DNA from: Leptolyngbya sp. Heron Island J
GTDB lineage: Bacteria > Cyanobacteriota > Cyanobacteriia > Phormidesmidales > Phormidesmidaceae
NCBI RefSeq assembly: GCF_000482245.1
Contig: NZ_AWNH01000022.1
Coordinates: forward strand, 1 to 64,000
Direction of reading: 5' to 3'
Length of the DNA: 64,000 bases
Part shown: one piece after another, positions 1 through 64,000 of the stretch
Layout of the letters: every line of letters begins with the position of its first letter
Position numbering within the stretch: position 1 is the stretch's first letter
Translations under genes and position numbers: made by a program
Notes under the pieces: model-generated
Told to the model about the DNA's origin: nothing
Databases searched by the model: none
The model's input: the letters and a program-made list of their open reading frames with translations, nothing else

Positions 1-300
1 AGCAGCTTCCCAGATGGGGTAGAAGTGAAGACCGATAGCGTTGGAAGAAGGAATTACAGCACCAGAAATGATGTTGTTTCCGAGAATCAAAGAACCAGCA
101 ACGGGCTCACGGATACCGTCGATGTCAACGGGAGGAGCGGCGATGAAGGCGATTACGAAACAGGCAGTGGCAGCCAGCAGTGTGGGGATCATCAGCACGC
201 CGAACCAACCTACATAGAGGCGGTTCTCAGTGCTAGTAACCCACTCACAAAACTGATCCCACAGATTAGCGCTTTGACGCTGCTGTAGAGTAGTTGTCAT
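1..300 (-). CDS. psbA: Photosystem II D1 protein, N-terminal part (cut by window edge)
   Basis: D1 is the photosystem II reaction-centre subunit that binds P680, pheophytin, QB and the Mn cluster in the thylakoid membrane. The first 100 residues are present and typical: [14 protein letters not shown] at the start, then [19 protein letters not shown], the first membrane span, and [18 protein letters not shown] in the lumenal loop. The gene runs off the left edge, so residue 130 (Gln or Glu, which separates low-light and high-light D1 forms) cannot be read. The ATG at 300 has a weak AGGA ribosome site upstream. A near-consensus promoter and a leader hairpin lie at 338-390. Cyanobacteria usually carry several psbA copies; only one is seen here. 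Confidence 0.97.
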
Positions 301-337
301 GATTTATGAATCCTATAAATATTGTCGAGGTACGACA

Positions 338-355
338 GCAGGCGAATTCGCCTGC
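338..355 (-). promoter_or_regulatory. Perfect 18-bp palindrome in the psbA leader
   Basis: GCAGGCGAATTCGCCTGC is a perfect palindrome just downstream of the psbA -10 box, so it would form a hairpin at or near the 5' end of the mRNA. 5' hairpins commonly stabilise abundant transcripts; that role here is inference. It could instead be an operator. Confidence 0.5.
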
Positions 356-361
356 ATGCAT

Positions 362-390
362 ATATTAAAATAAATACCTACTTTTGTAAA
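362..390 (-). promoter_or_regulatory. psbA sigma-70-type promoter
   Basis: Read on the minus strand, TTTACA (385-390) and TAATAT (362-367) are separated by exactly 17 bases. This is close to the consensus for the primary cyanobacterial sigma factor and typical of strong psbA promoters. The predicted start site is near 353-356, giving a leader of about 55 nt before the ATG at 300. The transcript would begin at or just inside the adjacent palindrome. Confidence 0.75.
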
Positions 391-636
391 CTTCCTTATC
401 TTGAGTTTTTCTTGAGGAATCGATTCCCAACGTCATTGCTTAAGATGTTTTCGGACAAGTGTTTATCTCTCAAAACCTTTTACAAAAAGGACTTAAGCTC
501 TCAAAATCTAGGCTCCTTGGCCTTTGTAGACCGACCTGAGCTATCCTGAGTTGAGCTCAGGCACTCAGAATTTGGCCTCTAATATTTTTGAGTAAGCACT
601 CATTTTTTATAACGATTAGCAAAGAGGTTGGCGACA

Positions 637-1584
637 TTGAGCCTGCGCATCACCTATAGTCCGGCTTATACCCTGGTGCCAACCTATGAGTGTTTCAACC
701 AGTGTAGTTACTGCAACTTCCGAGTCCAGCCAGGCTCTGACACATGGCTCAGTCTTGCTCAAGCAAGGGTTACCCTTAGAGAATTGAAGGCGATTGAAAT
801 ACTAATTCTGAGTGGGGAAGTTCATCCTCACAGCTCTCGACGCGCTGATTGGTTAGAACATATATATGCGCTCTGCCAACTGGCACTTGCAGAAGGATTT
901 TTACCCCATACCAACGCTGGACCTTTAGGGTTTGAGGAAATGGCTAAACTCAAGCAAGCCAATGTTTCTATGGGATTAATGCTAGAGCAGCTAACACCTA
1001 CATTATTGGACAGCGTTCATCGCCGTGCCCCTAGTAAACAACCGGCAGTTAGGCTAGAACAGCTAACGTGGGCAGGACAGCTACAGATTCCGTTCACAAC
1101 CGGATTACTTTTAGGAATTGGTGAAACTCAAGCTGATTGGGAAGAGACACTGATTGCGATCGCGAATCTCCATCACCAATACGGCCACATCCAAGAAGTT
1201 ATTCTCCAACCCCATCAACCAGGAGAACGCCAGCAGCAGCTAGGCCAACCCTGCGATGACGCCATGCTGCTAGCCGCCGTCAAACTGGCACGTCAACGAC
1301 TACCTGACGACGTTACCATCCAGATCCCCCCTAATTTAGTGCAGTCTTCGCAGACACTGATTGACTGCATAGAGTCCGGTGTCAGAGATTTAGGCGGTAT
1401 TGGCCCCATTGATGAAGTCAACCCGACCTACCATCACCAAAGCCTGAAGTCCCTCACAGACTTATTGCAATCCAACGGCTATAGCCTGCAGCCACGACTG
1501 CCCATTTATCCGCAACACGATGACTGGCTCTCACCCCCACTCAAACAAAAAGTCCAATCGTGGAGAACACGACTGGACTCATGA
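637..1584 (+). CDS. cofG: 7,8-didemethyl-8-hydroxy-5-deazariboflavin (FO) synthase subunit CofG
   Basis: This is a radical SAM enzyme that, with CofH, joins tyrosine and a pyrimidine precursor to make the deazaflavin FO. In cyanobacteria FO serves mainly as an antenna chromophore of some photolyases. The [4Fe-4S] motif C-x3-C-x2-C is present as CFNQCSYC, followed by the family's VQPGSDTWLS segment and the core ILSGEV and HTNAGPLG. The reading frame can start at TTG 628, but AAAGAGG directly abuts that codon. TTG 637 has a nine-base spacing to the same AGAGG and is preferred. About 315 residues, normal for CofG alone (not the fused FbiC). cofH is not in the window. It converges on the pilT-type gene. 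Confidence 0.88.
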   Translation: MSLRITYSPAYTLVPTYECFNQCSYCNFRVQPGSDTWLSLAQARVTLRELKAIEILILSGEVHPHSSRRADWLEHIYALCQLALAEGFLPHTNAGPLGFEEMAKLKQANVSMGLMLEQLTPTLLDSVHRRAPSKQPAVRLEQLTWAGQLQIPFTTGLLLGIGETQADWEETLIAIANLHHQYGHIQEVILQPHQPGERQQQLGQPCDDAMLLAAVKLARQRLPDDVTIQIPPNLVQSSQTLIDCIESGVRDLGGIGPIDEVNPTYHHQSLKSLTDLLQSNGYSLQPRLPIYPQHDDWLSPPLKQKVQSWRTRLDS

Positions 1585-1607
1585 CAATTAACGAACGTGC
1601 GTCAGAC

Positions 1608-2828
1608 CTAAATCCGTCCGCGCAGCATCTGGGCCATTTCATTTTGACGAGGAGACATTTCTAGGGCCGTTTCCTCTGTAATTCGCCCTGACTCATAGAG
1701 AGCGTAGAGAGACTGGTTCATATTGCACATGCCATCAAAGGTACATTTCGGCAGTAAAGCCTCCACTTCATCAAGCTGGCCGCGCTGGATATAGTCCTTA
1801 ATGGCATCTGTATTGATCATGATTTCATGAAAGGCCGCACGTTTGCCGTCCGTAGTTCGGCATAACCCCTGAGCCACAACTGCCACTAGAGATTCAGCAA
1901 TGGATATCCGCACAGCGCTCTGTTGTTCAGGCTCGTACATACCTAAAATACGTTCCACCGTTTTCACAGCGCTATTGGTGTGCAAGGTACCAAACACCAG
2001 GTGACCCGTTTGAGCAGCTTTTAAGGCAATATCTACGGTTTCGCGATCGCGAATCTCACCAATCAGAATGACATCAGGATCTTCACGCAAAGAAGCCTTG
2101 AGAGCATTCTTAAATTCCAAAGTATGAATGCCAACTTCACGCTGCTTTATCAAAGATGTCCGACTGCTATGCACAAACTCCACCGGATCCTCAATGGTGA
2201 CGATGTTCTTGGGCATATCCGTATTGATATAGTCAATCATCGCCGCTAGCGATGTAGATTTACCCGACCCAGTAGGTCCCGTTACCAGCACTAAACCCTT
2301 GTGATAATGACAAATATCCTTTAGCACTACAGGCAAATTCAGCTGATCGATCGTCAAGATTTTGACCGGAATCAGACGCATGACCAGCGATGGCCCCCGC
2401 AAAGTATTAAAGATGTTAATCCGCACACGCGTAAAATCAAAGTGTGCAGCGCCATCAAAGTCCATGGTCTGCTTGAAATCCTGAATCTGATCTGGCTTCA
2501 GTACTTCAGAAAGCCAACTATAGAATATCGCTTCATCTGTCGCTGGATAATCTGTAGTCTCAATTTCCCCACGATTACGAAAACGAGGAACTTCGCCCAC
2601 ACCCAGATGAACATCAGAGAATCCTTTATCGAAGGCTTCACGAACAATGCGTTCTAGAGTTAATCCGCCTCCAACCCTGACACCACCAGCGGATTTTGGC
2701 ATCGGTGGTGGTGTAGCTGTACGAGCCCCTGCAGCCCTACCCATTCCTGGCGGTGGGGGCGGCACAGCCCGCTTCGGCGGCGGCGGTGGAGCAGAGGGCA
2801 TTGAGGAGGGGCGTTGCGAATCAGTCAT
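1608..2828 (-). CDS. pilT: Type IV pilus retraction ATPase, PilT family
   Basis: A cytoplasmic hexameric ATPase that drives pilus depolymerisation in twitching motility, phototaxis and DNA uptake. The first ~45 residues are a Pro/Ala/Gly-rich low-complexity tail (PPPPP, PPPPPGMG). The PilT core follows from ~52: SDVHLG, Walker A GPTGSGKST, Asp box TIEDPVEF, Walker B PDVILIGEIRD, His box TGHLVFGTLHT, and the helix AVVAQGLCR. Length 406 aa is longer than classical PilT (~345) because of the tail. Cyanobacteria often have two paralogues (PilT1, PilT2); the extended tail makes me lean to the PilT2 type, unproven. It stands alone, with no pilB or pilC beside it. Confidence 0.9.
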   Translation of the reverse strand: MTDSQRPSSMPSAPPPPPKRAVPPPPPGMGRAAGARTATPPPMPKSAGGVRVGGGLTLERIVREAFDKGFSDVHLGVGEVPRFRNRGEIETTDYPATDEAIFYSWLSEVLKPDQIQDFKQTMDFDGAAHFDFTRVRINIFNTLRGPSLVMRLIPVKILTIDQLNLPVVLKDICHYHKGLVLVTGPTGSGKSTSLAAMIDYINTDMPKNIVTIEDPVEFVHSSRTSLIKQREVGIHTLEFKNALKASLREDPDVILIGEIRDRETVDIALKAAQTGHLVFGTLHTNSAVKTVERILGMYEPEQQSAVRISIAESLVAVVAQGLCRTTDGKRAAFHEIMINTDAIKDYIQRGQLDEVEALLPKCTFDGMCNMNQSLYALYESGRITEETALEMSPRQNEMAQMLRGRI

Positions 2829-3136
2829 AAAACACCAAAAGCCTTACATAACGACGGGCAACATCAAGGAAGCACGTCTGTGCCACTTTGTGAGTTGCAG
2901 ACACACTTATCAATCATCCACAGCCTACCCAAAATTGCAACCTCAAATAGCAGACTCCAGCTACGGTCATCGCTCAAGCACACCAGCTCCTTAACTGTGC
3001 TACTCTTATCTAGCTGTAAAAAATTCACACACTTGGATATTTCGGGTGTTTTAGGATCGAGCCGCCCAATTTAGGGCTATAAGCTATTACTGAGATACGC
3101 ACCAAGTGGAGGTTTAACCCGAAAGGAGAAAATTAA
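2829..3136. other. pilT-rpsB intergenic region with rpsB leader
   Basis: A 308-base gap between divergent genes. It must hold the promoters of pilT (minus) and rpsB (plus). Just before rpsB there are two purine-rich stretches, GTGGAGG and AAAGGAGAA; the second is the ribosome site of rpsB. I see no RNA gene or convincing hairpin, though autoregulatory rpsB leaders exist in bacteria. Confidence 0.5.
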
Positions 3137-4003
3137 ATGCCTGTTGTAACGTTGGCTCAACTGCTTGAGTCAGGGGTTCATTTTGGTCATCAGACCCGCC
3201 GCTGGAATCCCAAAATGGATCAGTACATCTTCACTGCTCGTAATGGTGTACATATTATTGATCTAGTCCAGACCGCCAAGCTACTAGACAGTGCTTACTC
3301 ATTTGTGCGTAGCTCAGCTGAGAAAGGTCAGAAGTTTTTATTTGTTGGTACCAAGCGGCAAGCAGCTGGCATTGTAGCTGAAGAGGCGAAACGCTGCGGC
3401 TCTTATTACATTAACCAGCGGTGGCTGGGCGGCATGTTAACCAACTGGACCACCATCAAAACTCGTGTAGAGCGGCTGAAGGAATTAGAGCGCATGCAGG
3501 AGACAGGTGCTTTAGCTCTCCGGCCTAAGAAAGAGGCTGCAGTTTTACGGCGTGAGCTGGAGAAATTGCAGAAGTATCTGGGCGGTATCAAGCTGATGCG
3601 ACGTCTGCCCGATGTTGTCATCATGGTTGACATTAAGCGTGAATACAACGCCGTACAGGAATGTCAAAAGCTGGGGATTCCCATCGTGTCACTATTAGAC
3701 ACAAATTGTGACCCCGATGTGGTCGATATCCCCATTCCAGGTAATGATGACGCGATCCGGTCGATCAAATTAATCCTGGGTAGTTTAGCGAATGCGATCT
3801 ACGAAGGATCCCACGGTCAGGCACCTCAGGAGCAAGGTGATGAAGACGACATTTATGCTGACTATCCGAGTGCCGAAGAAGATTATGATTATAGTGAGGC
3901 CGATGTCTCCGCCACTGGAGATGCCTCTGAAGCAGATGAAGTAGTCGCAGCAGATGAAGTAGTCGCAGCAGATGAAGTAGTCTCTGCAGTAGAGAGCGAA
4001 TAA
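3137..4003 (+). CDS. rpsB: 30S ribosomal protein S2
   Basis: S2 binds 16S rRNA at the back of the 30S head-body junction. Family signatures are clear: [48 protein letters not shown] and [17 protein letters not shown]. The core ends near residue 230. A ~55-residue acidic C-terminal tail follows ([25 protein letters not shown]), ending in three copies of ADEVV. A strong ribosome site AAAGGAGAA precedes the ATG. It is followed by tsf, the usual partner, across a 132-base gap containing a hairpin. The acidic tail is longer than in E. coli S2. Confidence 0.98.
3935..3988 (+). repeat. 18-bp tandem repeat in the 3' end of rpsB
   Basis: Three successive 18-base units containing GCAGATGAAGTAGTC encode [18 protein letters not shown]. 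The first two units are identical, suggesting recent slippage or duplication in a part of the protein under weak constraint. Confidence 0.8.
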
Positions 4004-4030
4004 CGTGCTTTAGACTTTTATGTCTTGCAT

Positions 4031-4063
4031 AAGCAGCTGATCCTGTTGTGGGATCAGCTGCTT
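4031..4063 (+). terminator. Strong hairpin between rpsB and tsf
   Basis: AAGCAGCTGATCC and GGATCAGCTGCTT form a perfect 13-bp stem around a 7-base loop. No U-run follows (ATGCTTC), so it may be a partial terminator, an RNA-processing site or a stabiliser setting rpsB/tsf dosage rather than a full intrinsic terminator. Confidence 0.6.
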
Positions 4064-4135
4064 ATGCTTCAAGCAATAGTCTTGGCATTAGCAGAGTACT
4101 TGTTTGAACGTAAAACATTAGTGTAGGAGGAGATA

Positions 4136-4903
4136 ATGGCAGGCATTTCTGCAAAACAAGTAAAGGAACTGCGTGACACAACAGGCGCAGGCATGATGGA
4201 TTGTAAAAAAGCTCTCCAGGAATCAGAAGGCGACCTGCAGAAGGCTGTCGAATGGCTCCGCCAAAAAGGCATTACTTCAGCAGCCAAAAAAGAGGGCCGG
4301 ATCGCAGCTGAAGGACTGGTTGAAAGCTATATCCACACGGGTGGTCGTGTTGGCGTGCTGGTAGAAATCAACTGCGAAACAGATTTTGTTGCCCGCCGTG
4401 ATGAGTTCAAAACCTTAGCTCGCGACATTGCCATGCAGATCGCCGCTTGCCCCAATGTTGAAGTGGTCAGAAGCAGCGAAATCCCTGAAGCATCCATTGC
4501 CCGCGAACGCGAAATCGAAATGGGTCGTGAGGACTTGGCCAGCAAACCCGAAAATATTCGAGCCAAAATTGTAGATGGACGTATTCAAAAGGGCTTGAAG
4601 GAAAAGTCTTTGATGGATCAGCCATTTATTAAGGATCAGAATATCACTGTTGAAGAGTTGATTAAGCAATCGGTCGCGACCCTCGGTGAAAATATTCAAG
4701 TTCGCCGATTTTCTCGCTTCACCTTGGGTGAAGGTATTGAGAAAAAGGAAGAAAACTTCGCAGAAGAAGTAGCCGCTCAGACAGGTAAGAAAAAGGCAGA
4801 GAAACCCGCCGAGACAGAAGCACCTAAAGCTGAGAAAAAGCCAGCAGATAAGGCAGCGCCTAAAGCTGAGAAAAAGAAAAATACAAAGAAAAAGAAAAAG
4901 TAA
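4136..4903 (+). CDS. tsf: Translation elongation factor Ts
   Basis: EF-Ts exchanges GDP for GTP on EF-Tu. The N-terminal UBA-like domain and signature are present: [22 protein letters not shown], then [29 protein letters not shown], the EF-Tu contact region. The core ends with QPFIKD and [12 protein letters not shown] near residue 205. A ~45-residue Lys/Ala/Pro/Glu tail with repeated PKAEKK follows, ending in poly-Lys. This short form lacks the long coiled coil of E. coli EF-Ts, as usual in cyanobacteria. Ribosome site GGAGGAG lies just upstream. It is probably co-transcribed with rpsB subject to the hairpin at 4031. Confidence 0.97.
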
Positions 4904-4945
4904 TCACTACCTTGAAAGGTAATGATTACTCTTCTTAACTTATAG

Positions 4946-4976
4946 GGCAGGCTCTTTTGGATGCCTGCCTTAGTTT
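4946..4976 (+). terminator. Intrinsic terminator after tsf
   Basis: GGCAGGC (4946-4952) pairs with GCCTGCC (4963-4969), followed by TTAGTTTT. A second, weaker hairpin immediately after the stop codon (AATCACTACC / GGTAATGATT, about 4902-4929) may add to termination. Confidence 0.75.
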
Positions 4977-5110
4977 TGAGGATGAGCGATTAAGAATGTC
5001 TACATGGGATATTCTCACCCATGAGGACATTTGTCATAGGTTCTATACTAGGATTTGCAGCTTAGCCTTCGGGCTATTGCCCTATTAAAATTCTGTCTAA
5101 TATCCGCCGA

Positions 5111-6334
5111 ATGGTTAATTCAAGTGGTCATATTGAACAGCAGCTCTCCAAACTTCAAACACAAACTGCTGATATCGCCACTGAGCTTGAAGCACTAGTT
5201 GATAAGTATTTGCGAGTTTTGAGTCAGGCTGGTAAACGGCAGTTGGTACTGGCGGCATATCATGTATGCACTCAGGTTTATCCTGAAAATTTTCTAGCCC
5301 TGAGTTTGTCTCAGCGTGATCGCCTACAGCAAAAGCTACGGGAATTAGGCAATCAGATTGAAGCACAGCTCAACGATAAGTGGGATACGGCAAAGCGTCT
5401 TAGCTTACAGCCAGCTGAGGAAGATGGTCTGGCAGTCATTCGACAGCTATTTTTAGAGGCAGCTTCGGCAAGGGAAACCCCTGAAGTGGAGAACGCTTCC
5501 CCTGAGCCTGAGCGCCAGCCTGCAGCCGAGGATACATCTACGGATAGTAGTGATGATGAGCAGTGGGCTACAAACACGACCTCCGAACAGCCCACAACAA
5601 CAAAGAACTCTCAAGACAAATTATTGGCTGACATCCGTTCACTCATAGACAGTGAATCACTCAATGCAGTGAAATCAAGCCAAACGCCAATCGAACCCAT
5701 GCAACCTGCGCAGCTAATGAGACGGCAAATTCTCATTGAAAAAGCAATTCGAGATGTGCTGAAAGTCATCTCAGAAAAAGCGAACGAAATTTTGCAAAAG
5801 GCAGATGTGATGCCAGAGATCCCCCAGGCGCTATTAACGGCTACTGCAGAGTCAGAGCGTTTTGGGCATATTCCGATGAAAACACCCAACTTGGTCAGAC
5901 TGTCGATCAAGATATTGCACGAGCCCCACAAGGAACGGTTTGAGAAGAGTGATGAGCCATCTGAACTAGACTCTGATGTAGATGAAGATGATGAGGCTAA
6001 GTCAGAAGAATGGTCTGAGGCTGAACTCTCTGCGGCCATACTTACTGAGGATGATACTGCGGAAGATGAACATGATGGTGCAGACAACCGCGCCGAGGAG
6101 ACTATATCAATGCCGCAATTCCTGCAGTTAGAGTCTCTGCCTGATTTTGTCATGATTCATTTACGGCTTTCAGAAATTGAATTTGCTGAGACTAATGTTG
6201 CCGTTTGGCGTAGTCGGATTCGTAAGAAAATGGCCCATCTTAAACAAATTGGGCATGCCTATAAGGATTCTGAACGACAGCTTGCGATCGCACAAGCCGA
6301 GGACGCCTGGAGAGCAAGCTGGACCAACGACTGA
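5111..6334 (+). CDS. Conserved hypothetical protein, translationally coupled to recG
   Basis: I do not recognise a named domain. The 407-residue protein has a likely folded N-terminal part (~1-120; IEQQLSKLQTQTADIATELEALV is helical), a long acidic Ser/Glu/Asp-rich linker with DSDVDEDDEAKSEE, and a C-terminal helical segment (~335-407, SEIEFAETNVAVWRSRIRKKM). No signal peptide or membrane span. Its TGA overlaps the recG ATG (ATGA, 6332-6336), implying coupled translation and a possible role with RecG in fork or recombination repair, though this rests on position only. Confidence 0.85.
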   Translation: MVNSSGHIEQQLSKLQTQTADIATELEALVDKYLRVLSQAGKRQLVLAAYHVCTQVYPENFLALSLSQRDRLQQKLRELGNQIEAQLNDKWDTAKRLSLQPAEEDGLAVIRQLFLEAASARETPEVENASPEPERQPAAEDTSTDSSDDEQWATNTTSEQPTTTKNSQDKLLADIRSLIDSESLNAVKSSQTPIEPMQPAQLMRRQILIEKAIRDVLKVISEKANEILQKADVMPEIPQALLTATAESERFGHIPMKTPNLVRLSIKILHEPHKERFEKSDEPSELDSDVDEDDEAKSEEWSEAELSAAILTEDDTAEDEHDGADNRAEETISMPQFLQLESLPDFVMIHLRLSEIEFAETNVAVWRSRIRKKMAHLKQIGHAYKDSERQLAIAQAEDAWRASWTND

Positions 6335-8808
6335 TGGCCAATCAGCCTGACTGGCTCCGTCTGCAAAAAGCGCTCAGTGTCGAAGCTGAAGCAGGATTTA
6401 ATGACCTACAAGGTCACCAAAAACGATTTAGCGAATTTTTGCGTGATAGCTTACGCAGCTCCCCCAGCAATCTTCCTCCCATCGACCAAGAACGCTGGCG
6501 GAGTCTATCTGAAGACTTTGATAAATACAGCGCCCTCAGTTTTGCCCAACGACAGCATCTGGTCGCTGACACCCGCAGGTTTTTACAACAAAGCCGCCAG
6601 CTACTGGATAAACCCAGTCCTAAAGTCGGTGAAAACACCCCGAAATCTAACCCGCTAGCCAAGACCAAATCCCTCATCGCTAAAGCTCCAAACTCAACGC
6701 GATCGGGCCACCCCCTGGAGCAGCCCATCACCTACCTCAAGGGCATGGGTCCCAAAAACAGCGAACGTTTAGCAAAATTAGGTCTGTACACCGTGCGGGA
6801 TGTGCTCTACTACTATCCCCGCGACCATTTAGACTATGCCCGTCAGGTAAAAATTCGCGATCTCACGGCAGGTGATACGGTCACGATTGTGGGCACCGTA
6901 CGGCGTTGCAATTGCTTTAATAGCCCCCGTAATGCCAAACTCACTATTTTTGAACTCAGCCTTTATGACGGTACTGGCACCCTCAAAATCAGCCGCTTCT
7001 TTGCCGGAACACGCTTTCGGAATCGCGGTTGGCAAGAACGTCAAAAACGACTCTATCCTGTCGGGTCAACAGTAGCCGCATCCGGCCTCGTCAAAAAAGG
7101 GAAATATGGCATCACCCTGGATGATCCCGACCTGGAAGTACTGGGAGATGCGCAAGCAGCAATTGACTCTGACACGGTGGGGCGTATAGTCCCTGTGTAT
7201 CCTCTAACTGAAGGAGTGCCAGCATCTCTGGTGCGTAAAGCAGTTGTAGCAGCTCTGCCTGCCGCTGTAGAAATTCGCGATCCATTTCCCACCGCTCTGC
7301 GGGAACAACATGGGCTGACTCAGCTACCTATGGCCATCGCCCACATCCATTTTCCACCCGATAGTGAAGCTCTAGCGATAGCCCGTCGTCGTCTGGTCTT
7401 CGATGAGTTTTTCTATCTACAACTGGGGCTACTGTCCCGTCGCCAACAGCAACAGGCACAGACCAAAATTCATATGGCGCCCACAGGAGAACTGATCGAG
7501 CAGTTCTACCATTTGCTGCCATTTCAACTGACTGGGGCTCAGTCGCGAGTAGTGCAAGAAATTTTGGTGGACTTACAGCAATCGACACCGATGAATCGAT
7601 TGGTCCAGGGTGATGTAGGCTCCGGTAAAACGGTGGTAGCTGTCGTGGCCATCCTCGCTGCCATTCAGGCTGGGTATCAAGCCGCGCTCATGGCACCGAC
7701 TGAAGTTCTCGCCGAGCAGCACTATCGCAAATTAGTCGAGTGGTTTAATCTGCTGCACTTACCTGTGGAGTTGCTGACGGGCTCGACCAAAACAGCTAAA
7801 CGTAGAGAAATTCATTCTCAATTAGCAACTAGGGAGCTGCCTATTTTAGTCGGAACCCACGCTCTGATTGAAGATCCGGTGAAATTTAGCCGTTTGGGCC
7901 TAGTCACTATTGATGAGCAGCACCGATTTGGGGTGGCACAACGAGCCAGATTACAGCAAAAAGGAGAAAATCCTCACGTTCTGACGCTGACAGCTACCCC
8001 CATACCTCGTACTCTGGCCCTGACGCTCCATGGAGATCTAGACGTTAGTCAAATTGATGAGTTACCGCCGGGGCGAAAGCCAATTCAAACAACGCTGCTG
8101 ACGGGTCGCGATCGCAACCACGCCTATGATTTGATCCGTCGAGAAATCGCCCAGGGACGCCAGGTCTACATCGTTTTACCCCTGGTGGACGAATCTGAAA
8201 AGCTAGACCTGCGTTCTGCCATCGAAGAACATCAGCGCCTGAGTGAGGTTGTCTTCCCAGAGTTTCAAGTGGGGTTACTCCATGGCCGTATGACCTCTGC
8301 TGATAAAGATGCTGCCATTACCCAATTTCGCGATCGCCACACCCAAATTTTGGTATCCACAACGGTTGTAGAGGTGGGTGTGGATGTCCCTAACACCAGC
8401 GTCATGTTAATTGAGCACGCCGAACGCTTTGGTCTATCGCAGCTACATCAGCTAAGGGGACGTGTAGGCCGAGGGGCTGACCAGTCTTACTGTTTACTAA
8501 TGAGCAGCAGCAAAAGCGAAACCGCGCTACAGCGGCTTAGGGTACTAGAACAATCCCAAGATGGTTTCTTTATTGCTGAAATGGATTTGCGCTTTCGCGG
8601 CCCCGGTGAAGTCATGGGTACCCGCCAATCGGGGCTGCCAGACTTTGCCCTGGCCAGCCTGGTTCACGATCAAGAGGTGTTAGAACTCGCTCGGACAGCC
8701 GCAGAGCAGTTAATTCAACAGGACTCGACTCTGGAACTATGGCCCTTGATCAAAAAAGAATTGAACCGACGCTACATCAAGCTGATGGGTGGGGCGATCT
8801 TTACCTAG
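6334..8808 (+). CDS. recG: ATP-dependent DNA helicase RecG
   Basis: RecG is a superfamily 2 translocase that regresses stalled forks and branch-migrates junctions. Domains in order: a ~110-residue N-terminal extension usual for cyanobacterial RecG; the wedge/OB domain from about 120 (QPITYLKGMGPKNSERL, VRDVLYYYPRDHLDY); helicase motif I GDVGSGKT near 428; motif II as DEQH in VTIDEQHRFG; motif III TATPIPRT; motif VI QLRGRVGRG; and the C-terminal TRQSGLPDF segment. 824 residues. The ATG overlaps the preceding stop codon, so no separate ribosome site is needed. Confidence 0.97.
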   Translation: MANQPDWLRLQKALSVEAEAGFNDLQGHQKRFSEFLRDSLRSSPSNLPPIDQERWRSLSEDFDKYSALSFAQRQHLVADTRRFLQQSRQLLDKPSPKVGENTPKSNPLAKTKSLIAKAPNSTRSGHPLEQPITYLKGMGPKNSERLAKLGLYTVRDVLYYYPRDHLDYARQVKIRDLTAGDTVTIVGTVRRCNCFNSPRNAKLTIFELSLYDGTGTLKISRFFAGTRFRNRGWQERQKRLYPVGSTVAASGLVKKGKYGITLDDPDLEVLGDAQAAIDSDTVGRIVPVYPLTEGVPASLVRKAVVAALPAAVEIRDPFPTALREQHGLTQLPMAIAHIHFPPDSEALAIARRRLVFDEFFYLQLGLLSRRQQQQAQTKIHMAPTGELIEQFYHLLPFQLTGAQSRVVQEILVDLQQSTPMNRLVQGDVGSGKTVVAVVAILAAIQAGYQAALMAPTEVLAEQHYRKLVEWFNLLHLPVELLTGSTKTAKRREIHSQLATRELPILVGTHALIEDPVKFSRLGLVTIDEQHRFGVAQRARLQQKGENPHVLTLTATPIPRTLALTLHGDLDVSQIDELPPGRKPIQTTLLTGRDRNHAYDLIRREIAQGRQVYIVLPLVDESEKLDLRSAIEEHQRLSEVVFPEFQVGLLHGRMTSADKDAAITQFRDRHTQILVSTTVVEVGVDVPNTSVMLIEHAERFGLSQLHQLRGRVGRGADQSYCLLMSSSKSETALQRLRVLEQSQDGFFIAEMDLRFRGPGEVMGTRQSGLPDFALASLVHDQEVLELARTAAEQLIQQDSTLELWPLIKKELNRRYIKLMGGAIFT

Positions 8809-9001
8809 TAGCTCGTCAAGTTTAGAAATTTGGGTGATTTGTTGACTACGACATGCTCAACACCGGAGAATCGACTTCTTCTGGACCTGAGTTGTATCAA
8901 ATTCTGATACCTAAAGCCTGACGCCAATCGACCAAACTAAACTGTTTTATGGATCGCCCACATTGATATCGCCCAAATCTTTAAACTCGTGAGGAGCCTC
9001 T

Positions 9002-10006
9002 ATGAACAAGCATATCTCGGTATTCGCTATCGTGGGTCTGTTGGGCTTCAGCAGTCTGAGTGAACGCCTGCCTTCTGTTGCCCAAACCCCAGCTGATGAA
9101 GAGGCTCCTCCGGCAGTAAACCTACCCTTCAACCCATCTACCGATAGGGCTACAACGATGCCTATCAACCTGATGCAGTCTAATAACCCGTACGGCAATG
9201 ATCGCGTTGTAGTTGGTCCTGACGATAGAGAGCCAGTGCAAACTCAAGCATTTCCCTGGTCAGCCATTGGCCGCCTTGATTGGATATATGAAGGACAAAC
9301 TTTTGCTTCCTGCACTGCCACACTCATTGGCACAGATCTAGTTCTGACCAATTCCCATTGTCTGCTAGTGCCGAATAGGGATTCTCAAGATGTTTTGGTG
9401 ACGCCCGCAATCTATGCTGACATGCCGGCCAAACTGGTGTTTAAACCGAATCTGATTGCGGGCGTCACCGACGAGGAGGCTACGGTCACCACCTTTGTCA
9501 CCGGCTGGACTCCAGAATCTGAGGCTCCAGCTGATGACTGGGCGCTAATGACAATTGACCAGCCTTTGGGAGCTGCCGACCGCTATGGTCATATGGGCTG
9601 GCGACAATTAAACTTCTCAGCGGCCGAGGTGCAAAGGGAACTATTTGAAGCTATCCAACTAGTTGGATATGCGGGGGATTTTCCTACCGACACCTTGCGA
9701 GAATTTGGCAATCCGACAGAAACGGCTGGCGTTGATCCAGCCTGCAGTGTTTTAGGAGAGATTACCACTGGAGCCCTGGTCGATACCCTAGCGCACGACT
9801 GCGATACGAATCCAGGTGCATCGGGCGGGCCAATTTTTGCCTACTTCACCGATACTGATACCTATGCCATTGTAGGACTTCACTCCCGCAGCATTCCTTT
9901 GGAAAGGGCAACCACTCTGCCAAATGGCGTCTCGACCGATGTGCTCAATGGGGGTGTGCTCGTTTCACGGTGGGCAAGTCAGGCCAGAAGTCTATTAAGC
10001 CAATAA
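9002..10006 (+). CDS. Secreted trypsin-like (V8-type) serine protease
   Basis: A chymotrypsin-fold protease predicted to be exported. Catalytic residues can be placed: His119 in LTNSHC, Asp179 in ADDWALMTID and Ser274 in NPGASGGPIF. The N-terminus MNKHISVFAIVGLLGFSSLS resembles a signal peptide, with a likely cut near AQT (27-29). Residues 30-75 look like a propeptide or linker. Cys pairs near 104/120 and 248/267 could form disulfides. A GAGGAG ribosome site precedes the ATG. It lies 286 bases upstream of a secreted CHAT protein on the same strand, so a shared role is possible. Substrate unknown; the S1B-like motif spacing suggests V8/glutamyl-endopeptidase-like, not certain. Confidence 0.88.
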   Translation: MNKHISVFAIVGLLGFSSLSERLPSVAQTPADEEAPPAVNLPFNPSTDRATTMPINLMQSNNPYGNDRVVVGPDDREPVQTQAFPWSAIGRLDWIYEGQTFASCTATLIGTDLVLTNSHCLLVPNRDSQDVLVTPAIYADMPAKLVFKPNLIAGVTDEEATVTTFVTGWTPESEAPADDWALMTIDQPLGAADRYGHMGWRQLNFSAAEVQRELFEAIQLVGYAGDFPTDTLREFGNPTETAGVDPACSVLGEITTGALVDTLAHDCDTNPGASGGPIFAYFTDTDTYAIVGLHSRSIPLERATTLPNGVSTDVLNGGVLVSRWASQARSLLSQ

Positions 10007-10172
10007 ATCGTCGGCAACTTAACATCAGTTAACTGGAATTTTGCCACGTCCCAGTGCCCGAACTTCTAGAAGGAATAGGAGTGTCATATAGGTTTAGAAG
10101 AACATCAACCTTGACATGGCAGATCCCAAAACTCAATTGGCGTAAGACCTTGCAAGAAAGACAAGCATAATC

Positions 10173-10195
10173 AGTCCCTGTTATCCGCAGGGACT
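10173..10195 (+). terminator. Hairpin downstream of the protease gene
   Basis: AGTCCCTG and CAGGGACT pair around a 7-base loop about 170 bases after the protease stop. No U-run follows. It could terminate the protease mRNA or belong to the leader of the CHAT gene. Confidence 0.4.
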
Positions 10196-10292
10196 AGCTT
10201 CCACTCTGGAAAAATGCAATTATGTCCTAACTTGCAAACTCCCCCTTTTGTTTAACTCTTTTGGCAATTCAGTTCTGTTGAGGTGATTGAAT

Positions 10293-13200
10293 ATGAGCAT
10301 GCACTACTGCTTCTGGATTCGAATTGGATTGAAAGGGTCAGTAGGGTTGGGCTTGCTGGCATTAGCGTTACCAAGCCTGGCGAGCCAAGGCGATAACTCA
10401 GCGCTCCTGCCTCAGCAAGTGGCTGCAATAGCCACAACAGCTGTAGATAACCAAAGCCATTTTCTGCAGCTAGCTCAGATAGGCAACACTTCAGACGCTG
10501 ATAGGTTATTCCAGCAGGGGATGCAACTTTACCGAGAAGGCAGTGTCGAATCCCTGTGGCAGGCCATTCAGGTGTGGCAGCAGGCTGATCAAGAGTACCA
10601 GCAGGCAGGTAACCAGGTTGGGCAAGCCAATACCCTAACTGGCATTGGCTTTATCTACTCGGACCTAGGGGATAAGCAACAAGCCCTGAGCTACTACAAT
10701 CAGGCTCTACTCTTGTGGCGCGCCACAAGGGACCGCGCCGGAGAAGCCAATACCCTCAATAACATTGGCTTTGTCTACTCGGACCTAGGGGATAAGCAAC
10801 AAGCCCTGGACTACTATAATCAGGCCCTACCCTTGTGGCGTGTCGAGGGGAACCAAGTCGGAGAAGCCACTACTCTCAATAACATTGGCACTGTTTACGA
10901 TGACCTAGGGGATAAGCAACAAGCCCTGAATTACTATAATCAGGCCCTAACCTTGCGGCGCGACACAAGGGACCGCGCCGGAGAGGCCAGTACACTCAAT
11001 AACATTGGCACTGTTTACGATGACCTAGGGGATAAGCAACAAGCCCTGAATTACTTCAATAAGGCTCTACTCTTGTGGCGCGCTATAAGTGACCGCGCCG
11101 GAGAAGCCAGTACCCTTAATAACATTGGCGCTGTTTACGATGACCTAGGGGATAAGCAACAAGCCCTGGATTACTACAATCAGGCCCTAACCTTAAGTCG
11201 GGCCGTAAGTGACCGCGCCGGAGAAGCCCGCACCCTCCACAACATTGGCCTTGTCCACAGGACTCTAGGGAAGCAGCAGCAAGCCTTAAACTATTACAAC
11301 CAAGCACTGATCTTGATGCGGGCCGTGGGGAACTGGGCCGGGGCAGGAATTACCCTCAGCAACATTGGCGCTGTCTACAGTACTCTGAGGGAACCACAGC
11401 AAGCCCTAGATTACTACTATCAAGCCCTGCCTCTGATGCGGACCGCAGGTGACCGCGGTGGAGAAGCCAATACCCTCAACAACATTGGTTTCATCTATGA
11501 TGGCTTTGGTGCTAAACAGCAAGCTCTAGACTCCTATAATCAGGCTCTGCTCTTGATGCGGGCTGTAGACGACCGCAGGGGAGAAGCTGTCACCCTCAAT
11601 AACATTGGCGCTGTCTACCAGGACCTAAGGGATGAGCAACAAGCCCTGGGTTACCACAATCAGGCCCTAACGTTACGACGGGCGGTGGGAGACCGCAGGG
11701 GAGAAGCTGTCACTCTGAGAAATGTGGCTAGACTTCACCGTGAGCAAGGCAATTTGTCTCTGGCACTAGAGAATATTGACCAGGCAATTGACCTGATTGA
11801 AGAATTGCGGGCCACCTTCAGTAACGCTGAGCTGCAAACCACTTACTTCTCCACCGTCCAGGGCTACTACCAATTCAAAATCGACATCCTCATGGAGCTG
11901 GGGGAGACCGAAGCCGCCTTCAACACCAGCGAAGCCGCCCGCGCTCGCACCCTGCTGGAACTACTCAACGAAGCGCAAGTCAATATTCGTCAGGGGGTAG
12001 AGCCCACACTGCTGGAGGAAGAACAGGCCTTGCAACGACAGCTGCAAAATCTCGAAAGTCGTCGAGTCGCCCTGGTGAAGCAAGACTACACCGAGACCGA
12101 CCTCCAGGCACTAGATCAAGAAAGCGATGCGGTGTTGCAAAAACTGGAGCAAAAACTAGCTCAAATTCGCCAGGTCAGCCCCGCTTACGCCGAACTAAAA
12201 GCCCCCAAACCCCTCACACTGGATGAGATTCGGCAACAGGTCCTCGACTCAGACACCGTGCTGCTCCAGTATGCCTTGGGGAATGATCAGAGCTATCTAT
12301 GGATAATCGGCACCGGGGCCGATGAATTTGAAACCTATATCCTCCCTGGACGGGACGAGCTGACCGCTAACAATGGTGTGGCCAAGCGTTTCAGAAAGGC
12401 CGTCAGTACTCCAGGGGCCATCGGCCTAGGCAGAAGAGTCAAGCAATCGGGCAAAGCGTTGCAGGCCGTCATCCTGCCAGAACGGCCTGAGTGGATGGCT
12501 GGTAAGCGTCTGCTGATTGCCGGTGATGGCATTCTCAATCAGATCCCCTTCGCTGCCTTGCCGGTGCCCAACCGCAGCGACTACACTCCGCTGCTAAGGG
12601 AACATGAAATACTCAGCCAGCCCTCGGCTTCCGCGATCGCTATTCTGCGGCAGGAACTGGGGGACCGCCCCCCAGCACCGAAAGCACTGGCCGTATTGGC
12701 CGACCCCATCTACTCAACTGAGGATGCGCGATTGACGGGGGAGGTCATCGCCGAAACACCTCCGACAACTGACAACGTGCCGGTGCTGGTAGCCAGTAAC
12801 CTCCGCTCTCTAGCGTTAGATAACGTCCAGCGGCTACCTCATACGCGGCAAGAGGCAGACCGCATCCTCGCCCTGGTGCCTGATGAGGCTGACACTAATG
12901 CGGTCTTTGACCTCAGTGCCGACTACAACTGGGCAACGAACCCTGAGCTAGAGCAGTACCGCATGGTGCATCTGGCCACTCACGGCTTTGTCAATGAAGT
13001 CAACCCACAACTATCGGGGCTGGTGCTAGCGATGGTGAATGGCAACGGCGAGACTCGCAACGATAGCTTTTTGCGCCTGCATGACATCTTTAATCTCAGA
13101 CTCAATGCCGAACTGGTGGTGCTCAGTGCTTGCCAGACGGGACGCGGGACTGAGGTTAGTGGGGAAGGTATTGTCGGCATTTCCAGGGGCTTTATGTATG

Positions 13201-13403
13201 CCGGCGCAGAGCGACTACTCGTATCTCTTTGGAATATCGATGACGAAAAAACCGCTGAGCTCATGGAAAAGGTCTACCGCTACATACTCGAAGACAGTCT
13301 ATCCCCAGCGGCGGCGTTGCAGGCCGCTCAGCGTGACATGCTCAACGCCGAAGAATCCCCCTTCTTCTGGGCAGCTTTTACTCCGCAAGGGGAATGGCAG
13401 TAA
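10293..13403 (+). CDS. Exported TPR-repeat protein with C-terminal CHAT protease-like domain
   Basis: The protein begins with a signal-peptide-like stretch (residues ~10-30, GLKGSVGLGLLALALPSLAS). Ten 40-residue TPRs follow, nine sharing the consensus GEA-TLNNIG-VY-DLGDKQQAL-YYNQAL, then a helical linker rich in Gln (EEEQALQRQLQNLESRR) and a CHAT domain (~620-1036). The caspase-like His is in HLATHGFVNE (~897) and Cys in LSACQTGRGT (~948). CHAT domains are clan CD cysteine-peptidase relatives; TPR-CHAT proteins abound in cyanobacteria. A TTG at 10287 is in frame, but ATG 10293 has GAGGTGA at good spacing. The signal peptide argues against a cytoplasmic, CRISPR-linked role. Substrate unknown. 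Confidence 0.9.
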   Translation: MSMHYCFWIRIGLKGSVGLGLLALALPSLASQGDNSALLPQQVAAIATTAVDNQSHFLQLAQIGNTSDADRLFQQGMQLYREGSVESLWQAIQVWQQADQEYQQAGNQVGQANTLTGIGFIYSDLGDKQQALSYYNQALLLWRATRDRAGEANTLNNIGFVYSDLGDKQQALDYYNQALPLWRVEGNQVGEATTLNNIGTVYDDLGDKQQALNYYNQALTLRRDTRDRAGEASTLNNIGTVYDDLGDKQQALNYFNKALLLWRAISDRAGEASTLNNIGAVYDDLGDKQQALDYYNQALTLSRAVSDRAGEARTLHNIGLVHRTLGKQQQALNYYNQALILMRAVGNWAGAGITLSNIGAVYSTLREPQQALDYYYQALPLMRTAGDRGGEANTLNNIGFIYDGFGAKQQALDSYNQALLLMRAVDDRRGEAVTLNNIGAVYQDLRDEQQALGYHNQALTLRRAVGDRRGEAVTLRNVARLHREQGNLSLALENIDQAIDLIEELRATFSNAELQTTYFSTVQGYYQFKIDILMELGETEAAFNTSEAARARTLLELLNEAQVNIRQGVEPTLLEEEQALQRQLQNLESRRVALVKQDYTETDLQALDQESDAVLQKLEQKLAQIRQVSPAYAELKAPKPLTLDEIRQQVLDSDTVLLQYALGNDQSYLWIIGTGADEFETYILPGRDELTANNGVAKRFRKAVSTPGAIGLGRRVKQSGKALQAVILPERPEWMAGKRLLIAGDGILNQIPFAALPVPNRSDYTPLLREHEILSQPSASAIAILRQELGDRPPAPKALAVLADPIYSTEDARLTGEVIAETPPTTDNVPVLVASNLRSLALDNVQRLPHTRQEADRILALVPDEADTNAVFDLSADYNWATNPELEQYRMVHLATHGFVNEVNPQLSGLVLAMVNGNGETRNDSFLRLHDIFNLRLNAELVVLSACQTGRGTEVSGEGIVGISRGFMYAGAERLLVSLWNIDDEKTAELMEKVYRYILEDSLSPAAALQAAQRDMLNAEESPFFWAAFTPQGEWQ
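10620..11779 (+). repeat. 120-bp tandem repeats encoding TPR units
   Basis: About ten head-to-tail units with an exact 120-base period. Several share stretches such as GACCTAGGGGATAAGCAAC at the same phase (ending at about 10680, 10800, 10920, 11040 and 11160). Identity at DNA level, including synonymous sites, is highest in units 1-5 and decays in units 6-10, which points to recent expansion or gene conversion at the 5' end. Confidence 0.9.
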
Positions 13404-13486
13404 GTCGTATAAGCTTTTCCTTCAGAAGGAACACATAGCTCAATTCTGCAACGGACACCGTGTTTCGACTTCGCCAACAGTATCCG

Positions 13487-13690
13487 TTACCTCCCTGCAA
13501 ATAGGGTCAGTAAAGCTGACGTGCCTAGCATGCCAGCGGCTAGACCAACTCCTAACCACAGACCGAAAGGGAGAACCACTGACCGAAATGCAAGAAACTG
13601 CAGTGAAACAGGGGTAGCATTCTGTACAGAAAGGATAGCGATCGCAACCACTAAACAGGCTGGAATCAGAACAAGTAGAAACTTAGCCAT
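13487..13690 (-). CDS. LapA-like (DUF1049) small membrane protein
   Basis: A 67-residue inner-membrane protein with two spans: residues 4-22 (FLLVLIPACLVVAIAIL) and about 40-62. Between them is the family hallmark SVQNATPVSLQFLAF. LapA/YciS-family proteins take part in lipopolysaccharide homeostasis in E. coli; cyanobacterial short homologues are uncharacterised. It converges on the CHAT gene, with its stop 84 bases from the CHAT stop. Confidence 0.75.
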   Translation of the reverse strand: MAKFLLVLIPACLVVAIAILSVQNATPVSLQFLAFRSVVLPFGLWLGVGLAAGMLGTSALLTLFAGR

Positions 13691-14336
13691 AGGTTTGCTG
13701 GGCTCACCACTAATACAGATTTAAATCAAAGCTATATTAGCTGAACCTTTTGCTTCAGGTTTAAAGCAATCAAGCCTCTACTCAAAGGCAGAGGCTTAAT
13801 CACTTTTATATTTTCAGTATAGAAAACGTCCGTATAAGGTTGCCAAACATTCCCTAAATGGGCACATCTAGCTAATAGGTAGGTTTCTGTATAAGTTGTT
13901 CGTATGAACTGTGCCTAAACTAACCTACGGTTTTTAGAACGTCCATAAAAGCTGCGTAAGCATACTTAAAGAAATATTAAAGTGCGCTCAACAGGTACCG
14001 AGTTTGCCAAATTCAGATTTGGTGTCATTGGTAATGGTTAACTCAAGTCACATAGACCAAAAAGGCGTCGAGACTAGTCTCGACGCCTTTTTGGATTAGA
14101 TGGTTCTGTATAAGGAAACTGCTAAAAAGTCAGTCTAAATAGAGATTAGATTTAAGCTGCAAACGCAGTAGTCATAAACGTTCTTTCGAACTAAACATAG
14201 ACTACCCCAGACACTTAAACAATGAACATAAACACCGAGTGAACTTCAATAAATCTGTATTGAAGTAACCTCCAAGTCATAGGATTCATCAGGCTTTAGG
14301 AAATTTCTGTAGAGCTAAAATCTTACGTATTGGGCC
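13691..14336. other. 646-base intergenic region, possible small RNA
   Basis: No plausible protein gene on either strand. The stretch is A+T-rich and contains one outstanding element, the 38-base palindrome at 14057-14094. Because that palindrome ends in a U-run in both directions and lies ~240 bases from the end of the neighbouring minus-strand gene (14337), it may end an unannotated plus-strand small RNA, or terminate the ABC-ATPase mRNA from the other side. Confidence 0.5.
14057..14094. terminator. Perfect 38-bp palindromic bidirectional terminator
   Basis: CCAAAAAGGCGTCGAGAC and its exact reverse complement flank a central TA, and the stem is bounded by A-run and T-run. This is the classic form of a strong bidirectional rho-independent terminator. 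Confidence 0.8.
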
Positions 14337-15272
14337 CTATTGATGCTGACGGGTCATTTCCAAATAAATATGCTCCAAGGTCACTGGACTACGGGCAATC
14401 GAATCGATAGGAATACCATCAAATTTATCGAGTAACTCCTTGAGTTCTAATCGCTGTGGAATCCAAAAGGCCAGCTGCCCAGCATACCGGCGCATAGTGA
14501 ATCCATGGCTATTTGCCCTGGTAATGGCTGCCGCCTCATCTGTTGTCTGGAGCGTGACGACTTCCTGAGCCGGGATCCGCATTCGTAATTCTGGCAAGTT
14601 ACCTTGAGCTAATAACTGCCCCTGCTTAAGAAAACCGATGCGATCGCACAGCCGTTCCGCCTCATCCAGCAGATGGGTAGTCAACAACACCGTTACCCCT
14701 TGTTGTTTGAGCTGGCGAATCAGTTCCCATACCTCGTATCGAGCTTCAATATCTAATCCTGTGGTAGGTTCATCTAGCACCACCAGCTTTGGCTGATGTA
14801 CCATAGCCACTGCCATACTTAGCCGCCGTTGCATCCCACCGCTGAGCGCCCCAACCACAGACTGAGCACGGTCTTGCAGGTTTACCGCTTTGAGACAGGT
14901 TTGGATACGTTGCGATCTCAGCGATGACGACACGCCATAGATTTTGGCAAAAAATGCCAGGTTCTCACCGCAGGTCAAACTTTGATACAGCAAATTTTGC
15001 TGCGGCATCACGCCTAAATAAGTCTTGGTAGTCTTCGAAGCAGACTGACCAGCAATCAAAACCTGACCACTATCAGGTCGCAGTAAGCCACTCAGCAAAT
15101 TAATAGTCGTAGTTTTTCCAGCCCCATTCGGACCCAACAGGCCGTATACCTCGCCGGGCAATAACTTGAGGGTGAGCTTCGTCAACGCCCGCCGTTGACC
15201 GAAAGCTTTTGATAAGTCTTGAATATCAAGCACACAGCCCAAATCTTGGATAACCCTACGAGGGTATGGCAT
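14337..15272 (-). CDS. ABC-2-type transporter ATP-binding protein (orphan)
   Basis: ABC ATPase of the multidrug/lipid exporter class (CcmA-like). Motifs: Walker A LLGPNGAGKTTT, Q-loop VMPQQNLLY, signature ALSGGMQRRLS, Walker B LVVLDEPTTGLD, His switch LLTTHLLDEAE. A C-terminal extension of ~80 residues follows, as in DrrA-like subunits. The frame is open upstream to 15386 but that would cross tRNA-Arg, so the start is internal: ATG 15272 or GTG 15230, where homology begins (VLDIQDLSKAFG). No permease gene is adjacent, so its membrane partner must be elsewhere. Confidence 0.88.
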   Translation of the reverse strand: MPYPRRVIQDLGCVLDIQDLSKAFGQRRALTKLTLKLLPGEVYGLLGPNGAGKTTTINLLSGLLRPDSGQVLIAGQSASKTTKTYLGVMPQQNLLYQSLTCGENLAFFAKIYGVSSSLRSQRIQTCLKAVNLQDRAQSVVGALSGGMQRRLSMAVAMVHQPKLVVLDEPTTGLDIEARYEVWELIRQLKQQGVTVLLTTHLLDEAERLCDRIGFLKQGQLLAQGNLPELRMRIPAQEVVTLQTTDEAAAITRANSHGFTMRRYAGQLAFWIPQRLELKELLDKFDGIPIDSIARSPVTLEHIYLEMTRQHQ

Positions 15273-15358
15273 TAATACCTTTAACGTAAAGTCCAAGACA
15301 GATACGAACACAAGTGATAAGATGAACCACGGTTCCTGACTAATGTATTTAGCATCAA

Positions 15359-15432
15359 GGGCATGTAGCTCAGCTGGATAGAGCACCAGATTCCGGTTCT
15401 GGCGGTCGGGGGTTCGAATCCCTCCATGCTCG
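15359..15432 (+). tRNA. tRNA-Arg (anticodon CCG)
   Basis: Complete cloverleaf of 74 nt: acceptor GGGCATG/CATGCTC (one G-U), D arm GCTCAGCTGGATAGAGC, anticodon stem CCAGA/TCTGG with loop TTCCGGT giving anticodon CCG, T arm with TTCGAAT, and discriminator G. CCA is not encoded. It decodes CGG arginine codons. Confidence 0.95.
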
Positions 15433-15740
15433 TTTAATTCTTTTAATTGTTAGAGCACAGTAACACGATCGACACTGGCATTTTGCTAGCCAGTGTCTCC
15501 AGTAGAAACAATCTCAGAAATACAGCACAAATAAAAAATACTTAAATTTGAAGAGGCTGTAGCCCATAGCCTATATCCTTAATTTCAATAAAGGCATATG
15601 CTATGTACCGTTTGGTTGACAGATGTTCAAGCTCATATGCTATTTGAAAATAAAAATTTAAAATATTGTTCACGTAGATAAATAACAAGTTTTCAAAAAA
15701 TGCAATAAATTAATCACATTGCGTAATACTTGTCTCGGTT
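15433..15740. other. tRNA-Arg to kaiA intergenic region
   Basis: A 308-base A+T-rich gap. It contains the hairpin GACACTGGC/GCCAGTGTC (15471-15497, 9-bp stem, 9-base loop), a plausible end of the tRNA transcript though lacking a U-run. The rest presumably carries the kaiA promoter; I see no clear -35/-10 pair. Confidence 0.5.
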
Positions 15741-16592
15741 TTGGCTGCACGCTTTCTGGTTGGAATTTATACGACTCAAGCCTCTATGGCTGAGTCTCTC
15801 AAAAAAACGCTAGCTCACAGTCCATTTGCTATCAGTTGGAGCAGAACACAAACAGAGTTTGTGCAGTGGACCATTAGCAATCGTCATCGGATTGATTGTT
15901 TGGTCGTTCAACCTGCTAACGATAGCTCGGAATTGCTCAATGAGCTGTGGGAGCGTGATATTTTGCTGCCAACTTTAGTTATATCGTCTCAGAGTGAACG
16001 AACTACCGCCGCTGAGTATTACGATGCAGTTATTCAGGTTACCCCAGCAGAACTAGATACGATTGAAAGTAAGGTTCACGAAGCAATCAATCAGTTTTTG
16101 CAACTGCCAGCCAGCCAAAATACCTTGATTGATAATGCAAGTACTTCAACGGATACTCGTGATAACCGTGTCTTTCTATTAAGTCTGCAGCAGCAGCGCT
16201 TGACTGAAAAATTACAAGAACGCTTAGGTTATTTGGGCGTGTACTACAAGCGAAATTCTCAAAATTTTGTACGCAACATGACCGTGGAGGAGCGTCATGA
16301 GTTCTTAGACCAGCTGCGTCAAGACTATCGCCAAATCATCCTGAGCTATTTTTCATCCGACGATAAGACCCTGAATCAGCGTATTGACGACTATGTGAAT
16401 TTAGCTTTCTTTGCGGATGTCTCCATCTCCAAGGTTGTCGAAATTCATATGGAACTGATGGATAATTTTTCGAAGCAGCTCCATATGGAGGGTCGTAGCG
16501 AAGAAATTTTGCTGGACTATCGTCTGACGTTGATTGACGTGCTAGCTCATTTATGTGAAATGTATCGTCGGTCTATTCCCCGTGAAATTTAG
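15741..16592 (+). CDS. kaiA: Circadian clock protein KaiA
   Basis: KaiA binds the C-terminal A-loop of KaiC and promotes its autophosphorylation. Length 283 aa equals full-length KaiA: an N-terminal pseudo-receiver domain (~1-135, [18 protein letters not shown]), a linker (TSTDTRDN), and the C-terminal four-helix dimerisation/KaiC-binding domain (~165-283) with [39 protein letters not shown] and [20 protein letters not shown]. The start is TTG 15741, with no earlier in-frame candidate that adds homology. It heads kaiA-kaiB-kaiC. Confidence 0.97.
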
Positions 16593-16669
16593 TTATAGCA
16601 TTCAACACTTCCCAGATAAATCTGTGGGCCTTCATGCTTCACAGTCGCCACACTTTCGGGAGCCTTCCA

Positions 16670-16972
16670 ATGGCCTATAAAAAGACTTACATCTTAAAAC
16701 TCTACGTTGCTGGAAACACACCTAACTCAACTCGCGCCTTGAGAATGCTCAATACCATATTGGAAGAAGAATTTCAGGGGGTTTATGCGCTTAAGGTGAT
16801 TGACGTTTTACAAAATCCGCAGCTGGCTGAAGAAGACAAGATACTAGCAACACCTACCCTGGCAAAAATTTTGCCGCCTCCCGTCCGTAAAATCATCGGC
16901 GATCTGTCTGACCGTGAACGTGTTCTGATTGGGCTAGACTTGCTCTATGATGAGCTGAGAGAAGATGATTAG
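16670..16972 (+). CDS. kaiB: Circadian clock protein KaiB
   Basis: KaiB is a thioredoxin-like, fold-switching protein that sequesters KaiA on phosphorylated KaiC and signals to SasA/CikA. The 100-residue protein shows [52 protein letters not shown] and the [18 protein letters not shown] segment, with an acidic tail LREDD. The frame opens at 16634, but ATG 16670 (MAYKKTY) matches the family start and follows GGGAG. It is 77 bases after kaiA and 197 before kaiC. Confidence 0.98.
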
Positions 16973-17169
16973 CTCCCTTATTAAATTCGCATAGCGTTTG
17001 ACAGATTACACAAACTTGAGCTTCGGGATCATGGCATTGTGTCTTGGCATCCTGACGATACTTTACGCAGAATTAGCTGTAGTGCTTGCTCTCGACAACT
17101 TAACCTGTTGAAATATTAGTTATGTTATTTCCTCTCGTTGTATTTTTTTACAGGTCAATTTACTAAGCC

Positions 17170-18726
17170 ATGACTCAGTCTTCTCAAGGTAAAGTCCCCT
17201 CGAATAGTACCTTGACGGGCGTTAAGAAAATTCGCACCATGATGGAAGGCTTTGATGACATTAGTCATGGAGGTCTACCGGCTGGCCGTTCCACCCTTGT
17301 AAGTGGCACCTCAGGTACTGGTAAAACCCTGATCGCTGTTCAGTTTCTATACAAAGGCATTACAGATTTTGATGAACCTGGTGTCTTTGTTACCTTTGAA
17401 GAGTCTCCGGCTGACATTATTCAAAATGCCTGCAGTTTTGGTTGGGACCTACAGAAATTAATTGACGACGGCAAGCTATTTATATTGGATGCATCTCCCG
17501 ATCCCGAGGGGCAGGAAATAGTCGGTAATTTTGATCTTTCTGCTCTGATTGAGCGCATTCAGTATGCCATTCGCAAATATAAGGCTCGACGGGTATCAAT
17601 TGACTCGGTGACGGCTGTTTTTCAGCAATATGATGCAGCTGGTGTGGTCCGGCGCGAGATTTTTCGCCTGGTAGCCCGACTGAAGCAAATGGGCGTAACC
17701 ACACTGATGTCAACCGAACGAATAGATGAATACGGTCCCGTCGCTCGCTTTGGGGTAGAAGAATTCGTATCAGATAACGTGGTGATCGTTCGCAATGTGC
17801 TCGAAGGGGAACGTCGTCGCCGCACTATCGAAATTCTGAAGCTGCGGGGCACCACCCATATGAAAGGGGAGTATCCCTTTACGATTACCCAGGACGGCAT
17901 CAATATTTTTCCACTGGGGGCGATGCGCCTTACTCAGCGTTCATCCAATGTCCGTGTGTCTTCTGGGGTAGAAACATTGGATAAAATGTGTGGGGGCGGC
18001 TTCTTCAAGGATTCGATTATTCTGGCAACTGGGGCAACGGGTACGGGTAAAACCCTATTGGTTAGCAAGTTTATCGAAAATGGCTGTCAAGCAAATGAGC
18101 GGGCGATCCTCTTTGCCTATGAGGAATCCAGGGCCCAACTCTCGCGAAACGCTTATTCTTGGGGAATTGATTTTGAGGAACTGGAGCGAGCTGGACTGCT
18201 CAAGATTATTTGTGCTTATCCCGAGTCTGCAGGCCTAGAGGACCATCTCCAAATTATTAAGTCTGAGATTGCCCACTTTAAGCCGTCCCGGATTGCGATT
18301 GACTCTCTTTCGGCATTAGATCGCGGGGTGAGCAATAATTCTTTCCGTCAGTTTGTCATTGGTGTGACTGGCTATGCCAAGCAGGAAGAAATCACAGGTT
18401 TCTTTACCAATACGACTGAACAGTTTATGGGCTCCCATTCAATCACGGACTCCCATATTTCCACAATTACAGACACTATTTTAATGTTGCAATATGTGGA
18501 AATTCGCGGTGAGATGTCACGAGCAATCAACGTCTTTAAGATGCGGGGTTCATGGCATGACAAAGCCATTCGGGAATACACAATTAGCGCCAATGGCCCA
18601 GAAATCAAGGACTCTTTCCGTAATCTTGAGCGGATCATCAGCGGCTCACCGACTCGGGTATCGGTGGATGAGAAAAGTGAACTATCTCGCATTATGAAAG
18701 GTGTACAGCCTAGCGATCCGGAATAA
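17170..18726 (+). CDS. kaiC: Circadian clock ATPase/autokinase KaiC
   Basis: KaiC is the hexameric double-RecA-domain ATPase whose phosphorylation cycle keeps time. CI domain: Walker A GTSGTGKT with catalytic glutamates in FVTFEESP. CII domain: Walker A GATGTGKT with FAYEES. The phosphorylation segment SHSITDSHISTITDT keeps the Thr-x4-Ser-Thr pattern equal to T426, S431 and T432 of Synechococcus elongatus. The C-terminal A-loop/tail region is present (EIKDSFRNLERIISG). 518 aa, standard length. The 197-base gap after kaiB could carry an extra promoter. Confidence 0.98.
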   Translation: MTQSSQGKVPSNSTLTGVKKIRTMMEGFDDISHGGLPAGRSTLVSGTSGTGKTLIAVQFLYKGITDFDEPGVFVTFEESPADIIQNACSFGWDLQKLIDDGKLFILDASPDPEGQEIVGNFDLSALIERIQYAIRKYKARRVSIDSVTAVFQQYDAAGVVRREIFRLVARLKQMGVTTLMSTERIDEYGPVARFGVEEFVSDNVVIVRNVLEGERRRRTIEILKLRGTTHMKGEYPFTITQDGINIFPLGAMRLTQRSSNVRVSSGVETLDKMCGGGFFKDSIILATGATGTGKTLLVSKFIENGCQANERAILFAYEESRAQLSRNAYSWGIDFEELERAGLLKIICAYPESAGLEDHLQIIKSEIAHFKPSRIAIDSLSALDRGVSNNSFRQFVIGVTGYAKQEEITGFFTNTTEQFMGSHSITDSHISTITDTILMLQYVEIRGEMSRAINVFKMRGSWHDKAIREYTISANGPEIKDSFRNLERIISGSPTRVSVDEKSELSRIMKGVQPSDPE

Positions 18727-18756
18727 GAAATCTGGGGACTGGCAACGGCAAGGATA

Positions 18757-19512
18757 CTAGGGTTTCATGCCGGTTATCACCAGTTGCTCGTTCAAAATTT
18801 CGATATTGTCCAGGGTCAGTCCTTGCTGATTCAGCAGATCATTGAGCCGTTGCTCTATTTCATGGGTTGAAAACCCTAGCTGTTCGGCTACATCAGCTAG
18901 GGGAAGAGTAAACTGCCCTATTCTCAGCCCCAGGTCTTGATCTAAGCTAATTTGACCATCCTGCACTTGGGGACGGGCGATGACGCCGATATAAATGTCG
19001 CGGTTGGTTAACATGGGCACGGCTTGCATAAGCTGATCTAAACCTGCTTGCAGTTCATCCGATAATCCGTCCCGAGGCAGTTCTGCCAGGTTTAGTACGG
19101 CTCCTGTTTCGATGCGATCGCCTTTGAGAATAGTCTGTAACGATTGTGCATTAGCCAAAAGTTGAGCCGCCTGGGGTTGACTCAAGAGAGCATCATTGAC
19201 TAGCTGGCTTAACTGAAGTTGGTCCAGAGTCAAGCTAATCTGACCCTTTTCACCAACAATGCTAGACAGCGGCTGGTTAATAGACAGCTCACTGGAGCCA
19301 TGATTTAAAGGGGACGACTGCGCATCAGCCTCTGATGAAGGGCTGTTGCTTGTACTGGCAACAGCTCGCTCAGCCGCTGCTGGTGCAACCACTATTCTGT
19401 CTGTCTGTCTGGCACTAGAGCCATTGGTAACGCTGTGCCAGCCATAGGCAAAACTGCCACCAGCCACGGCTGAGAAAACCATCAGACCGATTAATAATGC
19501 TGCTTTTTTCAT
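18757..19512 (-). CDS. Hypothetical membrane-anchored protein
   Basis: Not recognised as a named family. The ATG at 19512 begins MKKAALLIGLMVFSAVAGGS, an N-terminal membrane anchor or uncleaved signal; an upstream in-frame start (19563) adds 17 residues with no signal character. Residues ~25-85 are Ser/Ala-rich and probably disordered. The C-terminal ~160 residues look like a folded domain with regular alternation (SLTLDQLQLSQLVNDALLSQ, RIGQFTLPLADVAEQLGFS). It converges on kaiC (30-base gap) and is divergent from the cytochrome gene. Confidence 0.75.
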   Translation of the reverse strand: MKKAALLIGLMVFSAVAGGSFAYGWHSVTNGSSARQTDRIVVAPAAAERAVASTSNSPSSEADAQSSPLNHGSSELSINQPLSSIVGEKGQISLTLDQLQLSQLVNDALLSQPQAAQLLANAQSLQTILKGDRIETGAVLNLAELPRDGLSDELQAGLDQLMQAVPMLTNRDIYIGVIARPQVQDGQISLDQDLGLRIGQFTLPLADVAEQLGFSTHEIEQRLNDLLNQQGLTLDNIEILNEQLVITGMKP

Positions 19513-19665
19513 GGTGTGGTGTGCCTGCCTACACTGAAATCTTTCACAGTTTAACGCTTCCATCAGCCCACAAAACTAGGCTGAAGTTCTTTGAAACTCA
19601 TTGTCCGCAAGCCATTACTATGGGAAGCAAATTGCTTAGCCCTTCACCCCTAATTTTTGATTTGA

Positions 19666-20091
19666 ATGCCGGTACCTACATCTAGCCCCGCGTTAGTTTC
19701 TCAACTGCTGCTCACCCTGCCAAAAACACTGCCACCGTTTTGGACTCAACTAAAGCGACTGCTCCTAGGCTATCTAATGTGTTCTTTAATAGTCAGCCTA
19801 TGGATGAGCAGTATCCCTGTTGCTTGGGCAGATACCTCAGTTGAACTATTTGAGGTAAATTGTGCCGGCTGTCATCCGAATGGAGCCAATATTATCCGTC
19901 GCAGCAAAAATTTAAAGCAAAAGGCTCTCAAGCGTTATGGCTATGACTCTGTGGATGAGATCGCAACCCTCATCACTAATGGGAAAGGTCTTATGAGCGC
20001 TTACGGTGATCGACTTAGTGAAGATGAAGTTACTCGTCTGGCAAACTATGTCTTAGAGCAAGCGGCAGTTAACTGGAAACCAACAAAGTAA
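19666..20091 (+). CDS. Soluble c-type cytochrome, cytochrome c6-like
   Basis: A small monohaem cytochrome of the thylakoid lumen or periplasm. Signal region: hydrophobic GYLMCSLIVSLWMSSIPVAWA with a probable cut at AWA-D (~55). Haem c attaches at CAGCH in FEVNCAGCHPNGANII. The distal ligand is probably Met in ITNGKGLMSAYGDRLS. The mature protein would be ~87 residues, c6-sized. HPNGANIIRRSKNL differs from photosynthetic PetJ (normally A-x-CHAGG), so this is more like the low-abundance c6B/c6C-type paralogues than the plastocyanin-replacing PetJ. Start could be further downstream (first Met of MCSLIVS). Confidence 0.85.
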   Translation: MPVPTSSPALVSQLLLTLPKTLPPFWTQLKRLLLGYLMCSLIVSLWMSSIPVAWADTSVELFEVNCAGCHPNGANIIRRSKNLKQKALKRYGYDSVDEIATLITNGKGLMSAYGDRLSEDEVTRLANYVLEQAAVNWKPTK

Positions 20092-20124
20092 TCTAAATAT
20101 TGACAGGCTATTTCCCACCTCGCC

Positions 20125-21045
20125 GTGCAGCTTAAACAAGTCATCATTGTCCATAAAGCAGGCAATCCCCAAAGCAAAAGTTGGGCCGAAAAGTGCGCTC
20201 AGCAGGTAGAAAAACGCGGTGCCCATATATTGCTCGGCCCCAGCGGACCCAAAGATAACCCTTACCCAGTATTTCTGGCGTCAGCCCAGCAACCCATTGA
20301 CCTAGCTATAGTGCTTGGCGGTGACGGTACAGCCCTCGCTGCCGCCCGCCATTTAGCCCCAGAAAAAATTCCGATTTTGGCGGTGAACGTGGGGGGACAT
20401 CTAGGCTTCCTCACCGAATCATCGGATGAAATTGATGATTTTGAGGTAATTCTCGACCGTCTGTTGGCAGATCGCTATGCCGTTCAGCAGCGGATGATGC
20501 TAGGCGCTTGTATTCACGAAGGCAATCGTAGTAATCGTGAACCGCTTAGTGAGATTTACTGGGCGCTGAATGAAATGTGTGTCAAGCCCGCCTCGCCTGA
20601 CCGTATGATCACCTCGATTTTAGAAATGGAAATTGATGGAGAAGTGGTCGATCAGTACCAGGGTGACGGCCTTTTAGTTAGCACACCCACTGGAACCACA
20701 GGCTACACGGTGGCTGCCAATGGTCCCATTGTGCATCCCGGTATGGATGCCATTGTGGTCACACCGATCTGTCCCCTAAGTTTATCCAGTCGACCGGTGG
20801 TAATTCCTTCTGGCAGTGTGGTGAGTATTTGGCCTCTAGCTGACCCGGCGATGACCACAAAACTGTGGATGGATGGCGTTATGGCTACTTCTATATGGCC
20901 AGGGCAACGGGTCGATATTTGGATGGCGGAACATATGGCCAAGTTTGTGCTGCTGCGTCAGAATCAGTCTTATTATCAGACGCTGCGGAATAAACTCCTG
21001 TGGGCAGGGGCTCGGATCAACTACACCAATAACCATCGCAACTAA
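20125..21045 (+). CDS. nadK: NAD kinase
   Basis: Phosphorylates NAD to NADP with ATP. Family motifs: catalytic GGDGT in LAIVLGGDGTALAAAR, NVGGHLGFLTE, ALNEMCVKP, and the substrate-binding YQGDGLLVSTPTGTTGYTVAANGPIVHPG. 306 residues, normal. Start GTG 20125, 33 bases after the cytochrome stop on the same strand. Cyanobacteria often have two NAD kinases; this copy keeps all key motifs. Confidence 0.95.
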   Translation: MQLKQVIIVHKAGNPQSKSWAEKCAQQVEKRGAHILLGPSGPKDNPYPVFLASAQQPIDLAIVLGGDGTALAAARHLAPEKIPILAVNVGGHLGFLTESSDEIDDFEVILDRLLADRYAVQQRMMLGACIHEGNRSNREPLSEIYWALNEMCVKPASPDRMITSILEMEIDGEVVDQYQGDGLLVSTPTGTTGYTVAANGPIVHPGMDAIVVTPICPLSLSSRPVVIPSGSVVSIWPLADPAMTTKLWMDGVMATSIWPGQRVDIWMAEHMAKFVLLRQNQSYYQTLRNKLLWAGARINYTNNHRN

Positions 21046-21059
21046 GAAGCTGCCAATCT

Positions 21060-21551
21060 TTAAATTCGCTGCGTATTACCCTGGCCTTTAATCCAACCCT
21101 CTACACCGCTACCCGTACGTACCTTAAACCAACGACCCGACTCTTCTAAAACCTCTACGGTTTCGTTGTAGTCTATGCCGTCGATGGTTTCATAGTCTGC
21201 TCCTGCACCCGCTCGTACCAGCAATCCAGTGCCATAGGTAACGACCGCCTTGTATAGCACTTTGACCTCAACCGGTGACGGTTCAGGTGCGCTGACTTGA
21301 ACTGCAGCAGGTTGCTCGGGGGCAGCTTCTTGGGATGCTGCTGCGTCCGGACTAGCATCACTAGCTTGTTGAGCGGCAGGTAGGTCATTTTCATAGACCG
21401 GACGCTCTGGCAAGCTTGACAGCTGAGTCAAAAAATATCGGGCCGTTGCTACCCCAGCTAGAGATATCACAAATAATGCGATCGCAACCCCACAGATAAA
21501 CTTGGAGAAACCGACTAACAAATTTTGCAGGGTAAACTGCTTGGATACCAT
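21060..21551 (-). CDS. Membrane-anchored SH3-domain protein
   Basis: 163 residues. An N-terminal span at ~15-38 (FICGVAIALFVISLAGVATARYFL), an Ala/Pro/Glu-rich linker (~45-95), then a bacterial SH3 domain from ~98 (LLVRAGAGADYETIDGIDYN, VLEESGRWFKVRTGSGVEGW). Such domains often bind peptidoglycan stems or proteins in the periplasm. Converges with nadK (14-base gap) and lies 107 bases downstream of ycf46 on the same strand. Confidence 0.8.
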   Translation of the reverse strand: MVSKQFTLQNLLVGFSKFICGVAIALFVISLAGVATARYFLTQLSSLPERPVYENDLPAAQQASDASPDAAASQEAAPEQPAAVQVSAPEPSPVEVKVLYKAVVTYGTGLLVRAGAGADYETIDGIDYNETVEVLEESGRWFKVRTGSGVEGWIKGQGNTQRI

Positions 21552-21658
21552 AGCTGCTGTAGAAAATCAGGGATACTCACAGAGTGTCCTACGGTTATAC
21601 CGTATTTTTCGATAACTAACTAATGCTTGCCTAGAGTATAAATGCTGATTCTAGAGCG

Positions 21659-23173
21659 CTAACCTTCTAAATCTTTCATGCGATCGCTTAACATCGACTG
21701 CCGTGACGCCAGCCGCGCCTTACCCGATGCCGCCCAAGCCTGAAGCGCATCCACCTGATCCTTAGCCGTACGGGCTAGGGGCACTAGCTGACTAGCCGCC
21801 TCTAAAATGTCATCGACAGTGAAATCACGATTTTGACTAAAGCCAATGTGCATCGCCTCAATAATCGCCTGCTCAATTTCAGCCCCAGAGAAATCAGGCG
21901 TTTCATAGGCCAAACGACTGGTGTCATAGCTTTTGACATTATGGGGACGCAGCCGACTCAGATGCACATTGAAGATCGCATCCCGCTCAGCCTGACTGGG
22001 CAATCCCACAAAGAAAATTTCATCAAATCGTCCACGTCGCAGCAACTCTGGAGGTAGCGCCGCAATATTATTGGCCGTTGCTACCACAAATACAGGCGAT
22101 GTCTTCTCCGATAGCCAGGTAATAAAGGTGCCAAACACACGGCTTGTAGTGCCAGAATCACCCCGGCCTTCAAACCCAGCAAACGCTTTATCAATCTCAT
22201 CAATCCAAAGCACACAGGGAGCTAACGCCTCGGCCAGCTGAATCATCTGCCGCGTCCGCGACTCCGACTCACCCACCAAACCAGCAAATAACCGCCCAAC
22301 ATCTAACCGCAATAACGGCAGATGCCAGTGATGTGCGATCGCTTTAGCGGTCAAAGACTTACCTGTCCCCTGAATCCCCACTAGCATTAACCCGCGCGGA
22401 TGAGGCAACCCATACTGACGAGCCCGCTCAGAAAATGAGCCGCCACGCTTAATCAGCCAGTCCTTCAAATTATCCAAACCACCAATATCAGAGATTTTTT
22501 CTGTGGCAGGGTAGAAATCTAGAATTTGAGTCTGACGAATAGTTTGACGCTTCTCTTCTAAAATCAGGTCAATATCATCAGGACTAAACGCTCCATTAGC
22601 CGCAATTCCCCGTGCTAGTACTCGCCGAATACGCTCCATGGAAAGGCCCTGACAAGAACGCACCAATGCATCCATTGCTTTAGGCTCTGGTAAATTGCCC
22701 ATGGCTCCCAGCAAAGTTTCGATTTCGCGCTGAATATCCTCAACAGTCGGCAACGGAAATTCAAGCACCGTGAGCAACTCACTGAGTTCATCAGGAATTG
22801 CCAACTGCGCCGATAAAATAATCACATTCTTGGGTTGAGATTTGAGTAATCTGGCAAGATTACGAAGCTTGCGCGAAATAGCAATATCGTCTAAAAAACG
22901 ATGAAAATCGCGCAGAACTAAAACCGCCGAAGCCGCAGGAGATAACTTCTCAACAAACTCTAGAGCCTGCAATGGATTTCGACGTCCAGCACCAACATCA
23001 TTGGGATTACCGCGATAGCCATCGACAAAATCCCAGACATAAACAGCCCGATTACCAGTGTTAGCGGCAACCTTGGCAATCGATTCCTCCGCCCGTTCTT
23101 CTTCGCGGGTAGGAATATAAATCAACGGGTAGCGTGCCCGAATAAGCAGCCCCAACTCCTCGTAAAATGCCAT
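21659..23173 (-). CDS. ycf46: AAA+ ATPase Ycf46
   Basis: Cyanobacterial/plastid AAA+ protein. N-terminal non-ATPase domain (1-~200: [25 protein letters not shown]) then AAA module: Walker A GIQGTGKS, Walker [12 protein letters not shown], sensor 1 VFVVATANN, arginine finger region [16 protein letters not shown]. 504 residues, as usual for Ycf46. Role is poorly defined; proposed links are to photosynthesis regulation and inorganic carbon use. It is last in the rpmH-rnpA-PH-yidC-khpB-DUF177-ycf46 run, 15 bases after DUF177. Confidence 0.93.
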
Positions 23174-23188
23174 AGGAAACTAACTGGA

Positions 23189-23692
23189 CTAATCGGAAAG
23201 TTGTTGCTTCAAAGCAGAGAGAGCCGCCCAGCGTTGATCGGTCTCTGTCGAAGTCTCATCAGAGGTTAGTGGATTCGCAATTCCCTCACAAGTCTGATCA
23301 CATAGCTGGCGCTGAGGTATTGCTAGACAGAACTGTTCATAGAGCCACTTAGCTGGTTCAAAATGACCTTGGGGTGGCAAGGTCTCCACAAGGTCATCAA
23401 AGCTAACTTCGACTTCTTCAGCGTACTCCTCAGGTTGAGGATCCTGCAGCCAGATAAATTCGGAAGTATCGACCTGAACACGAGCATTATAGTTCTGCAA
23501 GCATCGATGGCAGTTCAGAGTAATGATGGCCTCAGCCTGCGCTGAGACTTCTAGAAAATTGCCACGGTGCTGAACCTGAATACGCCCCTTTACTGGCGTC
23601 AGAGTCTCTAGACCACTTAGATAATCATGAACCTCAATGGTCCGAGTCTTACTCGGATCTTTAGTCAAATGAGGAATATATATCCGTTGCAT
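23189..23692 (-). CDS. DUF177 (YceD/Ycf-type) 23S rRNA accumulation protein
   Basis: YceD-family protein. In E. coli and plants homologues are needed for 23S rRNA accumulation. The family start MQRIYIPHLTKDPSKT fits ATG 23692; in-frame starts at 23722 and 23704 add only a few unconserved residues. The Cys motif LNCHRCLQNY and a second Cys group (QLCDQTCEGI) match the metal-binding pattern. In many bacteria the gene precedes rpmF, but here it sits between khpB and ycf46, the usual cyanobacterial order. Confidence 0.85.
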   Translation of the reverse strand: MQRIYIPHLTKDPSKTRTIEVHDYLSGLETLTPVKGRIQVQHRGNFLEVSAQAEAIITLNCHRCLQNYNARVQVDTSEFIWLQDPQPEEYAEEVEVSFDDLVETLPPQGHFEPAKWLYEQFCLAIPQRQLCDQTCEGIANPLTSDETSTETDQRWAALSALKQQLSD

Positions 23693-23790
23693 GGGCCGCT
23701 GCATATTGCTGAGAAGGGCCAAAAACTAACTTTGTAGATTGCTGACATCGTGAAAACCAATCGCTTGTAGGTTTTCATCAAATACGACTA

Positions 23791-24312
23791 TCACTCGTCT
23801 TCACCATTGGCCGGTTCTAAACCCCCTAGTGCACGTACCACCAAACGACGATCAGGTTCGCGACCCCGGCTAAAAGTTTCTAAACCACCATAGGCCTTGA
23901 GAAACGTATGTACCTGACGTCGCTCTGCGGACGATAAATCAGTTACCTCATGCTCTTCACCGGTGGCCAGCGCCTGTTCAGCCGCCTTTTCGGCAATGGC
24001 TTTGAGTTCGTCTCGGCGCTGTTGCCTATAGCCTTGTAACTCAATCGTATAGGACTGCTGCGCATCAGGCTCCTGACCAATATTTAAGACTGTATTCGCT
24101 AAGTATTGGATGGCATCTAAGACGCGACCACGATCACCTAACAAACCATCAACCTGAGCCTGGGTCAAAGAGTCATCCTCAATGGTCAGCCAAAAGCTAC
24201 TATCGCCTAGTTCATCATCTACATGTTGACCAGTTACACTCGCCTCAAGCCCCTGATGCTCTAATAATTGCGATAGCCACTGAATACCACTTTGATCTTG
24301 TTGCTCGCCCAT
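23791..24312 (-). CDS. khpB: RNA-binding protein KhpB/Jag (KH-R3H)
   Basis: 173 residues with a KH-like domain (~40-90, LLGDRGRVLDAIQYLANTVLN, where the usual GxxGxxL KH loop appears as GDRGRVLDA) and an R3H domain (~115-165, LSSAERRQVHTFLKAYGGLETFSRGREPDRRL). Lacks the N-terminal Jag-N domain. Sits directly downstream of yidC, as SpoIIIJ/Jag pairs do widely, and likely binds mRNAs together with KhpA. Confidence 0.88.
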   Translation of the reverse strand: MGEQQDQSGIQWLSQLLEHQGLEASVTGQHVDDELGDSSFWLTIEDDSLTQAQVDGLLGDRGRVLDAIQYLANTVLNIGQEPDAQQSYTIELQGYRQQRRDELKAIAEKAAEQALATGEEHEVTDLSSAERRQVHTFLKAYGGLETFSRGREPDRRLVVRALGGLEPANGEDE

Positions 24313-24367
24313 AAGTTACTCACACCTGTTCTAGAGCTTTTTATGCCATTCACAAGTGTACCGTCCT

Positions 24368-25657
24368 CTATCGGTTAGAGACCTTTTTTTTAGAGCCGCC
24401 GCCAGATTTCTTATTACCCTTTGAACGGTTAGAACGGTTAGAGCTAGACTTATTGGCCTTAGTAGAACCCTTGGTTGTAGACTTAGCCTGATCACTACGT
24501 TTGCCTTTATCAGCAGCAGTAGTTTTTCTAGAACCGGGTTCAAATGCCAATGCACCTCGGTCAGCACTGACCGTCGCCTTCGTTTCCTGCGCATCAACCA
24601 ATGCTTGAATGTTTTCAGGCAAGGGTTCTTTAGACAAGATAAACGACTGAGCTGTCTGGAAAACGTTGGCCAAAACCATGTAGAGCAAGACGCCAGCAGG
24701 CAAGGGGAAGAACAAAAACATGCCTGAGAACAATACCGGAGTCAGCTTAGTAATGGTCTCTTGCTGAGGATTGTCGCTGGAAGATTGTCCCGATAGAAGC
24801 TGGTTGACGTAGAGACTGATACCAAAGAACAAAATCATGCCAAGGATATCCCAGTGAATTTCACCGTTATCTCCAAGGGCACCGACACGACCCAGCTCTT
24901 CAATGAATAAAAATCCTTTATTGGCAGCTAATCCTTTAACCTTTGCCTGAACGGTGACATCGCCAGGAGCTACAGCTGTGATTTGACCTTTTTCATCAAT
25001 CTTGATCAAGTCTTGCCCCTTAGTCACCTCCCACATAGGTGAAAAGACGGATGGGTCCTCAGCATATTTATCAGCAAGCTGCTGCACCGATTGACCATCG
25101 GGAGTTTGCAAGCGAACGACAGCTGTATCGCCAACACCAATGCGATTACCGCCAGGCAAAACTGCAGAAACAGGAAAATGCTCGCCGTCAGCCAGATACA
25201 AATTGGACTGCTTGGCGGCAAATGCTTGAGGCTGGACTTGCTCAATCTCAGCCTGGGGCAAAATTTGCAAATTTACAGGATAGGTAATGTCTGCAAACGG
25301 TGATCCACGCAACGTGGCAAACAACGCAAAGAGGATAGGCATCTGCAGGACTACCGGGAAGCAGCCTGCCAAAGGATTACCAAACTCCTTGTAAACACTG
25401 CCCATCTCCTCTTGCAGCTTTGCAGGATCATCCTTATATCGTTCTTGGATTTCCTTCACCTTCTTCTGCATCAGAGGCTGGGTAATCTTCATACGACGCA
25501 TGTTGCGAATTGACCCAGCATTAAGCGGGTAAAGCGCAAAGCGAATTAGAAGAGTTAAAGCCACAATGGCTAAACCATAGCTAGGCACAATCCCATAGAA
25601 AAAATCTAGGATTGGCAGCATTATGTTGTTCGTCAGAAATCCAATACCGAAATCCAT
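24368..25657 (-). CDS. yidC: Membrane protein insertase YidC/Oxa1/Alb3
   Basis: Inserts thylakoid and plasma-membrane proteins, alone or with SecYEG. Five spans expected: first at ~20-40 ([24 protein letters not shown]), conserved amphipathic [13 protein letters not shown] loop, [16 protein letters not shown] (span 2), later spans after ~275 ([31 protein letters not shown]). Between spans 2 and 3 there is a ~100-residue periplasmic/lumenal insert including an Ig-like (Big2-type) stretch, [21 protein letters not shown]. The C-terminus is a strongly basic tail ([20 protein letters not shown]), likely ribosome-contacting. 429 aa, cyanobacterial type without the large N-terminal domain of E. coli YidC. 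Confidence 0.95.
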
Positions 25658-25905
25658 GCGCGCTTACCGAGCAAATTGCATACCGAACTCTAATGTATCT
25701 GAATATTGCAGGTCTTAGGGTTATTCACTGCAAAAAAGGAGTAGTTATTTCACCTAGGTAAAGAAGCTTAGGATCGGTCTTCCACCGCTAAACAGACGGT
25801 TATTGCCAATTTAGCCCCGAGCAGAAAGTTATGGTTCTTTAGTCTTGTTTTATTGGCCGACCAGAGTAAAAACAGTGCCTAACCCATAACTTTCAAAATC
25901 GATAT

Positions 25906-26295
25906 CTAGGCAGTTAGACCACTCGCTTCTCTAGCTTTAGAGGAGATGTGCTCGGTAATTTTGTCGTAGAGTTCGCGAAAACGAGGCAGAGAGCGTAACT
26001 CTAAACGACTACCGTCTTTGAGCTGCACAGCCATATCTCCCCACAGCCCAAAACCACGAGGTATAACAGCGACTCGTGTGACTTCCGAATAGATTAGATC
26101 GGTACGATTACGCCCCAGCCAGCCACCTGTGACGGAAATACGACGGCTGGTAATGCGATAGCGAACCCATAAGGCCCGAATGATCGACCCAACGGTCAGA
26201 GGAATGAACACTACTGTAATTGCCAATACGCAGTGAAAAATTAAATCGCCAATATGAGGTCCACCCTCGTAGTAAACCTCCTCCTTAATTGCCAT
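25906..26295 (-). CDS. Bacterial PH-domain membrane protein (YdbT/DUF304-like)
   Basis: 129 residues: two spans at ~17-45 (DLIFHCVLAITVVFIPLTVGSIIRALW), then a bacterial PH domain with the typical YRITSRRISVTGGWLGRNRTDL and YSEVTRVAVIPRGFGLWGD. Function unknown; always found between rnpA and yidC in cyanobacteria, so perhaps linked to membrane protein insertion. Its ATG overlaps the rnpA stop by 11 bases (26285-26295), implying coupled translation. Confidence 0.88.
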   Translation of the reverse strand: MAIKEEVYYEGGPHIGDLIFHCVLAITVVFIPLTVGSIIRALWVRYRITSRRISVTGGWLGRNRTDLIYSEVTRVAVIPRGFGLWGDMAVQLKDGSRLELRSLPRFRELYDKITEHISSKAREASGLTA

Positions 26296-26665
26296 GCAGC
26301 ACCTCCAGCTCTATCAATAACTTTTCTAATTCTCGCAAAAATTCGTTATATTCGCAGGCTGTTGCTGTCGTTCGGACATTAATAACAATCCACCAGTCTC
26401 CAGAAACCCTGGGTAGCAACCGTCCAAGAGCTGCATGAATTTGGCGTTTAATGCGGTTGCGCACGACAGCTCGCTTATGCACTTTACGGCTAATGGAAAC
26501 GCCAAAACGTAAACCCGACGAAGGTCCACTAGATAGACTTTCGTCGGGTGACGGATTTTTTAGGGCTTTAATGGCTAGATAACGCTTGGCGGCACGTTTT
26601 CCATGACGATAAACCTTGGAGAACGAACGCGGGGAGCGTAGTCGGTACTGCCTTGGTAATGCCAC
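26285..26665 (-). CDS. rnpA: Ribonuclease P protein component
   Basis: Protein subunit of RNase P that matures tRNA 5' ends. MALPRQYRLRSPRSFSKVYRHGKR at the start, and the RNR signature VHKRAVVRNRIKRQIHAALG. 126 aa, standard. Lies 26 bases downstream of rpmH in the near-universal rpmH-rnpA order. Confidence 0.95.
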   Translation of the reverse strand: MALPRQYRLRSPRSFSKVYRHGKRAAKRYLAIKALKNPSPDESLSSGPSSGLRFGVSISRKVHKRAVVRNRIKRQIHAALGRLLPRVSGDWWIVINVRTTATACEYNEFLRELEKLLIELEVLHGN

Positions 26666-26691
26666 AGATGCGATCGCAGCTCAGCTAGACT

Positions 26692-26829
26692 CTAAACAGC
26701 TAGACGAGCACGACCTCTTTTACGACGGGCTTGAATAACACGCCGGCCATTTGTTGTACGCATGCGCGTACGAAAACCAGAAACGCGCTTACGCTTGCGA
26801 GAGGTACCGCCGAGGGTGCGCTTAGTCAT
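26692..26829 (-). CDS. rpmH: 50S ribosomal protein L34
   Basis: 45 residues, Arg/Lys-rich: [36 protein letters not shown] and a final KRGRARLAV. This is full-length L34. The ATG at 26829 follows GGAGCAATCTCC-type purine sequence. First gene of the rpmH-rnpA-PH-yidC run; its promoter must lie within 26830-26927. Confidence 0.96.
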
Positions 26830-26927
26830 GGAGATTGCTCCTAGGTCTGCTCAAACAAAATACTACTTGCGCCCATTCAGCGCGGCTTTCGATAGTAACA
26901 CGTTAGAGCTAGGGCTGAAAAGTTAAT

Positions 26928-27533
26928 CTAATCCTGATAAGCGATCAACATTTCCCAAGTACCGATATACGTAGCCAGCTCCTCACCACGAGGGACCACC
27001 TGCAGATTTACCCGCTGCATCAGTGCCCGATTAGGATTACGGACCTTCTCAAAGTCAATTACGAACGACGTGTTGGCCGGGATATCTTCAGCCAGATAAA
27101 TTTCAAGCTTGTCCAGGTCCTCAGACAAATCATTGGCTCCGCTAAAGACCCGATCGTCCCAAAGCACTTCCTCAATCGCAATCTCCTCGCCCACATTACC
27201 GATGCGACCATAGCGCACTTTAATGCGGTCTAAGTCAATACGCCCTCTATATCGAGAGAACGCCTCAGGCACAGTCACAATCAGCGCAGAAACAGCAGAG
27301 TCAACCTTGTCTCCTTTGACTTCCAACAAATAACTGGCGCGAGTATTACGAGGACTATTGTTGTCCAAACTATAGGACAGACGGTATCGTGACTCTACCC
27401 CTCCAATGATGTTGAGACCATCAGAGTCATAGATATCTTGCTGGGCCAAAGTAGGCACATTCACCCCGACTGTAGTGGCTACCGACATCGCTAAGCCAAT
27501 TAAGCCCAGGCGGATCAACTGTTTTAGCGCCAT
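26928..27533 (-). CDS. DUF2808 exported protein
   Basis: Cyanobacterial DUF2808 family, function unknown. ATG 27533 begins MALKQLIRLGLIGLAMSV, a signal peptide with a likely cut near TLAQQ. An in-frame start at 27587 adds 18 residues without signal features. Mature part is beta-rich with the family YLLEVKGDKVDSAVSALIVT and a C-terminal VNLQVVPRGEELATYIGTW, predicted periplasmic or outer-membrane associated. Convergent with nothing; it ends 98 bases before rpmH. Confidence 0.85.
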   Translation of the reverse strand: MALKQLIRLGLIGLAMSVATTVGVNVPTLAQQDIYDSDGLNIIGGVESRYRLSYSLDNNSPRNTRASYLLEVKGDKVDSAVSALIVTVPEAFSRYRGRIDLDRIKVRYGRIGNVGEEIAIEEVLWDDRVFSGANDLSEDLDKLEIYLAEDIPANTSFVIDFEKVRNPNRALMQRVNLQVVPRGEELATYIGTWEMLIAYQD

Positions 27534-28369
27534 TTTTAACTCCTCAAGCTCACAAGTAATAAAGCAGAACTCATCTAGAACTATCATGCACGCTGGCCCT
27601 CTGCTTCGGCACTGGGGACGGTTTACATGATTGGCTCCATAAAAATACTGCTCTAGAAGGCCTTAGCAGAGTTAACTCAGCAGGCATCTTCTCCATCCAA
27701 GAGAACTGCCAAGCAACGCTCCCTAATCCAACTAGAGCCTGTAAATTTACGGAACAAAATTTTTCTTAAGATTAGCACACTCAACTTAAAGACAAAGTTG
27801 TTAGCTCTAAATGACTATGAACAGCAACAACATAGTCAGCAACTCCAGCTTCAAATTCACTTTTTAACTCAGAGCAACTATCAGCATCACTTATAAGTTT
27901 CGGCACAAAACTTTTCCAGAACTTGTCTAATTTAGATTTCCGTCAAAAAAGATAAACCTTCATGAAGAAGTGCGCACTTTTCAATATTTAAATCGACAAA
28001 ATTAAAGTACGCTTAGCACTCTCTGCTAAAGGCTTAAAATTTGTTTTTACAAAGCTGAGTGAACACTTCAAGCAATCTCAAGCGACTTGAAATCATGTTT
28101 TTCAAGCTTGATGAAGGTTGAAGTCAATCTAGCATTATCTAATTTGTGCATCTAAAAAATCACTGATATCCCTTTGCTTCCAAAGGAGTTAACTGCCAAT
28201 AGACGTATTGGAAATGACCATTTATGCGTCAGTATAATGACCCATTTTTAAGTTAAGTAAAACCACTAAATCTAAAGTTATTCCTGTCGGATTGAGATCA
28301 AAGACGATCCCAACTCCATAGTGTTTTTACAACAATCGTTAGCCCAGTTAGTTAACTAAAAGGATCACT
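27534..28369. other. 836-base intergenic region upstream of pntA
   Basis: Divergent region between DUF2808 (minus) and pntA (plus). Clearly A+T-richer than the flanking genes and rich in stop codons in all frames. It must contain both promoters. I see clusters of TCAAGC/GCTTGA words around 28060-28115 but no defined repeat, tRNA or terminator. A small RNA cannot be excluded. Confidence 0.5.
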
Positions 28370-29995
28370 ATGACCATTGCACTCGATCAAAGTGCTGTTG
28401 ACCAACAAACGTCACATCCAAAACCTCCAAAGCGCATCGGCATTCCAAAAGAAGTTACAGACGGAGAATGTCGTATAGCCGCTACTCCTAAAACGGTCAA
28501 AAAACTTCAGGCTCTTGGATTCGATGTGGTGATAGAGCAGGGGGCTGGAGAACGGGCCGAGTTCTCAGACCAAGCCTATCGTGAGGCAGGCTGTCAGGTA
28601 GTTGCCAACGCTATAGAGCTGTGGCAACAGACTGACATCATCCTCAAAGTTCAGCCACCAGGACATCACCCCGAGCTGAACTGTAGCGAAACCGAACTAG
28701 TGCATAGTGGTCAAACCCTAATTAGCTTTCTATGGCCTGCCCAGAACCCTGATTTGCTCAACCAGTTAGCCACCAAACAGGTGACTGCCCTGGCCATGGA
28801 TTCGGTGCCCCGCATCAGCCGTGCCCAGAAAATGGATGCCCTCAGCTCCATGGCCAATGTAGCCGGGTATCGAGCCGTCATTGAAGCCGCAAATAACTTT
28901 GGTCGCTTTTTTACTGGTCAGATCACGGCAGCTGGTAAAGTTCCTCCCGCTAAGGTACTGGTCATTGGCGCTGGTGTAGCCGGTCTTGCAGCTATTGGTG
29001 CCGCCAAAAGTCTGGGGGCAATTGTCCGAGCTTTTGACACTCGACCTGTGGTGAAAGAGCAAGTCGAAAGTATGGGTGCCGAGTTTCTGGAGCTGAACTT
29101 TACAGAAGATGGCACCGGTTCTGGTGGCTATGCCAAGGTGATGAGTAAGGAGTTCATCGAGGCAGAGATGGCCCTCTTCGCTGCGCAGGCTAAAGAGGTA
29201 GACATTATTATTACTACCGCCTTGATTCCTGGTAAAAAAGCACCCCTGCTGGTAACTAAAGACACAGTAGAGCTAATGAAACCGGGCTCAGTCATCGTCG
29301 ATATGGCGGCTGAGCAAGGTGGCAACTGCGAAGTCAGTCGCGCTGGTGAAGTTTATCGCCACCATGGGGTCACCATCGTTGGGCTAACAGATTTGGCTAG
29401 CCGGATGGCGGGACAATCTAGCCAGCTTTACGGCATGAACTTGTACCACCTGTTAAATGACATGGGTGGGGCTGAAGGCTACACCGTGAACTTCGACGAT
29501 GAGGTGGTTCGGGGTGCCTTAGTGAGTCATGAAGGTCAGGTCACTTGGCCTGCACCCAGACCTGAAAAACCTGCGCCACCTAAGGTTGAAACGAAGACTG
29601 AGGAACCTGCTAAGACGGCTGAACCGGATGTACCAGCTGCACCTAAATTTTCATTGCCCTGGACATGGATTGGGGTTGCGATCGCAGCCCTAGCCTTAGT
29701 CGGTATTGGTATTAGCGCGCCCTCGTCCTTCCTCTCCCACTTCACCGTCTTCGTCCTGGCTTGTTTCGTTGGCTGGCAGGTGATTTGGAATGTGTCCCCG
29801 TCGTTGCATACTCCCTTGATGAGTGTGACTAATGCCATCAGCGGCATCATCATCATCGGCGGCATGTTGCAAATTTCAGGCGAACCGATGTCACCCACAG
29901 TCATTTTGGGTGCGATCGCAATCTTTATCGGCACGATCAATATCGCAGGTGGTTTCTTAGTGACCCAGCGGATGTTGAAGATGTTTCGGAAATAG
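28370..29995 (+). CDS. pntA: NAD(P) transhydrogenase subunit alpha (fused PntAA-PntAB)
   Basis: With PntB, couples hydride transfer from NADH to NADP+ to proton movement across the membrane. Residues 15-400 are the NAD(H)-binding domain [35 protein letters not shown], the Rossmann [18 protein letters not shown]-x-VRAFDTRP. A Pro/Glu/Lys linker ([17 protein letters not shown]) leads to three membrane spans (~425-535). Many cyanobacteria have these as two genes (pntAA, pntAB); here they are one 541-residue protein. AAAAGGATC precedes the ATG. Followed by pntB. Confidence 0.95.
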
Positions 29996-30007
29996 ATCAC
30001 TTCCTGT

Positions 30008-30075
30008 CGTTAGCTGAGCGGAGTCGAAGCTAACGTTTTTGATTGGCGTTCCCTGAGCGGAGTCGAAGGGGACGC
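30008..30075. repeat. Pair of dispersed-repeat hairpins between pntA and pntB
   Basis: Copy 1 (30008-30035) has stem CGTTAGCT/AGCTAACG, copy 2 (30046-30075) has stem GCGTTCCCT/AGGGGACGC; both enclose the same 12-base core GAGCGGAGTCGA. The stems differ in sequence but stay paired, with one G-U in copy 2. TGAGCGGAGTCGAAGG-type elements are, to my knowledge, dispersed repeats in many cyanobacteria. Copy 1 is followed by TTTTT and could attenuate pntB. Confidence 0.75.
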
Positions 30076-30105
30076 TCACAGACAGTTCTCTACAAGTTTC
30101 GTTTC

Positions 30106-31530
30106 ATGTCTAACAATCTTGTTGCGGTAGCCTATTTGGTTGCCATTGTGCTCTTCATTCTCAGTTTGGGTGGTCTTTCTAACCAGGAGTCCGCCAAACG
30201 TGGCAATGTCTACGGCATTATTGGTATGGTCATTGCCCTGGTGGCCACAGCTTTAAGTTCTCAATTAACCGCTTACGGTCTACTAGTAGCGGCAATCCTA
30301 CCTGCAGTAGCCATCGGTGGCCTGGTTGCATCCCGTGTAGAAATGACCGAAATGCCTGAGCTGGTGGCAATTCTCCACAGCTTTGTGGGATTGGCAGCAG
30401 TGCTGGTTGGTGTAGCTAGCTATTTACAGCCCGATGTCGACCTGGTAGGCGCTGAAGAAACGATCCACAAGTTGGAAATTTATATTGGCGTTTTTATCGG
30501 GGCAGTCACCTTTACGGGCTCTGTGGTCGCCTTTGGCAAGTTGCGGGCAATTATTAGTAGCAAACCGCTGATGTTACCAGCGCGTCATTTGCTCAATATT
30601 GCCATGCTGCTTGGCACGGTGGTATTGGGCGTTGGCTTTATGGCCGCTGAGGGTACGGATGGCTTTGGTTATGTGTTGGGAATGGTTGCGATCGCATCTA
30701 TCCTGGGCATCCACCTAGTCGCCGCCATTGGTGGTGCTGATATGCCCGTAGTGATCTCCATGCTCAACAGCTATTCCGGTTGGGCCGCTGCCGCTGCAGG
30801 CTTTATGCTCTCCAATGACCTGCTGATTGTCACGGGTGCATTAGTGGGCAGCAGCGGAGCCATCCTCAGCTACATCATGTGCAAAGCCATGAACCGCTCC
30901 TTCTTTAGCGTAATTCTCGGTGGCTTTGGTCAAGGCTCTGGCAAAGGTAGCAGCAAGAGCGTTGAAGGCACCGCCAGCGAAATTGATGTCAACGGCACAA
31001 TTGAACTGCTAGCCGATGCTCAGAGTGTGATTATCACCCCTGGTTATGGCATGGCCGTGGCTCAGGCACAGCATGCAGTCTCCGAAATTACGCAGCTATT
31101 AATGAAGCGTGGCGTCAATGTGCGATTTGGTATTCACCCCGTAGCCGGTCGTTTACCAGGCCACATGAATGTGCTACTGGCAGAGGCTAATGTGCCCTAC
31201 GACATCGTGTTGGAAATGGATGAGATCAATGACGATTTCCCTGAAACCGATGTGGTGTTAGTGATCGGTGCCAACGATACGGTGAACCCCAGCGCTATGG
31301 AAGATCCAGATAGCCCAATTGCTGGAATGCCGGTGTTGGAAGTTTGGAAAGCGCGCCATGTGGTAGTGATGAAGCGCGGCATGTCAGCTGGCTATGCAGG
31401 TGTAGCTAATCCACTGTTCTTTAAGGACAACACCCAGATGCTGTTTGGTGATGCAAAAGCCAACACCAATGCGATTTTGGGTCGCTTGCAAGAATCTACG
31501 ACTGAGCAACCTAAATTGGCAACTGCTTAG
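30106..31530 (+). CDS. pntB: NAD(P) transhydrogenase subunit beta
   Basis: Membrane domain II plus NADP(H)-binding domain III. About eight spans in residues 1-270 ([21 protein letters not shown] first), with [26 protein letters not shown]. Domain III (~300-474) has [34 protein letters not shown], and the NADP-binding [15 protein letters not shown]. The frame is open from 30043, but that extension lies inside the hairpin repeat; ATG 30106 (MSNNLVAV) is the family start. 474 aa. Confidence 0.96.
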
Positions 31531-31593
31531 GCAAAAAACTTACTTCGAGCCTCAAGAACAATCTGAATAACTAGTCTTTGGCTTTATGACTTT

Positions 31594-31624
31594 GACCCTG
31601 TGCTGGGAAATCTGGCATAGGGTC
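31594..31624 (+). terminator. Probable terminator after pntB
   Basis: GACCCTGTGC and GCATAGGGTC form a 10-bp stem with one G-U pair and an 11-base loop, 64 bases after the pntB stop. Only a loose T-rich tail follows (TATCATCTTATT), so termination may be incomplete and feed into the DUF6883 gene, which starts 16 bases later. Confidence 0.5.
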
Positions 31625-31640
31625 TATCATCTTATTGCGA

Positions 31641-31975
31641 ATGCGGTTACCCAATGGTGAACAAGCAATACTGGGCGATAAGTTAGAACGCTACTGCTTA
31701 AACTTTAAACATCACAAGGGTAAGGATAAAGCTGCACTATTTCGTAAACGTTTAGGCATCACATTAGCCAATAAATTAATTTTAGAAGCAGCATTACTTA
31801 ATGCAGCTGCAACGCAAGGAGCTATCTTGCGTTGCGATAATGAATTTGGGCAGCAATACAACATCAAGTTTTATCTGGAAACTACGTTTGGCGCATCTTG
31901 GGTCCTGAGCTGCTGGATTATTCGAACAGGGAAACATTGCCTAGGTTAACCAATACTTATCCCGTAAGAAAATAG
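31641..31975 (+). pseudogene. DUF6883-like protein, probable single-base frameshift near its end
   Basis: ATG 31641 opens MRLPNGEQAILGDKLERYCLN, matching DUF6883, a family commonly found beside DUF4926. In frame it stops at 31949 after WIIRTGKHCLG. One extra G in the GGG at 31929-31931 would instead give WIIRTGETLPRLTNTYPVRK, ending at TAG 31973-31975 inside the ribosome site of the next gene. That ending fits what I recall of the family C-terminus and the operon spacing, so a one-base loss (or sequencing error) is likely. The domain pair resembles toxin-antitoxin-type modules, unproven. Confidence 0.7.
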
Positions 31976-31985
31976 GAGGTTAGCA

Positions 31986-32219
31986 ATGACACTTAATGAG
32001 TACGACATTGTAGCTCTAACCGAAGAAATCGAAGCTGAGCATCAAGAAACTAAACAACCTTTGCGCCTACGATGCGGTCAAGTAGGAACTGTCTTGATGA
32101 CAGTTGAAAACAACTTTTACTTGATCGACTTTGCTGATGATGATGGCCATACTTATGCAATGGAAACTATTCCTGAAAATAAGCTCATGCTTCTGTTCTA
32201 CGAGCCTATGGCAGCCTAA
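31986..32219 (+). CDS. DUF4926 domain protein
   Basis: 77 residues: EYDIVALTEEIEAE, then CGQVGTVLMTV and YLIDFADDDGHTYAMETI, an SH3-like small beta-barrel pattern typical of DUF4926. Strong ribosome site AGGAGG 6 bases before ATG. Partner of the upstream DUF6883 gene. Function unknown; the pairing suggests a two-component module. Confidence 0.82.
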   Translation: MTLNEYDIVALTEEIEAEHQETKQPLRLRCGQVGTVLMTVENNFYLIDFADDDGHTYAMETIPENKLMLLFYEPMAA

Positions 32220-32346
32220 GGTTTGGCTAGCTTTCCAATGAAAAAGCTCTTTATTGCAATCAACTGTGGTACAGGTCCCTCAGCTAGAGTCACAGCTATT
32301 TCCAGAACTTAATTGGACTGCGGCGCAGGTGTTAGCGGGCTAGCAG

Positions 32347-33114
32347 TTATCTATTTTCTGGGATAAAGGCTTTCTCCATATCTAGGCACTGCCAATCCAC
32401 CACTCTCTTCTCTGCCGTCGCATCGGCCCGTTGATAATCATCAGGCGTGGGTGGTAGCAGCTTCTTAGTTTTAACGTAGTACATGATGGCTAAGAACTCA
32501 CGGATTATATGCTTCCGCCATTGTGAAAACTCTAGCCTGACTGGATGGGAAACAACCTCAAATCCAAAATTGCGATAGAGCAATGTCGATCGACCAGTGT
32601 GTAACCCATCGGTCACCAGCAAAATTTTAGGCTGAGCTGAGGGGACCTGCTCCAAAGCCATATACCGCTTAGTATAAAAGGCATTTTCCCAGGTGGTCGC
32701 TGCACAGGCTTCACCACTTAACTGTGCAGCCGGTACTCCCATTTTTTGAGCAAGATCAACAAGAATCGGTGCGTCGTGAGCACCGCTCATAAATATATGG
32801 GGTGCTCGCCCTGCTTTCCACAGTTCTACCGCTGCCTTGGCCCGCTGCTCGTTATAGCCGGTCCCGCTTCCTAGAACAACAATGGCATCTACAGATTCTC
32901 CTTTATCTGGCTGGGTCACCAGAACTCGCAAGCCTCGATTTATCCACCAGGGTGATAGCCCCACAACTAGCAAAATACTCACTAGCCAGCGCAGCGCCTG
33001 CCGTACCGATGGATAAAAAATGTGCTGGCAGGCTTTGCATTGATAGGGTTGTGGAAATTTAGCCTGGGCTCCATGGGGTTGCACTGAGGAATGGTTGCAC
33101 CGAGGGCAATGCAT
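32347..33114 (-). CDS. YdcF/SanA-type DUF218 protein with N-terminal zinc ribbon
   Basis: DUF218 core from ~70: VDAIVVLGSGTGYNEQRAKAAVELW, APHIFMSGAH, ACAATTWENAFYTKRYM and ILLVTDGLHTGRSTLLYR. One span at ~40-60 (LRWLVSILLVVGLSPWW). Unusually, residues 1-30 form a zinc ribbon: C3-P-R-C6 and C26-K-A-C29, like those of transposase/InsA-type ribbons. DUF218 proteins are implicated in envelope permeability and polysaccharide metabolism. The fused ribbon is on the cytoplasmic side if the span is N-in. Confidence 0.87.
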   Translation of the reverse strand: MHCPRCNHSSVQPHGAQAKFPQPYQCKACQHIFYPSVRQALRWLVSILLVVGLSPWWINRGLRVLVTQPDKGESVDAIVVLGSGTGYNEQRAKAAVELWKAGRAPHIFMSGAHDAPILVDLAQKMGVPAAQLSGEACAATTWENAFYTKRYMALEQVPSAQPKILLVTDGLHTGRSTLLYRNFGFEVVSHPVRLEFSQWRKHIIREFLAIMYYVKTKKLLPPTPDDYQRADATAEKRVVDWQCLDMEKAFIPENR

Positions 33115-33138
33115 AGCGACAAAGTATAGTTAGCCAAC

Positions 33139-33172
33139 AAAAAGCGCTCATTCCCAGGAATGAGCGCTTTTA
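33139..33172 (-). terminator. Terminator of the VKOR gene
   Basis: AAAAGCGCTCATTCC and GGAATGAGCGCTTTT pair perfectly around a 2-base centre, with A and T runs on both sides. It follows the minus-strand VKOR stop (33241) by about 70 bases and works in either direction. Confidence 0.8.
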
Positions 33173-33240
33173 TATTGATACATGTTGGAACTCAAGACAT
33201 CAGGGTAAGGATAGCTGAGAGCAATATCCTGACTCCGACG

Positions 33241-34107
33241 TTAAGGCGTTTGATTTGTAAAATCCTGTGGACCAGTGTAGCCAGACGCTGTTGCTAAGGA
33301 CTGTAGTGACTGAACTCCAGCATAAACCTGGCCATTGACTTCCCAGGTGGGATAACTTTGAACACCCGCTGTCCGACAAGCATTCGGCTGTGGGTCTATG
33401 CCTTCTTCATCACACTCGATGTAGTCAATGTGCTCCATTGCTTGCTTACCGAAGAGGGTTTGTTGGGCATGGCAATGGGGACACCACCAAGCGCCATACT
33501 TCTTCGCGCCGATAGCGGTTAAGTGCTTAGCTAGGGCAATTTCTGAATCACCTGAAGTGGTCTCTACTGCTGGTGGTGGGTTGCCAGCGGTAAAGGTGTC
33601 AGGGTTTTGCGCGTAGGCATACAAACCGGTGGTGGCAATCGTCGCAGCCAGGGCTACTGAAATACCGGGTAACAATAACTGGCCAAAGCTGTCCCAACGA
33701 TTACCCACCAGGGTCAGCCCCCACAGACCCATGCTGAGTAAGGCTGATAATAAGCAAGGGACACAGGCCTCTTGCAATACACCAAACATGACGTAGAGCA
33801 AATAACCACTGAAGATGGTCATTGCAGTACTACCAATAAATAACCCCAGCCAGGTGGGGCCTTCTAAAGACTTGTTTTTGGTAACTACGGGTCCAATGGC
33901 AAATGCCCCCATAAGGAAGTATGCGATCGCACCCAGCAATGGCAGCGACAGCCCGCCTAGACGCACATAGGCACTTCCTGCTAAAGCACTATTGCCCTTA
34001 AGCATGCAGCCGATAGCCAATAGCATCCCGGCAGCGGACACACCGGCAATCAGATAGCGGGAATTACGATGAATCCAGGTGGTTGGTTGTTTACGTTTAC
34101 GTGGCAT
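33241..34107 (-). CDS. VKOR-thioredoxin fusion (disulfide-bond-forming)
   Basis: Bacterial homologue of vitamin K epoxide reductase fused to a thioredoxin-like domain; normally makes disulfides in exported proteins using quinones. VKOR part (1-165): spans from ~18, GLSLPLLGAIAYF, and the active CVPC (115-118). Trx part (~190-280): WWCPHC (CPHC at 209-212), plus C232 and C244, and YPTWEVNGQVYAG with the cis-Pro. The loop after span 1 is short and has no Cys; only C34 occurs before C115, so the usual loop cysteine pair appears missing. 288 aa. Confidence 0.93.
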   Translation of the reverse strand: MPRKRKQPTTWIHRNSRYLIAGVSAAGMLLAIGCMLKGNSALAGSAYVRLGGLSLPLLGAIAYFLMGAFAIGPVVTKNKSLEGPTWLGLFIGSTAMTIFSGYLLYVMFGVLQEACVPCLLSALLSMGLWGLTLVGNRWDSFGQLLLPGISVALAATIATTGLYAYAQNPDTFTAGNPPPAVETTSGDSEIALAKHLTAIGAKKYGAWWCPHCHAQQTLFGKQAMEHIDYIECDEEGIDPQPNACRTAGVQSYPTWEVNGQVYAGVQSLQSLATASGYTGPQDFTNQTP

Positions 34108-34246
34108 TGGTCGTAAGTGTTTTTGAATAAACGGCTCAATTTAGCGTTGAGTTACCAGTTTTGAGTTGTCAGATTGCATCCTTCCCCTAGAGTGTTCTAA
34201 GTAACAAGGCCGCTAATCTACAGCTCAAAATCTAGAACTCATTTCC

Positions 34247-35122
34247 CTACGTACCCTCAATCGCGTAGGCCAAATTTTGCAACTCTGACATCGGCAGTTC
34301 TGCCACTAAGGCATAGAGATAAGTCTCATCACGCCAAAGGACAATGCCAGTGCCATCAGGCTGTTGCAAAGTAAGCTGTGCTGACTGAAATTCAGGAAAT
34401 TCTTCCTCAGCCAGTGCCAATTGATAGGCAGATACAGTTTGATTTGTCTCTAGCCGATAGGTGAGACGCAATCCTGAGGTTTCGCCAAGCTGGCAATTAC
34501 TGCCGCCTAGCAGCAGTCCTTGTTTGCTTGGAATCAGCGGCAATGCAGCCACTGTGGTTTGAAATCCCTGCAGTAGCTCCAGGATTTCGCCCGGCTGCTG
34601 CACTACAAAATCAACAGGTCCCTCAGGGTTTGTTAGAGAACGCTGGTGGTCTTGTAGTAGCTGACTTAGCCCCGACCAAGTTTGATGAATACCAGCCGAA
34701 GCTGGCGTATCTGCTAGCTCGGGCTGATGATACTGAGCCTGGAGGCTACGCACCTGGTTGTTGAGATGCAGATTGGCTACACCAAACGCGATCGCAAATC
34801 CAGCCGCCACCGTACTCATTGCCCATGGCAGTCGCAGTCGCAACCGCTTTTTGGGTTTTTGAGGGGTAGCAGTTAGCTGGTGGGCAAGTTCGGCTTGGGC
34901 AGCTGAGAGAATTTGCGATCGCAATTCCAGCTCCGGTTCCACCTCATCCAGTCCATAGGGCATCATCGCCAGTGCCTCTTGCAACGAGGTGACTTCTGCT
35001 TGCAACTCTGGCTGTTCAGCCAGTAAACTCCGAAACGTTTCCGCCTCCGACGAGGTTAAATCACCGAGCACATACCCAGCAGTCAGCTCTTGAATCTCTT
35101 GGGGCGAAAGGGGTGCAGTCAT
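34247..35122 (-). CDS. Anti-sigma factor (RskA-like)
   Basis: Cytoplasmic N-terminal domain (QEIQELTAGYVLGDLTSSEAETFRSLL, the typical anti-sigma helix bundle, without a HxxxCxxC zinc motif), one span at ~97-117 (WAMSTVAAGFAIAFGVANL), then a periplasmic RskA-type domain (~190-291, LPLIPSKQGLLLGGSNCQLG, FPEFQSAQLTLQQPDGTGIVL). Its ATG overlaps the sigma-factor TAA (TAATG), so the two are coupled. It should hold the ECF sigma factor until an envelope signal triggers its proteolysis. Confidence 0.87.
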   Translation of the reverse strand: MTAPLSPQEIQELTAGYVLGDLTSSEAETFRSLLAEQPELQAEVTSLQEALAMMPYGLDEVEPELELRSQILSAAQAELAHQLTATPQKPKKRLRLRLPWAMSTVAAGFAIAFGVANLHLNNQVRSLQAQYHQPELADTPASAGIHQTWSGLSQLLQDHQRSLTNPEGPVDFVVQQPGEILELLQGFQTTVAALPLIPSKQGLLLGGSNCQLGETSGLRLTYRLETNQTVSAYQLALAEEEFPEFQSAQLTLQQPDGTGIVLWRDETYLYALVAELPMSELQNLAYAIEGT

Positions 35123-35724
35123 TACAAATCCTCCTTCAGCACATCTAACTGTTTACGCAGCTGCAACAAACCTCGTCGGGCCCAGCTCTTCACTGTCCCG
35201 AGAGGCACACCTAAGCGTTCTGCAATATCACGCTGGGACTGGCCCTCGTAATAACTCAGTTCCAGTACCTCTCGTTGTTGTGCCTTTAAGGTGGTCAACG
35301 CCTCACGCACCAAGGCACGCTGTTCTTGCTGAGTAATGTGCTTCATGGGGGTAGCCGCGTCAACGCCGGACTGATTTTGATGCCATTGATTCAAATACTT
35401 TTGCTGAGTTGATTGGGCTCGCAGCCGATCAATCACCCGTGAACGGGTGACCGTAGTCAAATAGCTAGCAAGGGAACCTCGATGGGGGTTATAGGACCGA
35501 GTACGCATCAGCCTCAGAAAAACCTCCTGCGTCAAATCTTCAGCCTCAGAAACTCGTTGCAATCCTTTGAGGGCGATGCCATACACCAAACTGCCGTAGC
35601 GATCATAAAGACTCGCTAACGCCGACACATCCCCTTCCCATAAACGAGCCACTAGGGCACCGTCCGCCTTATGCTCCATCACCGATCGAACAGCTTGATT
35701 TGTCGCATCTATTGCCCGAGTCAC
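35122..35724 (-). CDS. ECF-type RNA polymerase sigma factor (SigK/SigG-like)
   Basis: Region 2 (DVSALASLYDRYGSLVYGIALKGLQ, AEDLTQEVFLRLMR, SLASYLTTVTRSRVIDRLR) and region 4 (LTTLKAQQREVLELSYYEGQSQRDIAERLGVPLGTVKSWARRGLLQLR, helix-turn-helix). 200 residues from GTG 35724; ATG 35679 (MEHKADGALVARLW) is an alternative start nearer to conserved sequence. Co-translated with its anti-sigma factor. Target promoters are not identifiable here; the neighbouring spondin protein is a candidate. Confidence 0.9.
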   Translation of the reverse strand: MTRAIDATNQAVRSVMEHKADGALVARLWEGDVSALASLYDRYGSLVYGIALKGLQRVSEAEDLTQEVFLRLMRTRSYNPHRGSLASYLTTVTRSRVIDRLRAQSTQQKYLNQWHQNQSGVDAATPMKHITQQEQRALVREALTTLKAQQREVLELSYYEGQSQRDIAERLGVPLGTVKSWARRGLLQLRKQLDVLKEDL

Positions 35725-35832
35725 AAGTTCACTAGCCGGTTTTCATTAGGTATACGTCTGCCAATTCATATCGGATGCACTTCTCCAAAACCCCAAAATC
35801 TAGAGCCCGCAAACGGTATCGCAGGCAGCATC

Positions 35833-35857
35833 AAAAAAAGGAGAGCAAATGCTCTCC
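35833..35857 (-). terminator. Terminator of the spondin-domain gene
   Basis: On the minus strand, GGAGAGCATTTGCTCTCC is followed by seven Ts. It lies 34 bases past the stop of the minus-strand gene at 35891 and separates that gene from the sigma-factor gene. Confidence 0.85.
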
Positions 35858-35890
35858 CCTCTGGACTTAATTTGTCAGGATAATTGTGTG

Positions 35891-36754
35891 CTAGTTATGT
35901 GAGGTCGCCTGTCTACGCTTGCGACTGGCAAATACTAAACCAACAGCGGCCACCAAACCCAAAATAGTCCCCGGCTCAGGTACATCTACCTGCTCAACAG
36001 TAATACGAGCCACCTGATAGCCAGGGGCAGTAAAATCGGCCCCCGTAAAGTTCAAGGGCAAACCATTAAACGGACTAGAGTCAGTAGTCGTTAAAATGCG
36101 CCCACCGGGGATAAATCCGGGATGAAACGTCACTACCCCATTTTCATCCGTCCCTGTATTGGGAGCCGATTGGCCCAAAAATGCCGTACTAGAAGCCAAT
36201 TCATCATTCACCTCAGTGCCACCGTCATTGACCTCAGACCCTAAGACAATAAAGTCGGCCCCCAGAAAGTTACCCTCATCATCAAAAATCTCATGGGCTA
36301 GGGGATTACCGTTTGCAATAAATGCATCATTACTGGGCAACACCATCGACGCATAGCTGAAATATTGATTGCTAGCATCAACATCAAAAATAAAACTGGT
36401 CGATTCACCCACTTCCAAAGGAGGTGGACCATCACTAAGCAACGTACCTTGTACACCATTAGGCTGACGGGTAGCAAAATCGGCTGTCAGGGGCTCGTTG
36501 TTGCCATCTTCCACCAGCTCCTCGAATCCAGGAAAAGCATCTAGTGATTCACCGAGATCGTATAGATCAAACGTACCGTCATGGAAGCCAACCCATGCCG
36601 GTGTCAGCAAGCTACCGTTAGTCGGCGCTAGGTTTTCGATCGTTACTTTGAGCGTGGCCGCAGATGCCGCTGTTGCCATGGCAGTCATAGTTCCGATGCT
36701 GATGACAGCAGCCGTAGCCAGCCGATGGCGGGAGAAAAGCGCAAACATATTCAT
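35891..36754 (-). CDS. Spondin-domain protein with PEP-CTERM sorting signal
   Basis: Signal peptide (residues ~12-33, TAAVISIGTMTAMATAASA), a spondin-N-like domain (LKVTIENLAPTNGSLLTPAW, WVGFHDGTFDLYDLG, VTFHPGFIPGG), and C-terminal PEP-CTERM: VPEPGT, a span (ILGLVAAVGLVFA) and basic SRKRRQ. It should be cut by an exosortase and exported to the surface. 287 aa. ATG at 36754 or Met3 (36748). Own terminator downstream. Next to the ECF sigma/anti-sigma pair. Confidence 0.87.
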   Translation of the reverse strand: MNMFALFSRHRLATAAVISIGTMTAMATAASAATLKVTIENLAPTNGSLLTPAWVGFHDGTFDLYDLGESLDAFPGFEELVEDGNNEPLTADFATRQPNGVQGTLLSDGPPPLEVGESTSFIFDVDASNQYFSYASMVLPSNDAFIANGNPLAHEIFDDEGNFLGADFIVLGSEVNDGGTEVNDELASSTAFLGQSAPNTGTDENGVVTFHPGFIPGGRILTTTDSSPFNGLPLNFTGADFTAPGYQVARITVEQVDVPEPGTILGLVAAVGLVFASRKRRQATSHN

Positions 36755-37144
36755 AGATAGAGCTATAAAACTTCAGCGGAAATATCAACCTGGCTGACGT
36801 CGAGAGCGATGGTTTTCTGTAGAAGGAGCTACAGCTGTCAAACTCGTCTGACGCAGATGAGGTTATCCCCCCGATAAGGATTTTTGATGGGTAGCGTAAT
36901 TTTCTGCTGAGGGGGTTTTGAGAAACCACTGAGAAGGCTGTAACAAAAATAAGGAGTATCTGAGAAAGCCCTGAGCCCTTGGATGTTGACTCAGCACCTG
37001 ATAAGGGTATTCGCCGAGAAATGACCTGGCGATCGCAATTGCAATCTCTGCTCCCGCCCAAACCATTTGTTCGAATTTCTCACCATCGGTTGCCAAGAAA
37101 ATGCTGAATGCGATAGTAATACCAGCAACCCCAAAGAACTTTCT
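36755..37144. other. 390-base intergenic region, possible small minus-strand coding remnant
   Basis: Between the spondin gene (minus) and fghA (plus). On the minus strand, 36863-37144 reads as an open frame with protein-like, partly hydrophobic sequence ([34 protein letters not shown]). It has no ATG, only TTG 37096, and contains a HIP1 site. It could be a small unrecognised gene or a remnant. The fghA promoter must also lie here. Confidence 0.35.
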
Positions 37145-38005
37145 ATGGCCAACGCCCAGACCAACACTCTGACACTAACCAGTCAGCATGGCTGCTTTGG
37201 TGGCACCGTCAGCATCTACAGTCATCCATCTGAACAGTGCCAATGCTCCATGACGTTTGCTGTTTACCTGCCCCCCCAGGCAAAAACCCAACCAGTGCCG
37301 GTGCTTTATTACCTATCAGGACTGACTTGCACTGAGCAAAATTTCATCACCAAAGCCGGTGCCCAGCGCTACGCCGCTCAATACGGGCTCATGCTGGTAG
37401 CTCCAGACACCAGCCCCCGTGGCGAGGATGTCCCTGACGAAGAAGGCTGGGATTTTGGCAGCGGCGCTGGCTTTTACGTAGATGCGACTGAAGCGCCCTG
37501 GGTCAAAAATTACCGCATGTATAGCTACGTGACCGAGGAATTGCCAGGGCTCATCCACAAGAATTTTTCGGTGAATGCCAAGCAGGGTATCTTTGGCCAT
37601 TCCATGGGCGGTCACGGGGCCTTAGTGTGTGGCCTCCGCAATCCTCAGAAATACCAGTCAATCTCTGCCTTTGCACCGATCAGCAACCCCATGCAATGCG
37701 CCTGGGGTCAAAAGGCATTGGGCAAGTATTTAGGAGACGATCAAACCAGCTGGGCCGCTTATGACGCTAGTGAATTAGTCAAACAACGGGCTCAGTCAAA
37801 ACGACCTATCTTAGTTGACCAAGGTGCAGCCGACCCCTTTCTAGAACAGCAGCAACTCAAACCTGAGGCATTCCAAGCCGCATGCGCAGCCGCAGGACAA
37901 CCGTTAACCCTAAGAATGCAACCAGGGTATGACCATGGCTACTACTTTATTGCCACCTTTATGGAAGATCACATCAGACACCATGCTGCGATGTTATGCG
38001 ATTAA
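37145..38005 (+). CDS. fghA: S-formylglutathione hydrolase
   Basis: Esterase D family serine hydrolase that releases formate and glutathione in formaldehyde detoxification. Motifs: [18 protein letters not shown], nucleophile Ser in [10 protein letters not shown], the acid Asp in [10 protein letters not shown], and catalytic His in [14 protein letters not shown]. The frame is open from TTG 37067, but ATG 37145 gives the family length (286 aa). No glutathione-dependent formaldehyde dehydrogenase gene is beside it. Confidence 0.93.
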
Positions 38006-38010
38006 GAAGC

Positions 38011-38056
38011 GCTGCAGCTTAGTTGCCTAATAAGCTGCAGCTTAGTTGCCTAATAA
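38011..38056. repeat. 23-bp perfect tandem duplication
   Basis: Two exact copies of a 23-base unit beginning GCTGCAGCTTAGTTGCC lie at 38011-38033 and 38034-38056. The second copy contains the last codons and stop of the minus-strand CPBP gene, so the first is a duplicated gene end placed downstream. Confidence 0.95.
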
Positions 38057-39532
38057 AAAGAGGCCGACTAGGGTAGCGCTATTCCACAGGCTATGAATCA
38101 ACATCGGGGAGAGTAGATTTCGCGATCGCGCATACACCCATGCCAAAATCGTGCCAAGCAACGTCAGCGGTAGCACCTCTGAAAGACTCAGGTGAGCAGC
38201 AGCAAAAATCAAGCTACTCAACAAAATCGCACTCCAAACTGGCATATAGCGTGTGAGGGAGGGGAGTAAAAACCCACGAAACAGCACCTCTTCAAATAGA
38301 GGAGCGGCCACAGCAGCAGTGAGAAAAAACAGCAATAAGGCAACGCTGTCGCTTTCTTGTAATACCGTCTGCAACAGAGGATTATTGCCCCCCTGGCCTC
38401 GCCAAATTTGCTGATTTAAAGCTGAGATTGCGATCATTAAGGGCAAAGCAACTAAATAGCCTCCGACTCCCCATAGGGGCCAACGGCCAAATAGCTTAAA
38501 TTGAAACCAGCCTTTGGGTAGGGGTCGATAAGCCCAAATCGAGCCCACCAGCACGGCAATCCCGCTAACGGACATTAGCAGATAAAAAATCATGGCATAC
38601 AGAGCCCGTCCACGACTACTAGTGGCCGCAAAGCTCATGCCCGAGAGCTGCAGCACAAACGGGATTAGCAGCTGACCAACAAAGAAAAAGCCAACAATCA
38701 GCACCTGCCAGATAATTTCACCGTCCCAGGGCACATCCCACGCTGAGAGCGCTTTACCCAACAACGATTCTCCTCGACGGGTAGCCACCTGCACCCCCAG
38801 AAAAATCAGTAGCCCCAATCCGATGATGCAGCCAACAACAGGGGCAGTGCCAACAGCGACTAACTTCACTAGCTTGGATTGAGCAGCGGCTTGTTCTTGC
38901 GCCTGTAGCTGTGTCAGGTCGACAGAACGGTCGTCTAAGGTATAAAGCTGTTCTAAAGCCCGATACTGAAACCAGCCATTAAGCTGTCTACTGATAACGG
39001 TTTCAGTCATTGGGGTAATCGTTGGCGAGGTCTCCCATAATCCCAACACAACGGTGGCCACATCAGCAATTGAGCTATCGCCTTCAGCCAATGGCAGCAA
39101 ACGCTGGCGGACTTCATTGATATCTTTTTGCTGGGTAGCAATGATGCCTAGCTTTAGGTCAATCTCATTGATCAGCGTTTGCTGCTGGGTGATAGCAGTT
39201 TCAAATTTCTCAAGCTGGGGATTGGAGTCATTGTTTTGACTTTCGAGTTGTTTTTGCGATCGCGCCACCCCGGCCATCGCTTCCTGACGCACCGACTTGT
39301 ATTGCTTGGCTACGGTCTCCAGCGGTTTAGCCCCCAGTAAGGCGTTGCCCAGCTGCTTAAATTCATCACTTTCTAGCTCGTCCCACTCAGACGCTTGTAA
39401 AAGCAGATCGCTCTGATAAAGCTGCAGCTGCCCTGTCACCTGAGGCTGGGAAAAGCTTTCGTACAACGATGAAGCTAACACCAGCGCGACAAGGCCGGTC
39501 AAAATTGATAAAACAACCCGCTTTAGCGTCAT
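38042..39532 (-). CDS. CPBP-family intramembrane glutamic/metallo-protease
   Basis: N-terminal span (~8-26) followed by a ~200-residue extracytoplasmic helical region (QSDLLLQASEWDELESDEF, coiled-coil around SQKQLESQNNDSNPQLEKFE), then about seven spans and the CPBP (Abi/Rce1) core near the C-terminus: EEVLFRGFLLPSL (EExxxR), SLIFAAAHL and LIHSLWNSATL. 496 aa. Family members cleave prenylated or other membrane proteins; substrate unknown. Confidence 0.92.
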   Translation of the reverse strand: MTLKRVVLSILTGLVALVLASSLYESFSQPQVTGQLQLYQSDLLLQASEWDELESDEFKQLGNALLGAKPLETVAKQYKSVRQEAMAGVARSQKQLESQNNDSNPQLEKFETAITQQQTLINEIDLKLGIIATQQKDINEVRQRLLPLAEGDSSIADVATVVLGLWETSPTITPMTETVISRQLNGWFQYRALEQLYTLDDRSVDLTQLQAQEQAAAQSKLVKLVAVGTAPVVGCIIGLGLLIFLGVQVATRRGESLLGKALSAWDVPWDGEIIWQVLIVGFFFVGQLLIPFVLQLSGMSFAATSSRGRALYAMIFYLLMSVSGIAVLVGSIWAYRPLPKGWFQFKLFGRWPLWGVGGYLVALPLMIAISALNQQIWRGQGGNNPLLQTVLQESDSVALLLFFLTAAVAAPLFEEVLFRGFLLPSLTRYMPVWSAILLSSLIFAAAHLSLSEVLPLTLLGTILAWVYARSRNLLSPMLIHSLWNSATLVGLFLLGN

Positions 39533-39698
39533 TAGAAATCAAAAGACAATCTAGGCATTATCGCATTTGCTCCCTTTATTAACGACTATTGCCAAGGTTA
39601 TTAATTCTCTATGGCAAAGTGATTTAATGGTGCCTGAGCTACTTGTATAGACTGATACACGCTCATTTTTTCATCATACCCGCAAGGCTTTAGTCACT

Positions 39699-40808
39699 AT
39701 GAGACGTCGACAGTTAATTGGTTATGGCTTGACTGGCGCGGCCAGTAGCGCGGCATTAACGGCCTGTGCTCAATCAACCACACCCACTGCCGCAAGTGAT
39801 GGGGCCACATTGCCAACGGTGCGATGGAAAATGGCCACTAGCTGGCCCAAATCGCTGGATACGCTCTATGGTGCAGCTGAAATTGTGTGCGATCGCATTG
39901 CTGCCATGACCGATGGTCGGTTTACCATTGAACCCTACGCTGGTGGCGAAATCGTTCCTGGCCTACAGGTGCTAGATGCTGTGCAGAATGGCACCGTGGA
40001 ATGTGGCCACAGCGCAGCCTATTACTATGTCGGCAAAAGCCCAGCCCTAGCATTTGGCACTACTGTGCCCTTTGGCCTGAACGCCCAACAGCAGAACGCC
40101 TGGCTCTACCACGGCGGAGGATTAGAAGCCATGCAGAAGCTCTATGCAACTTTTAATGCGATTACCTTTCCAGCCGGCAATACCGGAGTCCAAATGGGGG
40201 GGTGGTTTAATAAAGAGATCGCAACAGCTGCAGACCTCAAGGGACTCAAAATGCGGATTCCTGGCTTAGGTGGCAAGGTCATGGCCAAATTAGGCGTAAA
40301 CGTTCAGAATCTCCCCGGCAGCGAAATTTTTGTGGCCCTGGAACGGGGGACTATTGACGCCGCTGAATGGGTTGGCCCTTACGACGATGAAAAATTAGGA
40401 CTCCAAGACATCGCTCAGTTTTATTACTATCCCGGGTGGTGGGAACCCGGTCCCTCTTTTGACATGATGATCAATATGGATGCCTGGACATCCTTACCAC
40501 CAACCTACCAAGAAGTCGTTAAGACCGCCTGTATAGAGTCGAATATGAGTACTCTGGCCAAATACGATGCCGTCAATGGAGCCGCTCTCAAAAGCCTGCT
40601 CGACTCTGGAGCTCAGCTCAGACCGTTCAGCGACGAGATCCTGGCCGCTGCTGAAAAAGCCGCCTTTGAAATCTACGAAGAAACCGCCAGTCAGGATGCC
40701 ACCTTTAAGGAGATCTACGATCAGTGGAAGTCCTTCCGTGATTCTGTCTATAGTTGGAATCGACTTAATGAGTTAGGTTTCGCAGGGTTTGCCAACCAAG
40801 AAGCTTAG
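39699..40808 (+). CDS. dctP: TRAP transporter solute-binding protein DctP
   Basis: Periplasmic binding protein for C4-dicarboxylate/2-oxoacid-type TRAP carriers. Tat-like signal RRRQLIGYGLTGAASSAA, then a possible lipobox TACA. Family body: VRWKMATSWPKSLDTLYGAA, IEPYAGGEIVPGLQVLDAVQ, LKGLKMRIPGLGGKVM, LPGSEIFVALERGTIDAAEW, DEKLGLQDIAQFYYYPGWWEPG. The conserved Arg that pairs with the carboxylate sits in MRIPG. 369 aa. The mannitol/2-oxoacid-type close relative motif PGWWEPG suggests monocarboxylate 2-oxoacid substrates. Its permeases lie 5 kb away at 45.6-47.5 kb. Confidence 0.92.
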   Translation: MRRRQLIGYGLTGAASSAALTACAQSTTPTAASDGATLPTVRWKMATSWPKSLDTLYGAAEIVCDRIAAMTDGRFTIEPYAGGEIVPGLQVLDAVQNGTVECGHSAAYYYVGKSPALAFGTTVPFGLNAQQQNAWLYHGGGLEAMQKLYATFNAITFPAGNTGVQMGGWFNKEIATAADLKGLKMRIPGLGGKVMAKLGVNVQNLPGSEIFVALERGTIDAAEWVGPYDDEKLGLQDIAQFYYYPGWWEPGPSFDMMINMDAWTSLPPTYQEVVKTACIESNMSTLAKYDAVNGAALKSLLDSGAQLRPFSDEILAAAEKAAFEIYEETASQDATFKEIYDQWKSFRDSVYSWNRLNELGFAGFANQEA

Positions 40809-41008
40809 CAGTAAGCCACTAAATATCAACTTACAATTCGGCAGCAGTTCACAGCTGTTTTCTTTAGAATTCCGCTCTTTTGTGACGCAGTTGCAGAGTT
40901 GGTTAGGACTATTGAGAGACCGAAAATATCACTACTAACAGTATTTTCCTTCGTCTTCCGTCCTCACTCTTCCGTCCTTCGCCATCGTCGTAGCCTAGTT
41001 TATCGTGC

Positions 41009-42199
41009 TTATGGTTGCTTCGCTACAACACAACCTGCTGCTACTGCAAAGCTGATAGCCGCGATTAACAACGATACGGTCAAACCAAGATTGGCTCCCA
41101 CACCACTCAATACACTGATGGCAACAGCTCCACCGCTGAAGTAGAGACCGGTCCCTAAGCCTGCTTTTGAGGCGGGCACCATCGATAGGGCATAGGGTAA
41201 GGTGCCATTGGCAACCAGGCTAAAGGCAATGCCGATTGCGATCGCAACCACAACCGCCACCCCTGCCGACCCCATCATCATGGTCACACCTGTAGCCACG
41301 ATCAATCCAACAAAACCAAAGAACATCGCTGTCCGATTCCCCAAACGTGTAGCCAACTGACCACAGGGCAACGCACTCAGCGCCACTGTGACAAATAGCA
41401 CCACCATGATCAACTTTGGCTGACTAAAACCAGTTGCCGCTACTGCTGCAGAAAAACTCTGCAGCAATAACCGTAGCCCTGAAGCCACACCTACTCCCGT
41501 CATAAAGACCCAAGGCAAATTTGCCCATTGCATCGGCGCATTAGCTCCCACAGACAAAGGAGAATTAGCCACCGTTTTATTTGGGTGAACCTGCCTTAGC
41601 ACCAAGGCTGCTAATAGCAACACCACCGTACCAATCGAAAATGCAGTCAGGGGACCTAACCCTAAAATAAAATCACTGGCGATGGGTGCCATAGCGCCGG
41701 TCACTCCACCTACCATCGTCAAAACACTAGCAGCTTGAGGTAAGTCAGACTCAAACGCATAGCGCCCTAGCAGCGATAAGGCAGGGCTGCGAAAAATGGT
41801 CATCGCCAATGCCCAAGCTACTAGAGCTACAGGCATTAGCAATTTCAACGATAGACCGCCAAGCACAACCAACGGGATACCCATAAAGCAAAGAGCAGAA
41901 GCAATCATGCCCAGAGCAATTTGCGGAAAACGACTGCCTACCCAATGCTGACGCTGGTCAGAGAAACTCCCCATCAGGGGTTCCATCAATGCCCCCATGG
42001 CATTTTCAATCACCAATAGCATTGTGGCTAAACTGGCTGAAAATCCCAGAGCCAGTAATAAATCATCCAAGTAGAGATTGTAAATCACCCAAGTCAGGGA
42101 AATCGCCCCTTGGACAGCCGCTAGGCCTAAGACCTGCAACCAGAGAATTCGTCGTCCTACTAAAGCTGAAGTACCCATACGCATCACCTTATAAGTCAA
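41009..42199 (-). CDS. Major facilitator superfamily transporter
   Basis: 396 residues with ~12 hydrophobic spans. Motif A-like loop GSFSDQRQHWVGSRFPQ between spans 2 and 3. Substrate cannot be told; the SLTWVIYNLYLDDLLLALG start resembles bacterial sugar/MelB-like or folate-type MFS carriers. Start may be Met1, Met6 or Met8 (42199, 42184, 42178). Converges on dctP. Confidence 0.85.
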   Translation of the reverse strand: MTYKVMRMGTSALVGRRILWLQVLGLAAVQGAISLTWVIYNLYLDDLLLALGFSASLATMLLVIENAMGALMEPLMGSFSDQRQHWVGSRFPQIALGMIASALCFMGIPLVVLGGLSLKLLMPVALVAWALAMTIFRSPALSLLGRYAFESDLPQAASVLTMVGGVTGAMAPIASDFILGLGPLTAFSIGTVVLLLAALVLRQVHPNKTVANSPLSVGANAPMQWANLPWVFMTGVGVASGLRLLLQSFSAAVAATGFSQPKLIMVVLFVTVALSALPCGQLATRLGNRTAMFFGFVGLIVATGVTMMMGSAGVAVVVAIAIGIAFSLVANGTLPYALSMVPASKAGLGTGLYFSGGAVAISVLSGVGANLGLTVSLLIAAISFAVAAGCVVAKQP

Positions 42200-42978
42200 T
42201 AACAGGGACCTAAAGCAGCAACACCTTGCAAGATGAACACATTGAAATCAACTTAGCGTGCTTACAAAGAATAGTCATTCATGATTTACGGGGTATTTCT
42301 GGCCAGTGGGGAACTACCCCAATCGGCAATAGCATAGCGTTCCAGCCAATAAAGCAAATGAATAGAACGCTCTAGTGTTTTCACCGCTTGGCATTAAACC
42401 AGGTTTTTAGGGCAGCGCAGCCCGTTGATGTAGTGGAGTTTTTTCACCTGACTACCCCACACGTCATATAAATCTTACTTACCAAGAACTAGCTTGACAG
42501 CAATGCTCTGATAAACAGCGAGAACCATACATTCTCAACATCTACATAACCATCACTTCACTATGTAGAGCCGATCAATCAGTAAATCTGGCCCAATAGC
42601 TGATGCTTACTGATGCTTAGCAAAAACTTTTAGTCATTTTCAAACAGGGAACTTCTAACCTCTCTGAATTGTCATATCAAGTTACGTAAATTTTCACATA
42701 GCTGTTCTCCTGGTGACTAAAGCTTAGCAAGTACACCCTATAAGCAAAAATTCTAGAGCTACCAAAATCTCTCAGAGGGCTCCTCAACATAGAATTCAGT
42801 ATTGGATATCCCCCTCAGCTTTTCCAATTCTAGGGACATTTATCTTAAGTCCATCAAGCTGAGTGAATATACGGGGATCAGACAGCATATTTGATACTGC
42901 TTATACAAGCTCTCAGAAAATCATTGAAGAGAGGTAATTCACCTCTGGAATTCAATAGATAGCCAACAATAATCTGCG
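42200..42978. other. 779-base A+T-rich intergenic region
   Basis: Divergent gap between the MFS gene and the SGNH gene. No coding, tRNA or clear terminator. A small hairpin GAGGT-AATTC-ACCTC lies about 42931-42945. Base composition shifts toward A+T here and stays low-G+C through the next two genes. Confidence 0.5.
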
Positions 42979-44097
42979 ATGAATCAAGCTACGAAACCTA
43001 GAAAAAGAATAGCAGTGAAGTTTCCATCTACAAAAAACAACACTCTCATTAAAGTCTTAAAATACAGCTTATTAGCAGGACTTTCAGTTTTCATCACATC
43101 TCATTCTTTAACTCAAATAATAACGCCTCCCAAAATCCCTCAAAACATAGGTTTTATCAGTCCCAAAAAAACTTACTATCAAGCCCATAAAGACAACTAC
43201 AACACGCTATTCTTTGGCTCTAGCAGAGTCTTAAATCACATCAATCCAGAAGTCATCGATCAAGTAGCTAAATCAGAAGGTTTAGAGATTAGCAGTTATA
43301 ATTTTGGCATACCTGCTATACGAGAAATACACAGCTATGTTCTTCTGAGAGACGTGCTGCAAGATGCACCAGAACATTTAGAGTGGGTATTTATTGAAAT
43401 CTCGTTAGATAAGGGATATGAGCCTATTGCCAATGCTCGAACAAAACGCTCAATTTACTGGCATACTTTCAGCAATACACGCATCGCAATTGAATACATC
43501 ATCAATTCTGAGGAATCGGCATTCAACAAAGCTATTTTAATTAGCAGTCACATCCTCCCGTATATATATCATCAATTAAATATAGGTATTATTTCCAATC
43601 ACCTATGGCCCTCAGAAACTCAAAGCTTAGAAAGCCAAAGAGATCAGAAAATATATGAAGCCAATAAGGGTTTTCTAGGCATAACCAGCAATCATTACAA
43701 TGACTTAAGACAGTTATTTTTAGCTGACCAATTCGATTATCAAAAAGATGTCAAAAAACTGATTAATTACCACAAAAATAGAACAGAAAAAGATAATGAT
43801 CTACCTGACAATAAGCGTATTTTACTAAGTAAGATCATAGACACGGTCCATGCAGCAGGAGCAACTCCATTTTTTATCATTACACCGACATTAAATACTG
43901 CTCAAGATTTATATCAAGCTCATGAGGAAGATTTAATTCCTACTTTATTTGCCTATAACAATCCATCTGATTATCCACAATTTTATGATGCAGAGAATCG
44001 CCATGATCCAGAGCATCTAAACATTCAAACTGCTAATAATTTTAGTCAAGAGCTAGCACAAGATTTTATTCAGGCAATTAAAACTAAAAATTTCTAA
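42979..44097 (+). CDS. SGNH-hydrolase-like membrane protein, MBOAT partner
   Basis: 372 residues. One span at ~24-46 (VLKYSLLAGLSVFITSHSLTQ), then an extracytoplasmic domain. NTLFFGSSRVLNHINPEVI looks like SGNH block I (Gly-Ser-Ser), and HDPEHLN near the C-terminus looks like the Asp-x2-His block. I do not recognise a precise family, but this pattern (single span, SGNH-like, before an MBOAT gene) is that of DltD/AlgJ-type acyltransferase partners. A+T-rich with codon use unlike its neighbours. 51 bases before the MBOAT gene. Confidence 0.82.
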   Translation: MNQATKPRKRIAVKFPSTKNNTLIKVLKYSLLAGLSVFITSHSLTQIITPPKIPQNIGFISPKKTYYQAHKDNYNTLFFGSSRVLNHINPEVIDQVAKSEGLEISSYNFGIPAIREIHSYVLLRDVLQDAPEHLEWVFIEISLDKGYEPIANARTKRSIYWHTFSNTRIAIEYIINSEESAFNKAILISSHILPYIYHQLNIGIISNHLWPSETQSLESQRDQKIYEANKGFLGITSNHYNDLRQLFLADQFDYQKDVKKLINYHKNRTEKDNDLPDNKRILLSKIIDTVHAAGATPFFIITPTLNTAQDLYQAHEEDLIPTLFAYNNPSDYPQFYDAENRHDPEHLNIQTANNFSQELAQDFIQAIKTKNF

Positions 44098-44148
44098 ACT
44101 CAATTAACTGTTTAAGTTCAGGATCTATAATTTTTAGTTTTTATCATT

Positions 44149-45555
44149 ATGATTTTTACAGAATTTAGATTTATTCTGTTTTTTATATTGGTATTTTCAA
44201 TCTATTGGAAATTGCCAAACAAAACCTGGAAGAAGCTTTGGTTACTTATTTGCAGTTACATATTCTATGGGATATGGGATTGGAGATTTTTATCCCTTAT
44301 TATTGGCTCTACTTTTGTAGACTACATGACAGGGCTTAAAATCTATGATAGTAATACTCAAATCGCCAAAAAAGCCTGGTTGACACTCAGTCTATCTATT
44401 AACCTTGGAATTCTTGGTTTCTTCAAATACTATAATTTCTTTGTTGATTCACTGGTCCATCTATTTGACACCACAGGCCTGTCATTCAACTCAATTAATA
44501 TTAATATTATCCTGCCTGCTGGCATCAGTTTTTATACATTACAAACCCTCAGTTACTCACTAGATATCTATTTTGGTAAGCTGACGCCCCAAAAAAACTT
44601 TTTGAATTTAGCGTGCTTTGTCGCATTTTTCCCTCAACTTTTAGCAGGTCCTATTGTTCGAGCATCAGACTTTCTGCCTCAACTCACAGCTATTCAAAAA
44701 TTTAGAAATGTCAATGTAAAAGCCTGTTTAGTGCTCTTTATAGTAGGCTTCTTCAAAAAGGCATGTATATCGGATAATTTAGCGCCCTTTGTAGACAATT
44801 ATTTTTCAGCAGTTGATAGCTACACCGCTTTAAGTGGCTGGTTGGCAACTATGTCCTATGCTGTTCAAATTTATTGTGATTTTTCTGGTTACTCTGATAT
44901 GGCCATCGCCTGCGCAGGGTTATTAGGCTATAACCTCTGTGTCAATTTTGATGCCCCATATTTCTCAAGTAGCATCACAGAATTTTGGAGAAGATGGCAC
45001 ATTAGCCTATCAAACTGGTTAAGAGATTACTTATACATTCCTTTAGGAGGAAATCGTGATGGCACAATTGCTACATACCGAAACCTGATAATCACTATGC
45101 TGATTGGTGGTCTCTGGCATGGAGCTGCTTGGAGATTCGTTGTCTGGGGAGCACTTCATGGGATTGCACTAGTGTGTCATAAGGAGTGGAGTCAGCTTTG
45201 GAATAAGAAAAGCCTAATTAATCAAACCTCTAAAATTTGGGGAGTTGGTATCACTTTTTATTGGGTATGTTTCACATGGATTTTCTTTCGCGCTAATAGC
45301 TTTATCGATGCATTATCAGTCGCCAAAGCGTACGTCTTATTTCAATCTCCAGGTAGTCAACAACTTGAGCCCCGTCTTTGGTTAATTTTGGTCGGTCTTG
45401 CAGCGTTACATTGGGTATCTGCTCGCATGTCCTGGACACAGATCATCGAAAAACTGCCTAATCAGGTATTCGCCATCGGATATGGATACACGGTGGCAGT
45501 CGTCATGCTGCTGATGTCCACAGGCTATGCACCGTTTATATATTTCCAGTTTTAG
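44149..45555 (+). CDS. MBOAT-family membrane O-acyltransferase (AlgI/PatA-like)
   Basis: 468 residues, ~11 spans. Family marks: QLLAGPIVRASDFLPQL, IYCDFSGYSDMAIACA-type segment, NFDAPYFSSSITEFWRRWHISLSNWLRDYLYIPLGG, and catalytic His in IGGLWHGAAWRFVVWG. It transfers acyl (often acetyl) groups across the membrane onto surface polysaccharide or cell wall. Pairs with the SGNH gene upstream. Confidence 0.93.
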   Translation: MIFTEFRFILFFILVFSIYWKLPNKTWKKLWLLICSYIFYGIWDWRFLSLIIGSTFVDYMTGLKIYDSNTQIAKKAWLTLSLSINLGILGFFKYYNFFVDSLVHLFDTTGLSFNSININIILPAGISFYTLQTLSYSLDIYFGKLTPQKNFLNLACFVAFFPQLLAGPIVRASDFLPQLTAIQKFRNVNVKACLVLFIVGFFKKACISDNLAPFVDNYFSAVDSYTALSGWLATMSYAVQIYCDFSGYSDMAIACAGLLGYNLCVNFDAPYFSSSITEFWRRWHISLSNWLRDYLYIPLGGNRDGTIATYRNLIITMLIGGLWHGAAWRFVVWGALHGIALVCHKEWSQLWNKKSLINQTSKIWGVGITFYWVCFTWIFFRANSFIDALSVAKAYVLFQSPGSQQLEPRLWLILVGLAALHWVSARMSWTQIIEKLPNQVFAIGYGYTVAVVMLLMSTGYAPFIYFQF

Positions 45556-45597
45556 TAGGGTTTTCCAGTTGCTTCCCTAGAGGACACTTGCATATTT

Positions 45598-46929
45598 TTA
45601 ACTACTAATCGACGGCAACCAGTTCACCAAAGATGGAAACGCAATAATTGCTACTAATACCAGCAACTGCAGTGCAATAAATGGCACAACGCCTCGATAG
45701 ATATTGGCTGTAGAGACATCTTTAGGAGCCACACCACGTAGATAAAATAGGGCAAATCCAAACGGTGGGGTTAAAAATGACGTTTGCATATTAGCTCCAA
45801 TAATCACCCCATACCACACTAGGTCTAGGCCCAACTGTTGAGCTACTGGTGCAAATAGAGGAATCACAATAAAGGCAATTTCAAAAAAGTCGATAAAAAA
45901 GCCGAGGATAAAAATCGTCACCATGCTGACGACTAAAAAGCCGAGGCTACCTCCAGGTAAATTGGTCAGCACATCAAAAATAAAGCTATCTCCCCGTAAT
46001 CCGCGAAACACCAAACTGAAGGCTGTAGACCCCAACAGGATAAAAATCACCATGGTGGTGGTTCGCAGTGTGCTGTCACAAACTTCCCGCAAACTGCTGA
46101 TAGTTAGCTGCCGATTAAAGGCCGCCAATATCATGGCACCAACAGCTCCCAAAGCACCCGCTTCTGTCGGTGTAGCAATACCAAAGAAAATGCTGCCTAA
46201 CACCAGCAAAATCAGCACTAGCGGTGGCACCATCACTTTACAGACCTTAAAAACTAGGGCTTGCCCCCTAGTTTTTAATAAGTCTGGGGGTAACGCAGGC
46301 AGTAAATCAGGTCGGACCAAGGCAATGACAGCGACATGTACAACGAATACCCCAGCCATCAGCAACCCTGGGATAAATGATCCCAAAAATAAATCCCCAA
46401 CAGATACGCCTAGCTGATCGGCTAAAACGACCAGCACAATGCTAGGTGGGATGATTTGGCCAAGGGTGCCTGACGCAGCAATAACACCTGTCGCAACGTC
46501 CTTGTTATAGCCATGGCGCAGCATCGTCGGTAGGGAAATTAGCCCCATGGTGACTACCGTAGCGGCAACAACTCCGGTTGTTGCCGCTAGCAGTGCGCCT
46601 ACAACAACGACTGCGATCGCTAACCCACCCCGCAGTCGACCAAACAGGCTGCCCATGGTTTCCAGCAGGTTTTCTGCAATCCCCGACTTCTCCAACATGG
46701 CTCCCATAAAAATAAAGTAGGGAATCGCCAGTAGAGTGAAATTATTCATAATGCCGAAGATTCGCTGCGGCATCGCAGTCAGAAAGACAGGGTCAAATAC
46801 ACCCAGGGCAATACCAATAGAACCAAACAGTATGGCTACCCCTCCCAGGGAAAACGCCACCGGATAACCCAGCGATAGGAGCACCAGGGCTCCGCCAAAC
46901 ATCAGCGGCCCCAACCAATCAGTTAGCAT
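45598..46929 (-). CDS. dctM: TRAP transporter large permease DctM
   Basis: 12-span ion-coupled permease subunit. PYFIFMGAMLEKSGIAENLL, ATTGVVAATVVTMGLISLPTML, ASGTLGQIIPPSIVLVVL, GIATPTEAGALGAVGA, and the C-terminal NMQTSFLTPPFGFALFYLRG are characteristic. The frame opens at 46956, but ATG 46929 (MLTDWLG) follows GGAGGCTGGAG and leaves only 11 bases overlap with dctQ. 443 aa. Confidence 0.95.
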   Translation of the reverse strand: MLTDWLGPLMFGGALVLLSLGYPVAFSLGGVAILFGSIGIALGVFDPVFLTAMPQRIFGIMNNFTLLAIPYFIFMGAMLEKSGIAENLLETMGSLFGRLRGGLAIAVVVVGALLAATTGVVAATVVTMGLISLPTMLRHGYNKDVATGVIAASGTLGQIIPPSIVLVVLADQLGVSVGDLFLGSFIPGLLMAGVFVVHVAVIALVRPDLLPALPPDLLKTRGQALVFKVCKVMVPPLVLILLVLGSIFFGIATPTEAGALGAVGAMILAAFNRQLTISSLREVCDSTLRTTTMVIFILLGSTAFSLVFRGLRGDSFIFDVLTNLPGGSLGFLVVSMVTIFILGFFIDFFEIAFIVIPLFAPVAQQLGLDLVWYGVIIGANMQTSFLTPPFGFALFYLRGVAPKDVSTANIYRGVVPFIALQLLVLVAIIAFPSLVNWLPSISS

Positions 46930-47491
46930 CTCCAGCCTCCCTATTGAGATCATCACGGGTTTCGTCTGCCGGTAAATTCCCCGAGAAAATCGCCCAATTT
47001 TTAATCGCTTCTGAAATGCCCTGCAAGATCAGCAGCCCAAAACTCACCAAAATCATGGTCTTGATGGGAAACCGCAGTAGACCACCAGGGTCCGGCGATG
47101 TTTCCCATACCACCCAGGATCTAACGACCGTTCCCCAAGAGAAATAAATTACCAGGGCCGAAAACGGGATCAAGAAAAGTATTGTCCCGATAAAGTCAGC
47201 CAAGGCTTTTTGGCGACGAGACCAGCGATCGTAAAATACGTCAACTCGAACATGACCACCTTTTTGTAGAGTGTAGGCAGCCCCTAGTAGAAAGACGATA
47301 TCAAATAGATACCATTGAGTTTCAATCAGCGCGTTAGAACTCAAATTTTGGCCGACTAAATTGCCTAGATAGCGACCCATGACATTCCAGGTACCCATGC
47401 CAATCATCGCTAGCACTAACCAGTAGGCAAACTTTCCTACTTGATTAGTAAATGCATCTATCCTACGAGCAACAGAAAGTAAGGAGCGCAA
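46919..47491 (-). CDS. dctQ: TRAP transporter small permease DctQ
   Basis: 190 residues, four spans, starting ~20 (FAYWLVLAMIGMGTWNVMGRYLG). FDIVFLLGAAYTLQKGGHVRVDVFYDRWS and KTMILVSFGLLILQGISEAIK match DctQ. Start is TTG 47491 (no upstream ATG). Overlaps dctM. The matching DctP is at 39.7 kb, not adjacent. Confidence 0.9.
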   Translation of the reverse strand: MRSLLSVARRIDAFTNQVGKFAYWLVLAMIGMGTWNVMGRYLGNLVGQNLSSNALIETQWYLFDIVFLLGAAYTLQKGGHVRVDVFYDRWSRRQKALADFIGTILFLIPFSALVIYFSWGTVVRSWVVWETSPDPGGLLRFPIKTMILVSFGLLILQGISEAIKNWAIFSGNLPADETRDDLNREAGDAN

Positions 47492-47650
47492 AACCTATTG
47501 CCAATTTTCTACCGTCGTATTTTATACCGCCGAGGCAGCGTATCCTGAGCAAGGGAACAATTTGCAATCTTGCATACAGTAATTCAGACCTCAGATTTGG
47601 GGTATCTCCTGCAAGAGTTGGATAAGGTTTTAGCGATCGCATCTAAGGCA

Positions 47651-49057
47651 TCAGGCAGTGAGACCAATACATTCTGCAAATAAAGCCTTGGCATCAGACA
47701 AAGCCCCTGCCTCTACCGCTAGCCTAATTTTTGCAATTGCGTCACCTAAACTAGCATTGCCAAGCACATACTCATTAATTTCATTATTCTCGTATTTCTT
47801 ATTAGCAAATAGGTCACAACAGGTCACATTAATATAAAGCTCAAGAATTAAAAGATGAGTGCAATTTTGATATAAATCATCTAGCTGAGAACATACATTG
47901 ACACCATATGTCCATAGATCTTCAATTCCTTGTGAAGTATCTGAACCAGAAGCAAAGATCCTTCTACTCACTAACTGTCGACTTTTTTCCAAAATGCTCT
48001 GCATAAGTTTTGGATACTGAATAAATTGCAAAGCATTATGGGCATGAGCCCCATCACTGGGTATTCCTTGAACGGCACCACATAGTAGATACTTAGTCCT
48101 ACTGACACTTGCCCACATCAATATCAATATGGACTCAATTAGTGCTCCAGATTTAATACTCAATGAAGGAGCAAGAAAACTAGATTGTGACAAGGGAAAT
48201 TCAAAATCAGAAAAATATAAAGGATTACTCGATGGTAATTCGAGCAATCCATCAATTTCTAACAAAAAGCTATAAATTGAATCTGTTAAGCTGTCTAACA
48301 GCTGCGGGGTTGATCGAATAGAGATCGGATTTTGCCGTTCGTAATCAGAATATTTACTACCTATATACTTTTCTAAGTACTGTCTCAATAACTCGCTGTG
48401 ATGCCTTACTAAAGGAGTATAAAAGTTGCTCTTGTTTGCCCCCACCAGTACGTTGTTTAATTTGGTAGTCTCTAAAAAAAGCATCCAAATACAACTAATT
48501 TTTCTAACTAGCGCAATAGAATAGCCAACATGAATGAATGAACCGTTGACCAAAGCCATAACTTCACCTGGCCCGGCATAATATTCGTCATTATTTTCTG
48601 CATATTTCAGAACAGAAGCCGCCCAGTGAGAACCAGGGATGACATCGCCGCAGGAGTAGGAAGAATCTTTTGGGATTTTGGGTATAAATCTGACATCATT
48701 AAGCGCTCTCAAAATAATGTCATACAGCTTTAGTGAAATGCCGGTGCCACCTGCGGCCAGGGAATACGCTTTTGCATAATTGATGCAGGCAGTCTCATAT
48801 TTCGAGTACCAGGGCTCAACACCTATCGTATGACTACTCAAAAAATCTGTATTAAACTTTTGAATTTCCGCCTCAGGCAGAACTTCTGTATCGCGATGAC
48901 CAACCCGTGTATTGGCACCATACATCCGAGAAGATGGCTGAGCAAGTAAGGATAAAAAAAACGATCGCTCACGTTCTATTCTATCCCTTGCAGCATACCA
49001 GTCAGTTGGAAGCTCATGACCTGCGATGTGATCCAAACATTTTTGCAAGCGTTTCAT
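47651..49057 (-). CDS. Divergent histidine/aromatic ammonia-lyase-like protein (Lyase_aromatic fold)
   Basis: Sequence pattern matches the HAL/PAL family across its length: Y46 in RMYGANTRVG, H76 in LSSHTIGV, MIO-triad position S135-C136-G137 in DSSYSCGDVIPG, N171 in EVMALVNGS, Q242/R248 in QNPISIRSTPQ, SNPL (277-280), F294, and E379 in SQGIEDLW. The canonical MIO Ala-Ser-Gly is Ser-Cys-Gly, and HAL Tyr280 is Ile245. So it is either a lyase using a Cys-derived MIO, or a MIO-free relative (ergothionase is a family member). 468 aa, close to HAL (~510). Last gene of the EgtC-led series; A+T-rich. Confidence 0.75.
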   Translation of the reverse strand: MKRLQKCLDHIAGHELPTDWYAARDRIERERSFFLSLLAQPSSRMYGANTRVGHRDTEVLPEAEIQKFNTDFLSSHTIGVEPWYSKYETACINYAKAYSLAAGGTGISLKLYDIILRALNDVRFIPKIPKDSSYSCGDVIPGSHWAASVLKYAENNDEYYAGPGEVMALVNGSFIHVGYSIALVRKISCIWMLFLETTKLNNVLVGANKSNFYTPLVRHHSELLRQYLEKYIGSKYSDYERQNPISIRSTPQLLDSLTDSIYSFLLEIDGLLELPSSNPLYFSDFEFPLSQSSFLAPSLSIKSGALIESILILMWASVSRTKYLLCGAVQGIPSDGAHAHNALQFIQYPKLMQSILEKSRQLVSRRIFASGSDTSQGIEDLWTYGVNVCSQLDDLYQNCTHLLILELYINVTCCDLFANKKYENNEINEYVLGNASLGDAIAKIRLAVEAGALSDAKALFAECIGLTA

Positions 49058-49099
49058 AGTATGGATTAACTTTCAACAGTTAATAGAACAGAGCTGTCA

Positions 49100-50323
49100 C
49101 TATCTGTCATTAGCATCTGCAGTTGCAAGGCGTATTTTTTTAGCTATTTCACGAGCCGCCGCCGGATCAAGATTACGCTGACGTAGCTCAAAAATACAAT
49201 TAATTAGCTGTTTTGTAGTGATTACATTTTCTAATTTCAGTAAAGACTCAGACAAACCTGGAATGCTATCAAGCGCTTTCTGACTAACCAATGGAATCGC
49301 CTCATAAGAGGGAAAGAAAGATTCAGCATCAGTTAACGTCAAAACCCTAGGTTGATACAGTTCTGGATCTGTTTCATATCCCACAAATACATCTGCAATT
49401 TTATTATTCAGTAATTCATATCGAGCCGTTATATTACAGGGCTCCACCCTCAGAAAATTCAGATTGTACCTTGAAGCTAAACCCAAGTAACAATCTTTTC
49501 GATTGAGAAATTCAGGATCTGCAGAAAAAGTTAATTCATGAGCGGCCCAACGTAGATCAGCTATTTCCAGAATTCCATATTTTTCAGCTGTTTCCTGATG
49601 CATTACTATGCTGTAACCCTCTGATGCACCTAAAGGTCTCATCCATCGCAGGCCAAGCTTACTGCCATATTGATTAAGGTTCTCAATTAATTCATCTAAG
49701 GACTTTTTTTGATGGTTGATATTGAAAAATTGAAGACATGTTCCTGTAAAGTCAACATACATATCAATCCAATTATTTTGTAGGTCAGCAAAGTTTTTTA
49801 AGCTCCCCCCATTAGGTACCCTTAATTCACATTGTGTTCCTGGTACCGTATTTTCAATCCAATCAGCCAAAAAATGAGCAAAAAATACCTGTGAAACATC
49901 AAGTTTTGAGCCAATAATCAGACGTTTCTGTTGCAAACGTTCCCCTGCCGTTATATCTCGACCTGCCAATATTGGCCAAAGTGCCTGTTCCGCAGTGCTT
50001 AGTTGCACAGAGATATCATTTTTGACCTCATCAACTTTTGACTGGATATTCTGTACTTGTCGTGATATTTCAACTTCTATATCTTGTCCTGGTAACTTCA
50101 GAGTAAATGACGTGATTGCCTGAGCTAAAGCAAGTAAAAGAAATGGCAAAAATAGCAATCCTAACAAGACCAGAACTTGGTTAGTTGCCCGCAACCATTC
50201 CAAAATTCCTAACTCGGATAAAAGCAGTACAACTAATAATCCTATGTAGGCAATAAAAACAATTGCAAAACCAGTATTAGCTATAAGGCCAGACGGAAAC
50301 GTATATTTTTTTCTATTAGGCAT
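49100..50323 (-). CDS. Membrane-anchored OpuAC (quaternary ammonium-binding) protein
   Basis: Two N-terminal spans (~12-36, 45-70), a coiled-coil linker (~80-110, EISRQVQNIQSKVDEVKNDI), then an OpuAC solute-binding domain from ~130: IIGSKLDVSQVFFAHFLADW, WIDMYVDFTGTC, WMRPLGASEGYSIVMHQET, AEKYGILEIADL, FSADPEFLNRKDCYLGL, FFPSYEAIPLV. OpuAC domains bind glycine betaine, choline or, in EgtU, ergothioneine. Usual ones are free or lipo-anchored beside a permease; here no ABC genes are adjacent, so a tethered receptor or feeder role is inferred. 407 aa. Confidence 0.8.
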   Translation of the reverse strand: MPNRKKYTFPSGLIANTGFAIVFIAYIGLLVVLLLSELGILEWLRATNQVLVLLGLLFLPFLLLALAQAITSFTLKLPGQDIEVEISRQVQNIQSKVDEVKNDISVQLSTAEQALWPILAGRDITAGERLQQKRLIIGSKLDVSQVFFAHFLADWIENTVPGTQCELRVPNGGSLKNFADLQNNWIDMYVDFTGTCLQFFNINHQKKSLDELIENLNQYGSKLGLRWMRPLGASEGYSIVMHQETAEKYGILEIADLRWAAHELTFSADPEFLNRKDCYLGLASRYNLNFLRVEPCNITARYELLNNKIADVFVGYETDPELYQPRVLTLTDAESFFPSYEAIPLVSQKALDSIPGLSESLLKLENVITTKQLINCIFELRQRNLDPAAAREIAKKIRLATADANDR

Positions 50324-50362
50324 GATTCCCCTCAGAAGTTCTGTGCTAGCTAGGCTTTTGAC

Positions 50363-51472
50363 CTAAATACTTCCTCCAATGTCTAATGCTCTAGCATCGA
50401 CAAAAAGTATCTGTCTTCTGAGGGGGCCATTTAAGATGCGAACCTGCACTAATTCATCTATATCATTGAGACCATCTAAATCACTTGAAATACTTGCATT
50501 CAGATAAGAATCAGGCCACATCTCAACCACTGCTTTGGTGCCATTAGCTAATAAGATATAGTTTTTATCTTGCTTATCAAAAAGAGCTTTCAGTTGTCCA
50601 TCACTAGAAAATGGATGTAAAATCACCAGTCTTTTTTCATCGATTTTATTGAGAACTCTTGTTGCAATCTTATCAATTCCTTCTTGACCTAACGATCTAA
50701 GCGCAGAATCAAATTCCTCAATTAAGCGTTTATTACTTGGATTTTTCTTAGATGCCATCAGATAGAATGGCACACTGTACAATGGAATATGTTGAATATC
50801 TTGCTGCTGCCGAGGAAAATTTTCTCGCAGCACTTCTTTACCAACCTCTGTTGCTTCCGCCACCATTTGCACTTGAGAATTGGTAAGCAGTTTTGAAAAT
50901 GCATCAACATTATCTTTAGCAAAAAATGATGTCTGAGATATTTTTTGGATATCTGGCGGATAACGATATCCTTCGATAGGTAGTAGCTTGTATCCTTTAA
51001 GAGACTGAAAAGATTGAAACTGCAGCAGTTCAGGATTATTTTTGAGGTTAAAGAAAATGGATGTCTCTACATCTAAAATAGGACTTGAGAAATAAAAGTC
51101 TTTTTCCCTGTCTGGGGTTTTTATGTAGGGAAAAATACCTCGTATATCGTGGTTCACTTCACTTTCGTATGCTGCCTCTTGACCTAGGAACCATGGCATG
51201 AATTTAAATTCAGCTTGGTAACCAGCTTCCTTCATTGCTTCGAAAATAACTGCTGAGGCAATGCCATACTCGTCCACCATTTCTCCACTAAAAGGAGAAT
51301 ATTCTCCAGCGACGAAAATAGCTGGCTTAATGGTTTCCGCTACCTGAGGATTTGAAGAGCCATAAATAATAAAAAAAACAGCTAGAACTGGTATTAGTAG
51401 TGACAACATCAAAGCTGTTGACCAGTCGACAGTCTTTTTTTCATTGAGCTTATATTTTAGTAGCGGTTCCAT
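50363..51472 (-). CDS. Membrane-anchored family-3 solute-binding protein
   Basis: One span at ~20-40 (ALMLSLLIPVLAVFFIIYG), then an SBP family-3 domain (~60-280): YGIASAVIFEAMKEAGYQAEFKFMPW, DIRGIFPYIKTPDREKDFYFS, LKGYKLLPIEGYRYPPDI, VPFYLMASKKNPS. About 85 extra residues follow (LVILHPFSSDGQLKALFD to the end), unrecognised. The frame opens at TTG 51499 inside egtC; ATG 51472 is preferred (starts after the egtC stop at 51486). Followed 39 bases later by the OpuAC gene. Confidence 0.78.
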   Translation of the reverse strand: MEPLLKYKLNEKKTVDWSTALMLSLLIPVLAVFFIIYGSSNPQVAETIKPAIFVAGEYSPFSGEMVDEYGIASAVIFEAMKEAGYQAEFKFMPWFLGQEAAYESEVNHDIRGIFPYIKTPDREKDFYFSSPILDVETSIFFNLKNNPELLQFQSFQSLKGYKLLPIEGYRYPPDIQKISQTSFFAKDNVDAFSKLLTNSQVQMVAEATEVGKEVLRENFPRQQQDIQHIPLYSVPFYLMASKKNPSNKRLIEEFDSALRSLGQEGIDKIATRVLNKIDEKRLVILHPFSSDGQLKALFDKQDKNYILLANGTKAVVEMWPDSYLNASISSDLDGLNDIDELVQVRILNGPLRRQILFVDARALDIGGSI

Positions 51473-51485
51473 TCTTTTAACTTGT

Positions 51486-52283
51486 CTATATGTTTTCAAT
51501 ATGATTGCTATGAATACGAGGTTGCAAATCTCTGGCTGTAACTGTCAAGCTCTGGGTTTGAGCCAACGGTTCCCAATCATCTTCAAATAAAGGCTCAGAG
51601 GCGAGAATAATGCCTTCAGCCTGGCGCAGTAAATAAAATGAAGGCGCTTTGGCTTGATTATCAAACCGGGCTGCCACTAGCTGCTGACCATCACTGAGGA
51701 CAATTACACCTGAGACCCTCACATCATAGGTGTTGGCTAAAGACTGAACGATTTCAATAGCCTGTTCTAAGGCACCCAAAAGCTTTAGCTGAGGCTCAAG
51801 CTCTAACAAATGGGTAATCAGCGCAAAAATATGTTCAGAGTCCGTTAGACCGTAGATATTTTGATAAGCGACATCACCAATTAAATCGCGCATGGGGCGA
51901 TAGAGAGTTTGGCGAAACTTATCAATATAGCCATTGTGAACAAATAGAAGCTGACCATGGCGAAACGGCTGACAGTTACTAAAGTCTAGGGGTAAGCCTG
52001 GTGTAGCACTCCGAATATTGGCAACAAATGATCGAGCTTGAATGTAGCGGCATAGATGCGGCAAGTTGGCGTCATTCCAAATGGGAAGCACATTCCGATA
52101 TACAAAAGGCTCCACGGTAATATCGTCAGGATGATGCCAGCCAAGGCCAAACCCATCAGCATTCAGCAACGCGACTTCCAATTCCTTAGGTTGATAACTT
52201 TGCACCAGCAGGGAATGCTCGGGCTTGAGAATAAGCTCTTCGAGGGGAATAGGTACGCCTAAATAGGCAAGTAAACGGCACAT
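51486..52283 (-). CDS. egtC: Class II glutamine amidotransferase, EgtC-like
   Basis: N-terminal-nucleophile amidotransferase beginning MCRLLAYLG (Cys2 nucleophile). NADGFGLGWHHPDD, ANIRSATPG, NCQPFRHGQLLFVHNGYI and LTDSEHIFALITHLLE are family motifs. EgtC hydrolyses gamma-glutamyl-hercynyl-cysteine sulfoxide in ergothioneine biosynthesis. egtB and egtD are not in this window, so the assignment to ergothioneine is by sequence class; YafJ-type amidotransferases look alike. 265 aa. First gene of the minus-strand series to 47651. Confidence 0.85.
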   Translation of the reverse strand: MCRLLAYLGVPIPLEELILKPEHSLLVQSYQPKELEVALLNADGFGLGWHHPDDITVEPFVYRNVLPIWNDANLPHLCRYIQARSFVANIRSATPGLPLDFSNCQPFRHGQLLFVHNGYIDKFRQTLYRPMRDLIGDVAYQNIYGLTDSEHIFALITHLLELEPQLKLLGALEQAIEIVQSLANTYDVRVSGVIVLSDGQQLVAARFDNQAKAPSFYLLRQAEGIILASEPLFEDDWEPLAQTQSLTVTARDLQPRIHSNHIENI

Positions 52284-52381
52284 GGCAGTCGGAGACAGAA
52301 AAAGCTGAATTCACGATTTTTGTGCCTTGAAATTAACCACATGGAGGCACACTCAAAACACAAAATTTATATCCTGATTCT

Positions 52382-52762
52382 TTAGTTTGTCAGAGAGAAA
52401 GCAGCCGTGGCTAAAAGTGCCCAGCCAATTATCAGGGCCAGTCCACCGATGGGGGCTACAGCACCTAGGACTTTGATACCAGATAGGCTCAAGCCGTAGA
52501 GACTACCGGAAAAAATCACAATACCGAGAATAAAGGCCCAACTAGCGTAGCTAAACCAGCGATTATCAGGAATTTGTAGCCATAGAAGTCCTACCAGGAG
52601 CAAAGCCAGGGAATGATACATCTGGTAGCGGGTGCCGATCTCAAAGGTGCCTAGGGCTTTCTCAGTCAGCTGTGCTTTGAGGGCATGGGCTCCAAAAGCA
52701 CCACCTGCCACAGATAGACCACCTAAGATGGATGCGATCGCAATACACAGACGAGCAGTCAT
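52382..52762 (-). CDS. DUF423 inner-membrane protein
   Basis: 126 residues, four spans. IASILGGLSVAGGAFGAHALKA, TRYQMYHSLALLLVG, and ASWAFILGIVIFSGSLYGLSLSG match DUF423 (YgdD-like). Function unknown; some homologues have been studied in acid/osmotic responses. 99 bases upstream of egtC on the same strand. Confidence 0.9.
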   Translation of the reverse strand: MTARLCIAIASILGGLSVAGGAFGAHALKAQLTEKALGTFEIGTRYQMYHSLALLLVGLLWLQIPDNRWFSYASWAFILGIVIFSGSLYGLSLSGIKVLGAVAPIGGLALIIGWALLATAAFSLTN

Positions 52763-53058
52763 AGTGTAGTTAGAAAAACGAACTTCTACAGAGTAAACAA
52801 TGCTCTGCCACTCTGTCTTAGGGATTGTGATTAAAGCAACCGATGTTGATTTACTTCAGCAAATCTTATTGTCAAGTTGGCTAGTTTTACGTAGGGTGTT
52901 TTATCGGAATGGCTGGTCTCATCCGTGAAAAAACAATCGAGAACTCCCCCACTCTGGAATCAAACCAATTTTTTATGGAGCAATCGCGATAGCGCCCCCA
53001 CAACTTATCGCTGTTGTTGTTTGAACTCTTAATCATTCTCAATTGAGTCTGAGTGCTA

Positions 53059-56000
53059 ATGGACGTCTTGACCAAAGCAACAGTAGTGTTTACATTACTG
53101 CCCTTGATTGGCAGTGGAATCACCGATACAGCACTCGCCCAACCCATCGTCCCCAGGGATCAAACAACCCAGGTCAATGTTTCAGACAATGGCCTCATCA
53201 ACATCAGTGGTGGCACACAATCAGCAGGCAATCTTTTCCATCGCTTTGAGCAATTCAATCTCAACCAACAGGAGACCGCTAACTTTATAACCAGCTCAAA
53301 CACCCACACAGTACTGAGCGAAATAATCGGTGGTACTGCATCCAATATTGATGGTCTCCTACAAATTACCGGTAGCAATGCCGATCTTTATTTAGTGAAT
53401 CCGGCTGGGCTCATCTTCGGCCCCCATGCTCGTCTTAATCTCAATGGTTCATTTACAGCCACAACGGCCACTCATCTTGGTACTCCCCATCAATGGCTCG
53501 ACCTTCTCAGTGATGCGGACTACAGCACGTTAGTCACTCCACCGAGCCATTTTGGCTTTAGTCGTCCAGCCACCATCGTTAACCACGGGCAACTGACCGT
53601 TCGCGCCGGAGAAAGCCTAAGACTGTTAGCCCCTCAGGTCATCAATACAGGGACATTAAACGCTCCTGAGGGTGAAATCACCCTTTTTGCCCCAGACCCT
53701 GGTCAAACTATTCGCCTAGAACAGGTCGATGGCTTACTGAGCCTGGAAATTAGTACTGATGCTGAGGTTACAGACACTCTACCTGCATTGATGACGGGAG
53801 GAAATCTATCCCACAGTAATGAGCTAGTTGTCAGTAATGATGGCGAAGTCAACCTGGTCTATCGCGATATTACCAGCGAACACCAGCCGTCTTTTAGCCT
53901 TCAGAATACTGGAAATCTTTCTACTCAAGGAATAACAGGGGGAGAAATCAATCTCTTAGGCCATAGCATTCAGGTACTTGATAGTACATTAAATGCTTCG
54001 GGCACAACCGCAGGGGGGATCATTCGAATCGGCGGCGATTTTCACGGAGAAGGCGGATTACCACACGCTACCCAGATCAGTATCACTGGTGAGACTACTC
54101 TACTCGCCGACACCATCGAGGGTGATGGCGGCCAAGTAGCCGTCTGGTCAGACCACACCACTATCTTTGATGGCCAGATATCAGCACAATCTGCAACAGG
54201 GAATGGGGGCCTGGTAGAAACCTCAGGGCTCCATGAACTGATTATTGGCGACAACGCGACTGTAACAACAACTGCGGAACAAGGAATCGCGGGCCTATGG
54301 CTCATTGACCCCATGGAGCTTAGTGTCGTTGATGCCGGTGTGGGAAGCATTGACACCGATACTAACGACGCTTTTAGCAGTAGCATTAGCGCTGCCACCA
54401 TCGTTGCGGCTTTGGACAACACCAATGTCACGTTACAGAGCACCCACTCCATCACTATCAACACAGCCATTGATGCCAGTCAAAATAGTGCTCAGAACAA
54501 CTTATTCCTCGACACAGATAGCTTAAATCTCAACGAATACATAACTCTCAAAGGCAGTGGTCAGCTCTCCGGATCAGCTAATACGGTTTATATAGGAGAG
54601 AATGGCAGCATTCAAAATGGCATCGATGCAGTTGCCCACGGAGGCACCGTCACCCTGGCAGAAACAATCTATCGAGAGGGAAATACCATCACCATTGATC
54701 ATCCTCTAACTCTCATGGGCCAAGGTCAAGAGAGGACTTATATTAGTGGTGATATTGATAACAGTGGTACTGGTAACCATCGAGTCTTTGAAATTACAAG
54801 TCAAGGAAACAACGTTAATCTGCTTGGGTTAACCATCCAGGATGGTCTCAGTATCTCGGAAGGTGCCGGGCTCAGAAATTTTGGCGACACTGTTGCCATT
54901 AGTGATGTCAGATTTACCAATAATGAATCGACAGGGAGTACTCGGGATGGTGGCGCTGTTCACAATAAAGGCTCGCTCACTCTATCTGACACCATTTTTG
55001 ATCATAATCGCACTAGCTCTAACGGTGGTGCGATTGACATCGCTGAAGGCTCAGCCATAGTTGTTGATAGCATGTTTACCAATAATCAATCTGGAGACAA
55101 TGCTGGTGCCATCAACGTTGCCTCCTCTGGAACGCTTCATCTCTCTAATAGTGAGTTCTCTTCAAATATCGCAGGAGCTAACGGTGGTGCAATCTTTAGT
55201 GCAGGAGCTCTCACTATTGGCACAGCTAACTTCACTAGCAACAGAGCCGCTCATACAGGTGGAGCAATTTTTCTAAGTGACGATAGTGAGATCAGAGCCA
55301 GTCACTTCTTAGACAACATGGCAAAAAGGGGAGGCGGACTCTATAACCAGGGAGATCTAACACTATTGCAGAGTACAGTTGCGAATAACCAGGCCACAGG
55401 CACAGATACCTATGATGGTGGAGGCGGCATTCTCAATTACACAGGTGGTCATATCGTAATTGATAGCACACTGATTAGTAATAATTTATCGGCCAACAGT
55501 GGAGGCGGTATTCTGAACCTGGCTACCGATGCTCACACTGAGATTGCGATCGCAAATAGCTCAATTGTCAGTAACCAGGCTGCTACCCTTGGTGGCGGCA
55601 TTGAAGTTGCCGGCATCCTAGGATTTGAGAATCTTTCACAATTAAACGTCACTAACAGCACCGTTTCAAGCAATCAAGCAATCACAGGTGCTGGCATTCG
55701 GACTGTTGGCCCCACGACTCTAATTAATACAACTATCGCCAACAATATGGCCACCAGTTCCGGAGGAGGCATCTCCGACAATGTTATAACAGCGACCTCA
55801 CCAGCACTCATTAACACCCTAGTAGCCAATAATAGTGCTCCCATAAACCCGGATGTGGAAGGTCATTTCGTGGATCAAGGCCACAACCTGGTTGGCATTA
55901 ACCAAGGGAGCACTGGATTTACCCTGAGCCCCCTCATCGGGACAAACAGCAGGCCGTTAGATCCAAAACTGACTGCCCTCAATAACCAACTGGGCTCGTT

Positions 56001-57624
56001 GCCCTCCCATCAACTGCTCCACAATAGCCCAGCTGCAAATACTGGTGATAATTCAGTGGCCAGCCCCAGCGATCAACATGGACGATCCAGAATTATTGGC
56101 AACATCATTGATATCGGGGCAGTTGAAAGCAATATTCTCCCTGCAGTCAGACCAACCTCTAGCAATAGTCCAACGCCCGCATCTCAGCCCTCGCCATCTC
56201 CGCTTCCACAACACCTTCAAGGTGATGCTCCAACAATGCCATTGATACACCTGAATAATGGCCATATCTCAATTCAAGAAAACACCAAGCAGCCTCTAGA
56301 CTTAGAGGCAACATCCCCTAGACACATCAGTACCACCACCAGACGGGTCCATTCCTTTGATCAAGAAGCTTTTCAATCCCTAGAAAACTCTTTTAGTCAG
56401 GACTATCAAGAATATTGGCAACTACCGCAAACACAGCCAATGACACTGCAGTCTATTCAACAGACCCTTCATCAAGCTAACCAGCAATATCAAACTGAGT
56501 CAGCCATCATCTATGCCATCTTTGTGCCAAAGTCTCCCATAAGAGACGATATCAAGGGCTCTATCTTGCCCCGCACTCAGTACACACCCAACTCAGAGGA
56601 CCAACTATTACTCATCCTAGTATCTGCCAATGGTGAGCCCATACAGCAGTTGGTTGATGTCTCACGGACCGAGTTAACTCAACAGGCTAAGCTATTCCGA
56701 TTAGCTGTCTCAGACCCAGCAGATCCCGTTAGTTATAAAGCCTTAGCCCGCCAAATGTATGGATGGCTTTTGGCACCTTTACAACAAGACTTAGCCCAAA
56801 AGCAAATTGAGCATGTCATTTACTCCCTCGATCAAGGTCTAAGAACAATCCCACTCGCCGCCATGATGCAAGCAGAGACTTTTCTGATTGAACAATATGG
56901 AGTTTCTCTCATCCCTAGTATGGGATTAACACAGCCCCAGTTTGACCGTTCTGATGCCAACCTGCGAGCACTGGTGGCTGGGGCTAATCAGTTTAGGAAC
57001 TTCGAATATCTGCCTGCAGTTCCACTTGAACTTGACATTGTTGCCCAAAGTACCGGAGCCAGTAATATTCTCCTTAATGAAACATTTACACTAGATAACT
57101 TTCTAGATTTACAAACATCTCAGCAACCCAAACTGTTGCATCTCGCCACCCATGCAGAATTTAATGCAGGTAGCCTAGATCGTTCTTTTATTCAATTTTG
57201 GGATGAACCATTAACATTCCACCAGATGAGAGCGCTCAGCTGGTCAGAGCTAGAACTGCTAATCTTGAGTGCCTGCGGCACGGCTCTCAGCAGCCCTGAG
57301 GCCGAGTTGGGCTTTACTGGATTAGCCGCAGCTGCAGGCATTGAGACCGCCATAGGTAGCCTATGGAACGTCTCAGATGTGGGGACGTTAGCCTTAATGG
57401 CCGAGTTTTACAGTCAGTTGCCTAAAACTATCTTGCGGTCAACATCTCTACAAAAGGCACAACTCTCGTTGATTCAAGGGGAAACCCATATCAACAAAAA
57501 TGTATTAACTACCTCCCAGGGCACTCTTCAGCTTGCCGCAGAGTGGGACTTACCAAAAGCTGCAGATTTTTCTCACCCCTTCTACTGGGCAGGGTTTACC
57601 CTTGTTGGTAACCCCTGGCAGTAA
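53059..57624 (+). CDS. Exported TPS/beta-helix protein with C-terminal CHAT domain
   Basis: About 1521 residues. A signal peptide (MDVLTKATVVFTLLPLIGSG, cut near TALA) leads to a two-partner-secretion (haemagglutinin) domain: IVPRDQTTQVNVSDNGLINI, NLFHRFEQFNL, NADLYLVNPAGLIFGP. Residues ~480-1040 are right-handed beta-helix repeats with GGAI/GGGI motifs (GGAVHNKG, NGGAIDIAEG, GGAIFLSDDS). After a Pro/Ser linker, the C-terminal CHAT domain has His in LLHLATHAEFN (~1366) and Cys in LILSACGTAL (~1406). ATG 53059; an in-frame GTG is 6 bases earlier. No TpsB/ShlB transporter gene is nearby. Confidence 0.92.
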   Translation: MDVLTKATVVFTLLPLIGSGITDTALAQPIVPRDQTTQVNVSDNGLINISGGTQSAGNLFHRFEQFNLNQQETANFITSSNTHTVLSEIIGGTASNIDGLLQITGSNADLYLVNPAGLIFGPHARLNLNGSFTATTATHLGTPHQWLDLLSDADYSTLVTPPSHFGFSRPATIVNHGQLTVRAGESLRLLAPQVINTGTLNAPEGEITLFAPDPGQTIRLEQVDGLLSLEISTDAEVTDTLPALMTGGNLSHSNELVVSNDGEVNLVYRDITSEHQPSFSLQNTGNLSTQGITGGEINLLGHSIQVLDSTLNASGTTAGGIIRIGGDFHGEGGLPHATQISITGETTLLADTIEGDGGQVAVWSDHTTIFDGQISAQSATGNGGLVETSGLHELIIGDNATVTTTAEQGIAGLWLIDPMELSVVDAGVGSIDTDTNDAFSSSISAATIVAALDNTNVTLQSTHSITINTAIDASQNSAQNNLFLDTDSLNLNEYITLKGSGQLSGSANTVYIGENGSIQNGIDAVAHGGTVTLAETIYREGNTITIDHPLTLMGQGQERTYISGDIDNSGTGNHRVFEITSQGNNVNLLGLTIQDGLSISEGAGLRNFGDTVAISDVRFTNNESTGSTRDGGAVHNKGSLTLSDTIFDHNRTSSNGGAIDIAEGSAIVVDSMFTNNQSGDNAGAINVASSGTLHLSNSEFSSNIAGANGGAIFSAGALTIGTANFTSNRAAHTGGAIFLSDDSEIRASHFLDNMAKRGGGLYNQGDLTLLQSTVANNQATGTDTYDGGGGILNYTGGHIVIDSTLISNNLSANSGGGILNLATDAHTEIAIANSSIVSNQAATLGGGIEVAGILGFENLSQLNVTNSTVSSNQAITGAGIRTVGPTTLINTTIANNMATSSGGGISDNVITATSPALINTLVANNSAPINPDVEGHFVDQGHNLVGINQGSTGFTLSPLIGTNSRPLDPKLTALNNQLGSLPSHQLLHNSPAANTGDNSVASPSDQHGRSRIIGNIIDIGAVESNILPAVRPTSSNSPTPASQPSPSPLPQHLQGDAPTMPLIHLNNGHISIQENTKQPLDLEATSPRHISTTTRRVHSFDQEAFQSLENSFSQDYQEYWQLPQTQPMTLQSIQQTLHQANQQYQTESAIIYAIFVPKSPIRDDIKGSILPRTQYTPNSEDQLLLILVSANGEPIQQLVDVSRTELTQQAKLFRLAVSDPADPVSYKALARQMYGWLLAPLQQDLAQKQIEHVIYSLDQGLRTIPLAAMMQAETFLIEQYGVSLIPSMGLTQPQFDRSDANLRALVAGANQFRNFEYLPAVPLELDIVAQSTGASNILLNETFTLDNFLDLQTSQQPKLLHLATHAEFNAGSLDRSFIQFWDEPLTFHQMRALSWSELELLILSACGTALSSPEAELGFTGLAAAAGIETAIGSLWNVSDVGTLALMAEFYSQLPKTILRSTSLQKAQLSLIQGETHINKNVLTTSQGTLQLAAEWDLPKAADFSHPFYWAGFTLVGNPWQ

Positions 57625-57838
57625 TCTCTAATCATCATTGCGGGCCTCAACAATAGCGACATAAAAAGTGATCTTACGGTCCTACAGCTTTACTTAGTCT
57701 GTACAGCACAGACATCTTTTTTAAGTATTCTTTACCTGTTTCAAGGTTAAAAAAGATACATTAAAGCAACTGAAGGGCTCTCCATCACCGCCATTCATTT
57801 ATTTAGCAATTTCTACTCAGCTTTAGACTCATCCCGCC

Positions 57839-58582
57839 ATGATTCCGTTTGCCCACAGCACTACGCAACTACTAACAGTCATCCTAAAACAAAACCACCG
57901 ACTATTATCTGTCATATTAGCCAGCAGCTTGGGGCTAACTTGGATGCCGTCTAGCTATGCAGGGGAACGCATTCGTTGGACGCCTGATAGCGATCGCGGC
58001 AGTGTGGAATCAACTCTATCGGGGGGTCGCCGGGGACAGGCCGCCGTCAGTTGTAATGCGGCCCACCATGCTACCCAGCTAGCCTTGTTGATCCCAAAAC
58101 ACCAAGATAGCCTCCTCACAACCCGTGCCCAGCCGACATTGGCTTGGCAGATAACAACAGCTACCCCTGTTTCCATGACATTTCATTTATCGGACCCTGA
58201 CCTGGCCACTCCGATATACACTCGCGCCCTGCAGCTTGAAAAAACCAGTGTCGTCAGCCTTACCTTACCTGAGAACTACCATTTAACTGCTGGCAAACGA
58301 TATCGCTGGACAGTATTTGTCTCATGCCCAGGAGATCACCAGGCTGAAATTTCTGCCCGTAGCTTTGTTGAGTATGTAGATCGGGAATCCTTAGATGTAA
58401 ATCATCTATCTAACCTGGAACAAGCACGTGCTTACGCTGACCGAGGCATTTGGTACGACGCTATCGCTGTGCTGTTGACTGGGAATCACGAAGAAACAGA
58501 TGCTGAAACTATGGTGCAAAGTCTTTTGGAACAAGGGGAAAGCTCAGCAGAGGCAACACTGTCAGCGGTGGTACATCTTTAA
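57839..58582 (+). CDS. DUF928 exported protein
   Basis: 247 residues: signal region HRLLSVILASSLGLTWMPSSYA, then WTPDSDRGSVESTLSGGRRG-type DUF928 start, cysteine near 72 and 161, and TPVSMTFHLSDPDL, YRWTVFVSCPGD. Function unknown. Commonly next to CHAT and CHASE2 genes in cyanobacteria; here 214 bases after the TPS-CHAT gene and 63 before CHASE2-GGDEF. Confidence 0.87.
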   Translation: MIPFAHSTTQLLTVILKQNHRLLSVILASSLGLTWMPSSYAGERIRWTPDSDRGSVESTLSGGRRGQAAVSCNAAHHATQLALLIPKHQDSLLTTRAQPTLAWQITTATPVSMTFHLSDPDLATPIYTRALQLEKTSVVSLTLPENYHLTAGKRYRWTVFVSCPGDHQAEISARSFVEYVDRESLDVNHLSNLEQARAYADRGIWYDAIAVLLTGNHEETDAETMVQSLLEQGESSAEATLSAVVHL

Positions 58583-58645
58583 TTTAATGGGTGCCACCAC
58601 CGTGTTGCGGAAGCACTGCTAGACATCACACACGGGAAGTAACCC

Positions 58646-60472
58646 TTGGTAAAAACAGACAATATAGGAGATCTTTGGAGAACGCTCTGGCATCGCTGCA
58701 AGCATAAGGGCGGGTTTACTATGTGGGCTAGTTTAGTTACAGCCAGCAGTGTCTTAGCGTTGCGATCGCTAGGTTGTTTGCAAATGATAGAACTACGCGC
58801 GTTTGATAAAATGCTGGGGCTACGAGTCCCCGAATCCCCAGATCCACGGATCGTGATCGTGGGTATCACCGATGCGGATTTAGACAGTTATCTAGGCACC
58901 GCATCCGTGAGCGATCAGATTATGGTTGAACTGATTCGTAAAGTTCAGAGTCAACAGCCTCGGGTAATTGGCCTGGACTTTTATCGTAGTTTACCAAACG
59001 AGCCTGGTACCAAAGAACTGACAGAAGTCTTCGCCAACACGTCTAAGTTAATTGGCATTGAAAAGGTAATAGGAGGTGAAACAGGAGACTCAATACCTGG
59101 CAACACAGTTCTCAAAGCTACAGACCAAATCGCCGCCAGCGACATTGTTGTTGATGCAGACGGTCGTATCCGACGGGGGGTGTTATTCCCTACAGCCCAT
59201 GGTTCTAATGTCGTTGAATCCTTGGGCTTACGCCTAGCCCTGGATTATTTAGCAGAGGATCCCTACAACATCACACCTGATTTAGACGCGCCAGTCCTCA
59301 CCCTGAATAATGTTGTTTTTCCTCCCATTGAAAGTCACACAGGCGGATATGTTGAAACTGATGCTCAGGGATACCAGATCTTGTTGCATCTTCGCCAGCA
59401 GGCAAATCCTTTTGATGTGGTGTCGTTAAAACAGGTATTACGGAACGAAATTCCATCGGATTTAATGCGCGATCGCATTGTCCTAATTGGCAGTATGGCC
59501 CTGAGCAGCGCTGATATCTTTTATGCAGCGGGTCGCTATTCTAAACAGCAGCTTCCTATCAAGTTTGGTGTAGAACTTCATGGGGAGGTTGCCAGTCAGA
59601 TTATCAGCACCACATTGGATGGTCGCCCCCTACTCCATGCCTGGCCCCAGTGGATTGAAAGCCTGCTAGTGATAGGCACGTCTGCCTATGGCAGCTATCT
59701 GGTTCAAAAGGCAACCAAGCTGTGGCAACGACTAACCCTGATCCCAGGTGTGAGCTTATTAGTTTTTGGCAGTAGTTACGTCGCACTAAACTTTGCAGGA
59801 CTATGGCTACCTGTCGTACCGGCTCTTTTGGGGCTATGGATAGCCGCAGGCCTCATTGGAGCACATCGAACAACTCAACTCCAGGTACTCTCAACCAACG
59901 ACAAATTGACTGGATTAGCGAATCGGCGGACATTTGACGAGAGTCTTCAACAGACATGGTTTAAGGCATTGCGATCGCAACAGCCCCTGGCTCTGATCGT
60001 GGGTGATGTAGACCACTTCAAAAAATATAATGATACCTACGGCCATCCCCAGGGAGATGAATGCCTTAGACGAGTGGCCCAAGCTATCCGTACTACCGTC
60101 AAAACCAATGGCGCTTTAAATGCTCGATACGGTGGCGAAGAATTTGTAGTGTTGTTACCCAATACGTCGGCAACCCAGGGAATCGCGATCGCGACAGCCA
60201 TATTAACCAAGCTAGCCACTTACCATTTGCCCCATGCCGCGTCTGATACAGCTGAGTACGTCACCATGAGCTTAGGAGTCACTAGCTTTATACCCAAACT
60301 AGAGATTCCCCCCAGTGCTCTAGTCGAAATGGCGGATCTGGGATTATACACCGCCAAAAAATCTGGACGCAACTGTGTTCGGCTACATCAGCCGAATACC
60401 CTCAACAGCCTTTCCTTAAAACTCAACCGTCAAAGCATTGACTTGTCAGAGCCTTCTGAGCAGAGCACATAA
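58646..60472 (+). CDS. CHASE2-GGDEF diguanylate cyclase
   Basis: Extracytoplasmic CHASE2 sensor (~45-330: RAFDKMLGLRVPESPDPRIVIVGI, LIRKVQSQQPRVIGLDFYRSL, RDRIVLIGSMALSSADIF), three spans (~340-410), then GGDEF: LTGLANRRTFDESL, VGDVDHFKKYNDTYGHPQGDECLR, active-site YGGEEFVVLLP (GGEEF, so an active cyclase is expected). 608 aa. Start is TTG 58646 (AACCCTTG, weak GGGAAG site); the first ATG is 58724 (MWASLVTASS). Makes cyclic di-GMP. Confidence 0.92.
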   Translation: MVKTDNIGDLWRTLWHRCKHKGGFTMWASLVTASSVLALRSLGCLQMIELRAFDKMLGLRVPESPDPRIVIVGITDADLDSYLGTASVSDQIMVELIRKVQSQQPRVIGLDFYRSLPNEPGTKELTEVFANTSKLIGIEKVIGGETGDSIPGNTVLKATDQIAASDIVVDADGRIRRGVLFPTAHGSNVVESLGLRLALDYLAEDPYNITPDLDAPVLTLNNVVFPPIESHTGGYVETDAQGYQILLHLRQQANPFDVVSLKQVLRNEIPSDLMRDRIVLIGSMALSSADIFYAAGRYSKQQLPIKFGVELHGEVASQIISTTLDGRPLLHAWPQWIESLLVIGTSAYGSYLVQKATKLWQRLTLIPGVSLLVFGSSYVALNFAGLWLPVVPALLGLWIAAGLIGAHRTTQLQVLSTNDKLTGLANRRTFDESLQQTWFKALRSQQPLALIVGDVDHFKKYNDTYGHPQGDECLRRVAQAIRTTVKTNGALNARYGGEEFVVLLPNTSATQGIAIATAILTKLATYHLPHAASDTAEYVTMSLGVTSFIPKLEIPPSALVEMADLGLYTAKKSGRNCVRLHQPNTLNSLSLKLNRQSIDLSEPSEQST

Positions 60473-60498
60473 AACCAAAGCCGAACACCAGACCAGCC

Positions 60499-61194
60499 TT
60501 AATCTGAAGCTTTGACAGCCTCCAATAATCGCGAAAAATAAAATTGCGTTGCCGTAAATTCCTTGCGCTTAATTTTCCAACCGTTAGCCTTAAGGGCCGC
60601 ACAAATTTCAGCTTCGCTGTGGAGATATGCTCGGGTAGCCTTGCTAGGACCAGGAAAGAATTCACCAATGCGTTTGAGCACGGTATAGAAAGGATTTTTG
60701 GGCGCAAAGCTTAAAATCAATCGCTCTTCTGCCAAAGAACTCAAATGGGCAATCATGTCACCGGCTTTGTCCTGGGGATAGTGAATCAGGACATCGAGAC
60801 AAATAACCGTGTGATAGTTACCATCCAATGCCTCTAGATCTTTAGCCTCAAAGGTAGGCACAGCTCCAGGCAGCAGTAGCTCCTTAACTCGTTCAGTGGC
60901 TTCCGTCACCATTTTCTCAGAAATATCACTGGCTGAGACTTTGGCCCCCATCATTGCCAGAGGAATGCTGAGACTACCAACACCGCACCCCGCATCACAG
61001 ACAGAAAGCCCCTCAGCATTGCCATCCTGCTTAAACCAATAGAGCACATGGTCCACCGTCTGCTGATGGCCCTCACGAATGTCCCGTTGCACCTTATTAA
61101 CCTGACCATCCCCATAAATGCGGCTCCAACGCTCGAACCCTTGGGCATTAAAATAATCACGAACGATGGTCTTATCGTCAGTTGCACTTGTCAT
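60499..61194 (-). CDS. chlM: Magnesium-protoporphyrin IX O-methyltransferase
   Basis: SAM-dependent methyltransferase of chlorophyll biosynthesis: methylates the C13 propionate of Mg-protoporphyrin IX. Family start DYFNAQGFERWSRIYGDGQVNKVQRDIREGH, SAM loop VCDAGCGVGSLSIPLAMMGAKVSASDIS, HYPQDKAGDMIAHLS and FAPKNPFYTVLKRIGEFFPGPSKATRAYLH. 231 aa, standard. Convergent with CHASE2-GGDEF. Confidence 0.97.
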   Translation of the reverse strand: MTSATDDKTIVRDYFNAQGFERWSRIYGDGQVNKVQRDIREGHQQTVDHVLYWFKQDGNAEGLSVCDAGCGVGSLSIPLAMMGAKVSASDISEKMVTEATERVKELLLPGAVPTFEAKDLEALDGNYHTVICLDVLIHYPQDKAGDMIAHLSSLAEERLILSFAPKNPFYTVLKRIGEFFPGPSKATRAYLHSEAEICAALKANGWKIKRKEFTATQFYFSRLLEAVKASD

Positions 61195-61316
61195 AGGATT
61201 GGACAGAAATAGTCATTATGATTTCTTCACCGTCAGATCCTATTACGTTTTGGCGATATGCAGTGCGTCTTTATAGTTGTTCGTAGCGAACCTTAGGGCC
61301 TGCATGCCAGACCTCA

Positions 61317-62477
61317 TCAATCTTCTAAGATTCTTTGCCAGTTTAAGGTCGTGCCATCATCATGCCAGCGGAGTAAGTGCACCGTTTGTCTAGGGGCTAA
61401 TCCTGGCAAACCGATGGCCTGACGTGGCTGATCTGTAGCCAGAGCAATCGCCTCATCAATACTGCATACCCCCCATTTGACCAAATTCTTTGCACCGTCG
61501 AGCAAGGGGCGGGTTGTCCCCGATAAGGTGCCATCAGGCAATCGCGCTGTCCCTTCAACCACCTCAATCTCCCGGTCATCCCACGGATAGATGCCGTCCG
61601 GTAATCCAAGGGGAGAGAGGGCATCGCTCACCAAAAATAGGCCACCCTTATCTGTGGTCTCACGTCCTCGACCCGCTCGCAAAAGCAGATCGAGCATCAT
61701 AGGGCAGACATGTTGCCCATCAGCAATCATCCCTGCAGACACATTGGGCTGGGTGAGCGCGGCCCCCAATAACCCCGGTTCACGATGGTGTAGACCTGGC
61801 ATGGCGTTAAAAGCATGGGTCACCATGGAGGCTCCCTGGTCAAAGGCTTGCTGAGCTTGGGCTGCCGTAGCGAGAGAATGGCCTAGGCTGACAATAATGT
61901 TGTGCGATCGCAACCACGGAATCACCGCCGCTGCCGTGTCGATTTCGGGAGCTAAGGTCACAATCCTAATCACATCCAGATATTGTCCCAGTAGCGATCG
62001 CATGCGCTCTATCGAGAGCGGTTGCAGATGCTCCTGAGGATGGGCTCCGCGTTTAGCCGGATTGAGAAACGGGCCTTCTAAATGCGCCCCTAGAACCGTG
62101 GCATGGTCTGACTGAGAGTTAAAGTCTTGAGATTGATAGGCCTGAATTACAGCCAGGCTGCGCTGAGTTTGTTCAGGGTGAGCCGTCACCAGCGTTGGCG
62201 TAAACGCATCAATGCCCTGGCTCCATAAAAAACTGGCGGCTTTTTGCAGTTCCTGAGGCTCGGTTAAATCCGGAAATGCCAGCCCCAAAGCCCCGTTAAT
62301 CTGCAAATCCACTCCACCCAGGGAAAGCCAATCTCCTTCTAAATCTATCGCTTGGACTGCATTAGCAGCGACCTTAGCCATCGGCAAAATAGACCGCAGC
62401 TGATGGCTCATCACCTCAAGACAGTAAAGTCCTGACAAGTGAGGTAACCGTGCATTAAGCAAAATTGACATGGGCAC
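61317..62477 (-). CDS. nagA: N-acetylglucosamine-6-phosphate deacetylase
   Basis: Amidohydrolase-superfamily enzyme of amino-sugar catabolism and cell-wall recycling. Motifs: VDLQINGALGLAF, HLEGPFLNPAKRGAHP (metal Glu), VSLGHSLATAAQAQ (metal His), VTHAFNAMPGLHHREPGLLGAA, GMIADGQHVCPMML, LVSDALSPLGLPDGIY. 386 aa from ATG 62477 (or 62471). Divergent from purE with a 97-base spacer. Confidence 0.93.
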   Translation of the reverse strand: MPMSILLNARLPHLSGLYCLEVMSHQLRSILPMAKVAANAVQAIDLEGDWLSLGGVDLQINGALGLAFPDLTEPQELQKAASFLWSQGIDAFTPTLVTAHPEQTQRSLAVIQAYQSQDFNSQSDHATVLGAHLEGPFLNPAKRGAHPQEHLQPLSIERMRSLLGQYLDVIRIVTLAPEIDTAAAVIPWLRSHNIIVSLGHSLATAAQAQQAFDQGASMVTHAFNAMPGLHHREPGLLGAALTQPNVSAGMIADGQHVCPMMLDLLLRAGRGRETTDKGGLFLVSDALSPLGLPDGIYPWDDREIEVVEGTARLPDGTLSGTTRPLLDGAKNLVKWGVCSIDEAIALATDQPRQAIGLPGLAPRQTVHLLRWHDDGTTLNWQRILED

Positions 62478-62574
62478 TTGATGTCCAAATCTTTATACGA
62501 ATCATGCCATAGGAACCCGGTAGGCTAACAAAAGACCCTGGTCAGGCCAGGCATACCATTCACGTATCCGTCCT

Positions 62575-63123
62575 ATGACTTCTCCCCTTGTCGGCATCAT
62601 TATGGGCAGCGATTCTGATCTGCCCACCATGGAAGCAGCCATTGTTGTTTGTGAAGACTTTGGCATTCCACACGAAATCGCTATTGTGTCAGCCCATCGC
62701 ACACCAGATCGGATGGTGAACTATGCTCAAACGGCAGTCGAACGAGGCTTAAAAGTCATCATCGCTGGGGCCGGTGGAGCCGCTCATTTACCAGGCATGG
62801 TCGCCGCCCTCACGCCACTTCCGGTCATTGGTGTTCCCGTTAAAAGTCGCAGCATGCAGGGAATAGACTCGCTTTATTCAATTGTGCAAATGCCCGGTGG
62901 TATTCCGGTAGCAACGGTGGCTATTGGCAATGCCAAAAATGCGGGTTTATTAGCAGCCCAGATCTTGGCGACTAGCGATCGCCAACTCTTAGAAAAAATT
63001 CAAACCTATCGCCAAAACCTCAAAAACAGTGTCCTAGACAAACAGCAGCGTCTTGACGAGCTTGGTCCTCATCCGTACTTAAAGACGATGTTTCCATCTC
63101 AAAACATTGAAGCATCTCACTAA
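62575..63123 (+). CDS. purE: N5-carboxyaminoimidazole ribonucleotide mutase
   Basis: Converts N5-CAIR to CAIR in purine biosynthesis. [71 protein letters not shown], and [32 protein letters not shown] are diagnostic of class I PurE. 182 aa, slightly longer than the E. coli enzyme because of a C-terminal tail ([17 protein letters not shown]). Confidence 0.97.
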
Positions 63124-63551
63124 CTATCAATAGCTTTGAGGCTCGGTACATTATTAATTTTTGAAAATAAGCAAAAATAAGCAGGGCTCAAACACCTAAT
63201 ATTCCATTCACACGTATCAAGTGTATTACTTGATACAGAATGACTTTGCTGAAATTGGTGGAATCTATCTAATAGATAGTGCAATGTACCAGCATGAATA
63301 CATCTAGCAGGCTAGGTATGTTCGTGCGTGACGTGATGGAAAAGCTACTGTCGGCAAAAATCTTGATTAATCGCTAATTTTGATTTTTCCCAATGTTTGG
63401 CACTGCCATATCACGGTCTCAGAGCCACCGTCGGTCATTGAGTATCTTGAACTGTCAAGGTCCCCTCACACACGGACTTCACTGTCTAGGGTTGGAGCCT
63501 TTGATAGTGAGTTTTAGTTGATTGGATTGTGTTGTAGGAACGTCTGTTGAG
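63124..63551. other. purE-amt intergenic region with NtcA site
   Basis: 428 bases. Contains the NtcA-type element (63214-63236) and a long presumptive leader. No terminator of purE is obvious. TTGATAC-like words recur near 63230. Confidence 0.6.
63214..63236. promoter_or_regulatory. NtcA-type site inside a perfect inverted repeat, upstream of amt
   Basis: 63223-63236 reads GTATTACTTGATAC, an exact GTA-N8-TAC NtcA box. It is the right half of an inverted repeat GTATCAAGT-gtatt-ACTTGATAC (63214-63236). A possible -10 (TATCTA or TAATAG, 63266-63275) lies ~30 bases after the box, a little further than the usual ~22. Ammonium transporters are classic NtcA targets. The site is 315 bases upstream of the amt start, so a long leader is implied. 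Confidence 0.7.
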
Positions 63552-64000
63552 ATGTCTAGTCTAAATTTGAGCCGCAAGGCGAGACGACGTAAATCGTCTG
63601 TCTGGGATTCTTATGCACCGCCATTTGATCAAATGGCGAAGCGCTTTTTCGGTAGAAGCTTTTCTTGGGCTTGGCTAGCTTGTATTCCCCTGGCACTGGT
63701 TATCGTTGCCACCTGGGATACAGCAGCTCATGCTCAGGAAGATGCCATTACTGCTGAGAATGTTCAGTTTGTTTTAGATAACATCTGGGTGCTGATCGCA
63801 GCTATCCTGGTGATTTTTATGAACGCTGGTTTCGGCATGTTGGAAACCGGATTCTGTCGCCAGAAGAACGCTGTTAATATCCTTTCCAAAAACTTAATCG
63901 TATTTGCCCTGGCTACACTTTCCTTCTGGGCAATCGGATTTGGCCTCATGTTCAACGAAGCCAATCCTGTTTTTGGTATGGGGAACTTCTTCTTATCTGG
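63552..64000 (+). CDS. amt: Ammonium transporter, N-terminal part (cut by window edge)
   Basis: First 149 codons of an Amt/Rh channel for ammonium uptake. A Met-rich basic ~45-residue N-terminus ([16 protein letters not shown]) precedes a signal-like span ([22 protein letters not shown]), then the mature start [47 protein letters not shown], where [12 protein letters not shown] is diagnostic. A second possible start ([15 protein letters not shown] 63633) would remove the basic extension. Runs off the right edge. Controlled probably by NtcA (63223-63236). Confidence 0.95.

Follow-up and report, generated by a model that had tools for sequence, protein, structure and literature searches.

The lyase-like gene on the minus strand at positions 47651 to 49057 of the window (the whole stretch of 64,000 nucleotides from Leptolyngbya sp. 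Heron Island J that was analysed) is a member of a rare clade that diverges deeply within the aromatic-ammonia-lyase fold family, as judged from its sequence. This clade, called the SCG clade here, carries Ser-Cys-Gly at the place of the MIO triad. Our leading reading, held tentatively, is that the protein is an elimination enzyme that works without a classical MIO, perhaps on a quaternary-ammonium substrate, and that it came with a horizontally acquired cassette that replaced egtB-egtD.

The open reading frame is intact, starts with ATG and codes for 468 amino acids, of which residues 22-420 match PF00221 at 92.1 bits against a cut-off of 27.3, bearing out the ammonia-lyase-like identity proposed in an earlier note on this DNA. 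The HutH equivalog model gave 48 bits, far under its cut-off of 539, and the top sequence match among solved structures was ergothionase (6s7j). A structure model was predicted from an alignment of five rows, one of which is a canonical HutH that pushes the model towards the HAL fold. This mediocre model (pLDDT 67, pTM 0.72) matches HAL, aminomutase and ergothionase structures, with Z of 24-26 and rmsd of 3.6-3.8 over 421-434 residues against 7tqr, 1b8f and 6s7j, and its fold is HAL-like, as the earlier note expected. It is weak near the Cys136 loop, and the geometry of the loop is not readable from it.

Ser135-Cys136-Gly137 (48647-48655, minus strand) lies in a conserved motif, S133-Y-S-C-G-D-V-I-P-x-x-H-W145 (48623-48661, minus strand), which occupies the MIO-loop position. 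The earlier note described Ser-Cys-Gly as standing where Ala-Ser-Gly belongs; the tripeptide is indeed there, but the loop falls short of that of true HALs by one residue (SSYSCGD vs GSVGASGD), a point missed by that description. True HALs (e.g. L011 and L008) have P-x-[IV]-P-xx-GSVG-ASG-D and the window lyase has P-K-I-P-KD-SSY-SCG-D, that is, PxIP(5)SCGD in place of the canonical PxIP(6)ASGD. Whether Cys136 is the counterpart of the MIO serine varies with the placement of the gap in this short loop: with the gap before SCG, as in some alignments, Cys136 falls on Ser143, and with the gap after Cys136, as in others, it falls on Ala142, leaving Ser143 without a counterpart. In the window, the pattern that describes the Cys loop short by one residue has a single match, where shuffles give an expectation of 0.00. 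An Ala-Ser-Gly triad in a full-length loop is absent from the window lyase, and by this triad test the sequences place the SCG clade outside the MIO enzymes.

A DNA pattern for P-x-[IV]-P-x6-C-G-D-xx-P-xx-H, scanned once over about 85,000 species genomes, matched 32 genome-contig stretches, and three of these hold true homologues: one in a gammaproteobacterial MAG (L035, E 9e-102), one in Rossellomorea aquimaris (L053, E 1e-89) and one in Erythrobacter (L034, E 3e-71), with 31-38% identity to the window lyase. The single match on a viral contig was not a homologue. The four proteins have SYSCGDVIPxxHWA in common. Ser-Cys-Gly is kept in all three homologues, as had been anticipated for a real triad, though part of the conservation of Cys136 was built into the search, since the pattern demanded the Cys, Gly, Asp, prolines and histidine; S133, Y134, S135, V139, I140, W145 and A146 are conserved although they lie outside its demands. 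Searches of the 97 genomes closest to the host and of 386 genomes of its phylum yielded no close relative, and exact peptide (single-sequence) patterns detected none in genome or viral contigs. Profile searches free of the pattern's demands, run over the Erythrobacter order, the Rossellomorea order and the class of the MAG, yielded no further SCG member, the next-best matches having E of 1e-31 or weaker, which is the level of ordinary PF00221 lyases. Plasmid searches with the window lyase and two homologues returned, among the matches listed, only lyases below 30% identity.

In the tree, the four SCG sequences fall together as a clade (100/100) whose branch is very long, and ergothionase, its plasmid relatives and a urocanase-linked lyase from a same-class genome (L003) form a second (97/87). 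Joint support for the SCG clade and the ergothionase group is 41/77, with an AU p of 0.086 for the version without L003, and any position of the SCG clade is doubtful given the long branches.

The alignments uphold the seven HAL active-site matches that had been made by eye: Y46, H76, N171, Q242, R248, F294 and E379 align with HAL Tyr53, His83, Asn195, Gln277, Arg283, Phe329 and Glu414, and all of them are invariant in the four members of the clade. They agree as well on the replacement of HAL Tyr280 by Ile245, the three homologues having Val at this position, and they give D138 as the counterpart of HAL Asp145. In GkHAL, changes at the equivalents of Tyr53, His83, Asn195 and Glu414 abolish activity, and Tyr280 is thought to help the catalytic Glu in HAL (PMC11432326). 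In other MIO enzymes, replacement of the MIO serine by alanine nearly abolishes activity (PMC3903478). Apart from Tyr280 and the triad, the HAL active-site residues have stayed unchanged across long branches, from which we infer that the window lyase is catalytic.

The gene lies in a slot (47600-51500) where four congeners (L151, L152, L154 and L155) have egtB-egtD. The order is egtC-egtB-egtD-dctQ-dctM in L151, L152 and L154 and egtC-egtB-egtD in L155; the families were checked in L151, where EgtD scored above its cut-off and EgtB gave 337.6 bits against a cut-off of 360. The window diverges from the congeners between the last egtC codons and about 110 bp upstream of dctQ. On one side, egtC (51486-52283, minus strand; TIGR03442, 278.5 bits against a cut-off of 218.7) is the final gene in common with congeners ahead of the replaced slot, and on the other the TRAP small permease gene dctQ (46919-47491, minus strand) and the large permease gene dctM (45598-46956, minus strand) form a flank conserved in congeners. 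GC3 is 0.28-0.33 in the three slot genes, compared with 0.42-0.49 in the flanking genes, and a search for transposon ends around the three-gene cassette gave only weak, scattered repeats. A separate pair of SGNH-like and MBOAT genes (window 42979-45555, GC 0.32-0.43) lies between the MFS and DctM genes, which are adjacent in L152 and L154, so that this pair looks like a second acquired insert near the first.

EgtD was found in all seven control relatives and was not found in the host genome (99% complete, 119 contigs). The host has a second egtB and egtC elsewhere (L156:8227-11508, contig C97), in the company of a DUF427 protein and a SAM methyltransferase and adjoining a polyketide synthase. 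In another congener, L153, egtB-egtD were also lost from the slot, and no lyase took their place; after egtC, the slot there holds a Uma2 gene and small ORFs (L153:9782-12165). Since this loss occurred without a lyase, the slot is perhaps simply prone to loss, and the position of the lyase in it may be a coincidence.

The lyase gene follows the genes of two membrane-anchored solute-binding proteins. The first is a one-TM protein (50363-51499, minus strand) with an SBP_bac_3-like domain that scored under the Pfam cut-off; its listed start is TTG, and an in-frame ATG at 51472 is likelier. The second (49100-50323, minus strand) has two N-terminal TM helices, a charged linker and an OpuAC domain, in which K140, F192, T195, Y237, R275, Y316 and Y340 correspond to K242, F293, T296, Y341, R379, Y419 and Y443 of EgtUC (7txl, from the EgtU-type ergothioneine transporter), that is, to its cage and carboxylate contacts. 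At the cage base, E235 replaces EgtUC N339. The glycine-betaine protein ProX has Tyr63 where EgtU has Phe, and the Phe is kept in the OpuAC neighbour (PMC9732360). On the other hand, the EgtU-specific Gly244 and Tyr337 are not kept (D142 and A233), and unlike EgtU the neighbour has no permease domain and has two N-terminal TM helices. The neighbour has a nearly complete betaine cage of the EgtU/ProX type, in a domain that, by the positive-inside rule, may face the cytoplasm. An OpuAC-like binding protein is also encoded directly upstream of a canonical HutH in another locus (L006:148-2937).

The three homologues have a different neighbour. In each of them the lyase gene directly follows or overlaps the gene of a partner protein of 446-472 amino acids with two C-terminal TM helices, for which no Pfam, PADLOC or PDB match was found and whose model (pLDDT 47) was too poor for a structure search. 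This partner is absent from the window and none was found in the host genome. A relation between the partner and the two binding proteins of the window was rejected, as profile comparison shows none. The gene of an NCS2 purine/pyrimidine permease lies 5 nt upstream of the partner gene in Rossellomorea, and the 8-kb loci of Erythrobacter and the gammaproteobacterium showed no recognisable egt or betaine gene. An anti-phage defence system, considered for the patchy spread and the membrane partner, was set aside: the lyase, the partner and the neighbours gave no PADLOC hit, and no defence gene was recognised in the 8-kb loci of the homologues. RNA elements were also looked for and none was found.

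If the leading reading of elimination without a classical MIO is correct, Tyr46, His76, Asn171, Gln242, Arg248 and Glu379 would bind an amino-acid-like substrate and take its beta-proton. No electrophilic cofactor would be needed for the release of a good leaving group, for instance trimethylamine, which is also the case for ergothionase. The loop with Cys136 would form part of the pocket wall, with the cysteine as thiol, acid or base. The lyase and the two binding proteins would have arrived together as a three-gene cassette by horizontal transfer and replaced egtB-egtD. Two features shared with ergothionase, the short loop and the loss of Tyr280, make a MIO-free enzyme the likelier case, and a quaternary ammonium leaving group is suggested as a possibility by the cage of the neighbour and the egt slot. 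The earlier note had already raised a MIO-free betaine lyase, and the short loop, the egt slot and the cage of the neighbour speak for it indirectly; its interpretation is thus sustained in part. To call the protein an ergothionase would go further than these data, as the Ser and the IQK motif typical of that group are absent and the joint clade stands at 41/77. The conservation of Asn195 counts against the leading reading, and so do the invariance of S135, C136 and G137 in four members, as would be expected of a cofactor-forming triad, and the location of the three homologues beside a different partner gene and not beside egt or betaine-binding genes.

Formation of a natural Cys-MIO, the other alternative in the earlier note, in which Ser135-Cys136-Gly137 would cyclise, Cys136 would lose H2S to give a hydroxymethyl MIO, and ammonia would be eliminated from an aromatic amino acid, is doubtful but can be argued for. 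D138 is invariant in the four divergent members along with the triad, D138 and F294 preserve HAL Asp145 and Phe329, and Asn195 is retained, unlike in ergothionase. Moreover, the S143C variant of P. putida HAL, which Langer is said to have described in 1994, reportedly matures to an active enzyme. Cyclisation would, however, have to occur in a loop that is a residue below the length of every MIO loop compared here; in one alignment the residue that is missing is Ser143, Tyr280 is lost, and C136 and G137 were demanded by the search pattern. Literature searches for MIO-free or Cys-MIO lyases turned up only remarks on ergothionase and engineered mutants.

It is unlikely that the protein is a MIO-free lyase of a non-betaine substrate, such as another heterocyclic amino acid, with an accidental position in the egt operon. 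The gene row shared by the Rossellomorea homologue with a purine/pyrimidine permease would fit such a substrate, as would the Erythrobacter and gammaproteobacterial loci, where no egt or betaine gene is recognised, and the slot of L153 was emptied without a lyase, but the two neighbours acquired together with the gene are binding proteins, one of them with the nearly complete betaine cage. A non-catalytic descendant that would sense a ligand or regulate as a subunit of the membrane protein encoded next to it is improbable: the gene directly follows that of a membrane protein in all four cases (the two-TM partner in the homologues, the two-TM OpuAC protein in the window) and both Ala-Ser-Gly and Tyr280 are lost, but a pseudoenzyme would not be expected to keep the remaining HAL active-site residues unchanged across very long branches, as this clade does.

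MIO enzymes are the textbook case of a self-made electrophilic cofactor, and ergothionase shows that catalysis on this fold is possible in its absence. A third clade, split deeply from the others and with a conserved Ser-Cys-Gly in a shortened loop, would make the fate of the MIO loop directly testable: the loop could have become a cofactor built from cysteine or a thiol that takes part in catalysis, or the cofactor could have been lost. It is conceivable, if somewhat against our expectation, that the SCG clade puts a conserved Cys to use at a site that in known members carries MIO or no cofactor, either as a Cys-made ring in a shortened loop or in thiol-based elimination, a chemistry that, if real, is not known in the ammonia-lyase superfamily. 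If the protein is an enzyme, it may thus represent a different way of doing this lyase chemistry. In the host, a lyase and binding proteins have taken the place of genes of ergothioneine synthesis, perhaps marking a change from making a betaine to using or sensing one.

Loss of the triad is seen in other lyases too. Ergothionase has no MIO cofactor (PMC13405746), and its loop, SSIG-EG-D, is shortened by one residue like that of the window lyase. Plasmid lyases without MIO that carry the annotation HutH or aromatic amino acid ammonia-lyase have loops shortened in the same way (GSVG-AA-D, GSVG-EA-D and GSVG-QA-D). Three such plasmid genes without Ala-Ser-Gly (L026:7881-9500, L027:7827-9515 and L029:7842-9482) group with ergothionase, and one plasmid lyase of this kind, in Paracoccus saliphilus, adjoins a hut operon and a TRAP transporter. 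A MIO-less lyase directly after an apparent urocanase gene (L003:1408-2979; GSIGA-SD vs GSVGASGD) is apparently inside a hut operon. In another MIO-less group, from two genomes of the Bacillales order (L090 and L091), the whole triad is deleted (GSLGY---LIYQSH) and Cys takes the place of Phe329.

Compared with HutH (1b8f, 7tqr), the window lyase shares PF00221, the fold and the equivalents of Tyr53, His83, Asn195, Gln277, Arg283, Phe329, Glu414 and Asp145, but it has Ser-Cys-Gly in a shorter loop, lacks Tyr280 and is about 40 residues shorter. With ergothionase (Treponema denticola, 6s7j/6s7q) and its plasmid relatives from Polaromonas, Paracoccus and Sinorhizobium it shares the fold, a loop short by one residue and the absence of Ala-Ser-Gly, and Tyr280 is replaced in both groups. 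Identity to the plasmid relatives is nevertheless about 19%, the ergothionase group has Ser at the Asn195 position whereas the window lyase keeps Asn171, and most of that group has an IQK motif where the SCG clade has IQxPK. Finally, the loops of the ergothionase group vary (GE-GD, GA-AD, GE-AD and GQ-AD), while that of the SCG clade is SC-GD.
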